From IMG/VR virus record IMGVR_UViG_3300025128_000138, positions 1 to 36,737 of that record: 36,737 bases of DNA. One strand, 5' to 3'. A program made the translations under genes and the position numbers. This stretch comes from a virus. The notes under the pieces are model-generated. The model had not been told where the DNA came from and did not search any database. It was given only the letters and a program-made list of their open reading frames with translations. Shown here piece after piece: positions 1-36,737 of the stretch. Every line of letters starts with the position of its first letter. The first letter of the stretch is position 1.

Positions 1-215
1 TGCACTACTTCCAACCAGAGTTACAGTGTCCAACGGAAATGGCAGATTCACAGGATACGCCAATCAGCTTTCTCTCTCAATGATTGAAGCAGGTGCCCAG
101 AGAGTCAACAGCATGTACAGCCGAAGTCGCTACGGAGACAGAACCAGATTCTTCGCATCTAACGTCTTAAGCGGTGAAGACCACCCAAGATATCACACAG
201 TTAACAGTCAAGCAT
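1..215. repeat. Terminal direct repeat, left copy (contig overlap)
   Basis: These bases recur at 36523-36737. The only difference I found is T at 127 against C at 36649. The change is a synonymous Ser codon (agt/agc) within the amidoligase gene. The overlap shows the contig closes on itself, giving a unique length of about 36,522 bp. The single substitution points to strain variation in the assembled population or to a sequencing error. The overlap need not be a physical terminal repeat: a circularly permuted headful genome or a circular intermediate gives the same picture. Confidence 0.97.
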
Positions 216-610
216 TTTTAGGTCATGGGACGATAGAGTTCCGCCAACACTCAGGTTCCTTAAATGCCCAAAAAATTCAATCATGGGTAGTCTTCACTCA
301 GAACATAATGACAGTAGCAACAAGCAAAAACATTACTTCAAAGGCTCTTGAAAACAAGTCACATGCAGCCATATGGAAAGTTATGGCAACGTTAGGTAGG
401 GACACCCACTGCCCCATAACCAAAAAGGCAAGGCAGAACATTTTCCAGAGGATTTTTGAAAACGCAGAACGTGGACGTTTAGTCAGCATCGGTATATCCA
501 CAGACCTCAGAGGTCTTAATGAGTTCTTAGGTGTAGCTAGGAGATACCTCAAGCCAGAGCAACTTAAGGCATTAAAGAGAATTAGCAAGCGAATTAGTTA
601 TCAATACTAG
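1..610 (+). CDS. Amidoligase (GS-like fold, Amidoligase_2 type), C-terminal part
   Basis: This is the continuation of the gene that starts at 36146. Joining across the overlap keeps frame and gives about 328 residues; codons here begin at position 2, so the ATG at 26 is internal. This half carries the motif TIEFRQHSGSLNAQKIQSW (about positions 229-285), typical of the distal active-site part of Amidoligase_2 proteins (PF12224). The family uses ATP to join an amine or ammonia to a carboxylate. The class II glutamine amidotransferase 57 bp downstream could supply ammonia. The C-terminal 80 residues are helical and basic. Family assignment is strong; the substrate is unknown. Confidence 0.88.
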   Translation, partial: ALLPTRVTVSNGNGRFTGYANQLSLSMIEAGAQRVNSMYSRSRYGDRTRFFASNVLSGEDHPRYHTVNSQAFLGHGTIEFRQHSGSLNAQKIQSWVVFTQNIMTVATSKNITSKALENKSHAAIWKVMATLGRDTHCPITKKARQNIFQRIFENAERGRLVSIGISTDLRGLNEFLGVARRYLKPEQLKALKRISKRISYQY

Positions 611-620
611 GTTATCAAAA

Positions 621-641
621 GGGGGAGGTGTTCCCTCCCCC
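621..641 (+). terminator. GC-rich hairpin between amidoligase and amidotransferase genes
   Basis: GGGGGAGG (621-628) pairs perfectly with CCTCCCCC (634-641) around a 5-nt loop. No run of T follows; AT-rich sequence and the AAGGAGGT ribosome binding site (653-660) come next. It may be a weak terminator or an mRNA-stabilising or processing hairpin that sets the ratio of the two gene products. Confidence 0.5.
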
Positions 642-667
642 ATAAATTTAATAAGGAGGTATAGCTT

Positions 668-1579
668 ATGTGCGGAATAACAGGATTAGTTTTAGGTAGG
701 AAAGTTAGGTCAGCCAGTGATATTGCAAATATTAAAAAAAGTTTCATAGATACATTAATTGCCGCAGAATCTCGTGGCACAGATGCAGCAGGCATTTTTG
801 TTCTAAATGAAGCAGGTGAACATTATTTCTATAGGGCACCAATTAAGGCATCTGAGTTAGTTAAAACGCAGTCATTTTGGGACGTATTAGAACAGGTGGG
901 TAAATCTACAATAGCGATTGTAGGCCACACCAGAGCAGCTACCACAGGCGCACCAGAGATTATTGATAATAATCACCCAATCTATGACCCACCATTGGTA
1001 GGAGTTCACAATGGAGTAGTTCACAACCACATGGAGTTGCGCAGGAAGTATGGCGCAGTTGCAGATGTAGATAGTGCAACAATTCTTTCAGTTCTTAATG
1101 CTCGCATATCTGACAAACAGACATTAACCCGCAAGATTATTGCGAAAGCAATGCCAGAGGTTTTAGGTTCTTGGGCGATAGCGATTGCAGATACTCGCAA
1201 GGATACTTTATACCTTGCACGAAACGCAGGTTCACCAATGCAACTAACTTGGCAGAAGTCTAAACAACTTATGTGGTTTGCTAGTACAGATTTCATTCTG
1301 CGTCCAGTAACAGGTAAGCAGGTTAAGTCCTTATCTATGACATCAAACTCAGTAATTGCCCTTACTCGTGATAATGCAGAAACTGGTCAAACATTTTATA
1401 TAGGCATAAAGGCACCTGTTGCAGTTCTTAGTAATAGATATCATTACCCAAAACACCAGACCCATGTCTATGCGCCCCAAAACAAGCCTTATAAGCACGA
1501 TAGGCAGTGGAAATACCCACCATTCTTTGATGATGGAGCTACAACGGCAGCAATCTTAAAATATTTCAAGGAGAACTAA
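668..1579 (+). CDS. Class II glutamine amidotransferase domain protein
   Basis: The 303-residue protein begins MCGITGLV, so Cys2 becomes the N-terminal nucleophile after Met removal, the hallmark of class II (Ntn) glutamine amidotransferases such as PurF, GlmS and AsnB. Further family motifs are RGTDAAG (about 36-42), GHTRAATTG (about 81-89), NNHP and GVHNGVVHN (about 113-121). These match the glutamine-binding arginine and the oxyanion-hole Asn-Gly. There is no attached synthetase or sugar isomerase domain, so the ammonia must go to a partner. The adjacent amidoligase is the natural acceptor enzyme. The start follows a strong AAGGAGGT site. Function as a glutaminase half-enzyme is well supported; the product is inferred only from context. 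Confidence 0.9.
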   Translation: MCGITGLVLGRKVRSASDIANIKKSFIDTLIAAESRGTDAAGIFVLNEAGEHYFYRAPIKASELVKTQSFWDVLEQVGKSTIAIVGHTRAATTGAPEIIDNNHPIYDPPLVGVHNGVVHNHMELRRKYGAVADVDSATILSVLNARISDKQTLTRKIIAKAMPEVLGSWAIAIADTRKDTLYLARNAGSPMQLTWQKSKQLMWFASTDFILRPVTGKQVKSLSMTSNSVIALTRDNAETGQTFYIGIKAPVAVLSNRYHYPKHQTHVYAPQNKPYKHDRQWKYPPFFDDGATTAAILKYFKEN

Positions 1580-1580
1580 T

Positions 1581-2069
1581 ATGTGGGAACCCTTAGTTAA
1601 AACAAGTAAGCCAAAAAGAACCATTTCTTGGAAACGTATGGTCAAGGAATTTAATGTTGGAGAGGAATACGCAAAAAAACTATTCGAGGATATCTCCTCA
1701 ATGACGTATTGGAAAAACAGCACATACTTTGTGTCAACTAAAAAACGTCATGGTTATGGGTCATATGATTTTGGAAAGGAAACATATAACGGCGTTTGGA
1801 CTGGGGAATCCATGTGGATTTCATTTCATAGGAACGATAAGGAACCAGTAATTGATTGGCGAGATATGCAGAACATTAAGAATGATGTTGCTGGCCCAGA
1901 ATGGGAAGCCATACAAATATTTCCAAGTGAATCCAGACTTATGGATACATCAAACGAATACCATATGTTTGCATTTAATGGGGAATTGCCGATAGGTTTT
2001 TTCATAGGTAGGACAATTTATGAACCTGAGACCGCTCAAAAGATGGGTGGAAAGCAGAGGAAATACTAA
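1581..2069 (+). CDS. Conserved phage protein of unknown function (DUF7694-like)
   Basis: This 162-residue protein lies 1 bp after the amidotransferase stop, with the AAGGAGAA ribosome binding site inside that gene's end. Its centre has a run of motifs I recognise from many phage hypothetical proteins: MWISFHRND, DWRDMQNIKND, GPEWEAIQIFPSESRLMDT and EYHMFAF (about 73-133). From memory this resembles the DUF7694 family; no biochemical role is known to me. The N-terminal 50 residues are basic and could contact nucleic acid, but that is a guess. The tight position between amidotransferase and Mom-like genes suggests a part in the same pathway. Confidence 0.75.
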   Translation: MWEPLVKTSKPKRTISWKRMVKEFNVGEEYAKKLFEDISSMTYWKNSTYFVSTKKRHGYGSYDFGKETYNGVWTGESMWISFHRNDKEPVIDWRDMQNIKNDVAGPEWEAIQIFPSESRLMDTSNEYHMFAFNGELPIGFFIGRTIYEPETAQKMGGKQRKY

Positions 2070-2713
2070 TGGATTATCCAAAAGTGAAAGCACGAGAACT
2101 GACTATTAAGCCATGTCCTTTTCTTGAGGTCGCTGGGTTTATAGACACACACCACTATGCTGGGTTTGTGAATGGGGTTCGTGTGTTTCAGTCTTTTGCT
2201 TTCTATCATAAAAACCGCTTAGTTGGTGGTGCTATATTTGGTGGCATGGCTACAACAGCATGGAAAGCATTTGGAGATGCAGACAATAAGGTCATCGAGC
2301 TTAGGAGATTAGTCTTGCTGGATGAAGCTGGGCGCAATTCAGAATCACGAGTTATAGGGGCAATGCTCAGATGGATAAAGGCAAACTCTACGATAGAAAC
2401 GGTCGTCAGCTATGCTGACCCAATGTATGGGCATGACGGCACTATCTATCGTGCTGCGAACTTTAAATATTTGGGTCTTTCTGGGAAAGATAAGAAACTC
2501 CGTGACCCAGAAACAGGGAAGGTTCATCACTCTCGCTCAATGAGAGCCACAAACAATGGGGTGTATAAGCCATTTGCTGTACGCCTTAGAGAGAAATATG
2601 CCAAAGGTGAGTTAGAAATGATTGATATACCACCGAAACATTGTTACATCTACAAATTTCCTAGTAGAAGAAGGAAGAGTATGTCGCAAGGGAAACTGAA
2701 TCTAAATGTCTAG
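2069..2713 (+). CDS. Mom-like GNAT-fold DNA-modification protein
   Basis: The 214-residue protein resembles phage Mu Mom and relatives. The N-terminal part has THHYAGFVNGVRVF (about 28-41) and KNRLVGGAIFGGM (about 49-61). A central strand-helix reads VIELRRLVLLDEAGRNSESR. The most diagnostic part is VVSYADPMYGHDGTIYRAAN (about 112-131) followed by FKYLG. Mom converts adenine in phage DNA to a carbamoylmethyl (momylated) form that blocks restriction. The start overlaps the previous stop (TAATG), with only a weak AGAGGAA upstream, so translation may be coupled or controlled. The C-terminal 25 residues are basic. Membership of the Mom/GNAT group is likely; the actual modified base and group are unknown. 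Confidence 0.8.
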   Translation: MDYPKVKARELTIKPCPFLEVAGFIDTHHYAGFVNGVRVFQSFAFYHKNRLVGGAIFGGMATTAWKAFGDADNKVIELRRLVLLDEAGRNSESRVIGAMLRWIKANSTIETVVSYADPMYGHDGTIYRAANFKYLGLSGKDKKLRDPETGKVHHSRSMRATNNGVYKPFAVRLREKYAKGELEMIDIPPKHCYIYKFPSRRRKSMSQGKLNLNV

Positions 2714-2779
2714 CCTAAGAAAAAAGCTGATGGCATCAGACATAGCAGTAATGGGTAAACCATTGGAAAGGAAATAATT

Positions 2780-3034
2780 ATGGGCGTATATATTGAATGG
2801 ATGGATGGCACTGCATATGCGGCTGCAAACTGGAATGATTTAGCGAAAGTAGTCAAGTTGGATACGATAATCACCCCACCTGTTTCTAGCGATGAATGGA
2901 TGGATAAGGTTAGTTCTCGTGTTTTAGCTTTTGAGGGGCATAATCTTATTTACACCGACCCTGAGACATTCTTCAAGGAATTATTTAGGGTGGGGGTATT
3001 AAATGACCTGAGAGAAAAAGGAGAATCGAAGTGA
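2780..3034 (+). CDS. Hypothetical protein, 84 aa
   Basis: I do not recognise this family. The protein is acidic and rich in aromatic residues (YIEWMDG, EWMDKVSS), with no cysteine and no membrane segment. The ATG follows AAAGGAAATAATT at good spacing. Its last codons overlap the start of the next gene by 4 bp (GTGA), so the two are probably translated together. It sits at the end of the modification cassette and could be an accessory subunit; nothing in the sequence proves that. Confidence 0.7.
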   Translation: MGVYIEWMDGTAYAAANWNDLAKVVKLDTIITPPVSSDEWMDKVSSRVLAFEGHNLIYTDPETFFKELFRVGVLNDLREKGESK

Positions 3035-3450
3035 CGATATTCACCATGTACTCGGAGGATGTTTTTACTGGTTCCAAAAAAGTTGGAGAAATTATTGTTG
3101 AAGATTCAGTTCATGGCGAAGGTGATGAAATTAGAATGGTTAAGCTGCTGAAGCTGGTTGATGCCAATACTGGGAAACTGCGGGTGCCTAGTGGCTGGGC
3201 TACAGACCAAACGCATCTGAGTCAGCTAATGATTATCGCTGCTGATTGGGAAGTTGACCCTGATGACGCAAGAATAATACTGACAGAGAAAAATGATGGG
3301 CGTAAATGGATAGCGACTGTCAAGCAATTCATGGAACACGGCTTTCATATTGATAGAGGATTTGGCTCTCAGCATGTATTAGTTGACGAGCATTGGTACG
3401 AAGTAGAGCCGAAAAATAACGAATACCAGCTAGGACTAGACTTAAAGTGA
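3031..3450 (+). CDS. Hypothetical protein, 139 aa, GTG start
   Basis: The GTG at 3031 overlaps the previous stop and lies behind GGAGAATCGAA. An in-frame ATG at 3046 is the alternative start, but it has no site at usual spacing. The protein is soluble and mixed alpha/beta, with no motif I know; the middle (WEVDPDDARIILTEKNDG) and end (FGSQHVLVDEHWYEVEP) look folded rather than disordered. It is the last gene of its transcript, followed by two hairpins at 3466-3530. Confidence 0.7.
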   Translation: MTIFTMYSEDVFTGSKKVGEIIVEDSVHGEGDEIRMVKLLKLVDANTGKLRVPSGWATDQTHLSQLMIIAADWEVDPDDARIILTEKNDGRKWIATVKQFMEHGFHIDRGFGSQHVLVDEHWYEVEPKNNEYQLGLDLK

Positions 3451-3465
3451 TGGTATATTACAGGT

Positions 3466-3530
3466 GGTTACTCTACTTGCATTGAGTAATCTCCTTCATT
3501 TAGCCCCCCTTGTCTTACCAACAGGGGGGC
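3466..3530 (+). terminator. Tandem hairpins ending the modification operon
   Basis: The first stem pairs GGTTACTC (3466-3473) with GAGTAATC (3484-3491). The second pairs GCCCCCC (3503-3509) with GGGGGGC (3524-3530), extended by TGT/ACA with one bulged T. The following sequence is ATTTATG rather than a clean T run, so termination may be partial. The 150-bp gap 3451-3600 holds these hairpins plus the promoter at 3549-3578. Confidence 0.6.
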
Positions 3531-3548
3531 ATTTATGCACTTTGGTCG

Positions 3549-3578
3549 CTTTACATTAGTTAAGTTTTTTTATAAAAT
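3549..3578 (+). promoter_or_regulatory. Promoter with overlapping palindromic operator, early operon
   Basis: TTTACA (3550-3555) and TAAAAT (3573-3578) are separated by 17 bp. The -35 lies inside CTTTACATTAGTTAAG (3549-3564), a near-palindrome shared with sites at 19145 and 36069. A strong GAAGGAGG ribosome binding site and the ATG at 3601 follow. I infer that this drives 3601 through at least the DUF932 gene. Confidence 0.65.
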
Positions 3579-3600
3579 CTATGGTTGAAGGAGGTTACAT

Positions 3601-4035
3601 ATGCAAACATTTTTACCCTATGCCGATTTATCACTTAGTGCTGCTTGCTTAGATTCCAAGAGGTTGGGCAAGCAACGTGTAGAGGCTATGCAGATTCATA
3701 ACGTGGTTTCTGACAAGACTACTGGTGGTGGATGGGCTAATCACCCCGCAGTTCTTATGTGGCGTGGCCATGCTGATGCTCTTGCCTTTTATCATAACGT
3801 TATTATTGACGAATGGGTTCTGCGTGGCTTTCGCAACAATATGGAATACCTACCAATACCAGACGGCGAGATTATTTTTCCAGACTGGTTTGGTGACGAA
3901 CGGTTCCATTCATCGCATCGCTCTAATTTATTGCGTAAAGATTCAGATTGGTATGGTCAGTTCGGCTGGGGCGAGTCGGCAGACCTAGAATATTTTTGGC
4001 CTGTGCGGAAAGGAGGTACATATGCCAAGACCTAG
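3601..4035 (+). CDS. Pyrimidine-dimer DNA glycosylase-like protein (Pyr_excise/MSMEG_6728 type)
   Basis: The 144-residue protein has the family pattern MQTFLPYADL at the N-terminus, then LDSKRLGKQRVEAMQI (about 17-32), GWANHPAVLMWRGHADAL (about 44-61) and HSSHRSNLLRKDSDWY (about 101-116). This arrangement matches the MSMEG_6728 family, which is related to T4 endonuclease V (PF03013), an enzyme that cuts DNA at UV-induced pyrimidine dimers. The N-terminal residue after Met is Gln rather than the Thr nucleophile of T4 DenV, so catalysis is uncertain. It is the first gene behind the promoter at 3549. A UV-repair role would suit a phage from sunlit water, but that is inference. Confidence 0.75.
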   Translation: MQTFLPYADLSLSAACLDSKRLGKQRVEAMQIHNVVSDKTTGGGWANHPAVLMWRGHADALAFYHNVIIDEWVLRGFRNNMEYLPIPDGEIIFPDWFGDERFHSSHRSNLLRKDSDWYGQFGWGESADLEYFWPVRKGGTYAKT

Positions 4036-4279
4036 AGGGCTTAACCAACAGCCTAAAAGATGGGAAATTGAAGATAAATATGGAATGGGAATTAGACAGG
4101 TAATTTATTCACTTTTCCAGATAAGCGACAGCTTGCAAGAGATAGCTCAGGAATTAGGCGTTTCTAGGCAATCGCTATATGCGTGGGTGGGACGCAATGA
4201 GTTATCACTGCTGAAGGCACAAGCAAGATATAGCATTAGTTCAGATTTAATGGAAGTTAGTGAATCAGCATTAACTTAG
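4022..4279 (+). CDS. Helix-turn-helix DNA-binding protein, 85 aa
   Basis: The start overlaps the previous gene by 14 bp and has a near-perfect AAAGGAGG site. Residues about 37-56 (LQEIAQELGVSRQSLYAWVG) form a classical helix-turn-helix of the resolvase/transposase-like kind. The N-terminus is basic (PRPRGLNQQPKR). No catalytic domain is attached, so it probably acts as a small transcription factor. It is the only stand-alone HTH protein I see in the genome, making it the best candidate to bind the shared palindromes at 3549, 19145 and 36069. Being in the operon behind one of those sites would make it autoregulatory. An early terminase- or replication-linked HTH role is an alternative. Confidence 0.75.
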   Translation: MPRPRGLNQQPKRWEIEDKYGMGIRQVIYSLFQISDSLQEIAQELGVSRQSLYAWVGRNELSLLKAQARYSISSDLMEVSESALT

Positions 4280-4295
4280 ATTCAAAGGAGAATTT

Positions 4296-5348
4296 ATGAA
4301 TCAAAACATGATTAACGATTTTATAGACCAGACAGGAAGAACAAGCGATGCAGCAGAATATGCAGACCCAAGTCGCTCACAAGTTGAGACTATGTTTTAT
4401 ACAGGTGCAGACCCATGGCATCGCATTGGTACAAAACTGGATAATCCAGCAACTGCCCAAGAAGCCATTGTTGCGGCAGGATTAGACTGGGAAGTTGAAC
4501 CAAGGGCTACGTTCATTATGGCCTCTGAAGGTAACGCCAGAATTCCAACTGGTCGATATGCGATGGTCAGAAAAGATAATGGTCGCATTTTTACATCTGG
4601 CCTATCTACCCGTTATCAGCCACTACAGAATAAAGATGCTTTCAATTTCTTTGACGCTGTAGTTGGTGCAGGGGAAGCAATCTACCATACTGCTGGTTCC
4701 CTAAGAGGTGGCAGCATCGTTTGGATATTAGCCAAAATGAATGGAGACCTTGGTCTTGAAGGTGATGCAGCCGAAAAATACATCATGCTCAGTAATAGTC
4801 ACGATGGTAGCAGGGCGATTGATATGCGATTTTGCGTCAAGCGTGTTGTCTGCATGAATACGTTCAAGATGGCTATGGGTGGTAGTGAATTGAATACACG
4901 ACTCAGACATACAGGTAACGTAATGAATAAAGTAAATCAAACTAGAGACATGCTTGGTCTTAGCGATGCTTATTTCGCAAACTTCATGCGGGGGATGGAA
5001 CGATTAGTTGATACCAAGCTAACTGATTTACAGGTCAAGACATATCTTGAGGACGTAATAGCATTTAACCCTAAGATGCCAGACTCTGAGATATCAACCC
5101 GCAAGAAAAATATAGTGGATGAAATAATTGGGTTGTATCACGGCGGCAGAGGTTCGGATTTAGTTACTGCCCGTGGTACGGCTTGGGGAGCATTTAATGC
5201 AGTTTCCGAATATATAGAACATGAACGCCCAGTCAGAGGAATTCATGCTGATTACTGGATAACTGATAGCCGTTTAGCATCTTCATTTTTCGGTAATGGG
5301 GCTAAATTAGAAAGCAAGGCGTGGAATAAAGCCCTGTCATTAGTTTAA
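4296..5348 (+). CDS. DUF932 phage/plasmid-like protein
   Basis: The 350-residue protein has the features of DUF932 (TIGR03299 type): FYTGADPWHRIGTKLDNPAT near residues 33-52, TGRYAMVRKDNGRIF (about 85-99), TRYQPLQNKDAFNFFDAVV, and MRFCVKRVVCMNTFKMAM (about 177-194). The family is widespread in phages and plasmids beside recombination genes, and its molecular function is unknown. Here it precedes YqaJ and RecT, the usual neighbourhood. The gene starts after AAAGGAGAATTT and is followed 8 bp later by a terminator-like hairpin, so its level may be set separately from the recombinases. Confidence 0.9.
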   Translation: MNQNMINDFIDQTGRTSDAAEYADPSRSQVETMFYTGADPWHRIGTKLDNPATAQEAIVAAGLDWEVEPRATFIMASEGNARIPTGRYAMVRKDNGRIFTSGLSTRYQPLQNKDAFNFFDAVVGAGEAIYHTAGSLRGGSIVWILAKMNGDLGLEGDAAEKYIMLSNSHDGSRAIDMRFCVKRVVCMNTFKMAMGGSELNTRLRHTGNVMNKVNQTRDMLGLSDAYFANFMRGMERLVDTKLTDLQVKTYLEDVIAFNPKMPDSEISTRKKNIVDEIIGLYHGGRGSDLVTARGTAWGAFNAVSEYIEHERPVRGIHADYWITDSRLASSFFGNGAKLESKAWNKALSLV

Positions 5349-5356
5349 TTTTTTCT

Positions 5357-5404
5357 ATGGGGTGGGTACGAAAAGCCCCCAGCGTACCTGCCCCCATTTC
5401 TTTT
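5357..5404 (+). terminator. Hairpin with T-rich tail between DUF932 and yqaJ
   Basis: ATGGGGTGGGTACG (5357-5370) pairs with CGTACCTGCCCCCAT (5383-5396), with small internal mismatches, and is followed by TTTCTTTT (5397-5404). It looks like an intrinsic terminator or attenuator. No promoter is obvious between it and the ATG at 5417, so downstream recombination genes probably depend on read-through. Confidence 0.65.
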
Positions 5405-5416
5405 GAAGGAGAATAC

Positions 5417-6370
5417 ATGATGCAATATCAAGAAATAGTAGAACAATCAAATTTTGGTGAATGGCGTGAAGCTCATAAAACTGGCATTGGAGCGTCCCAG
5501 ATAGCAGCCGTCTTAGGAGAGTCTCGCTTTAATAGCAGGCTGCGTGTATGGGCTGAGAAAGTGGGTCGGTTAGAGCCTGCTGACCTATCAGATAACGAAG
5601 CTGTCCAGATGGGTATAGAGTTGGAACCATTTGTAGCAGCTAAGTATGAACAACGAACCAAGAGGGTCTTATCCAAGGCTGGCATATTACTTAGGTCTGA
5701 AGCATATCCTTGGGCTATCTGTACTCCAGATTATTGGATTATGGATGATGACGGCACTTGGAATATTCCTTGCCAGATTAAGACAACCAATGCTTTTCGA
5801 TTAAATGAATGGGCTGACGGCCCACCATCAGATGTTTGGTGGCAAGTACAACACGAGATGTTTGTAACTGGTGCGCCATGGGCAAGTGTTGGAGTATTGG
5901 TAGGAGGTCAGCGATTTATGTGGGCTGACGTACAGAGAGATGGAATTGCTATGGAAAGAATCGCTAAGGAGGGAATGATTTTCTGGGATAATGTCAAATC
6001 CCAAACATACCCAGACCCAGATAGTAATTCAGCAGATGTACTAGCTGATTTATTTCCAGTAAGTGCGGAAGGTGAAGAAGTAGCAATGCCGCAAGAAGCC
6101 ACTGAGTGGGATAGAGCCTTACAGGTTGCAAAGGCAAATAAGGCACTTTTAGATGACGATATATCCTACCTTGAGAACAAGCTGAAGTTGGCTATAGGTG
6201 AAGCAGAAATGGGCGTTCTCCATGATGGTTCTGGAGCGTTTACTCATAAGACTCAGCAAAGAGTTAGTTATAAATTAGCTGAAGGGGAATCTAAACCTAC
6301 AAGCTCAGGGGTAGAAGTCAGGGCAGTTGCAAATGTCTCAGACTTCCGAGTGTTAAGGAGGTCAAAATGA
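5417..6370 (+). CDS. YqaJ-family viral recombinase/exonuclease
   Basis: I chose the ATG at 5417 (MMQYQEIVEQ) because GAAGGAGAATAC lies just upstream; the longer frame from 5357 begins inside a terminator hairpin. The 317-residue protein has IGASQIAAVLGES (about 22-34), NEAVQMGIELEPFVAAKYEQ (about 59-78) and PDYWI followed by CQIKTT (about 121-141). These correspond to the PD-(D/E)xK exonuclease core of YqaJ/lambda-exonuclease proteins. It would resect double-stranded ends to give 3' single strands for the RecT protein encoded nearby. The last 90 residues are helical. The stop overlaps the next start (ATGA). Confidence 0.92.
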   Translation: MMQYQEIVEQSNFGEWREAHKTGIGASQIAAVLGESRFNSRLRVWAEKVGRLEPADLSDNEAVQMGIELEPFVAAKYEQRTKRVLSKAGILLRSEAYPWAICTPDYWIMDDDGTWNIPCQIKTTNAFRLNEWADGPPSDVWWQVQHEMFVTGAPWASVGVLVGGQRFMWADVQRDGIAMERIAKEGMIFWDNVKSQTYPDPDSNSADVLADLFPVSAEGEEVAMPQEATEWDRALQVAKANKALLDDDISYLENKLKLAIGEAEMGVLHDGSGAFTHKTQQRVSYKLAEGESKPTSSGVEVRAVANVSDFRVLRRSK

Positions 6371-6552
6371 ATCCTAGCGAAGAATTCAAGAAGTGGTTAG
6401 TTTGGGCAGAAGCTCAAGATATTGTTGAGGAAGTCTATACAAAGCCAAAGGCTCAATGGATATGTGGTAGGTGTGGATGGGCTACTAATGAAGGTGAAGA
6501 AGCAACTCTGCATATGTGGATTTGTGGCCAAATAAGTTTAAGCAAAAATTAG
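6367..6552 (+). CDS. Small zinc-ribbon protein, 61 aa
   Basis: The gene overlaps the yqaJ stop by 4 bp (ATGA) and sits between yqaJ and recT. Residues ICGRCGWAT (about 32-40) give a CxxC pair, and H and C in HMWICGQ (about 49-55) could complete a single zinc site. The N-terminal half is an acidic helix (NPSEEFKKWLVWAEAQDIVEE). I do not know the family; the location suggests an accessory protein of the recombination pair. Confidence 0.7.
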   Translation: MNPSEEFKKWLVWAEAQDIVEEVYTKPKAQWICGRCGWATNEGEEATLHMWICGQISLSKN

Positions 6553-6563
6553 GAAGGACAAAT

Positions 6564-7799
6564 ATGACTAATCAAGTTATCACGACGAATAATGGAGAAA
6601 TCCAAACAAAACAGGAACGAGAAAAAACTGTTCACGATGTATTGCAGAACGAAAATGTACGGAACGCCTTGACTGAAATTTTACCTAATAATTTAGACGC
6701 AAATCGGTTTGCAAGAATTGCGCTGACATCTCTTAGGAATAATCCAAAATTATTACAATGCGACCCCTCCAGTTTTCTAGCGGCATTATTACAAAGTGCA
6801 ACTCTAGGTCTAGAGCCTAATACGCCATTAGGTCATTCTTACCTGATTCCATATGGCAAGGAAGCAACATTAATTGTTGGGTATGAAGGTTACATCGACT
6901 TAGCATATAGAAGCGGTGTTGTTACAAGTATCCATGCAAATGTAGTTAGGAAGGGTGAATCTTTTGAATGGACAGAAGGAAGTTCACCATTTATAAACCA
7001 TAAGCCGTCAGCAACACCGCAAACCTACACACAAGGGAAGCAAATTTATCAGTCAGGCAGAGACGTGACCCATGCTTATGCAATTGCACGATTATTAGGT
7101 GGCGGGCATGTTCAGGTGGTAATGCTTAAGGAAGAAATTGACGCTATTAAATCAAGGTCAAGAGCATCTCACGACGGCCCATGGGTAACTGACCCCATAG
7201 CTATGATGAAGAAGACCGCAATACGGCAATTGCGCAAGTTTCTACCAATGTCACCGCAAGCTAGGGCGTTACATATGGCCGCTGGGCTGGATGAACAAGC
7301 CGATGCTGGATTAGAACAAACATTCATTGATGTACCTGCGGACTTATTTGATTTGAATAGCGTATTAAAGGAACCTGAACAGCCTTTAGAAACGTTAAAT
7401 AAGACGCATACAGGCACTTCAGAGTCAGAAGATGATGTTTCCTATTGCCCTGAACATGAAACGATGATGGTGAACGGTAAATATGGCTTGCAGCATCGCA
7501 TTGAAGGAACAAGTGAATGGTGTTCACCAGCAAAGTTATTAAATGCACTGATTGTGGAGCAGGGTTTAAAGCGTGATGGCGTTAATGAAATTCTAAAGAG
7601 AAGATTCGGTATAACCATCAGCAAGGCTGGTCTGGAACATTATGAAGTTGTTAAGGCGTTAGCGGGGCTGGAAAATATAGGAGAAACAAATGCAACACAA
7701 GAAACAGAAACTGACGGGGATGGCCTTACTTATATTCCTGATGACGGTAGCGTACAAATACCTGATACAGAGGAACAAGTAGGGTTATGGCACAGTTAA
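6564..7799 (+). CDS. recT: RecT-family single-strand annealing recombinase
   Basis: The ATG at 6564 follows AGGAAGGACAAAT; an upstream in-frame ATG at 6516 lies within the previous gene and has no site. The 411-residue protein shows typical RecT sequence: RFARIALTSLRNNPKLLQCD (about 48-67), FLAALLQSATLGLEPNTPLG (about 70-89), IPYGKEATLIVGYEGYIDLA (about 93-112), and PIAMMKKTAIRQLRKFLPMS (about 211-230). RecT binds and anneals single strands made by YqaJ. It is longer than typical RecT (about 270 residues). The added C-terminus, after a low-complexity linker, has YCPEHET and WCSP, suggestive of a zinc-binding module, then a helical segment. The end overlaps the VRR-NUC gene by 13 bp. Confidence 0.93.
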   Translation: MTNQVITTNNGEIQTKQEREKTVHDVLQNENVRNALTEILPNNLDANRFARIALTSLRNNPKLLQCDPSSFLAALLQSATLGLEPNTPLGHSYLIPYGKEATLIVGYEGYIDLAYRSGVVTSIHANVVRKGESFEWTEGSSPFINHKPSATPQTYTQGKQIYQSGRDVTHAYAIARLLGGGHVQVVMLKEEIDAIKSRSRASHDGPWVTDPIAMMKKTAIRQLRKFLPMSPQARALHMAAGLDEQADAGLEQTFIDVPADLFDLNSVLKEPEQPLETLNKTHTGTSESEDDVSYCPEHETMMVNGKYGLQHRIEGTSEWCSPAKLLNALIVEQGLKRDGVNEILKRRFGITISKAGLEHYEVVKALAGLENIGETNATQETETDGDGLTYIPDDGSVQIPDTEEQVGLWHS

Positions 7800-8110
7800 C
7801 AAATCAAGAAAAACTGCTTCAGCTATCTGAAAAGAAATTTGGCATAAGGGTCAAAACCTTTCTGAGAAACCATGGATGGCATGTTCAGAGCAATAGCTGG
7901 ATAGGTGTTGGAAACCAGTATATGAAAGGATTTCCTGACCTGATTTGTGTACGTCAAAAAATAATGTTCATAGAACTAAAAACAGCTATAGGTAAACTGA
8001 AGCCAGCCCAGCAAGAATGGGCAAATTGGATTGTAGAAGCAGGTGGAGATTGGCAATTATTACGCCCACAAAACTGGGAAGAATTTAAGCAAAGAGAAGA
8101 TATAGCGTGA
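7787..8110 (+). CDS. VRR-NUC domain nuclease
   Basis: This 107-residue protein matches stand-alone phage VRR-NUC enzymes. It has KGFPDLICV (about 46-54) followed by FIELKTAIGKLKPAQQEW (about 61-78), giving the D...ExK metal site of the PD-(D/E)xK fold plus the QxxW motif diagnostic of the family. The C-terminal AGGDWQLLRP is also usual. Family members cut branched DNA, including Holliday-junction-like structures. Overlap with recT and spacing to the RepA-like ATPase place it in the recombination module, where it could resolve replication intermediates before packaging. Confidence 0.92.
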   Translation: MAQLTNQEKLLQLSEKKFGIRVKTFLRNHGWHVQSNSWIGVGNQYMKGFPDLICVRQKIMFIELKTAIGKLKPAQQEWANWIVEAGGDWQLLRPQNWEEFKQREDIA

Positions 8111-8120
8111 AGGAGGTCAT

Positions 8121-8447
8121 ATGCCTTATATACAAGACTTTGAAGGTGCGGGACGTGTTCGCCTATCAAATGGTGCCAGAATGTCTTATATGAGCTTTAA
8201 ACAAGCAATGCAAGATAAGTTCTCAGATAACCATGGAACAAAAAAACCGCTTGATGGTACAAATGAATCATACGATTATTTGGATGAAGTTATTGAAGAT
8301 GTAAAACGAATAGAAACAAAATTAAGCCGTTTAGAAAAAAGCGTTTATTTGCGTCGAGCAGAGAAGGATAAAACAACAGGTCGACTCCGTAATGAAACTG
8401 AACCCGCAATTACTCACTATTCATCGGAGAGTGGCATATGGAAATGA
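8121..8447 (+). CDS. Hypothetical protein with coiled-coil segment, 108 aa
   Basis: A strong GAAGGAGGTCAT precedes the ATG. The first 40 residues are probably a small fold (RVRLSNGARMSYMSFKQAM). Residues about 52-80 (YLDEVIEDVKRIETKLSRLE) form a likely coiled coil, and a basic stretch follows. I do not recognise the family. The end overlaps the RepA-like gene by 10 bp. A helper of the replication ATPase is possible from position alone. Confidence 0.7.
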   Translation: MPYIQDFEGAGRVRLSNGARMSYMSFKQAMQDKFSDNHGTKKPLDGTNESYDYLDEVIEDVKRIETKLSRLEKSVYLRRAEKDKTTGRLRNETEPAITHYSSESGIWK

Positions 8448-9736
8448 GCGACTTGGTTGTTAATCAAAACAAAAGGAGAATCAATTATTCTCAGACAATT
8501 AATGGGTATCAGATAAGGTTCGTAGCTGAAGACATAAGGAGCGAGCGAACAGGCACCCATGCGAAAATATACTTGGGTGTTAATGACGAGCTAAAAGCAT
8601 GGGACAACTTTAATGTGGAACGTAGTGCTGATAGAACAAGGCTTGCAAATTCAGCGCATCGTAAATATCCAGATGCTCTAAGCCAACTTTATACAGCGAA
8701 TCAGTTACAGCATGACCTTGATTTATTCGCAACACTTATCTGGCCTAAATGGGTAGAAACAACAACACCATCTAGAGTGGTTGGGTTTACAGATAGAGTC
8801 TTACCAGAATTTGTATTAAATCCTTATATTGTGAAGGGCGGAGGAACCATAATATTTGGGCCGCCTGAGCGGATGAAGACCATGACGGCTCTTACCATGG
8901 CAATTGCTGTAGATGCTGGTATTGCTTTTCCGTTCAAGACTCAACAAGCCCCAGTTATGTACATAAACCTAGAGCGGCCTGAAGGCTCTATGCAAAGAAG
9001 ATTAGGTGACCTGAACAGAGCCTTAGCATTAGAACCAGATAGACCCATAATAATGCTTAATGCCAGAGGTAAGAGTTTGGCAGATGTTGAGGATGGTATT
9101 GCTAAGGCGGTAGAGCGTGAAGGCGTTGAAGTAGGTTTTCTAGATTCCATAAGCCGTGCAGGTTATGGTGATTTAATTGATAACAGGGTTGCTAATCAAA
9201 CTATCGACATTATGAATGGATTATTTGATTCATGGGTAGGAATAGCCCATTCACCAAGAAATGATGCTACACATATGTTTGGGTCAATGCACTTTGAAGC
9301 AGGTGCTGACATCATCGTTCAATTATTAACGCAATATAAGGACGATAATACGATTGGCGTTGCATTTCAGGTGACGAAATCGAATGATATGAAACGACCA
9401 CCTATTGACAGTCTTGGCTACCAGTTTGACGAATATGGTGTTTCGCACATATGGAAACCTGTCGAATCTGACTTCCCAGAACTATTAGCTTTAAAGGTTT
9501 CATCTGGTGGTCAAACAGCGGAGATAAAATCGTTCCTATTAGGTAATGGTGCCGCTCATGCTGATGAAATTGCCAAGGCTATAAATTTCTCAAGAGGTTC
9601 AGTGGCTAGAATACTTTCAGCAGATAAGCAATTTGCGGTTGTTGATAAGGATGGTCATAAACTCTTATATGGGGTGGTTGAGCAGAGTATTAAAAATGAT
9701 GCGAAGCCACCAACACAAACATGGGAGGCATTATAG
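8438..9736 (+). CDS. RepA-like/AAA_25 replicative ATPase
   Basis: The 432-residue protein has a Walker A in IIFGPPERMKTMTALTMAI (about 137-155), with the GPPExxKT form of RSF1010-RepA-like and KaiC/RecA-fold helicases. It is followed by VMYINLERPEGSMQRRLGDL (about 171-190) and a Walker B-like VGFLDSIS (about 231-238). The segment GIAHSPRNDATHMFGSMHFE (about 267-286) corresponds to the sensor/coupling region. The C-terminus holds a winged-helix-like segment (AAHADEIAKAINFSRGSVAR, about 373-392). It probably serves as a hexameric helicase for phage replication, as no DnaB, primase or polymerase is present. The start ATG lies 8 bp upstream of an alternative in-frame Met. Confidence 0.85.
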   Translation: MEMSDLVVNQNKRRINYSQTINGYQIRFVAEDIRSERTGTHAKIYLGVNDELKAWDNFNVERSADRTRLANSAHRKYPDALSQLYTANQLQHDLDLFATLIWPKWVETTTPSRVVGFTDRVLPEFVLNPYIVKGGGTIIFGPPERMKTMTALTMAIAVDAGIAFPFKTQQAPVMYINLERPEGSMQRRLGDLNRALALEPDRPIIMLNARGKSLADVEDGIAKAVEREGVEVGFLDSISRAGYGDLIDNRVANQTIDIMNGLFDSWVGIAHSPRNDATHMFGSMHFEAGADIIVQLLTQYKDDNTIGVAFQVTKSNDMKRPPIDSLGYQFDEYGVSHIWKPVESDFPELLALKVSSGGQTAEIKSFLLGNGAAHADEIAKAINFSRGSVARILSADKQFAVVDKDGHKLLYGVVEQSIKNDAKPPTQTWEAL

Positions 9737-9738
9737 CT

Positions 9739-9807
9739 ACAAATGTATTTGCGTAATTGCGCCCCTATAGTAATGCGTTTGATACGCAGTTTTAACTATT
9801 AGGGGCG
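9739..9807 (+). promoter_or_regulatory. Structured leader of ssb with palindrome and TGCG repeats
   Basis: TACAAATGTA (9739-9748) is the core of the palindrome found at 19145 and 36069. TGCGTAATTGCGC follows at 9750-9762. CGCCCCTATAGT (9760-9771) pairs with ACTATTAGGGGCG (9795-9807), with one bulge, around an inner GCGT/ACGC hairpin (9775-9787). The AAAGGAG ribosome binding site is at 9818-9824. I infer control of ssb expression, but I see no convincing -35/-10 pair here. Confidence 0.5.
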
Positions 9808-9831
9808 AAACCCAACAAAAGGAGAAACGTT

Positions 9832-10218
9832 ATGGATGGATTAAACAAGATTATGGTTATTGGAAATGTAGGCACAGACCCTGAGATGCGATACACGCCG
9901 TCAGGTAATCCTGTTACGAGTTTTAGAATAGCGGTTAGCAGGTCTTATACAGCACAGGATAAGGAAAGAAAACAGGAAACTGAATGGTTTACAGTCATAT
10001 CTTGGAACCAGCTTGCTGAACAAGTTAACGAGTATCTAATAAAAGGCCGCAGGGCGTATGTAGAAGGTAGGTTTAAAAGCCATAGCTTTGATGGCCATGC
10101 TGATGGACAGATACGCCATAGGAATGAAATTGTTGCCAATAGAGTCTTATTCCTTGACAGACCCCATGACCTTGACACGACAGAAGAACCACATATTGAG
10201 GAGCAAATTACAAGCTAA
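9832..10218 (+). CDS. ssb: Single-stranded DNA-binding protein
   Basis: The 128-residue protein follows bacterial SSB: MDGLNKIMVIGNVGTDPEMR, PSGNPVTSFRIAVSR (about 23-37), ETEWFTVISWNQLAEQVNEY (about 49-68), KGRRAYVEGR (about 71-80). The OB-fold is complete. The C-terminus is short and ends EEPHIEEQITS, acidic but without the canonical DDDIPF tip that recruits host repair and replication proteins. It would coat single strands made during replication and by YqaJ. Flanking intergenic regions (9739-9807 and 10227-10257) share TGCG-rich repeats, so the gene looks like a discrete regulated cassette. Confidence 0.96.
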   Translation: MDGLNKIMVIGNVGTDPEMRYTPSGNPVTSFRIAVSRSYTAQDKERKQETEWFTVISWNQLAEQVNEYLIKGRRAYVEGRFKSHSFDGHADGQIRHRNEIVANRVLFLDRPHDLDTTEEPHIEEQITS

Positions 10219-10226
10219 ATACCAAC

Positions 10227-10257
10227 TGCGTAATTAACTGCGTATCTGCGCAATTGC
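10227..10257. repeat. TGCG-rich repeats downstream of ssb
   Basis: CTGCGTAATT, ACTGCGTATC and TGCGCAATTGC lie in tandem. ACTGCGTATC (10237-10246) is the exact inverse of GATACGCAGT at 9781-9790 upstream of ssb, and TGCGTAATT also occurs at 9750. The gap 10219-10275 otherwise holds only the AAGGAGAA site for the next gene. They could be protein-binding repeats, replication iterons or recombination scars. Confidence 0.45.
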
Positions 10258-10275
10258 TCATAGAAGGAGAAAACT

Positions 10276-10596
10276 ATGTCTATTGAGGGAAAAATAAGGG
10301 TAGGAAATGACATTACAACGCTAAAGGTTATTTTGTATTACGAGGATAAAGGTAAATGGACACCGGCATCTAGGCTTCAGATGCACAAGTTCGAGGTAAT
10401 ACTAAAAGCAAAGAAAGCAAATGGTGGGCCGCCTGCATGGCTTGCTGAATCAGTTCTTGCTTATGACCCACAGCCATATAACATACGAAAAACGGCAGAA
10501 AATCTTGCAGCTGAGATGAAAAAACTCTGCGAACAAAAGCTAGGCACCAATGTTCGAGGCATTACAAAACTAATGGTTTTGCAGTCTTACTTATAG
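10276..10596 (+). CDS. Hypothetical protein, 106 aa
   Basis: An AGAAGGAGAAAAC site precedes the ATG. The protein is basic, with a beta-rich first third (GKIRVGNDITTLKVILYYED) and a helical second half (RKTAENLAAEMKKLCEQKLG). No family is recognised. It follows ssb and precedes the packaging genes, so it probably belongs to the DNA metabolism operon. A DNA-binding accessory role would suit its charge but is a guess. Confidence 0.7.
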   Translation: MSIEGKIRVGNDITTLKVILYYEDKGKWTPASRLQMHKFEVILKAKKANGGPPAWLAESVLAYDPQPYNIRKTAENLAAEMKKLCEQKLGTNVRGITKLMVLQSYL

Positions 10597-10644
10597 TGTA
10601 ATTTTGACAACCGATGGTAATATGGAGAAATGGAGTATGCAGAA

Positions 10645-11289
10645 ATGAATAAATTACGAGGACTTTTGCAGGTATATGTCTATCCGAATTTACTGCCCGA
10701 CCCTGAAATTGATGGCGAAGATTATATAACCTTTGGTCAACAGCTTGCGCAACTTCATAGAATTATAAGGACATGGCCAGAGGTAGATGCTTTTCCTATT
10801 GACACATGGATGATTACAAATTTAAAAGATGAAGAAACAGCCAGAGTTGTTAATACAGCTGCTAAGAACTCCCCAGAGATTCTCACTTGGTGGGAAATCG
10901 AAAAACCCTATGAATATAACCTAGGGGGCATTGAGTGGGTACGGTATGCTGATTACCTACCAATTATAGGAGATAGATTTACTTATCAATACACAGGAAG
11001 CTATGAAGCAAACTTCCAAGAATGGGCTGCAGCTGATTGGCGAAATGGAGAGGATGCTTATACCTATGAGATAGTCCAACGTGAATTTATAGGGAATGAA
11101 GATGAAGACTTCCATATGGTGCTATTGATATTGAAATCTGTACGCAATGAAGATATCCGAGCCAGATTTGTTCATACTCCTGCACAAATATCCAGAGAAA
11201 AACAACAGGCATTTGAACAGTGGTCGATTGAAAACAAAGCCCTGATGGATGCACTAAAAGAAAAATATGATGCTATAAGAACAGAGTAA
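10645..11289 (+). CDS. Hypothetical protein, about 214 aa
   Basis: Two starts are possible. ATG 10630 has GGAGA too close upstream; ATG 10645 (MNKLRGLLQV) has GGAG at 10632-10635 with 9-bp spacing, which I prefer. The protein is acidic and rich in Trp and Tyr (WWEIEKPYEYN, FQEWAAADWRNGEDAY), ending in a helix (QQAFEQWSIENKALMDALKE). It has no cysteine cluster and no membrane segment. I do not recognise it. It ends 3 bp before the putative small terminase gene. Confidence 0.72.
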   Translation: MNKLRGLLQVYVYPNLLPDPEIDGEDYITFGQQLAQLHRIIRTWPEVDAFPIDTWMITNLKDEETARVVNTAAKNSPEILTWWEIEKPYEYNLGGIEWVRYADYLPIIGDRFTYQYTGSYEANFQEWAAADWRNGEDAYTYEIVQREFIGNEDEDFHMVLLILKSVRNEDIRARFVHTPAQISREKQQAFEQWSIENKALMDALKEKYDAIRTE

Positions 11290-11292
11290 GCT

Positions 11293-11874
11293 ATGCCTAT
11301 CACTGGAAATAACCAAACATCGGTACAAGAAAAATCAGATGCTTTTTTTATGATTTATATGATGATGGGGCCAGACAGAACATTGGAAAAACTTTTAGAT
11401 ATATGTACTGAGGGTGGGCTGAAGACTTCAATTTCTGCGCTGAAACAATATTCCGCCAAGTATGATTGGCAAAAGAAGCTGCAAGAAGCCAGTCAAGTTG
11501 TGCAGGTCAAGCATAAGCAAGACCATGCCAGCGTTATATCCGACATGAACGAGCGGCAAGCCAGACTCGGGCAGGCCATGCAGAATCTATCTGGGCGTGG
11601 TCTATCACAAATCCGTGACAATATAGGGCAATTGTCGGCAAGAGATTCAGTCGTTCTTGGTGACGTTGGGTCAAAGTTAGAGCGTCTTGCTAAAGGTGAA
11701 GCTACCACCCGCCAAGAGATAACTAATCAAATGATATCCCCCATTGTCTATAACATCGTGACCATGTTCCAACAGGTGAACCTAATTGAAGACAAGGAGC
11801 AACGTGAGCGGGAGTTTGCTCTAGGATGCGATGCGATATTAGAACAGGCGGTTGGCACACTGGAAGAAGTATAA
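11293..11874 (+). CDS. terS: Probable terminase small subunit
   Basis: The 193-residue protein is helical. The N-terminus holds a helix-turn-helix-like region, with LEKLLDICTEGGLKTSISAL (about 31-50) then KQYSAKYDWQKKLQEASQVV (about 51-70), a layout seen in phage small terminases, where the HTH leads into a W-containing helix. A long central coiled-coil-like stretch (about 75-160) would drive oligomerisation. It is the first gene of the block that ends with the large terminase, although ParB-like and ABC-GNAT genes come between. A small terminase recognises pac/cos DNA and stimulates TerL. The call rests on fold pattern and position. Confidence 0.65.
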   Translation: MPITGNNQTSVQEKSDAFFMIYMMMGPDRTLEKLLDICTEGGLKTSISALKQYSAKYDWQKKLQEASQVVQVKHKQDHASVISDMNERQARLGQAMQNLSGRGLSQIRDNIGQLSARDSVVLGDVGSKLERLAKGEATTRQEITNQMISPIVYNIVTMFQQVNLIEDKEQREREFALGCDAILEQAVGTLEEV

Positions 11875-11883
11875 GGAGAAGAT

Positions 11884-12432
11884 ATGTTCAGGGACAGGAT
11901 AAAGGAATTCCGCAGAGTTAAGGCAAGCGAATTAGCCCCTTCACCCAATAATTGGCGTAAACACCCGCAACATCAGGAGGATGCGTTACGAGCAGTGCTA
12001 ACTGAAATAGGATACGCAGACGCTGTTCTAGCCCGTGAGACTGCTGAAGGCCTAGAGGTAATTGATGGACACCTTAGGACGTCTCTAGATGATGAACAGA
12101 CAGTGCCTGTGCTTATATTAGATGTAGATGAAGAGGAGGCTAAGAAGTTACTCCTTACCCATGACCCAATAGCGGCACTGGCTGAGACGGATGCAGACAT
12201 CCTGAGCGAACTACTGGCGGACGTTTCGTTTGATGATGTTGCTGTAAAAGAAATGCTGGATAACTTATTAGAGGCGGGTTCAATAACAGAAGAAGATTGG
12301 CGGGACAGCGGCATATATGACATACCACCTGTCTATCAAGTTCTTATAACCTGCGACAACGAGCAAGACCAAGGCCGTCTTCTTGTTGAGTTAGATGGAA
12401 GGGGTATATCTGTAAAGGCATTGACCATATGA
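11884..12432 (+). CDS. ParB/sulfiredoxin-fold domain protein
   Basis: The 182-residue protein begins with a ParB-like N-terminal domain: VKASELAPSPNNWRKHPQHQ (about 11-30), ALRAVLTEIGYADAVLARE (about 35-53), VIDGHLRTSLDDEQTVPVLI (about 59-78), then DVDEEEAKKLLLTHDPI. The GHLR motif is the nucleotide-binding/active-site loop of the fold, which in ParB binds CTP and in phage relatives is often linked to DNA methylases or modification enzymes. There is no HTH domain of the chromosomal ParB type. The C-terminal 60 residues (YQVLITCDNEQDQGRLLVEL) form a small alpha/beta module. An AAGGAGAAG site precedes it and it overlaps the ABC-GNAT gene by 4 bp, so the two probably act together. Confidence 0.85.
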   Translation: MFRDRIKEFRRVKASELAPSPNNWRKHPQHQEDALRAVLTEIGYADAVLARETAEGLEVIDGHLRTSLDDEQTVPVLILDVDEEEAKKLLLTHDPIAALAETDADILSELLADVSFDDVAVKEMLDNLLEAGSITEEDWRDSGIYDIPPVYQVLITCDNEQDQGRLLVELDGRGISVKALTI

Positions 12433-13550
12433 ACATAACCATATCCAAAAAGACAGACGTTAAACGGACAGCAAGGGTCATGCAGATGGAGGGCATATTT
12501 CAAATGTCACCCACCACCGTATCAGAATCCGCATGGCAGGTTGATATGCCTATTGAAGATTGGGATTGGAAGATAGGCTTGATTGTTGGGCCGTCTGGGT
12601 CAGGCAAGTCTACTGTCGCAAGCCATGTCTTTAAGGATGCTTACTGGGCTGATAGACAGACGTGGACTTCAGATACCTCTATAGTTGACGAATTTCCAAA
12701 AGATGCAAGTATTAAAACCATCACAGAACTTCTGTCGAGTGTGGGTTTTTCTTCACCTCCAGCATGGCTCCGTTCATACCAATCGCTATCAACAGGTGAG
12801 CAATTTCGAGTAACAGTTGCCAGAGCTTTAATGGAAGCTTCAACGGGTAACAGTGATACTATCTGCATTGATGAGTTCACATCCGTCATCGACAGGCAGG
12901 TTGCTCAGATAGGCTCGGCATCTATAGCTAAAGCGATTAGGCGTGGCAATACATCTCGATTGGTAGCCATTTCCTGTCATTCCGATATTATTGATTGGTT
13001 GCAACCCGATTGGCTTTATGAGCCAGCGACAAATACGTTCTCTCGGAGGTCGGTTCAACGACGCCCAGAAGTTAACCTTGAAATTTACAGAGTTGACCGC
13101 TCAGCTTGGGACATATTCAGCAAACATCACTATCTAGATGTCAGCTTAAGCAAATCGGCTAAGTGTTTTGTGGCTTGTGTAGATGGCAAGCCTGCGGCGT
13201 TTTGTGGGGTCATGATGTTTCCACATAGGATTCCTTCAGCTTCTACTTGGCGAATAAGTCGCATAGTGTGTTTGCCTGATTACCAAGGAATTGGGATTGG
13301 TATGAAAATGTGCGAATACATAGGCTCGATATTTGAAGCATCAAATCATCATTTATCTATCGTGACTGGTCATCCATCTTTAATCCGTGCTATGGGTCGT
13401 TCAGCTAACTGGACAATGAGGTCAAAACCCGGATTAAGGTCTGGTGGGCGTTTGTATAATCCTATGTCCGCAACACGAATGACAGCTGGGTTCAGATATA
13501 ACGGCCCCCCGCTGGAAGATGATGCAAGAGCGTTTGGGCTTATAGCATGA
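12429..13550 (+). CDS. ABC-type ATPase fused to Mom-like GNAT domain
   Basis: The 373-residue protein has two halves. The first (about 45-205) is an ABC ATPase: Walker A GPSGSGKST (about 53-61), signature LSTGEQFRVTVARALME (about 119-135), Walker B TICIDEFTSVIDRQVAQIG (about 143-161), and switch His in AISCHSD. No membrane partner is encoded, so it is not a transporter. The second (about 212-373) is GNAT-like: FSKHHYLDVSL (about 232-242), CFVACVDGKPAAFCGVMMF, RISRIVCLPDYQGIGIGMKM (about 273-292, the acyl-CoA loop). The HHY and ...FVA...GKPAAF pattern resembles the Mom-like protein at 2069. It overlaps ParB before and TerL after by 4 bp each. I infer a DNA- or nucleotide-modifying enzyme with ATP-driven DNA engagement. 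Confidence 0.85.
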   Translation: MNITISKKTDVKRTARVMQMEGIFQMSPTTVSESAWQVDMPIEDWDWKIGLIVGPSGSGKSTVASHVFKDAYWADRQTWTSDTSIVDEFPKDASIKTITELLSSVGFSSPPAWLRSYQSLSTGEQFRVTVARALMEASTGNSDTICIDEFTSVIDRQVAQIGSASIAKAIRRGNTSRLVAISCHSDIIDWLQPDWLYEPATNTFSRRSVQRRPEVNLEIYRVDRSAWDIFSKHHYLDVSLSKSAKCFVACVDGKPAAFCGVMMFPHRIPSASTWRISRIVCLPDYQGIGIGMKMCEYIGSIFEASNHHLSIVTGHPSLIRAMGRSANWTMRSKPGLRSGGRLYNPMSATRMTAGFRYNGPPLEDDARAFGLIA

Positions 13551-14827
13551 CCACTACCCCGAAATATACTGGGCATACCGCTCGTTCTATTCTTGGATTG
13601 AATAAAGATGATTTACACGGAGTTTGGAAGCCCTACCCACATCAAGTTCCCCCAGATGGAGAATGGCGTTTATGGGTAATGCTTGGTGGGCGTGGTTCTG
13701 GCAAGACAGAAGCGGGTTCCCGATATGTACTTGAGCATTTACGAAGGTATGGACGAAAGGCAAGGGTTGGTGTTGGCGCACCCACGATACAGTCAGCGAG
13801 AGAGGTCTGCGCAGAGGGAGACTCTGGATTAATCACTATTGCAAGAGAAGAATTTGAATGGAATCGTTCCATGCTAGAAGCAAGGCATAAAAATGGTGGT
13901 TATGTGAAGTTCATGGGAGCAGAAGAACCAGCTCGATGGAATGGGCCGCAATGGACGTTGCTCTGGGCTGACGAGCTTGCATTATGGAAGCGTGAGAGTT
14001 ACGACCAAGCAACATTTGGGGTAAGACTTGGAGATTCTCCACGGATAGTCGCTACCACAACGCCTAAGGCTGCTAAGTGGGTCAGGACATTAGAACAAGA
14101 ACAAGCCACAGTTACGACCCATGGAACCATGTATGATAATCCAGCATTAGCTCGTTCAGCGGTAGAAGCATTAGAGCGACGATATGGAGGAACACGATTA
14201 GGCCGTCAGGAACTTCTTGGAGAATATGTAGATGAAATTGAAGGCGCTCTGTGGAGGATTGACTGGATTGACGAAAATCGTAGAAGCCAACTGCCACATT
14301 TAATGGAAGATGAAGAAAATAAACTAAATATGTCCAGAATTGTAGTTGCAGTAGACCCAGCTGTTACGGCAAATGCCGAGAGTGATGATACAGGAATAGT
14401 CGTTGCTGGACTGGGTGGGGATGGCGACTTTTATGTTATGAGCGCAGCTGGATATAAATTGTCACCAGAACAATGGGCATCTAAGGTCTTGGATGCTTAT
14501 GATTATTGGGCTGCTGACTTAGTGGTCTGTGAAGTAAACCAAGGTGGTGACATGGTGAAGGATACAATTGAACGAGTTTGTGAAGGTAGAGGCCGTAGCG
14601 TAAATGTAAAATCCATTCGAGCTTCTAGAGGTAAGACGCTGCGGGCTGAGCCAATAGCGGCTTTATATGAGCAAGGTCGGGTTCATCACGTTGGCATATT
14701 TGCTGAAGCAGAAGACCAAATGTGTTCGTTCCCAGTGGCGGTTGAAAATGACGATATGGTGGATGCCTTGGTTTATGCTCTAAGCGATTTATCAAATCAA
14801 GGAATTCCTAATGTGAGGTTCATATGA
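13547..14827 (+). CDS. terL: Terminase large subunit
   Basis: The 426-residue packaging motor has an ATPase domain with Walker A GGRGSGKT (about 47-54), adenine-binding PYPHQ upstream, Walker B LLWADEL (about 139-145) and coupling motif IVATTTPKAAK (about 165-175). The nuclease domain has acidic sites in VVAVDPAVTANAESDDTGI (about 265-283), VCEVNQGGD and a terminal DDMVDALVYALSD (about 402-414). It would cut concatemers and pump DNA through the portal encoded 160 bp downstream. The sequence type is that of Terminase_6/HK97- or GTA-like enzymes. The start ATG overlaps the ABC-GNAT stop. Confidence 0.95.
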   Translation: MTTTPKYTGHTARSILGLNKDDLHGVWKPYPHQVPPDGEWRLWVMLGGRGSGKTEAGSRYVLEHLRRYGRKARVGVGAPTIQSAREVCAEGDSGLITIAREEFEWNRSMLEARHKNGGYVKFMGAEEPARWNGPQWTLLWADELALWKRESYDQATFGVRLGDSPRIVATTTPKAAKWVRTLEQEQATVTTHGTMYDNPALARSAVEALERRYGGTRLGRQELLGEYVDEIEGALWRIDWIDENRRSQLPHLMEDEENKLNMSRIVVAVDPAVTANAESDDTGIVVAGLGGDGDFYVMSAAGYKLSPEQWASKVLDAYDYWAADLVVCEVNQGGDMVKDTIERVCEGRGRSVNVKSIRASRGKTLRAEPIAALYEQGRVHHVGIFAEAEDQMCSFPVAVENDDMVDALVYALSDLSNQGIPNVRFI

Positions 14828-14982
14828 TGGAAATAAAAGAACGTTACATAATGGCGATTGAAGTTCTAGGATTAACACTGCTCGTTAGCACATTAATCTA
14901 TGGCATAGGAATAATACCTACCATTGCGATTATAACGTCAGTAGCGATTATATTTTTTGCGCAAATAGTCAAGGCGAGGTGA
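14824..14982 (+). CDS. Small membrane protein, 52 aa
   Basis: The gene overlaps the terL stop (ATGATG) and ends 4 bp before the portal. The peptide starts MMEIKERYIMAIEVLG and contains two hydrophobic segments, TLLVSTLIYGIGIIP (about 18-32) and TIAIITSVAIIFFAQIV (about 33-49), ending KAR. It could form a hairpin in the membrane. A holin role is possible, but the position within the packaging operon is odd for one. Either Met1 or Met2 may start. Confidence 0.65.
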   Translation: MMEIKERYIMAIEVLGLTLLVSTLIYGIGIIPTIAIITSVAIIFFAQIVKAR

Positions 14983-14986
14983 TTTA

Positions 14987-17146
14987 ATGTCCATTCTTTC
15001 TCGTGTATTAGATTCAGCTTCAGGTCAGAAAATAAACACTCAACGACTTCCCCATGGAATGAATATTAATATAGGTGCAGGAGTTTCCCAGCCAGCATCA
15101 CAGATTAGCCAATTATCAGCTATGTCCTCAGTGGGCTGGCTATTCGCTGTGGTTAATAGAATCTCTCAATCAATCGCTGCACAAGAATGGAAACTGTATC
15201 GAGTACAGGGCGGCGAAAAGATAGAGATAGACAATCACCCAGCTATAGACCTGTGGCGTTCAGCTAATCCATTTATCACTCGAGAAGATTTTTTGGAAAC
15301 TTCAGCCCAGCATATGGAATTGGTTGGCGAAATGTGGTGGATTTTAGTTCGTAACGGAGCAGGCGTTCCTGTGGAATTACAAGTTGTCAGACCAGATAGA
15401 ATGGCTCCAATTCCACATCCAACTGAATTCATCGCTGGTTATCAGTATCGAGTTGGTGCCACTGCTATAGCTCTTGAAAAGGAAGATGTTATTTTTACAC
15501 GAAATCCTAATCCACTAGACCAGTATCGAGGGATAGGCGTTGTTCAGTCCATGATGGTTGACTTGGGAGCTGAAAGATTAGCAGCAGAATGGATGCAGAA
15601 CTTCTTTAGGAATTCCGCTGAACCCGGAGGCATAATTGAGTTCCCAACAAATTTACAAGATGCTGATTTTGAGAGATTGGCAGAGCGATGGCGTTCTCAG
15701 CACCAAGGAGTGGCTAATGCCCACAGGGTAGCGATTCTTGAACGTGGAACTTTTAAGGAACGAAAAATTACTCAGCGTGATATGCAGTTTGAACAACTGC
15801 GGAGGTTCGAGCGTGACCAAATTCTAGGTGCATTTGGTATGCCGCTTCCTATCATGGGCATAACGGAATCTGTTAATCGTGCAAATGCTGATGCTGCGGA
15901 GGTCATGTATGGGCGCCATTTACTGACCCCAAGATTAATTCGTATTAGAGCGGCCTTAAATGAGAAGCTGCTAAAACTCTATCCAGATGGTGATTCTCTT
16001 TTCTTCGATTTCGTTGACCCAGTACCAGAGAACAGAGTGGAACTTACCAATGAAGCATCAATTGGATATGAAAAGAAAATTCTGACACTAAATGAAGCAC
16101 GCAGAAGATTTGGTGAAGATGATATAGAAGGCGGAGACGAAATTCAGTCAACGCCATTACCACCCATGCTGCAAGAACCAATTTCAGATGAGCCTGTGGA
16201 GGAAGAACCTGAAGAACTAGTAGATGAACAATCAGAGGATGACTTTGGGAAGCGTTTTGGGGCGCAACGGCAGCGTTCAAAGTTAGAAGCTAATGAAAAC
16301 TACACAGAGGAAGGTAATGTTACTGCTTCAAGAATGGAACGAGGATGGAAGCGAAGGCTAAGAACAGAACAAAATGAACTAATCGAATATCTTGAGTCTA
16401 TAGATAACGAAGGCATTAAAGGAATAAATAGCATAATTACCAAGATAACCCCAGCTGACTTATCTGGATATGACTGGGATTGGTTCACTAAATATGGAGA
16501 TGAAGTAATTGACGAATTAGTGGAAGCCTTTTCTTTAGTTCTTAGAGCAGAAGCCCCCACAATGTCAGTTCCAGAAGTTCAAAGAAGGTCTATGTTATTT
16601 GCTGAAGCAGAGGCGCAAACCATTTTATCTAGTGATAGCCCAAGAAACCTAGCTGTTGGAGCAAGACAACGGGTTGGAGTATTAATAGCTGAAACTGTTG
16701 AAAAGGAAGAAAGTCTTGGAGCATTACAAACCAAACTGAGGAATGATTTATCTTTTAGCCCTGCACGAGCAAGAATGATAGCAAGAACAGAAACCGCTAC
16801 GACATTAGGTCAGGGTCAGCGAGCGGCAGCAATTAGTAATGGACAGTCTGAGAAGCAGTGGATAACTCAAGGTGACGAACTTGTATCAGAGGAATGTAGC
16901 ACCAATGAGGCAGAAGGCTGGATACAGATAAGTAGCTTTTTTTCTGGCGGTGTGGATACCATTCCGCAACATCCAAACTGTCGTTGCGTGGTTATATATA
17001 GAACAGCACGAATAAGTGAAGATGATGAAAAAGCAATTAGGTTGGAAGTGCGATGTGGCGAGTGTAATCGGAAAGCTGGTGAAAATATCGCAATAGGTAC
17101 GAAGATGAGATGCAGACGGTGTAAGCATGAATGGGAGGTTTTGTGA
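14987..17146 (+). CDS. HK97-type portal fused to MuF-like head protein with Com-like zinc finger
   Basis: The 719-residue protein has three parts. Residues about 25-360 are an HK97-family portal: SSVGWLFAVVNRISQSIAAQ (about 46-65), FGMPLPIMGITESVNRANAD (about 284-303). After an acidic linker (about 385-425) come helices and a MuF/SPP1 gp7-like domain, with MIARTETATTLGQGQRAAA (about 598-616) and HPNCRCVVIYR (about 662-672). The last 30 residues carry VRCGECNRKAG and MRCRRCKHEWEVL, two CxxC pairs like phage Mu Com. Portals form the dodecameric DNA gate; MuF proteins help head assembly and may enter with the DNA. In Mu, Com activates mom translation; here it is fused to a structural protein. 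Confidence 0.9.
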   Translation: MSILSRVLDSASGQKINTQRLPHGMNINIGAGVSQPASQISQLSAMSSVGWLFAVVNRISQSIAAQEWKLYRVQGGEKIEIDNHPAIDLWRSANPFITREDFLETSAQHMELVGEMWWILVRNGAGVPVELQVVRPDRMAPIPHPTEFIAGYQYRVGATAIALEKEDVIFTRNPNPLDQYRGIGVVQSMMVDLGAERLAAEWMQNFFRNSAEPGGIIEFPTNLQDADFERLAERWRSQHQGVANAHRVAILERGTFKERKITQRDMQFEQLRRFERDQILGAFGMPLPIMGITESVNRANADAAEVMYGRHLLTPRLIRIRAALNEKLLKLYPDGDSLFFDFVDPVPENRVELTNEASIGYEKKILTLNEARRRFGEDDIEGGDEIQSTPLPPMLQEPISDEPVEEEPEELVDEQSEDDFGKRFGAQRQRSKLEANENYTEEGNVTASRMERGWKRRLRTEQNELIEYLESIDNEGIKGINSIITKITPADLSGYDWDWFTKYGDEVIDELVEAFSLVLRAEAPTMSVPEVQRRSMLFAEAEAQTILSSDSPRNLAVGARQRVGVLIAETVEKEESLGALQTKLRNDLSFSPARARMIARTETATTLGQGQRAAAISNGQSEKQWITQGDELVSEECSTNEAEGWIQISSFFSGGVDTIPQHPNCRCVVIYRTARISEDDEKAIRLEVRCGECNRKAGENIAIGTKMRCRRCKHEWEVL

Positions 17147-17358
17147 TGAACTGGTTAATTAAGTTATTGCCAAAAGAATATAAGCAGCTGGTGGTCTTGG
17201 CACAGAGGATTGTTAGCCAACTTGATACTAAAGAAGAACGGGCAGCCGCAATCGAATATGGCATATCCATGATGGAAGATGGCGTTGTAAACGTCGGGGA
17301 GTGGTCTAAGTTTGGAAGCAAGCTAGGCATCCTTGGGAAGCACGATAAAGATGAGTGA
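17146..17358 (+). CDS. Hypothetical small helical protein, 70 aa
   Basis: The ATG at 17146 overlaps the portal stop (TGATG) and follows GGGAGG; a longer frame from 17131 has no such site. The sequence is helical: MNWLIKLLPKEYKQLVVLAQ, then LDTKEERAAAIEYGISMMED and GVVNVGEWSKFGSKLGILG. Small proteins of similar look occur beside portal genes in other phages, but I cannot name the family. No membrane segment is long enough for a holin. It overlaps the SNase gene by 8 bp. Confidence 0.72.
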   Translation: MNWLIKLLPKEYKQLVVLAQRIVSQLDTKEERAAAIEYGISMMEDGVVNVGEWSKFGSKLGILGKHDKDE

Positions 17359-17740
17359 TATCAGAGCATGGGTGGCAAAGCCCAGAGGAAAAATTAGTGT
17401 CTATGATGGTGACACTTTCAAGTCTGATACTTTGGACTTAGGTTGGGGAGCCAGCTTAAATAAACCGAAGTTCAGAATCATGGGTATTGATACGCCAGAG
17501 AAGGGCTGGAGGGCAAAGACTGATAGAGAACGTGAGCTTGCCTTAGAAGCCAAGGCATTTCTTAAGGATATGATTGATAGCTCGTATGAGGTTTTAGTCT
17601 ACAGCAATGACGGGCGTGGCAAGTATGGGCGATGGCTCGTCAATGTTGTGTGTGATGGCGAGGACGCTGGGCTTGCATTAATACAGGCTGGTCTTGCCAG
17701 ACCTTACGATGGCGGTACTAAAGATGAAACTCCTTGGTAG
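17351..17740 (+). CDS. Staphylococcal nuclease-like (thermonuclease) protein
   Basis: The 129-residue protein from ATG 17351 (MSDIRAWVAK) keeps the SNase catalytic set: YDGDTF (about 17-22) for calcium binding, FRIMGIDTPEKG (about 38-49) with the catalytic Arg, Asp, Thr and Glu, and GKYGRWLV (about 91-98) with the second Arg. The end, GLALIQAGLARPYDGG, is also typical. A TTG-initiated extension from 17333 is unlikely. The enzyme would cleave DNA or RNA. It has no signal peptide, so it acts in the cytoplasm or within the virion, perhaps in host DNA breakdown. It overlaps the next gene by 17 bp. Confidence 0.93.
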   Translation: MSDIRAWVAKPRGKISVYDGDTFKSDTLDLGWGASLNKPKFRIMGIDTPEKGWRAKTDRERELALEAKAFLKDMIDSSYEVLVYSNDGRGKYGRWLVNVVCDGEDAGLALIQAGLARPYDGGTKDETPW

Positions 17741-17930
17741 TTGTGTCCATCACTGGGTATTTGAAACACCATCTGGCCCGACCAGTAAGGGCGTTTGTAA
17801 GAAATGTGGCGAAAAACAAATCGCTCAGACACATATGGAAACAGCACTCATGGCTAGTTTCAAAATGAAGAGTAAAAAGAAAAACAGGAAATTTGATTTC
17901 TTAACAGAAGCCGATGAGGAAAAAGTGTAA
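17724..17930 (+). CDS. Small zinc-binding protein, 68 aa
   Basis: The ATG at 17724 starts MKLLGSCVHHWVFETPSG; the motif CVHHW (about 7-11) and CKKCGEKQ (about 23-30) make a likely CxH...CxxC zinc ribbon. A basic stretch (KMKSKKKNRKFDF) follows, and the end is acidic. Such minimal zinc ribbons are common in phages and their roles are mostly unknown. This is the last plus-strand gene before the inverted cassette, and the hairpin at 17937 lies just past its stop. Confidence 0.75.
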   Translation: MKLLGSCVHHWVFETPSGPTSKGVCKKCGEKQIAQTHMETALMASFKMKSKKKNRKFDFLTEADEEKV

Positions 17931-17936
17931 AAGAAA

Positions 17937-17954
17937 AGCCCCCTTGCGGGGGCT
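17937..17954. terminator. Intrinsic terminator, convergent, strongest for the minus strand
   Basis: AGCCCCC (17937-17943) pairs with GGGGGCT (17948-17954) around TTGC. Read on the minus strand the stem is followed by TTTTCTTTT, an ideal tract for ending the minus-strand operon. For plus-strand transcripts from the portal operon there is no T run, so it may terminate less well. Confidence 0.85.
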
Positions 17955-17985
17955 GTAGGATATTCAGTTGTCGTAACAATTAGGG

Positions 17986-18007
17986 TTACATAGATTTATT
18001 CTCCTTA
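17986..18007 (-). other. Ribosome binding site with start-stop codon pair (ATGTAA)
   Basis: On the minus strand TAAGGAGA is followed at normal distance by ATG at 17991-17989 and immediately by TAA. The same AAGGAGA leader precedes the three other distal genes of this operon. It could be a start-stop regulatory element, or the trace of a gene lost from the end of the cassette. The gap 17955-18039 contains this and a TTAACT/AGTTAA hairpin. Confidence 0.5.
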
Positions 18008-18039
18008 ACTGCTTTTAGTTAACCTGTGCCATCTATCAC

Positions 18040-18237
18040 CTAATCTTCATATTGCCCCAGCGCCCAAGATGAATCACGATATCTCGGCTTCTCTTTAGGA
18101 ACCTTTTGATTGAATAACCAGAAGGTGAATTCTTCCACTCTGGTTTCTATCTCTTCCTCAGTGGCGAACCTACCAAGCTCTTCATATAAATCCATCTCTA
18201 CTGCTTCTCTTATTTCAACGTATGAATGTTTTGACAT
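18040..18237 (-). CDS. Small acidic protein, 65 aa, minus-strand cassette gene 4
   Basis: I place the start at the ATG complement at 18235-18237 (MSKHSYVEIREAVEM), behind AAGGAGAAAATT, rather than the longer frame from 18354 that overlaps the preceding gene. The protein is helical and acidic (DLYEELGRFATEEEIETRVE) and ends with RYRDSSWALGQYED. No family is recognised. It is the last full gene of the operon. Size and charge resemble phage inhibitors of host proteins, but nothing specific supports that. Confidence 0.72.
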   Translation of the reverse strand: MSKHSYVEIREAVEMDLYEELGRFATEEEIETRVEEFTFWLFNQKVPKEKPRYRDSSWALGQYED

Positions 18238-18247
18238 AATTTTCTCC

Positions 18248-18727
18248 TTAACTTGGTAATCGTCCATAAACCACCGCAGCATGTATCTTTCTGTTGAGTT
18301 TTTCATTCTCAATTTTAAGTCGAGCAATCTCATCTTCCATAGCCCACTTTTCATGCTTTAGAGAATCTACCCGCTCATTGAGGTGGTCGATTGTTTTTTG
18401 TGCCACATTACCAATGTGAGTTGCTCTTTGTAGGTCATCGCTGAGTTGAGAGTTCTCATCTTCCATAGCCCACTTTTCATCCATGAGTCGAGAGTTCTCA
18501 TCATCTCGTCTCATGATTGCATTCTCATTCGCAGCATTTAGGTTAATAAACGAGCTACTGAGACAATGGTATTGGGTGGCCCATCCCTTGATTATTTTTT
18601 TGTCCTCAATTCGCTCTTTCTTGAGTAGTTCAATCTCGGCTCTAAGTTGAGAGTTCTCATCGTGTAATCTGCTGACATAATCATTTGTTTCTGCGATTGC
18701 TTGCATATTCATAGTTTCTGCGTTCAT
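18248..18727 (-). CDS. Coiled-coil protein with internal repeats, 159 aa
   Basis: The start is set at 18727 (MNAETMNMQAIAETND) by AAGGAGAAAATC just upstream; the longer frame to 18778 runs into the previous gene. Nearly the whole protein is a heptad-patterned coiled coil: DENSQLRAEIELLKKERIED, DENSRLMDEKWAMEDENSQL and LKHEKWAMEDEIARLKIENE. The EKWAMEDE unit occurs twice, 42 residues apart, encoded by a 27-bp perfect direct repeat. It ends with a basic segment (NRKIHAAVVYGRLPS). It probably forms a long dimeric rod. It could act as a scaffold or inhibitor binding a host protein; no homolog is recognised. Confidence 0.78.
   Translation of the reverse strand: MNAETMNMQAIAETNDYVSRLHDENSQLRAEIELLKKERIEDKKIIKGWATQYHCLSSSFINLNAANENAIMRRDDENSRLMDEKWAMEDENSQLSDDLQRATHIGNVAQKTIDHLNERVDSLKHEKWAMEDEIARLKIENEKLNRKIHAAVVYGRLPS
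18328..18354 (-). repeat. 27-bp direct repeat inside coiled-coil gene, copy 1
   Basis: The 27 bases here recur exactly at 18454-18480, 126 bp (42 codons) away and in frame. They encode the shared MKWAMEDE-like unit on the minus strand. Partial copies of the ENS(Q/R)L codons occur elsewhere in the gene. Slippage between copies could lengthen or shorten the rod by six heptads. Confidence 0.85.
18454..18480 (-). repeat. 27-bp direct repeat inside coiled-coil gene, copy 2
   Basis: Exact copy of 18328-18354, in the same reading frame of the coiled-coil protein. Confidence 0.85.
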
Positions 18728-18737
18728 GATTTTCTCC

Positions 18738-18863
18738 TTAATCCTCTCCCCGATATGGAAGGGGTTCATAGTCTTCAAATATTGATTGGCAATCCATACA
18801 ATGGAAAGACCCAGAACCTATATATTCTACTGAGTCTTGTTCGCAATCTGGACAGTTTTCCAT
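18738..18863 (-). CDS. Zinc-ribbon miniprotein, 41 aa
   Basis: This short gene starts at the ATG complement at 18861-18863, behind AAGGAGAATCATT, and ends at 18738, 10 bp before the coiled-coil gene start. The peptide begins MENCPDCEQDSVEYIGSGSF, continues HCMDCQSIFEDYEPL and ends PYRGED. The two CxxC pairs (residues 4-7 and about 22-25) make a compact zinc ribbon. It resembles the small zinc-ribbon proteins found across phages, often of unknown role. Its ribosome binding site matches those of its neighbours, which supports it being real. Confidence 0.78.
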   Translation of the reverse strand: MENCPDCEQDSVEYIGSGSFHCMDCQSIFEDYEPLPYRGED

Positions 18864-18874
18864 AATGATTCTCC

Positions 18875-19099
18875 TTAATTCCAGTACTGAACTGATTTAA
18901 ACCATGACTGGCTGAAGGACTTTAAATTTCCCTCAGCCATGTATTCGTCGACCATATCGTTGAAGTGATAAAGATTCTTGGCAGACTCTAGTGTACGAAT
19001 GATGGAAGCCATCTCCTCTTCTCTGTCGTAACCCCACTCGTCTGCTATTGCACCTGCTGCTGCTTCTACGTTGCTGTTGTAACTGTAATCTACACTCAT
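18875..19099 (-). CDS. Small acidic protein, 74 aa, first gene of minus-strand cassette
   Basis: The start at 19097-19099 (MSVDYSYNSNVEAAAGAIAD) is preceded by GAAGGATGG; the upstream Met of the longer frame lies inside the promoter -10. The protein is acidic and helical (EWGYDREEEMASIIRTLESA, then FNDMVDEYMAEGNLKSFSQS) and ends FKSVQYWN. No domain is recognised. As the promoter-proximal gene of a cassette transcribed against the structural operon, it is probably the most highly expressed of the four. Confidence 0.75.
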   Translation of the reverse strand: MSVDYSYNSNVEAAAGAIADEWGYDREEEMASIIRTLESAKNLYHFNDMVDEYMAEGNLKSFSQSWFKSVQYWN

Positions 19100-19129
19100 A
19101 ATTGACCATCCTTCATTTAAGATAATAGG

Positions 19130-19160
19130 ATTATACATGAAACGCTTTACAAATGTAAAG
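19130..19160 (-). promoter_or_regulatory. Minus-strand promoter with perfect-armed palindromic operator
   Basis: On the minus strand, TTTACA (19159-19154) and TATAAT (19135-19130) are separated by 18 bp, a near-consensus sigma70 promoter. CTTTACAAATGTAAAG (19145-19160) has 7-bp perfect arms and overlaps the -35. The same box overlaps promoters at 3549 and 36069. Transcription would start near 19123 and cover the four small genes. Confidence 0.8.
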
Positions 19161-19194
19161 TAGTGTATATATCAATTTAAATCGGATATTCCTA

Positions 19195-19225
19195 TTGACA
19201 ATACAAAACAGTTTCATGGTAGGAT
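19195..19225 (+). promoter_or_regulatory. Candidate late promoter for the structural operon
   Basis: TTGACA (19195-19200) is consensus; TAGGAT (19220-19225) lies 19 bp downstream, a suboptimal spacing and -10. It would make a leader of about 115 nt before the protease start, interrupted by the terminator at 19281-19328. The 250-bp gap 19100-19348 holds this, the divergent minus promoter and that terminator. Confidence 0.5.
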
Positions 19226-19280
19226 TCAGAAAAGTGGTTAGTGTTCCAAGAGAACCAAAGCCATTCGTGCGACTCTAGCA

Positions 19281-19328
19281 GTCCGACTATACAACTCCAC
19301 CGAAGGTTGTGATGGTCGGGCTTTTTTT
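19281..19328 (+). terminator. Terminator/attenuator in the leader of the capsid operon
   Basis: CCGACTATACAAC (19283-19295) pairs with GTTGTGATGGTCGG (19306-19319), with one bulge and a mismatch, and is followed by C and seven Ts (19322-19328). It sits 21 bp upstream of the prohead protease ATG and downstream of the candidate promoter, so transcripts of the head and tail genes must pass it. That fits attenuation or antitermination, or release of a small leader RNA. Confidence 0.75.
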
Positions 19329-19348
19329 GTGGCCATCGGGAGAACAGC

Positions 19349-20218
19349 ATGATTAGAAAACTAAGTAAGGTTTACAGGCCAGAAGTAACGAAAGTCTTAG
19401 ATGAAGCCAATGGCCTTATCTCGGCTGTAGTATCTACTGAGTCCAAAGACCGAGACGGGGATGTAATCAAGGCTGAAGGTTGGGATTTAGATAACTTCAA
19501 CAGGCACTCTGTGATGCTTGCAAATCACGACTACCACAGTCTCAAGAGCCAGATAGGTACTTGGGAAAAAATGGAAGTGGTTGGCAATACATTGCAAGGG
19601 GTAGCCAAATTCTTCATAGGTAAGGGCAATGAGGAAGCAGATTGGGCATTTGAACTTGCCAAAATGAAGAAGCTGGCCTTCAGTGTTGGATTTATTCCTG
19701 ATATGGACAAGGCTGTTCCACTTCATAAGGACGATGCTTTTGGCATTAGAGGTATGGAGTTTAATGGTCAAGAATTATTGGAGGTGAGTGCGGTGACAGT
19801 TCCAAGTAATCCAGACGCACTTCAAAGAATCGTCAAATCCTCTATGGCAGAACCAGCAATCAAAGAGATTGCCGAAGAACAGCTATTAAATTTAGAGGAA
19901 AAAGTTGACGAGCAAACAGAGTCTATATCTGATGATGTTATTGATTCTATTGTTGAAAGGGTTATGGCTCGTCTGGAAGAAGCAAATGACGAGGATAAAG
20001 GGAGCGGCAACAAACCCGGATATCGACGTGGCCCAGAAGATGAAGAAGATGAGGACGAAGAATCGGATGAAGATTCTGATGAAGATTTAGAAACTGACGC
20101 TGAAGAAAGCGAAGATGAATCTGAAGAAGAAAAGTCTGAAGCTGAAAGCGAATCAGAATTTGACGCATACGCAGTAGCACTAGCAGCTGCGGAACAGGCT
20201 CTACAGGAGGCAGAGTGA
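19349..20218 (+). CDS. Prohead protease (HK97 type) with acidic tail
   Basis: The 289-residue protein has an N-terminal protease domain of the U35/S78 family: VVSTESKDRDGDVIKAEGWD (about 27-46), catalytic His in ANHDYHSLKSQIGTW (about 58-72), catalytic Ser in LAFSVGFIPD (about 109-118), and LLEVSAVTVPSNPDALQ (about 143-159). It trims the major capsid protein and itself during maturation. From about 195 onward a long, very acidic, disordered tail (EDEDEESDEDSDEDLETDAE) follows, which may act as internal scaffold or DNA mimic before cleavage. The start ATG follows GGGAGAACAGC. The stop overlaps the capsid gene start. Confidence 0.93.
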   Translation: MIRKLSKVYRPEVTKVLDEANGLISAVVSTESKDRDGDVIKAEGWDLDNFNRHSVMLANHDYHSLKSQIGTWEKMEVVGNTLQGVAKFFIGKGNEEADWAFELAKMKKLAFSVGFIPDMDKAVPLHKDDAFGIRGMEFNGQELLEVSAVTVPSNPDALQRIVKSSMAEPAIKEIAEEQLLNLEEKVDEQTESISDDVIDSIVERVMARLEEANDEDKGSGNKPGYRRGPEDEEDEDEESDEDSDEDLETDAEESEDESEEEKSEAESESEFDAYAVALAAAEQALQEAE

Positions 20219-21423
20219 TGAAAGAAGGAATGCCAACTACACAGGCAGAGTTGGAAGATGTTCTAAATGAACACTCCAAAAGAACGACAGGAGACGCAGT
20301 AAAATCTGCGGTTAGTGATGTACTTAGCAGAAGTGGAGCCAAGCGGCTTCCCGATGCAGCTGACTACAACCCAGAAGCCGTAGGGGCCTCTGAGGATGGG
20401 AAGTTTAAATCGAGGGGTGAATTCTTCCAGAAGGTATGGGAAGCTGGTAATGGTAGGGGTCTTGACTCACGATTAGTAGAAACCAGAAACCTTGGTGAGA
20501 ACTTTGGTGATGCGGGTGGGTTCCTTGTTCCAGAGGAATTTCGTCCAGATTTAATGATGATTCCAATTGAGGCATCTGTAATTAGGCCACGAGCCTTTAC
20601 GATTCCTATGGCATCTTCAACTCTTAGGATTCCAGCAATTAGAGACACGAGCCATGCAAGTAATTTGTTTGGTGGCGTTTCTGCTTCATGGGGTTCTGAG
20701 GGTGAGGACATTAGTAGCGCAACCAACCAGCCAGCATTTGGTCAGGTTCGGTTAGATGCTCACAAGCTCACTGGCTACACAGTGGTCAGTAACGAACTGG
20801 TACAGGATTCAGCTATTGCAGTAGACACGATGCTTTCCCGATTATTCGGTCAGGCAATCAGCTACTTTGAGGACGTAGCCTTTATTTCTGGAACTGGAGC
20901 TGGACAGCCCCAAGGAATCCTAAATAGTGGATGTCTTGTATCAGTTGCCAAAGAGACTGGCCAGTCAGCAACCACGATAGTCAAGGAGAACCTTGACAAG
21001 ATGTATAGCCGAATGATGCCTTCATCTCTTGCTAATGCAGTTTGGTTGGCACACCCAGACACTTTCCCACAACTCGCTTCTCTATCACAGGCAGTTGGTA
21101 CTGGTGGTGGCCCAGTATGGGTTTCCAATATGGCAGGCGGCCCACCCAATAGCATCTATGGGCGTCCAATTATATTTACTGAGAAGGCTGCGACGCTCGG
21201 AACCGTAGGGGATATCATGTTTGTCGATTTGTCGTATTATATAATCGGCGATAGACAGGCTTTAACGACATCGGCAAGCCCCCATGTCAGATTCACTACA
21301 CAAGAAACCGTATTCCTTTTCTCTGAGAGATTAGATGGACGAATGTGGTTAGACTCAGCATTGACCCCACGCAACGGTAGCAACACTGTTTCACCAGCAG
21401 TTGCTCTTGCTACAAGGTCATAG
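20218..21423 (+). CDS. Major capsid protein, HK97 fold
   Basis: ATG 20218 overlaps the protease stop, and AGGAGG lies 8 bp upstream. The 401-residue protein has a short helical N-terminal part (about 1-95) that probably serves as the removable scaffolding delta domain. The mature fold then begins near GENFGDAGGFLVPEEF (about 96-111). Typical HK97-family segments follow: LRIPAIRDTS, LTGYTVVSNELVQDSAIAVD (about 180-199), FISGTGAGQPQGIL (about 220-233), and FTEKAATLGTVGDIMFVDLS (about 316-335). It would form the icosahedral shell after protease cleavage. Confidence 0.95.
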   Translation: MKEGMPTTQAELEDVLNEHSKRTTGDAVKSAVSDVLSRSGAKRLPDAADYNPEAVGASEDGKFKSRGEFFQKVWEAGNGRGLDSRLVETRNLGENFGDAGGFLVPEEFRPDLMMIPIEASVIRPRAFTIPMASSTLRIPAIRDTSHASNLFGGVSASWGSEGEDISSATNQPAFGQVRLDAHKLTGYTVVSNELVQDSAIAVDTMLSRLFGQAISYFEDVAFISGTGAGQPQGILNSGCLVSVAKETGQSATTIVKENLDKMYSRMMPSSLANAVWLAHPDTFPQLASLSQAVGTGGGPVWVSNMAGGPPNSIYGRPIIFTEKAATLGTVGDIMFVDLSYYIIGDRQALTTSASPHVRFTTQETVFLFSERLDGRMWLDSALTPRNGSNTVSPAVALATRS

Positions 21424-21452
21424 GGAATTTTAAGGATTAGGAGGATTAGATT

Positions 21453-21926
21453 ATGGCTTATTCAGAAGCAGCGGTTGTCAATTTTGTGCATAACACATTG
21501 ACGGCACACGAAGATATTTTTAATGGCACGCCAACCTCAGACATCGTTAACATGGATGGCTGGACAGAGTGCCTTTGGCTTATAGACAAATCGGCTGGCG
21601 GGACTGGAACTGCAGTCATAACTGTTGAGTCTTGTGATGACACAAGTGCAACGACAGCTACAGCTATCGCATTTGACTATCAAGCAATGACTAGCGGTAA
21701 CACTTGGGGTAGCAGAACTGCAGCCACAAGCTCTGGTTTCACTACTACCGCTGGTGCTAACCAAGGGTACAAAGTCTGGGTTCGAGCAGATGAACTTAGT
21801 GGTACAGACAAGTTCGTACGCCTGAAGGCTACTGAGTCAGCAAATGACCCTGTAGATGGAGCTATCGTAACTGTATTGCTTGGGCCGAAGTACCCACAAG
21901 ACCCACCAGCAGCAGCGATTAGTTAA
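21453..21926 (+). CDS. Probable head decoration/structural protein, 157 aa
   Basis: The gene follows the capsid gene with a TTAGGAGGATTAG site. The protein is beta-rich, with Ser/Thr/Ala-rich strands (WLIDKSAGGTGTAVITVESC, NQGYKVWVRADELSGTDKF) and ends DPPAAAIS. Position immediately after the major capsid gene and composition suggest a capsid-surface protein. I do not recognise a named family. Its stop overlaps the next ATG by one base. Confidence 0.65.
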   Translation: MAYSEAAVVNFVHNTLTAHEDIFNGTPTSDIVNMDGWTECLWLIDKSAGGTGTAVITVESCDDTSATTATAIAFDYQAMTSGNTWGSRTAATSSGFTTTAGANQGYKVWVRADELSGTDKFVRLKATESANDPVDGAIVTVLLGPKYPQDPPAAAIS

Positions 21927-22123
21927 TGATTACTGATTCGTCAATAGTTTGTCCGATATGTGGTAGTGCTGCTTGTGCAGCTACGCTGGCAACGCATTGC
22001 AGGCATACTGGCAAACGACGAGTCGAAGCTGAGAATGAAGCGGTTCGGGAGTTACCAGAAAAGATTCCGTTCCGCTTCACTCAGCGGTATAGTAGAAAAA
22101 AGAAAAAAATTAGAACAAAGTAA
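21926..22123 (+). CDS. Small zinc-binding basic protein, 65 aa
   Basis: The ATG overlaps the previous stop (TAATG). CPICGSAAC (about 9-17) and THCRHTGKRR (about 24-33) provide cysteine and histidine ligands for a zinc knuckle. The C-terminus is strongly basic (RYSRKKKKIRTK), suiting DNA or RNA contact, perhaps inside the head. No family is recognised. A CGCTC/GAGCG hairpin in the gap 22124-22157 follows. Confidence 0.72.
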   Translation: MITDSSIVCPICGSAACAATLATHCRHTGKRRVEAENEAVRELPEKIPFRFTQRYSRKKKKIRTK

Positions 22124-22157
22124 CCATCGCTCGTAAGAGCGCAGCAAGGAGTCTGAG

Positions 22158-22886
22158 ATGGCAAGTTCATTACATTCAAGATATGAAAATGGTGCGTTGC
22201 TTTTTTACCAAACGCATCGTCACCGAATCGTCAATGCAATTGGCGAGAATGTTCAATTCTTTAGATTCAAGCATGAAGATGCTGGAGCATCAGGAACTGA
22301 CCCAGCTGGCTGGACTACCACAGTCGTAGAAGCTGGTTCTGGAACCACCGAATGGGCACCAGCAAATGTTGAGCGTGGCGCAAGTACAATTACCTGTGCC
22401 GCAAATGAGAATGATGGTGGTTCGTACCAGTTACTTGGAGAGTCCATAAAATTGGACGCTGGTAATTGGACATACTTCCGTCTTAAAGCGTCTATCGATG
22501 ACGTAGACCAGACCGACTTTTTTGCAGGGTTTGCAATCACTGATACTGCTATTCTTGGTGGAGTCACAGACAGAATTGGATTCCAGTCTGTAGATGGTGA
22601 TGCAGGGATTGATTTCCTTGTAGAGAAAGACAGTACTGAGACTCTCACTGAGGATGTTGCTACATCTACAGACGATACTGTTTTTGATTTAGAATTTGTC
22701 TGGGATGGAAACGCTTCATCCTTGTACACCTATGTTGATGGGTCTGCCGTTACTAGCACTGCTACAACCAACCTTCCAAATGATGAGGAGCTTAGGCTCA
22801 GCTTGGAGTTCTTAACTGGTGAAGCTGTAGCAAATGTTATGACGATACGAGAACTCGTATTCTGTCAAGTTAATTTAGAAGCGTAA
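22158..22886 (+). CDS. Concanavalin/LamG-like decoration protein, 242 aa
   Basis: The protein is almost all beta: WTTTVVEAGSGTTEW, GSYQLLGESIKLDAGNWTYF (about 95-114), TDFFAGFAITDTAILGGVTD (about 125-144), GIDFLVEKDSTETLTEDVA and LEFVWDGNASSLYTYVDGSA (about 179-198). The order of strands and the GI-DFLV, F-WDG and Y-VDG motifs fit concanavalin-like lectin folds of the kind used by marine phage heads as surface proteins that might bind glycans. It follows an AAGGAG site. Role as head decoration is inferred from location. Confidence 0.65.
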   Translation: MASSLHSRYENGALLFYQTHRHRIVNAIGENVQFFRFKHEDAGASGTDPAGWTTTVVEAGSGTTEWAPANVERGASTITCAANENDGGSYQLLGESIKLDAGNWTYFRLKASIDDVDQTDFFAGFAITDTAILGGVTDRIGFQSVDGDAGIDFLVEKDSTETLTEDVATSTDDTVFDLEFVWDGNASSLYTYVDGSAVTSTATTNLPNDEELRLSLEFLTGEAVANVMTIRELVFCQVNLEA

Positions 22887-22906
22887 ATTAGAAAGGACAA
22901 TGTTTA

Positions 22907-23041
22907 ATGTTTGAAAGAGACAATCAGGCAGAAGAAGCCGTAGAGGTCGTTGAAGAAGAAGCGGTAGAGGAATCCCCTAGCGAAGAGGAAGAAGAGGTCT
23001 CTACGGACTCAGAAGAGTCCTCAGAGGACGAATCCGAATAG
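22907..23041 (+). CDS. Very acidic disordered protein, 44 aa
   Basis: A short frame from ATG 22907 encodes MFERDNQAEEAVEVVEEEAV, then ESPSEEEEEVSTDSEESSED and ESE. More than half of its residues are Glu or Asp, with the rest mostly Ser and Val. GAAAGGAC lies upstream, slightly far. It lies between two probable head proteins and could bind basic surfaces during assembly or mimic DNA. A nearby ATG at 22900 gives only four codons. Confidence 0.6.
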   Translation: MFERDNQAEEAVEVVEEEAVEESPSEEEEEVSTDSEESSEDESE

Positions 23042-23050
23042 GAGACAGTC

Positions 23051-23578
23051 ATGGGAATTATGAAATCGCAGAGCGTCCTGCGAAAAACTATTGAAATTAG
23101 TGTTGAAAAGACACGACCTTCAAATACAACTGCATACACTGATGAGGATGTTTTTTCTGAAGCAGCTTCTGGTGGTACTGCTTGGACGTTTGATGCGGTT
23201 GTACCAGAAGCAGGAGCAGGCGGGAAGATTGTTAAGGCAATGATTGCTTGTGATGATACAAATATCGTTCCAGTTTGTTCGATGTATCTGACCAACGTCA
23301 CTCCTACTGGCAATCTGAATGACAATGCAGCCAATGACAATCCTGTCTACGCTACTGAGGTAGATAACTACCAAGGGAGACTAGACTGGGCAGCAATGCA
23401 AGACCTTGGCGGTATGTCTGAGTCTGTAATAACTTCTGCGGATACTAAATTGCCATTACATTTTGTGACGGCTTCTGGTGACGATGCCCTCTATGGGGTG
23501 TTAGTCATTCGCTCAGCAGCACATACGCCAACGAGCGGAGCAAAAATAACTGTCACTCTAACGATAGAGCCTGACTAA
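23051..23578 (+). CDS. Probable head protein, 175 aa
   Basis: ATAGGAGACAGTC precedes the ATG. The protein is beta-rich: VLRKTIEISVEKTRPSNTTA, WTFDAVVPEAGAGGKIVKAM (about 45-64), NYQGRLDWAAMQDLGGMSES (about 106-125) and GVLVIRSAAHTPTSGAKITV (about 149-168). It lies between capsid and connector genes, so a second decoration or head-completion protein is likely. The family is not named. The stop overlaps the next ATG (TAATG). Confidence 0.65.
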   Translation: MGIMKSQSVLRKTIEISVEKTRPSNTTAYTDEDVFSEAASGGTAWTFDAVVPEAGAGGKIVKAMIACDDTNIVPVCSMYLTNVTPTGNLNDNAANDNPVYATEVDNYQGRLDWAAMQDLGGMSESVITSADTKLPLHFVTASGDDALYGVLVIRSAAHTPTSGAKITVTLTIEPD

Positions 23579-23742
23579 TGTCTTGGCAGCAGTTATTAGA
23601 TATAAAGAAAAGAGCGGAAGAGGATAGGAGGCTGGCTCAAACCACGCCTCCGACCTCTTGCCCAATTGATGGGCATACGTTAGATGTTAGGTCGGATGGA
23701 GTCAGGAATTGTCCAGCAGGGAATTTTATCTGGCGAGGGTAA
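23578..23742 (+). CDS. Small zinc-finger-like protein, 54 aa
   Basis: The ATG overlaps the previous stop. The peptide starts MSWQQLLDIKKRAEEDRRLA, a short helix, and then has SCPIDGHTLDVRSDGVRNCP (about 28-47) and GNFIW. Cys, His and Cys are placed as in a degenerate zinc ribbon; similar small proteins sit between capsid and connector genes in other tailed phages. The 44 bp after it carry the GGGAGATGGCAG site for the connector. Confidence 0.7.
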   Translation: MSWQQLLDIKKRAEEDRRLAQTTPPTSCPIDGHTLDVRSDGVRNCPAGNFIWRG

Positions 23743-23786
23743 CAACTGAATAGCTGAAGCCCCCCAGAAAGCACGGGAGATGGCAG

Positions 23787-24848
23787 ATGCCTAATTGGTA
23801 CACAACACGAGAGTCCGTTAAGCGGGCTATTAGGATTAATGGCTCTGAGCATAATGAAGCCGTTGACCGACTTATAGAAGCTGCAAGCAGAGATGTGGAT
23901 AATTTAACACATCGCTTTTTTATCCCAAAAACGCAAACAAGAACCTTTAGATGGTCAGGTGTTTACGGCAAAGGCGATGTACTTTGGATGGATACTGACC
24001 TTATTTCTGTAACGACATTACAGACAAAAGCTCAAGACTCCTCACCTACAACTATATCCAGTTCAGATTATTTCCTTGAGCCGAATAACTTTGCACCTCC
24101 ATATAATCGAATAGAGATTGATATAAGCAGCAATGCTTCATTTGAATCTGGAGATACTTCACAAAGGAGTATTAGTGTTAATGGGAGTTGGGGCTTTTCA
24201 AATGACACAGCATCAGTAGGCACAGTCACCTCTGGATTGGCTGCAGATGCTACAGCTACCTCAATGGTTTGCTCTAATGGCAGCTTATCTAATGGAATCA
24301 ATGTAGGAGATACTCTTTTGATTGAGTCAGAACAGCTATTCGTTTCAGAGAAAACGTCTGCTGCACTGAACTCTATTTTGATTGATGGCGTATTAACAGC
24401 GTCTAAATCCGAAAATGTTACAGTGGATTCAGGTCATGGAATTGTAGCTGGAGAAGTCATTCTTGTAGACTCTGAAGAGATGTTTGTAAGAGTTGCTGGA
24501 ACAACTGCTTTGACAGTAGAACGAGCTTTCAATGGTACTACCTTAGCTGCCCACACTAACAATACAGCTGTTCATATCTTTAGGACTCTCACTGTTGAGC
24601 GAGGTGTGAATGGTACAACTGCCGCTACTCATGCTAACGCCACAGCTATATCGACATACCGAGCGCCAGCACCCATTAGGGCATTAACTGCAGCTATGGC
24701 AATTGCTTCATACACGCAAGAGTCTGGAGCATATGGGCGAACAATTGGTGCAGGTGATGCTGCAACTAACGTTACTGGAACAGACTTATCGTCACTCACT
24801 GAAAGAGTCACTAGTTCCTATGCCAGACCAAGAGAATATGCCTTATGA
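23787..24848 (+). CDS. Head-tail connector protein (gp6-like) with repeats
   Basis: The N-terminal 70 residues (WYTTRESVKRAIRINGSEHN, EAVDRLIEAASRDVDNLTHR, FFIPKTQTRTFRW) are those of HK97 gp6-like connectors, which form the ring beneath the portal. The 353-residue length is several times that of HK97 gp6. The extra middle is beta-rich and holds a tandem motif, LTVERAFNGTTLAAHTNNTA (about 244-263) and LTVERGVNGTTAATHANATA (about 270-289). The helical C-terminus (RALTAAMAIASYTQESGAYG) closes the fold. Confidence 0.82.
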   Translation: MPNWYTTRESVKRAIRINGSEHNEAVDRLIEAASRDVDNLTHRFFIPKTQTRTFRWSGVYGKGDVLWMDTDLISVTTLQTKAQDSSPTTISSSDYFLEPNNFAPPYNRIEIDISSNASFESGDTSQRSISVNGSWGFSNDTASVGTVTSGLAADATATSMVCSNGSLSNGINVGDTLLIESEQLFVSEKTSAALNSILIDGVLTASKSENVTVDSGHGIVAGEVILVDSEEMFVRVAGTTALTVERAFNGTTLAAHTNNTAVHIFRTLTVERGVNGTTAATHANATAISTYRAPAPIRALTAAMAIASYTQESGAYGRTIGAGDAATNVTGTDLSSLTERVTSSYARPREYAL

Positions 24849-25270
24849 AATTTGAAACAAAATTTGAAACAACTGGGCCGTTCTTTGATGCACGAAGGGC
24901 GCAAATATTAAATCAAACAATGAACGCTTCAATTAAAGAACTTATTGAAACAGGCCAAGAAGTCTTAATGCGCCAATTGTCAGCAAGACCGCAGGGAGTA
25001 TTTCTTAGCGTTCAAGAAGCTGCACCCGGAAAAGCAACTACAGGATTCTATAGAAGGAATATTTCAACTAGGTTTAGCAATCTAAGTGGATTGATTTCAG
25101 ATGGTGGAGTTGTTTATGGGCCGTGGCTTGAGGGGATTAGTTCTAGGAATGATACAACCAGATTTAAAGGATACGCTACCTTCAGAAGAGTTGGCGAAGG
25201 ACTAAGGATAAAATCTAGAAAAGTGATTGAAAAACATCTTAGAAGGTTTGTTAGTAGGATGAATGGATAA
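24845..25270 (+). CDS. Head-tail joining protein, HK97 gp10-like, 141 aa
   Basis: The start overlaps the connector stop by 4 bp. The protein begins MKFETKFETTGPFFDARRAQ and continues with a helix (MNASIKELIETGQEVLMRQL), then GFYRRNISTRFSNLSGLISD and VVYGPWLEGISSRNDTTRFK (about 95-114), a pattern typical of gp10/minor-tail completion proteins. The basic C-terminus (RKVIEKHLRRFVSRMNG) is also usual. It would act at the neck between connector and tail tube. Confidence 0.72.
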   Translation: MKFETKFETTGPFFDARRAQILNQTMNASIKELIETGQEVLMRQLSARPQGVFLSVQEAAPGKATTGFYRRNISTRFSNLSGLISDGGVVYGPWLEGISSRNDTTRFKGYATFRRVGEGLRIKSRKVIEKHLRRFVSRMNG

Positions 25271-25737
25271 TGGCATTTAATATCAAATCAACCTTAGAGG
25301 CCGTTGAATCTCATATCAGTAGGTCGGGCTATGTAGCTGATGTGCAGATTGGCGAACCAGTTGCACCTCCAGACGCAACCGACAGAATCCATGCAGCGAT
25401 ATATATGGCAACGGCTGGTATTGCTGAATTGACTTTGAGTTCAACAATTGAACTGCATGTGGCTACAATTAGATTATATAAAAGAGCAGCCTTTACAGAA
25501 GGCGATGATGCTGGTGAAGTCGAAATGGATATGGCTATGGCAGTCAGCGAAATCAGTTCAAATCTTATCGGCGAATATGACCTTGGAGAAACGATTCGGA
25601 ATATTGATGTAGCTGGACAATTCGGTACTGGTATGTCTGCTACTTGGGGTTACGTGGCATTAAATCAAACGATGTTTCGCACAGTGGATATAACTGTTCC
25701 ATTGGTTGTTGATGGTAGCGCAGAACAAGCAGCGTAG
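25270..25737 (+). CDS. Tail completion/terminator-like protein, 155 aa
   Basis: It overlaps the previous stop (TAATG). The sequence has FNIKSTLEAVESHISRSGYV at the start, then AAIYMATAGIAELTLSSTIE (about 38-57) and VATIRLYKRAAFTEG, the mixed alpha/beta layout of tail-terminator proteins that cap the tail tube. Placement between the gp10-like and tail-tube genes matches the standard siphovirus order. Assignment is from order and pattern, not from a specific motif. Confidence 0.65.
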   Translation: MAFNIKSTLEAVESHISRSGYVADVQIGEPVAPPDATDRIHAAIYMATAGIAELTLSSTIELHVATIRLYKRAAFTEGDDAGEVEMDMAMAVSEISSNLIGEYDLGETIRNIDVAGQFGTGMSATWGYVALNQTMFRTVDITVPLVVDGSAEQAA

Positions 25738-25746
25738 GAGTAGAAA

Positions 25747-26478
25747 ATGGCAAAGAAGGCTGGACTAGCACAGAAATTATTTCAAGGTATATATGATATC
25801 TCAGGTGATGTTGGGTCGATAGGCACTTGGTCAACTCCTGTCAATACATATGAAGTAACAGGTCTTGATAAATCTGGAGTGGAACGAATACAAGGATTGG
25901 TATCTGGTTCTATTACTTACAATTCATATTTCAATGATGCTGCGGGTGCTATATTCGCTGCAAGTAAAGTGCCTGATACGGACACTTTATACACTTGGGC
26001 AATCGGCCAAACTGTAGGAGATGTAGCAGGAATGATGCACGGAATGCACACGAATTACGACCCTAGTCGTGGCGCAGATGGAATGATTACATTTGATATT
26101 AATACCCTAGCGAGTGCTGGAAATATTCCTGTTTGGGGAGTAATGCTAACTCCGGGACTCAAGACTGACACGAGTGCTGCAAATGGAGCGACCCTAGACC
26201 AATCGGCTCAGACAACCGCTGGTGCTGAAGGGTTCCTTCATGTCACTAGCTTCACTGGTTCAAACTTTACAGCCACTATTCAAGACTCAGCCAATGGTTC
26301 TGACTGGGGGACGCTGAAGGCATTTACACAGGTAACGGGAACAGGCTCAGAGCGAGTGACTGTTTCGGGAACCGTGGAGAGGTACGTCCGTGTAATTTCA
26401 ACTGGAACTTTTAATCCAGTCTCATTCGCAGTTAGTTTTAGAAGAGGAGCAGCAACAGACCGTGTCACCTATTCTTAG
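25747..26478 (+). CDS. Major tail-tube-like protein with added C-terminal domain, 243 aa
   Basis: The gene starts after GTAGGAGTAGAAA. The N-terminal 140 residues (YEVTGLDKSGVERIQGLVSG, SITYNSYFNDAAGAIFAASK, GADGMITFDINTLASAGNIP, WGVMLTPG) have the pattern of phage tail-tube proteins. The C-terminal 100 residues (SFTGSNFTATIQDSANGSDW, GTLKAFTQVTGTGSERVTVS, VERYVRVISTGTF) look like a beta-sandwich carbohydrate-binding or Ig-like domain that would decorate the tail. A paralogous protein is encoded at 26864. Confidence 0.72.
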   Translation: MAKKAGLAQKLFQGIYDISGDVGSIGTWSTPVNTYEVTGLDKSGVERIQGLVSGSITYNSYFNDAAGAIFAASKVPDTDTLYTWAIGQTVGDVAGMMHGMHTNYDPSRGADGMITFDINTLASAGNIPVWGVMLTPGLKTDTSAANGATLDQSAQTTAGAEGFLHVTSFTGSNFTATIQDSANGSDWGTLKAFTQVTGTGSERVTVSGTVERYVRVISTGTFNPVSFAVSFRRGAATDRVTYS

Positions 26479-26854
26479 ACCTACAAGAACCTTCAAAATG
26501 AAGCATACACGAGGGGCAGTTCGTCAAGTAACTTGTGACGAATTTGGCTGCAAGAATCGTAAGAATGGATGGATGGTTATATTGCCAGTTCCAGCCCAGC
26601 AAGACATGGTTGATTTTGTTAGGAATGGCGGCACTCGTAGACAGTTTGTAGAGAAAATAGAATCAGAAGGAATGGTGACGTTTTATTTCCATGCGGGACA
26701 AGATTGTTTTGATAAACATATTTCCCGTGACCCTTTATTCGATATTAGAAGGAATGACTCAAATGGCGGTTCCTTATTGTATCCCGATGGGGATGCGTTC
26801 ATAGAGGATAGTGATACCCACCTCCGCAAAATTAAGCGGGTGGTGGAGGGATAG
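26462..26854 (+). CDS. Hypothetical tail-region protein, about 130 aa
   Basis: The frame opens with GTG at 26462, overlapping the tail-tube gene, with GAGGAG about 11 bp upstream; ATG 26498 (MKHTRGAVRQVTCDEFGCKN) is an alternative with no clear site. The protein has CDEFGCKNRKNGW, then MVILPVPAQQDMVDFVRNGG, and FYFHAGQDCFDKHISRDPLF. Three cysteines and two histidines could bind zinc. Small proteins of this type (short, Cys-containing, F/Y-H-pattern) occur in other phage tail operons; I cannot name the family. Confidence 0.65.
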   Translation: MSPILRPTRTFKMKHTRGAVRQVTCDEFGCKNRKNGWMVILPVPAQQDMVDFVRNGGTRRQFVEKIESEGMVTFYFHAGQDCFDKHISRDPLFDIRRNDSNGGSLLYPDGDAFIEDSDTHLRKIKRVVEG

Positions 26855-26863
26855 GAGGATACA

Positions 26864-27268
26864 ATGGCGAAAGAATCTGGTATTGCAATGAGTATAGCGG
26901 TTGATGATTCAGGCGGGTCTGCTAGGACTATCAGTAATGATATAACCAACTTTGATTTCAGCACCCCTAGAAACGTTCAGGTCATCACTGGTTTGGACAA
27001 GTCAGCAGAAGAGCGATTACAGCTTTTGGCTGACTTTACTATTACGTTGAACGGCGTATTTAACGACGCATCTAATGTCTCCCATGCTGTGTTCTCCACA
27101 GTGCCTTCAAGCTCTGTAGTGAGAACTGTGACCATTACAATCTCAGGCCAGTCATTGCCGAATGAGACGTTTTTCAATGACTATGCCATCTCACGGCCAG
27201 CCACAGGGGAATTAACATGGTCTTGTCCGGGTACCTTGGGTAACGGTACAGTTCCAACTTGGGCGTAA
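26864..27268 (+). CDS. Major tail-tube protein candidate, 134 aa
   Basis: ATAGGAGGATACA precedes the ATG. The protein reads like a compact tail-tube subunit: DDSGGSARTISNDITNFDFS (about 14-33), VITGLDKSAEERLQLLADFT (about 39-58), ITLNGVFNDASNVSHAVFST (about 59-78), and NDYAISRPATGELTWSCPG (about 107-125). The TGLDKS(G/A)xER(I/L)Q...NxxFNDA pattern is shared with the protein at 25747, so the two are paralogs. Its minimal size and location just before the G/GT genes make it the more likely main tube subunit. Confidence 0.75.
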   Translation: MAKESGIAMSIAVDDSGGSARTISNDITNFDFSTPRNVQVITGLDKSAEERLQLLADFTITLNGVFNDASNVSHAVFSTVPSSSVVRTVTITISGQSLPNETFFNDYAISRPATGELTWSCPGTLGNGTVPTWA

Positions 27269-27277
27269 TGTGATATA

Positions 27278-27312
27278 AGTGGTCTGGGGGGTCACCACTA
27301 AAAGACCCCCCA
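27278..27312 (+). promoter_or_regulatory. Predicted H-type RNA pseudoknot upstream of tail chaperone gene
   Basis: AGTGGT (27278-27283) pairs with ACCACT (27294-27299), and TGGGGGGTC (27285-27293) pairs with GACCCCCCA (27304-27312). The stems interleave with one-base and four-base (AAAA) loops, so they form either a pseudoknot or two mutually exclusive hairpins. The AAGGAG ribosome binding site for 27332 lies 6 bp downstream. Termination or translational control of the chaperone is inferred. Confidence 0.6.
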
Positions 27313-27331
27313 TAAATAAGGAGAAATTGTT

Positions 27332-27748
27332 ATGGCAAAATTTAAGCTAGCAAAGAAAACAGCATTGATTGATTTCGCTGAGGATTCACCTTGGCATGGA
27401 GTTGAAGCAAAGGTTTCTTTATCGGTACCATTCAAAACGCTTTTCTGGTTTCAGAAAAATGCTACCGCTGCGGATACAGCATCTACTGCGGAAGCTCTTT
27501 ATCATTTCGGTGAGCAATTCTTAATTGAATGGAACGTCGAGGATGAAGATGGCAATCCATGTGCGGCAACTGGTGATGGAATACTAGATTTAGATGATAC
27601 AGGCTTAGTGACTAGCTTAATGTCTGCATGGGTAGAAGCAGTAGTACAGCCATCGGAAAATTTAGGAAGCGGGTCGAAAGGTACGGCCACGTCGGAGAAG
27701 CAATCGATGGACAAACTGGCGAGTATATCGGAATCCCTTGGGAGTTAG
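27332..27748 (+). CDS. Tail assembly chaperone, G-like
   Basis: The 138-residue protein starts after AAGGAGAAATTG and precedes the tape measure, the place of the lambda G/GT chaperones. The N-terminus (FKLAKKTALIDFAEDSPWHG) and centre (FWFQKNATAADTASTAEALY, FGEQFLIEWNVEDEDGNPC) fit small chaperones of siphoviruses. The end (KGTATSEKQSMDKLASISES) is low-complexity. A canonical slippery heptamer A AAT TTA at 27658-27664 allows a -1 shift into the frame that continues to 27894. Confidence 0.82.
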   Translation: MAKFKLAKKTALIDFAEDSPWHGVEAKVSLSVPFKTLFWFQKNATAADTASTAEALYHFGEQFLIEWNVEDEDGNPCAATGDGILDLDDTGLVTSLMSAWVEAVVQPSENLGSGSKGTATSEKQSMDKLASISESLGS

Positions 27749-27894
27749 TACACGCCAGAATGGTTTTGAATCTTTGCCAAAGGTTTAGCTGTTTACCTTC
27801 ACAGCTTATGCAAGAGGATGCTGGTGAATTGTTACACGCATTGATGATAGTCAAGTGGGCTGGAGATGATGAGGAAGTAGCAAATGGCGAATGA
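27332..27894 (+). CDS. Tail chaperone GT-type fusion by -1 frameshift, about 187 aa
   Basis: The second frame (open around 27628 and ending at 27894) encodes IGIPWELVHARMVLNLCQRF, then PSQLMQEDAGELLHALMIVK and WAGDDEEVANGE, the typical T-like helical domain of GT chaperones. Reading -1 at A AAT TTA joins 111 residues of the G frame to 76 of this frame. A start at the ATG 27628 lacks a ribosome binding site, so frameshifting is the likely route. Its stop overlaps the tape measure start by 11 bp. The fusion is expected to bind the tape measure and tail-tube subunits. Confidence 0.8.
27658..27664 (+). other. Slippery heptamer AAATTTA for -1 frameshift
   Basis: Zero-frame codons are GAA AAT TTA; the heptamer A AAT TTA obeys the X XXY YYZ rule, so both tRNAs can re-pair on AAA TTT. 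It lies in the overlap of the G- and T-like frames. Confidence 0.8.
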
Positions 27895-29761
27895 AGTAAA
27901 AATTACTGTAGGTGCTGATACCAAGTCAGCCGACCAAGCCATGAAAGGTTTCAAAGGTCGGTTAGACAATATCTCTGCTACTGCGACCAAAGTAGGCCTA
28001 GGATTATCTGCTTTTGGTGCGGCTGGTGTCCTTGCGTTTAAAAACCTAACTAGCGCAGCAATGATACAAATCCAAGCCGAAGCTCAGTTGCAAAATGCAG
28101 TTGAGAATATTGGCGTTTCCTATGAGTCAGTTGAAGAACATATTTTAGCGGCTACTTCAGCATTGCAGAAGAAAACTAACTTTGGTGATGAAGAACAAAT
28201 CAAAGTGCTTGCTCAGTTAATACCGATGCTGGGTAACGTTGACGATGCGATGGCAGCATTGCCAGCCATTATGGATGTAGCTTCAGCAACTGGCAGAGAT
28301 ATGAACTCAACTGTTATGTCTCTTGGTCAGGCATTTGCTGGAGTTACCCCAAGAGTCAGAGGAACCACTTTAGACTTTACAGGCATGGAGACAGTTGCAG
28401 AACGTGTCAATGCTACTTTGGACTTATATGGTGGAACCGCTGAATCAGTAAGAGACCCAACCCAGCAATTAAGCATGGCAGTAGGCGATTTAAAAGAAAA
28501 AATGGGTGAAGCATTATTGCCTACGCTTATTCCAGTTATAGAAGCAATGACTGGATTGGCTGAAGCTGCACAAACAGTTGACCCAATACTTTTGGATTTT
28601 GGTGGTACAGGAGCTGTTGTAGCAGTTGGGTTGGCATCCATATTGGGGCCATTAGCACTTATAATTAAAATGCTGCCAGCGTTAACAGGTGGTCTTATAG
28701 CAGCTAATATGGGTGGTGGGAAATTAGTCTTAATTGCATTCGCAATCGTTGTCGCAATTACAGCAGTCATTAAAGTAATTCAAAACTGGTCAAAGATAAT
28801 TGATGAAATCCAACATCAACTCAACAAACTTAACGGCTTCATGAATAAATTTGTTGCGCCTACTTTTAATTTCTTAGCTAGAACGATAGGACATATGAGG
28901 GGGCGAGTGAAAGATGCGAATGCGGAATTCGGACTTTTTTCAACCTCAATGGAACGCTACCACCATATTACAGAGGACGCATTAGAAACCACTGAAGATA
29001 TGGACGAACACATGGCGCAATTAGGTAAGACAGCGGACAGCACATGGCCTAAATTAGAGAATGTAAATCAGTCCATTAAACGTAGCGCAGAAATGTTCGC
29101 TGGTTTAAACGAAAAATTCCAAGGCTACATGACTTTAGTTGACCGCTTAAAAGCTGCACATGAAAAAGCGGAACAAGAAAAAGCTGACCGCATTAGGCAA
29201 GAACAGAAAGATAAAGAACAGGCTGAGCAAGATGCAAGAGATGCAGCAAAAGCAGCCCAAGAAGAACAAGACCGAAAAAATAGAGAAGGAACCAGTGTCT
29301 TTGATAGCGGTATAGGACGGCCATTTAAGGACGCTGCTGGTAACTGGGTTTATCCATCAGCTGGCGGTGGTTCTAGAGGTCTTGGGATGTCAGCAGTAAT
29401 CCCCAATGTTGGAGATTTAAGCGGAATTGATATCAGTGATATGCACGGGATGAGTAGCGTATTTCAAGGTGAGCTATTCGGTAAGAGCTTTATGACTGCA
29501 ATGCAGAACGCAAGATTTGCCATTCAAAATACTGAAGCTATGAGGGCAATGGAGGGGTCTACTAGCGACTCCACTATGGCTATATCTAGGGTTGTTGATG
29601 GGCAAATGATTACTGCAAAGATAGCCATAGACCTTAATGTAAATGCCGCTGGATTAGCAGATGATGAAACATTCAAAGCGACTGTAATCAAGGCTTTTAA
29701 TGATGCTGCGGAGAGAGGTTCGATTGATTATGATGCCACAACTATGGGTCGCATCAACTAG
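27884..29761 (+). CDS. Tape measure protein, 625 aa
   Basis: The protein starts VKITVGADTKSADQAMKGFK, a usual tape-measure opening, followed by predicted helices and a TP901-type domain (about 75-225: VLAQLIPMLGNVDDAMAALP, GMETVAERVNATLDLYGGTA). Residues about 241-298 hold hydrophobic segments (VVAVGLASILGPLALIIKML, LVLIAFAIVVAITAVIKVI) that could insert into the host membrane. A charged coiled coil (EKAEQEKADRIRQEQKDKEQ, about 426-445) and a Gly-rich linker follow. At roughly 1.5 angstrom per residue the tail would be near 90-95 nm. No peptidase or lysozyme domain is visible. Confidence 0.92.
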   Translation: MANEVKITVGADTKSADQAMKGFKGRLDNISATATKVGLGLSAFGAAGVLAFKNLTSAAMIQIQAEAQLQNAVENIGVSYESVEEHILAATSALQKKTNFGDEEQIKVLAQLIPMLGNVDDAMAALPAIMDVASATGRDMNSTVMSLGQAFAGVTPRVRGTTLDFTGMETVAERVNATLDLYGGTAESVRDPTQQLSMAVGDLKEKMGEALLPTLIPVIEAMTGLAEAAQTVDPILLDFGGTGAVVAVGLASILGPLALIIKMLPALTGGLIAANMGGGKLVLIAFAIVVAITAVIKVIQNWSKIIDEIQHQLNKLNGFMNKFVAPTFNFLARTIGHMRGRVKDANAEFGLFSTSMERYHHITEDALETTEDMDEHMAQLGKTADSTWPKLENVNQSIKRSAEMFAGLNEKFQGYMTLVDRLKAAHEKAEQEKADRIRQEQKDKEQAEQDARDAAKAAQEEQDRKNREGTSVFDSGIGRPFKDAAGNWVYPSAGGGSRGLGMSAVIPNVGDLSGIDISDMHGMSSVFQGELFGKSFMTAMQNARFAIQNTEAMRAMEGSTSDSTMAISRVVDGQMITAKIAIDLNVNAAGLADDETFKATVIKAFNDAAERGSIDYDATTMGRIN

Positions 29762-29770
29762 GAGTTTGTA

Positions 29771-30889
29771 ATGGGTGGATTTCAACATAAGAGTGTGGGT
29801 ACTTCTATTACCCAAGCCGAATGGGAGCAGACTGATACAGGGCATCAATTTGCTTCTCAGGCTACTGGGATGATGCTCTATTCCTCAAGCAGTACTGTCA
29901 ATACAAGTCTTGCGATTGGAAGTACCTCTGCGTTCTTACAAGTGGTAGGTGGAGTCCCAGCTTGGACATTAACGCCCATAGTTGCGGATAATTCGTTCAT
30001 TAAATTTGGTACTGATGGGGATTCGGTTATTCTTAATAGGTCAACAACATTATCAGCAGACGCAGAAGTCTCTAATGTTATTGAAGGGGCTAGTTCCCAT
30101 CCGGGCGTGGCTGCCAATTCGCTTTTGATTTCCAACGTCACCAATGATGGGGATATTATGTTCCTTGTCTCTGATGGCGGTAACTCTAAGGGATTGCTAA
30201 AACTGAAAGGCTCTGATGGAAGCATTGAACTAAGAGGCTTAGTCACAGCAGCAGGCATAATCAAGACTGATGACACAACCAATGCAACTACAACTACTGA
30301 TGGGAGCCTTCAAACTGATGGCGGTTTGAGTGTCGTTTTAGATGCTGTATTTGGTGACGATGTAAGTTTGTTATCAGATGGTGCCATACTAAATATGGGC
30401 GCTGGCAATGACTTTACTATTACCCATGATGGAACCACTGGTGCGACGATTGCTGGAACGCCATTGGTATTCGATTCATTAGGTGCTTCAGCACTAGCGA
30501 ATGATACCTACACAGGCATCGTTTTCAGTTTTATTTCTAATGAAGCAATAGCCATAGGTAATGCTGTTTATATCCATACAACCGATGGGCGAATCGGCGT
30601 TGCTGATGCTAACGCTTTAGCAACAATGCCAGCTATTGGCGTTGCTGTTTCAGCAACTGGTTCCGCTGGGAACGCTGTAAAAGTTTTGACGCATGGCATT
30701 TATAACGATTCTGATGGATTTAGTGGAGACCTCACAGAAGGAGCCACGATGTATTTAGGTGAAACTACTGGAGCAGTTACAGCCACTATTCCTGATGCTG
30801 ATGGCGATTTTGTCCAAATTATGGGCATAGCCTGTGGGCCGAGAGATGTATTCATTTCACCATCAATGGACATTATCGAGAGGGCATAA
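29771..30889 (+). CDS. Tail or fibre protein, beta-rich, 372 aa
   Basis: ATG 29771 follows AGGAGTTTGTA. The protein is rich in Thr, Gly, Asp and Val, with repeated strand patterns (GDSVILNRSTTLSADAEVSN, GNSKGLLKLKGSDGSIELRG, GNDFTITHDGTTGATIAGTP). The C-terminal third (GIVFSFISNEAIAIGNAVYI, then GVAVSATGSAGNAVKVLTHG) resembles capsid/fibre domains often found in marine phage tail proteins. A fibre or adsorption role is inferred. The stop overlaps the next start (ATAATGG). Confidence 0.7.
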   Translation: MGGFQHKSVGTSITQAEWEQTDTGHQFASQATGMMLYSSSSTVNTSLAIGSTSAFLQVVGGVPAWTLTPIVADNSFIKFGTDGDSVILNRSTTLSADAEVSNVIEGASSHPGVAANSLLISNVTNDGDIMFLVSDGGNSKGLLKLKGSDGSIELRGLVTAAGIIKTDDTTNATTTTDGSLQTDGGLSVVLDAVFGDDVSLLSDGAILNMGAGNDFTITHDGTTGATIAGTPLVFDSLGASALANDTYTGIVFSFISNEAIAIGNAVYIHTTDGRIGVADANALATMPAIGVAVSATGSAGNAVKVLTHGIYNDSDGFSGDLTEGATMYLGETTGAVTATIPDADGDFVQIMGIACGPRDVFISPSMDIIERA

Positions 30890-31800
30890 TGGCTAACGAA
30901 GTTGAAAAGGTAAACAATCTTGCTCTTTCATCTATTGAAAAAATCAACGGTTTGACTGACGCACAAATAGAAAAAATAAACGCTTTGGAATTTAGCGGCA
31001 GTTCATATCCCTCACATTCAGGTGGTGATTCAGTATCAACTTCAGGCGTTTACAAATTCGTCACATTCACTAGCTCTGGGACTTTTGCTTTTACGGCAGG
31101 TGCTGGGGGGCCGAGTAATACTTTGGACTATCTCATCATCGCTGGTGGGGCATCTGGGGGGCATGGGAATAATGGCGTTGGGGCTGGAGGAGGAGGTGCT
31201 GGTGGATATCGCACAGGAACTGTTACTGGCTCCACACAATCTTATAGCATAACCATCGGTGGTGGAGGCGCTTCTCAAACCTCTGAGGCTGCTGGAAATG
31301 ATGGGTCTGATTCATCGGCATTTAGCGTAACTTCTGATGGCGGAGGTGGCGGAGGTGAATTCGGGACAAATGGAACCGATGGAGGGTCTGGAGGAGGAGC
31401 AGCTGGACACTCATCTGGAGGCGGAGGAGGGTCAGCTACTGGCGGGAATGGAAATGATGGTGGAGATTTTGCCACTGAAGATAGAGGAGGTGGTGGTGGT
31501 GGCGCAGGAGGTGCTGGAGGAGATGGGACTGGAGGGGCTGGTTCATCCTCTGGCGATGCGTCAGGCGGTACTACAAGGGCTGGAGGAGGAGGTGGTGGCT
31601 ATAGACCATCTGTAGGAGATGGTGGTGCTGGCGGTTCAGGCGGTGGGGGCCAAGGTGGTGGAGACCAAGGCAATCCTGTAGCGGGAACTGCTAATACTGG
31701 TTCAGGCGGAGGAGGAGGAGCTTGGAATGTGAATAGCGGTAATTCTGGGGCTGGCGGTTCTGGTGTAGTCGTTATTCGATATATCTATCAGGCAGCATAA
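30889..31800 (+). CDS. Glycine-rich tail fibre protein, 303 aa
   Basis: After a short helical opening (KVNNLALSSIEKINGLTDAQ), residues about 50-110 form a beta-domain (YKFVTFTSSGTFAFTAGAGG, TLDYLIIAGGASGGHGNNGV) and about 150-290 are glycine-rich repeats (GGGGEFGTNGTDGGSGGGAA, GGGGAGGAGGDGTGGAGSSS). The end, GAGGSGVVVIRYIY, closes the pattern of Gly-rich phage fibre tips that form polyglycine II sandwiches and recognise receptors. A receptor-binding role is therefore likely. It overlaps the previous stop and ends 2 bp before the next start. Confidence 0.8.
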   Translation: MANEVEKVNNLALSSIEKINGLTDAQIEKINALEFSGSSYPSHSGGDSVSTSGVYKFVTFTSSGTFAFTAGAGGPSNTLDYLIIAGGASGGHGNNGVGAGGGGAGGYRTGTVTGSTQSYSITIGGGGASQTSEAAGNDGSDSSAFSVTSDGGGGGGEFGTNGTDGGSGGGAAGHSSGGGGGSATGGNGNDGGDFATEDRGGGGGGAGGAGGDGTGGAGSSSGDASGGTTRAGGGGGGYRPSVGDGGAGGSGGGGQGGGDQGNPVAGTANTGSGGGGGAWNVNSGNSGAGGSGVVVIRYIYQAA

Positions 31801-31802
31801 AC

Positions 31803-32141
31803 ATGGCTCATTTTGCAAAAATAGAAAATGGTTTGGTAGTAACAGTTATTGTTGCTGAACAGGCTTTTATTGACACTCAATCAGGAACGTGGGTTCAGAC
31901 TTCTTATAACACTTATGGCGGTCAGCACACAGGGGGAGGTACTCCACTGAGAAAAAACTATGCTGGCATTGGCCATACATATGACTCAACAGCCGATGCG
32001 TTTCATGCACCTAGACCCTTTGCAAGTTGGACATTGAATACTGACACCTACCAATGGGAACCACCTACAGCACATCCCAATAATGGCAACCGCTATACAT
32101 GGAATGAAGGCACAAGGTCTTGGGATGCCTACAGTGAATAA
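31803..32141 (+). CDS. Marine-phage-type tail structural protein, 112 aa
   Basis: The protein begins MAHFAKIENGLVVTVIVAEQ and has WVQTSYNTYGGQHTGGGTPL (about 37-56), RKNYAGIGHTYDSTADAFHA (about 57-76) and PRPFASWTLNTDTYQWEPPT. I recognise this type from cyanophage and pelagiphage genomes, where it is annotated as a virion structural or tail-fibre-associated protein. Function is not established. It is one of the few taxonomic clues to an aquatic origin. Confidence 0.8.
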   Translation: MAHFAKIENGLVVTVIVAEQAFIDTQSGTWVQTSYNTYGGQHTGGGTPLRKNYAGIGHTYDSTADAFHAPRPFASWTLNTDTYQWEPPTAHPNNGNRYTWNEGTRSWDAYSE

Positions 32142-32152
32142 AGGAGAAACAA

Positions 32153-32323
32153 ATGGACAAAATTGAATACACGTTGGAGGACATTGCCACGTTGATAAAA
32201 CTACGGCCAGATTTTGCACTTGCTTTAGAAAATACAGCATTAAAGCGAATGGTTGAAGAATTGACAGAGCAAAAAGAAATTGATTCAAAACCGAAAGTAA
32301 CGGCAATAGGGAAATATAAGTAA
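32153..32323 (+). CDS. Small helical protein, 56 aa
   Basis: AAAGGAGAAACAA precedes the ATG at 32153. The peptide reads MDKIEYTLEDIATLIKLRPD, then FALALENTALKRMVEELTEQ and KEIDSKPKVTAIGKYK. It is helical with no cysteine or membrane segment. Similar short genes with a D-x-hydrophobic-helix and VEEL pattern follow marine tail genes, with no known role. Its stop overlaps the next ATG (TAATGG). Confidence 0.72.
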   Translation: MDKIEYTLEDIATLIKLRPDFALALENTALKRMVEELTEQKEIDSKPKVTAIGKYK

Positions 32324-33897
32324 TGGCAAGCAAGACTTTTTACCTACTTGTGGATTGGAATGGGGATGGTGATTTTGCCGATACTGGTGAAATTTTAACC
32401 GACCGTGTTCTCTCAATTACAACTGAAAGAGGTAGGGAATCTGCCAATCAATTAACTGGCAAATCAAGTGCTGGAAAACTAGTTGCTTTCATAAATAATG
32501 AATCGGGTGATTATTCGCCATTTAATGCTAGCTCAGGATTATACGGAAATTTGCTTCCGGGTCGGGCAGTAAAACTTATGCTTGGTGTTGGAGGGGAATT
32601 TGCATATACCTTTCCATTTGATTTCACAGATACGGCAATTTGGTCTGGAACACTACAAAGTATTGAGCCAATCGTAAATGTGAATCAGATAAATCAAGTA
32701 CGCTTAACGGCTATTGGCCCACTAGGAACAATAGGTAGGAAGTTAGTACAAATTGCCAATCAAACTAATAAGAGAACTGATGAACTCATAGGGACGATTT
32801 TAACCAGTGCTGGATTTTCTGGGACTGATAGAGATTTAGAGCAAGGCCAAACTACTGTAGCTGCATATTGGAATAATGGCACAGATGCACTGAGAGCAGT
32901 TCGAGAGATGGAAGAAACGGAAGGCGGATTTATCTATGAAGCAAAGGATGGAAAGATTAAATTTGAGGATAGAAATTTTAGGATGACGAATCCGAAAGCA
33001 ACTATATCCAGATTAACTTTATCAGACCATTCATCGACAGATTATCCATATGAAAAAATAAATCAAGCAGACCCACTCCCATCAATCTTTAATGATTTCA
33101 GGGCGAATATAAGGGTCACAACAACAGCATCAATTGCGACTCTATGGACTCATCCAGAGACAGGCAGTTCATCGCCATTGATTGAAGCGGGCGCAACTAA
33201 TATTTATTGGGCGCAATATCCACCTCCGACTGATGGAGTATTCGCATCTGCAATCGCAGCACAGGTTGCTGTATCCGAATGGACTACCCCAGTAAAAACA
33301 ACTGACGTTGTTGTAAATACTGCAGCAGATGGTAGCGGAAGCAACATCACAAGCGACTTGACCATTGCTGCTGTTAAATATTCCAACTCTATGCAAATAT
33401 CAATTACTAACGGCAATGCTGCCGATGGGTATATAACAGCATTTAAGGCAAGAGGAACCACAGTAGTTTCATCCGACCCTACAATGCTGGTTGCCGAAGA
33501 TTCAGATTCACAAGATAAATATTTGAAGCGCACCTACCCAAGTTGGCCTAAATGGATTCCGAGTTCCTTAGAGGCACAGCACTGGGTTAATACAAAATTA
33601 TCAATCTATAAAGACCCCATGCCGCAATTAGTGATTTCATGGGTGGCAAATAAAAATGAAAATACTTTAGAAGCAGCATTAGATTTAGACATTTCAAGTC
33701 GGGTTACTGTCGTTGCTGCGAACAATACTGGTCTTGGAATCAACGAGGATTTTTTGGTGGAAAATATTCATCACCGAATTGAACAAGGTGGCAAGTTCCA
33801 ATCAACTCGGTTAATGTTGTCCCCAGCATCTGCCAGTGCTGGGTTCTTTGCTTTGGATATAAGCAAGTTAAGTGAATCAACTAGGCTTTGGTATTAG
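32323..33897 (+). CDS. Tail tip/baseplate protein, 524 aa
   Basis: The protein opens with YLLVDWNGDGDFADTGEILT (about 7-26), a calcium-binding-like DxNxDGDF loop, and ERGRESANQLTGKSSAGKLV (about 36-55). The centre has EMEETEGGFIYEAKDGKIKF and EDRNFRM (about 197-223), a pattern of tail-hub proteins, and the C-terminus has SRVTVVAANNTGLGINEDFL, VENIHHRIEQGGKFQSTRLM (about 468-487). Layout and location after the tape measure suit a baseplate hub or distal tail protein. I see no hydrolase motif. Confidence 0.72.
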   Translation: MASKTFYLLVDWNGDGDFADTGEILTDRVLSITTERGRESANQLTGKSSAGKLVAFINNESGDYSPFNASSGLYGNLLPGRAVKLMLGVGGEFAYTFPFDFTDTAIWSGTLQSIEPIVNVNQINQVRLTAIGPLGTIGRKLVQIANQTNKRTDELIGTILTSAGFSGTDRDLEQGQTTVAAYWNNGTDALRAVREMEETEGGFIYEAKDGKIKFEDRNFRMTNPKATISRLTLSDHSSTDYPYEKINQADPLPSIFNDFRANIRVTTTASIATLWTHPETGSSSPLIEAGATNIYWAQYPPPTDGVFASAIAAQVAVSEWTTPVKTTDVVVNTAADGSGSNITSDLTIAAVKYSNSMQISITNGNAADGYITAFKARGTTVVSSDPTMLVAEDSDSQDKYLKRTYPSWPKWIPSSLEAQHWVNTKLSIYKDPMPQLVISWVANKNENTLEAALDLDISSRVTVVAANNTGLGINEDFLVENIHHRIEQGGKFQSTRLMLSPASASAGFFALDISKLSESTRLWY

Positions 33898-33906
33898 GAG
33901 AAAATT

Positions 33907-34635
33907 ATGGCATTTACTAATCTATCAACTCAAACTAGCGGAGCTTTGGTAACTCATACGCTATGGAATCAGAAGGTTAATAATTGGCAATTCATAGCGA
34001 CTTCTGCTGGTTTATTGAAACACGAGGTAGGTGGTTTAGAAATAGATATATCAGGGGTAAATGACGGAGGAATATTAAGAGGTACAGGCTCAGGGACATG
34101 GGCAATTCTTGCTGCTTTTTTAGATACGAATGGCAGGGTCAAACATGAGTATGGCGGCATCGAAGCTAATATCAGCGCTGTAACTACGGGAGGCTTGCTA
34201 GAAGGCACAGGAAGTGGGTCTATGGGCGTTCTGGCTAGAGGTTCAGCGTTACAGGTTCTTCGTGTCAATTCGGGTGGCTCTGATATCGAATGGGCTGACC
34301 CACAAGCAGGTGGCACTGCTGCAGGAACTTACACTGGAGACGGCTCCACATCTCTTGCTGTAACTGGTCTTGGATTCACGCCCAAGTGGGTCAAAATCTG
34401 GCATCTGACGGCTTCTGGTCATCAGGTCTATGCAGTCGAAACAACTGCTTCAATCATGGCAACGACTAGTGACAAGCGAAGTGTTTTAACTTACTCAGGC
34501 AATGCCAATGAAACCAGTCTTGTAGACAACGCAATTATTGCTCTAAGTGCTGGGAGCTTCACGGTGGATGACGCTGGGAGCGATTCCCATCCGAACAAGG
34601 CATCGGAAACGTACCATTACTTGGCTATAGGTTAA
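33907..34635 (+). CDS. Tail fibre-like protein with tandem repeat, 242 aa
   Basis: An AGGAGAAAATT site precedes the ATG. Two tandem units of about 42 residues occur: KHEVGGLEIDISGVNDGGIL with RGTGSGTWAIL (about 38-68) and KHEYGGIEANISAVTTGGLL with EGTGSGSMGVL (about 80-110). After DIEWADPQAGG the C-terminal 100 residues (GTYTGDGSTSLAVTGLGFTP, KWVKIWHLTASGHQVYAVET) look like a beta-sandwich tip. This build is common in marine phage fibre proteins. A receptor- or surface-binding role is inferred. Confidence 0.75.
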   Translation: MAFTNLSTQTSGALVTHTLWNQKVNNWQFIATSAGLLKHEVGGLEIDISGVNDGGILRGTGSGTWAILAAFLDTNGRVKHEYGGIEANISAVTTGGLLEGTGSGSMGVLARGSALQVLRVNSGGSDIEWADPQAGGTAAGTYTGDGSTSLAVTGLGFTPKWVKIWHLTASGHQVYAVETTASIMATTSDKRSVLTYSGNANETSLVDNAIIALSAGSFTVDDAGSDSHPNKASETYHYLAIG

Positions 34636-34648
34636 AAGGAGAAGTAAA

Positions 34649-34801
34649 ATGATTGGCAAATTCAGACCGCAAATTTTCTTAAGTGTTCTTGTGCTTGGTA
34701 TTCTTGCAACTGTCGGAATGATGCACGATTTACCAGAAGTTGCCACAGGAACAATCGGTGGCATAATCGCATTAGGTATGAAGGTCTTGGAGGCGGAATA
34801 A
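34649..34801 (+). CDS. Small membrane protein, holin candidate, 50 aa
   Basis: A strong AAAAGGAGAAG site precedes the ATG at 34649. The peptide begins MIGKFRPQIFLSVLVLGILA and continues TVGMMHDLPEVATGTIGGII, then ALGMKVLEAE. The first hydrophobic segment (about 9-25) spans a membrane; the second (about 34-46) is shorter. A basic N-terminus, two segments and a charged end resemble small holins, and its position at the end of the tail operon suits a lysis gene. Its stop overlaps the start of the next gene. Confidence 0.6.
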   Translation: MIGKFRPQIFLSVLVLGILATVGMMHDLPEVATGTIGGIIALGMKVLEAE

Positions 34802-35928
34802 TGAATATATTACAGATTTTCATTGGTTCTTTTATTGAGGCATTGAGGTTCTTTGCTCAGCCATTTAGATTCCTCTATGTCATTCCTAAGAAAATAGTTG
34901 GCAAGATTATAAAACTTGTAAAAAAGGCTCTAGGAATTGCTCGTGCTACACCACGGAAAATACTTATGGCCCCTTTGGTTCTATACCGCAAGCTAGCCAA
35001 GGTGCGTGATTGGATATTTGCAAAGATTGAATATCTAAATCAGGAATCTCAGAAGTGGGCTACTGTATTTAAAGTAGTCATGTCTCCATACAGTTTGCTA
35101 TTGAAGATGGGCTTCAGTCCAAACATGGCGATTTCTCTTTTGGCCGTTGGAGGTGTAGCTACTACTGGTGTAGCGGTGAATGAAACCGTGTTTTCTGAAG
35201 ATACATTTGAGAATAGAAGTCCGGGGCAATACTTTGCACCAAGCAATATCCCTAGCTTCTATGCGCTTAATGAGCCTGAAGCAGCATCTGGCATGTCTTA
35301 CAACACGCTCAGAATATCCCTTAGTTCTACGGCTGTAGATGAGATAGATATCCGTGCCGTTAGCTTAGGTACTATCTATGCGAACTCAGCTTTGCCGCAG
35401 GGGGCTACGACGGCTGTGGATATAGGAGGCTTAGCTTCAAAGGCTAACTGGCTTGAGGTTGGTGAATTTACGATTGATGGACTCAGATGCCAGAAGCTAC
35501 AGCTCCATGACATTGACGCTCATACCATCAACATCATTGGCAATGCAAGTGACGGGCAATCAATAGCACCTGCGCCCGGTTCGGGAGTCTCAAATCGTAT
35601 GAGGTCTGTGGTCGGTGGCAACCACATGGCTGCTGCTCTTAGGACTGAAGGTGGTACGTATGACCGCCTATGGATAGAGGCTGCTGCAACAGGTACGAAC
35701 GGCAGGGTGAATAAGATTACTCTTACTAACATATACACGAAAGGGGGCCTCTGTCGACTTAGCCGAATGAAGGTAGGAACGCTAAATATCCTAAATTCAG
35801 AGATTGGTAATGGAGATGGGCTTTCGGCAAAGGACTTTACTATTGAGACAACTGTTACTGGTCAGATAATTAATGCCAATAACAACGTGGAAGTCTTAAT
35901 TGCGGAACCTGTAACTATAACCAATTGA
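34801..35928 (+). CDS. Unknown late protein: cationic membrane-active N-terminus plus beta-rich domain, 375 aa
   Basis: I do not recognise this protein. The first 105 residues are a series of hydrophobic and Lys/Arg-rich amphipathic helices (IEALRFFAQPFRFLYVIPKK, IVGKIIKLVKKALGIARATP), followed by a hydrophobic segment (NMAISLLAVGGVATTGVAVN, about 110-129). Residues about 150-375 are beta-rich with repeated I/V-N-I patterns (DIDAHTINIIGNASDGQ, RVNKITLTNIYTKGG, FTIETTVTGQIINANNNVEV), suggestive of a beta-helix or sandwich. It is the last gene of the late operon, overlapping the holin-like gene. A host-envelope or lysis role, or a surface anchor, is possible. Confidence 0.75.
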   Translation: MNILQIFIGSFIEALRFFAQPFRFLYVIPKKIVGKIIKLVKKALGIARATPRKILMAPLVLYRKLAKVRDWIFAKIEYLNQESQKWATVFKVVMSPYSLLLKMGFSPNMAISLLAVGGVATTGVAVNETVFSEDTFENRSPGQYFAPSNIPSFYALNEPEAASGMSYNTLRISLSSTAVDEIDIRAVSLGTIYANSALPQGATTAVDIGGLASKANWLEVGEFTIDGLRCQKLQLHDIDAHTINIIGNASDGQSIAPAPGSGVSNRMRSVVGGNHMAAALRTEGGTYDRLWIEAAATGTNGRVNKITLTNIYTKGGLCRLSRMKVGTLNILNSEIGNGDGLSAKDFTIETTVTGQIINANNNVEVLIAEPVTITN

Positions 35929-35943
35929 TAGAGAGTTAATTGT

Positions 35944-36026
35944 GGTGAGCCGTCTCAATGTCCTAACCTTCCCACCATAGATGGCGAGATTTTTCTCCTT
36001 TCTCGTGTAGGCTGAGGCGGCCCACC
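35944..36026. ncRNA. Branched RNA-like structure after the late operon
   Basis: GGTGAGCCGTCTCA (35944-35957) pairs with TGAGGCGGCCCACC (36013-36026), a 14-bp stem with one A-C mismatch and one T-G wobble. Inside, CGAGA (35985-35989) pairs with TCTCG (36001-36005), and a small CCA/TGG hairpin lies at 35975-35984. It lacks a T run, so it is not a standard terminator. It could be a small RNA, a read-through processing site, or a packaging/origin element. The 217-bp gap 35929-36145 holds this and the promoter at 36069. Confidence 0.45.
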
Positions 36027-36068
36027 TTTATCAAATTTAAGAATCCACATCTGATTACTATTAAAACG

Positions 36069-36099
36069 CTTTACATTTGTAATATTCGTATTGTATAGT
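36069..36099 (+). promoter_or_regulatory. Promoter with palindromic operator, modification operon
   Basis: TTTACA (36070-36075) and TATAGT (36094-36099) are separated by 18 bp. CTTTACATTTGTAA (36069-36082) matches the minus-strand promoter box at 19145-19160 over 14 bases and uses the same spacing. GAAGGAG (36131-36137) and the amidoligase ATG follow. This would drive the amidoligase-to-3450 operon across the contig junction. Confidence 0.8.
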
Positions 36100-36145
36100 G
36101 TTCTAGTCACGGTAAGGTGACGTAATAAATGAAGGAGTTCTTAAG

Positions 36146-36737
36146 ATGCAAGTACAGTTCGACAGCAACAGGCAATTCGGAGTAGAGATAGAGACAGCCG
36201 TTAGCGGCCCATCCATCCCCCAGATAGCTAGGGCATTAAACGAAGCAGGTATTCCTACCGCTAATGAAGGATACAACCACACCACTATGTCCATATGGAA
36301 AGTAGTGCCAGATGGTTCCACAGGCCCCGAGGTAGTTTCCCCACCCCTTAAAGGTCAGGACGGCCTAGACCAAATCAAGGCAGTGTGTGATGTACTTAAT
36401 GCAATCGGATGCAGGGTCAATCGCTCAACAGGAATTCATGTCCACCACGATTTTGAAGACGCAACTGTTACTAAAATGAAGTCAGTTCTTTTCTTATACG
36501 CCAAGGCACAGGTTCTTACAAATGCACTACTTCCAACCAGAGTTACAGTGTCCAACGGAAATGGCAGATTCACAGGATACGCCAATCAGCTTTCTCTCTC
36601 AATGATTGAAGCAGGTGCCCAGAGAGTCAACAGCATGTACAGCCGAAGCCGCTACGGAGACAGAACCAGATTCTTCGCATCTAACGTCTTAAGCGGTGAA
36701 GACCACCCAAGATATCACACAGTTAACAGTCAAGCAT
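36146..36737 (+). CDS. Amidoligase (GS-like fold, Amidoligase_2 type), N-terminal part
   Basis: The gene starts at ATG 36146 behind GAAGGAG and runs off the contig, continuing at position 1 (base 36523 equals base 1). The N-terminus has RQFGVEIETAV (about 9-19), whose EIE binds metal in the glutamine-synthetase-like fold. The motifs SIWKVVPDGSTGPEVVSPPL (about 49-68) and RSTGIHVHHDFED (about 92-104) are also hallmark Amidoligase_2 sequences with the ATP/metal-binding His residues. All expected active-site motifs of both halves are present, so the enzyme is probably active. It is the first gene behind the promoter at 36069. Confidence 0.9.
   Translation, partial: MQVQFDSNRQFGVEIETAVSGPSIPQIARALNEAGIPTANEGYNHTTMSIWKVVPDGSTGPEVVSPPLKGQDGLDQIKAVCDVLNAIGCRVNRSTGIHVHHDFEDATVTKMKSVLFLYAKAQVLTNALLPTRVTVSNGNGRFTGYANQLSLSMIEAGAQRVNSMYSRSRYGDRTRFFASNVLSGEDHPRYHTVNSQA
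36523..36737. repeat. Terminal direct repeat, right copy (contig overlap)
   Basis: Repeats bases 1-215, with C at 36649 in place of T at 127. Annotations in this copy duplicate those at the left end. Confidence 0.97.

Follow-up and report, generated by a model that had tools for sequence, protein, structure and literature searches.

What does a phage gain from joining an ABC ATPase to a GNAT domain in one polypeptide, encoded between a ParB-fold gene and its terminase? The question is raised by a single ORF (12429-13550, 373 aa; ABC-GNAT hereafter) of the window, a stretch of 36,737 bases that is an entire virus record. As an earlier note on this DNA had it, the ORF overlaps by 4 bp both the ParB-fold gene before it (11884-12432, 182 aa) and the terminase large subunit gene after it (terL, 13547-14827; PF03237, 9.6e-24, and PF17289, 9.6e-17, Terminase_6N/6C); the coordinates confirm both overlaps. 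The terminase small subunit gene (11293-11874; phrog_6299, 5.6e-10) lies upstream of the pair, and these four genes with their parts described below, like a separate Mom-family gene at 2069-2713, are all on the + strand. Our best explanation, which we hold with a probability of about 0.65, is that the ParB-fold protein and ABC-GNAT carry out an ATP-driven, ParB-controlled acylation of the phage's own DNA against restriction.

The idea attached to the ABC and GNAT fusion is not itself new. In its excerpted text, PMC7824862, citing Iyer et al. 2013, predicts that an ABC ATPase-coupled GNAT acylates a DNA base, the acyl group being unspecified, and gives Tenacibaculum phage pT24 as the example. 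The earlier note had presented a related idea as one it had not seen tested; we likewise found no experimental test of ABC-GNAT function in the open-licence literature, but base acylation was already in print (PMC7824862, excerpt). As far as we searched, the details of the ParB linkage, the exchange with mom and the link with donor genes described below are new, and each may be partly in Iyer et al. 2013.

The family is large. By tblastn the window protein matches 71 of 50,697 phage records, some via the ABC half only and pT24 among them; at least 598 relatives occur in viral contigs (among 600 stretches from a patterned scan) and at least 308 in bacterial contigs (among 373 such stretches). 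The named phages label these relatives, for example, 'ABC transporter' or 'hypothetical protein', and ABC and GNAT are found as separate genes in Streptococcus, Lactococcus, Oenococcus, Enterococcus and Thomasclavelia phages and in pT24. The fused ORFs from the scans and the named phages numbered 254, and 196 after merging at >90% identity. Since the scan patterns were taken from conserved stretches of the family itself, the best 80 loci of each collection scan were kept, and the window's own partner gene served as the seed of the ParB profile, the tallies given below describe near relatives of ABC-GNAT and not the whole family. The window has no close DNA relative among the phages searched; a contig of a different sample (L020, 3622-4743) encodes a product identical to its ABC-GNAT.

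An ABC ATPase fused to a GNAT domain

The reading of this ORF as an ABC ATPase joined to a GNAT domain finds Pfam, PHROG and structure prediction in agreement. The N-terminal half is over the cut-off for ABC_tran (PF00005), the C-terminal half over those for Acetyltransf_1 (PF00583) and Acetyltransf_7 (PF13508), and phrog_11143, a PHROG to which no function is assigned, covers residues 5-361 at 5e-102, which amounts to a full-length match. The AF2 model of the whole protein, made from an alignment of 53 sequences, has a pLDDT of 93.1 and a pTM of 0.87. In this model residues 1-207 (12429-13049) superpose on ABC domains (VIA-align; best 7w7c_A, Z 15.4, rmsd 2.9, 178 aligned), and residues 213-360 (13065-13508) match 1y9k (Z 14.4, rmsd 3.8, 138 aligned). 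Modelled alone, the GNAT half (pLDDT 90.4) gives again 1y9k (Z 14.1, rmsd 3.7, 140 aligned), so that structure prediction, the check set beforehand for the C-terminal half, returns a GNAT fold.

The motifs of the ABC half are invariant or nearly so among 53 relatives. These are the Walker A GPSGSGKS (residues 54-61, 12588-12611; G54, S56, G57, G59 and K60 invariant), the LSxG signature in the form LSTGEQ (residues 120-125, 12786-12803; L120, S121 and G123 invariant), the Walker B with its catalytic glutamate (residues 144-149, 12858-12875; D148 and E149 invariant), the D-loop (S152/D155/R156) and the H-switch (His184, 12978-12980, invariant). The protein had been credited with all nucleotide motifs, and one exception must be made: no canonical Q-loop glutamine is conserved across residues 62-94 of the 196-member alignment, the remaining ABC-defining features being present. 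The earlier comparison with ATPases of the SMC/Rad50 kind is a poor one, because the model has no coiled-coil arm: its ABC domain is contiguous and compact (~207 residues), with a longest helix of 18 residues. PADLOC matches to mad3 and MTase_II were rejected as generic P-loop or ParB matches.

The GNAT half carries HHY (residues 233-235, 13125-13133; H234 and Y235 invariant) and the stretch RxVxLPDxQGxG (residues 278-289, 13260-13295; R278, V280, P283, D284, Q286, G287 and G289 invariant), which we take to be the acyl-CoA-binding loop of GNATs; the Q/RxxGxG of such a loop is represented by Q286, G287 and G289, again throughout the 53 relatives. Because the motif residues are invariant in both halves, the ABC half and the GNAT half are both likely active.

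Is the GNAT half then a second Mom? The gene at 2069-2713, suspected of being Mom-like, proves to be a true member of the Mom family (PF25680, 4.3e-36), and the two proteins were said to share HHY together with a pattern FVA...GKPAAF. HHY is literally all that they share, the second pattern being missing from the protein of the gene at 2069. Moreover, the ABC-GNAT protein gives no PF25680 match over the curated cut-off, sub-threshold and weak matches to this profile were seen within the ABC-GNAT genes (GNAT half) of LE4 and Pmp13, and in HHalign the GNAT half gives P 0.09 against Mom, which lies within what control GNATs give (0.01-0.7). The special sequence kinship with Mom that had been claimed is thus not borne out, and the C-terminal half may be a GNAT able to do Mom's work rather than a second Mom. 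When BFVD was searched with the model of the GNAT half, none of the matches listed (50 of 854) was named Mom, which is uninformative as to kinship; one match is a siphovirus protein of 214 aa labelled aspartate 1-decarboxylase (A0A8S5PZ92), which may be a GNAT like PanZ or may have been misnamed. When 66 ABC-GNAT records were searched for Mom (the viral ones being 50 chosen as long enough, ~25 kb or more, with the named-phage loci L003 and L005 left out), it was over the cut-off in two, and the window, which carries both genes, is unusual. Elsewhere the window encodes the C-terminal part of an amidoligase followed by a class II glutamine amidotransferase (26-1579), possibly a separate pair for small-molecule or peptide modification, and a pyrimidine dimer DNA glycosylase family protein (3601-4035; PF03013, 6e-23).

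The ParB-fold partner and its C-terminal tail

The ParB fold attributed to the upstream gene is supported by PHROG ParB families (best phrog_620, 1.2e-15), and the gene also matches the ParB-methyltransferase family phrog_498 (7.6e-16). The window's gene has no match in Pfam; PF02195 is over the cut-off in the partner genes of three out of four relatives and slightly under it in the fourth. The earlier note had called for a homolog search for ParB and ABC-GNAT pairs. Among the 196 members, 151 have a ParB-fold gene adjacent and on the same strand, 2 have it fused, 29 have it at a distance of up to 1.5 kb and 3 at a greater one, and 6 lack it, with too little sequence to judge in 5; 191 members are thus informative, 151 with adjacent genes and 2 with single-ORF fusions. 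In the latter, ParB, tail and ABC-GNAT are read in one frame (L138, a viral contig, 613 aa; L191, a Gemmataceae MAG, 611 aa). Further ParB fusions suggested by 548-aa ORFs (L076, L086-L088) were rejected as start-codon or frame artefacts.

At its C-terminus the partner carries a conserved domain of ~40-48 aa (12286-12429 in the window), a putative adaptor to ABC-GNAT. A profile of this tail finds a match upstream of 182 of the 196 family members (E<1e-3). In two phages (loci L004 and L009) the ParB fold has been lost and the tail kept as a stand-alone mini-gene of 42-49 aa which overlaps the ABC-GNAT start, with 49 codons in Pseudomonas phage Komp_PAO1_1 and 42 codons in Porphyromonas phage 008a. 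Neither ParB nor tail was found at the locus in P12024S, vB_VmeM-32, PX29 and Pan216. These observations support the view that ParB and ABC-GNAT form a real unit. The tail is its constant element, including the two fusions and the two mini-genes, a feature that is new as far as we searched; it would be the piece that docks onto ABC-GNAT, the ParB fold being presumably a regulatory or DNA-loading module. At two loci (L038, 3229-3852; L058, 536-1159) ParB is separated from the full ABC-GNAT gene by a GNAT-only copy.

Exchange with mom and candidate acyl-donor neighbours

Ten Mu-like Porphyromonas phages have the same last tail genes (84-100% query coverage, 86-100% identity), and what follows these genes differs from phage to phage. 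The slot, at the right end, holds ABC-GNAT in five of the ten (006a, 007a, 008a, 009a and 011a), a 289-aa gene annotated 'acetyltransferase' in four (012a, 013a, 014a and 015a), and nothing annotated in 010a. The slot protein of 012a belongs to the Mom family (PF25680, 5.9e-56), and those of 013a-015a match a Mom profile that includes 012a at 1.3e-108 or better. Aligned across the exchange, 008a and 013a are 92% identical up to the junction, carry dissimilar cassettes, and are then alike over 93 bp (81%) to the phage end, while 010a is 95% identical to 008a on either side of the absent cassette. In phage Mu, com-mom sits at the right end and is annotated as acting shortly before packaging. Two alternative genes in one slot are the strongest indication we have of a Mom-like function for ABC-GNAT, and this natural swap supports a DNA-modifying role.

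Where would the acyl group come from? In Gordonia phage Jace and several contigs, ABC-GNAT is directly followed by two genes, one for an aspartate decarboxylase (PanD; PF02261, 2e-33) and the other for a short CoA transferase of class III (PF02515). Of ten distinct PanD sequences, nine retain the Y-x-G-S site for self-cleavage, and the other is a truncated ORF. A GDTxGGLW motif is conserved in the CoA transferases, at the presumed position of their catalytic aspartate. Together the two enzymes would probably yield beta-alanyl-CoA, a candidate acyl donor. CoA-transferase matches were obtained at 22 loci. As the search was confined to ABC-GNAT loci, their presence there is partly by construction, but across the entire phage collection the only matches to the Jace CoA transferase are 2 records of one phage, Jace itself. 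The CoA-transferase loci hold 11 of the 196 members, usually beside an aspartate decarboxylase, and one of these loci has two ABC-GNAT copies; at L220 the CoA transferase is 1.9 kb off and there is no PanD. Formyltransferase loci hold 3 of the 196. Judged by gene order, ABC-GNAT has a formyltransferase gene after it in ten Gordonia phages and in Komp, and also in 006a and 008a, the two Porphyromonas phages examined for it. Altogether, donor genes accompany 14 of the 196 members, mostly in one clade each.

A single branch of 19 holds most of the CoA-transferase group. As L188 lies outside this main branch, the genes were likely acquired at least twice, a tentative conclusion given the midpoint rooting and the low support elsewhere in the tree. 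N311 and Y322 of this group, considered as 'donor codes', were rejected, as they track clade rather than function; N311 is also present in 6 members without donor genes. A fusion of ABC-GNAT with PanD in L234 was likewise dismissed as a start-codon or frame artefact. In L104 (2560-5820; also in L054, L056 and L064) two full ABC-GNAT genes flank PanD and the CoA transferase, an arrangement which may mean two acyl transfers. No relevant open-licence paper tying aspartate decarboxylase and CoA transferase to phage DNA modification was found.

Proposed role, alternatives and known systems

What was observed here (the sequence, the folds predicted for it, conserved motifs, linkage in operons, fusions and the slot swap) leads us to infer a scheme in which DNA is the presumed substrate, and the base modified, its acyl donor, the ATP cycle and the docking are conjectural. 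The ParB-fold and ABC-GNAT products would act as one machine that acylates phage DNA late in infection, as a Mom-like shield against restriction. ATP binding would dimerise the ABC halves, so that the DNA is clamped and the target base exposed; the GNAT half would transfer the acyl group from acyl-CoA onto the exocyclic amine of this base, and ATP hydrolysis would free the DNA from the clamp. The ParB-fold partner would dock by its C-terminal tail, and its nucleotide switch would control loading or spreading on DNA. The acyl group would be branch-specific, one branch making its own beta-alanyl-CoA with aspartate decarboxylase and CoA transferase, a second one adding a formyltransferase, and the window's branch, in which no donor gene is seen, taking host acyl-CoA.

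DNA acylation is favoured by the folds, the motifs, the ParB linkage, the slot swap and the donor genes together. TmcA, an NTPase-GNAT that acetylates a tRNA base, gives a precedent for the fold, and base acylation had been predicted (PMC7824862, excerpt). Several observations count against it: the GNAT half is as close to GNATs acting on proteins or small molecules (RimI, Naa50) as to any others, its profile does not single out Mom, the window protein gives no PF25680 match over the cut-off, and donor genes are present in so few members, mostly of one clade each. The window carries Mom too, which would make one modifier redundant unless different bases are marked. The fullest version of the scheme is possible but doubtful at present: in one branch PanD would supply beta-alanine, the class III CoA transferase would turn it into beta-alanyl-CoA, and a ParB-guided ABC-GNAT would place it on a DNA amine, while another branch would formylate the product, the whole being a mom-exchangeable cassette and an energy-driven counterpart of Mom. 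We know of no amino-acid-derived group of this kind in DNA.

The first alternative is that the GNAT half acylates a protein, be it terminase, capsid or a host protein, with the ABC half regulating or loading it. RimI and Naa50 match the GNAT-only model within 1 Z of 1y9k, which puts RimI and N-alpha-acetyltransferases among the closest solved GNATs; many members adjoin terminase genes, and there are phage GNATs, Rac for one, whose target is RNA polymerase (PMC7824862, excerpt). We nevertheless consider it improbable, since it does not account for the exchange with mom in a single slot, nor for a constant partner whose fold is also found with phage DNA methyltransferases (phrog_498; PMC12704722, excerpt), and some members lie far from any terminase.

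Two further readings are each quite unlikely. ABC-GNAT could acylate a tRNA or rRNA base and aid translation during infection. It has the NTPase-GNAT architecture in common with TmcA, which is the second PDB match of Foldseek to the model (E 1.6e-8), but the overall TM-score is low (0.29) and the ATPase is an ABC one and not RecD-like, which weakens TmcA as a precedent also for DNA acylation; the ParB-fold partner, the frequent position before terminase and the exchange with mom speak against RNA as well. Alternatively, ParB and ABC could organise phage DNA for the terminase, the acyl mark being secondary. The 4-bp overlap with terL in the window points this way, and so does the fact that, among the 180 members with sufficient sequence, 130 have terminase genes downstream at no more than 3 kb (110 TerL, 20 TerS only; the TerL profile was made without ABC matches, as an iterated one drifted into ABC P-loops, and supplemented with two further TerL clusters). 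However, no terminase follows in the seven named cases looked at (Jace, Komp_PAO1_1, EastWest, the Porphyromonas phages, P12024S, PX29 and vB_VmeM-32), and the Porphyromonas and Komp versions have no ParB fold, the tail alone being kept. Location ahead of the packaging genes is common but dispensable, and the coupling to packaging is positional, not obligatory. Of the earlier suggestion of a DNA modification made at packaging, the modification thus draws support from the slot swap, and the packaging part does not hold as a rule. A gene of ~105-116 aa directly follows ABC-GNAT in 7 loci, including L110 (1743-2066) and L120 (5137-5487); the one scanned is phrog_34910.

Finally, PanZ is a GNAT and PanD follows ABC-GNAT in one branch, so that the GNAT half might be a PanZ-like activator of aspartate decarboxylase in an operon that boosts CoA, but this is very unlikely, as the CoA-transferase/PanD loci hold so small a share of the members and the ABC half, ParB and the exchange with mom are left unexplained.

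Acylation of DNA therefore remains our preferred reading. The family is a large one, predicted earlier, for which we found no measured function, and the mom exchange and the donor genes make the 2013 prediction concretely testable. If the reading is true, phages would have one more way of evading restriction, through a DNA hypermodification dependent on ATP and a ParB switch.

How does ABC-GNAT compare with known systems? The nearest is the ABC-coupled GNAT of Iyer et al. 2013 with its example pT24, which is of the same family but has ABC and GNAT in separate genes, with no ParB or tail found there. Mom is placed in the GNAT superfamily (PMC7824862, excerpt); it shares HHY and the Porphyromonas genomic slot with ABC-GNAT, but has neither ATPase nor ParB, and the canonical QGxG CoA motif of ABC-GNAT is, by eye, lacking in the window's Mom. 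TmcA, the tRNA(Met) cytidine acetyltransferase, has likewise an NTPase domain followed by a GNAT and acylates a nucleobase amine, although its ATPase is not of the ABC type. It carries a RecD-like helicase domain, its substrate being tRNA. The Mom of phage Mu, which modifies adenine in phage DNA, has an antirestriction role. ParB folds bind ATP, CTP or GTP and occur in phage fusions to methyltransferases and in a bacterial GTP-binding ParB-acetyltransferase fusion (PMC12704722, excerpt); the phage ParB-DNA methyltransferase fusions (phrog_498) also pair this fold with a DNA-modifying enzyme, but transfer methyl rather than acyl groups and have no ABC ATPase. Systems of the Dnd/SMC/Rad50 type also employ an ABC ATPase alongside DNA modification or repair (PMC10853773, excerpt), whereas ABC-GNAT is devoid of a coiled coil and no nuclease partner is seen at its locus.
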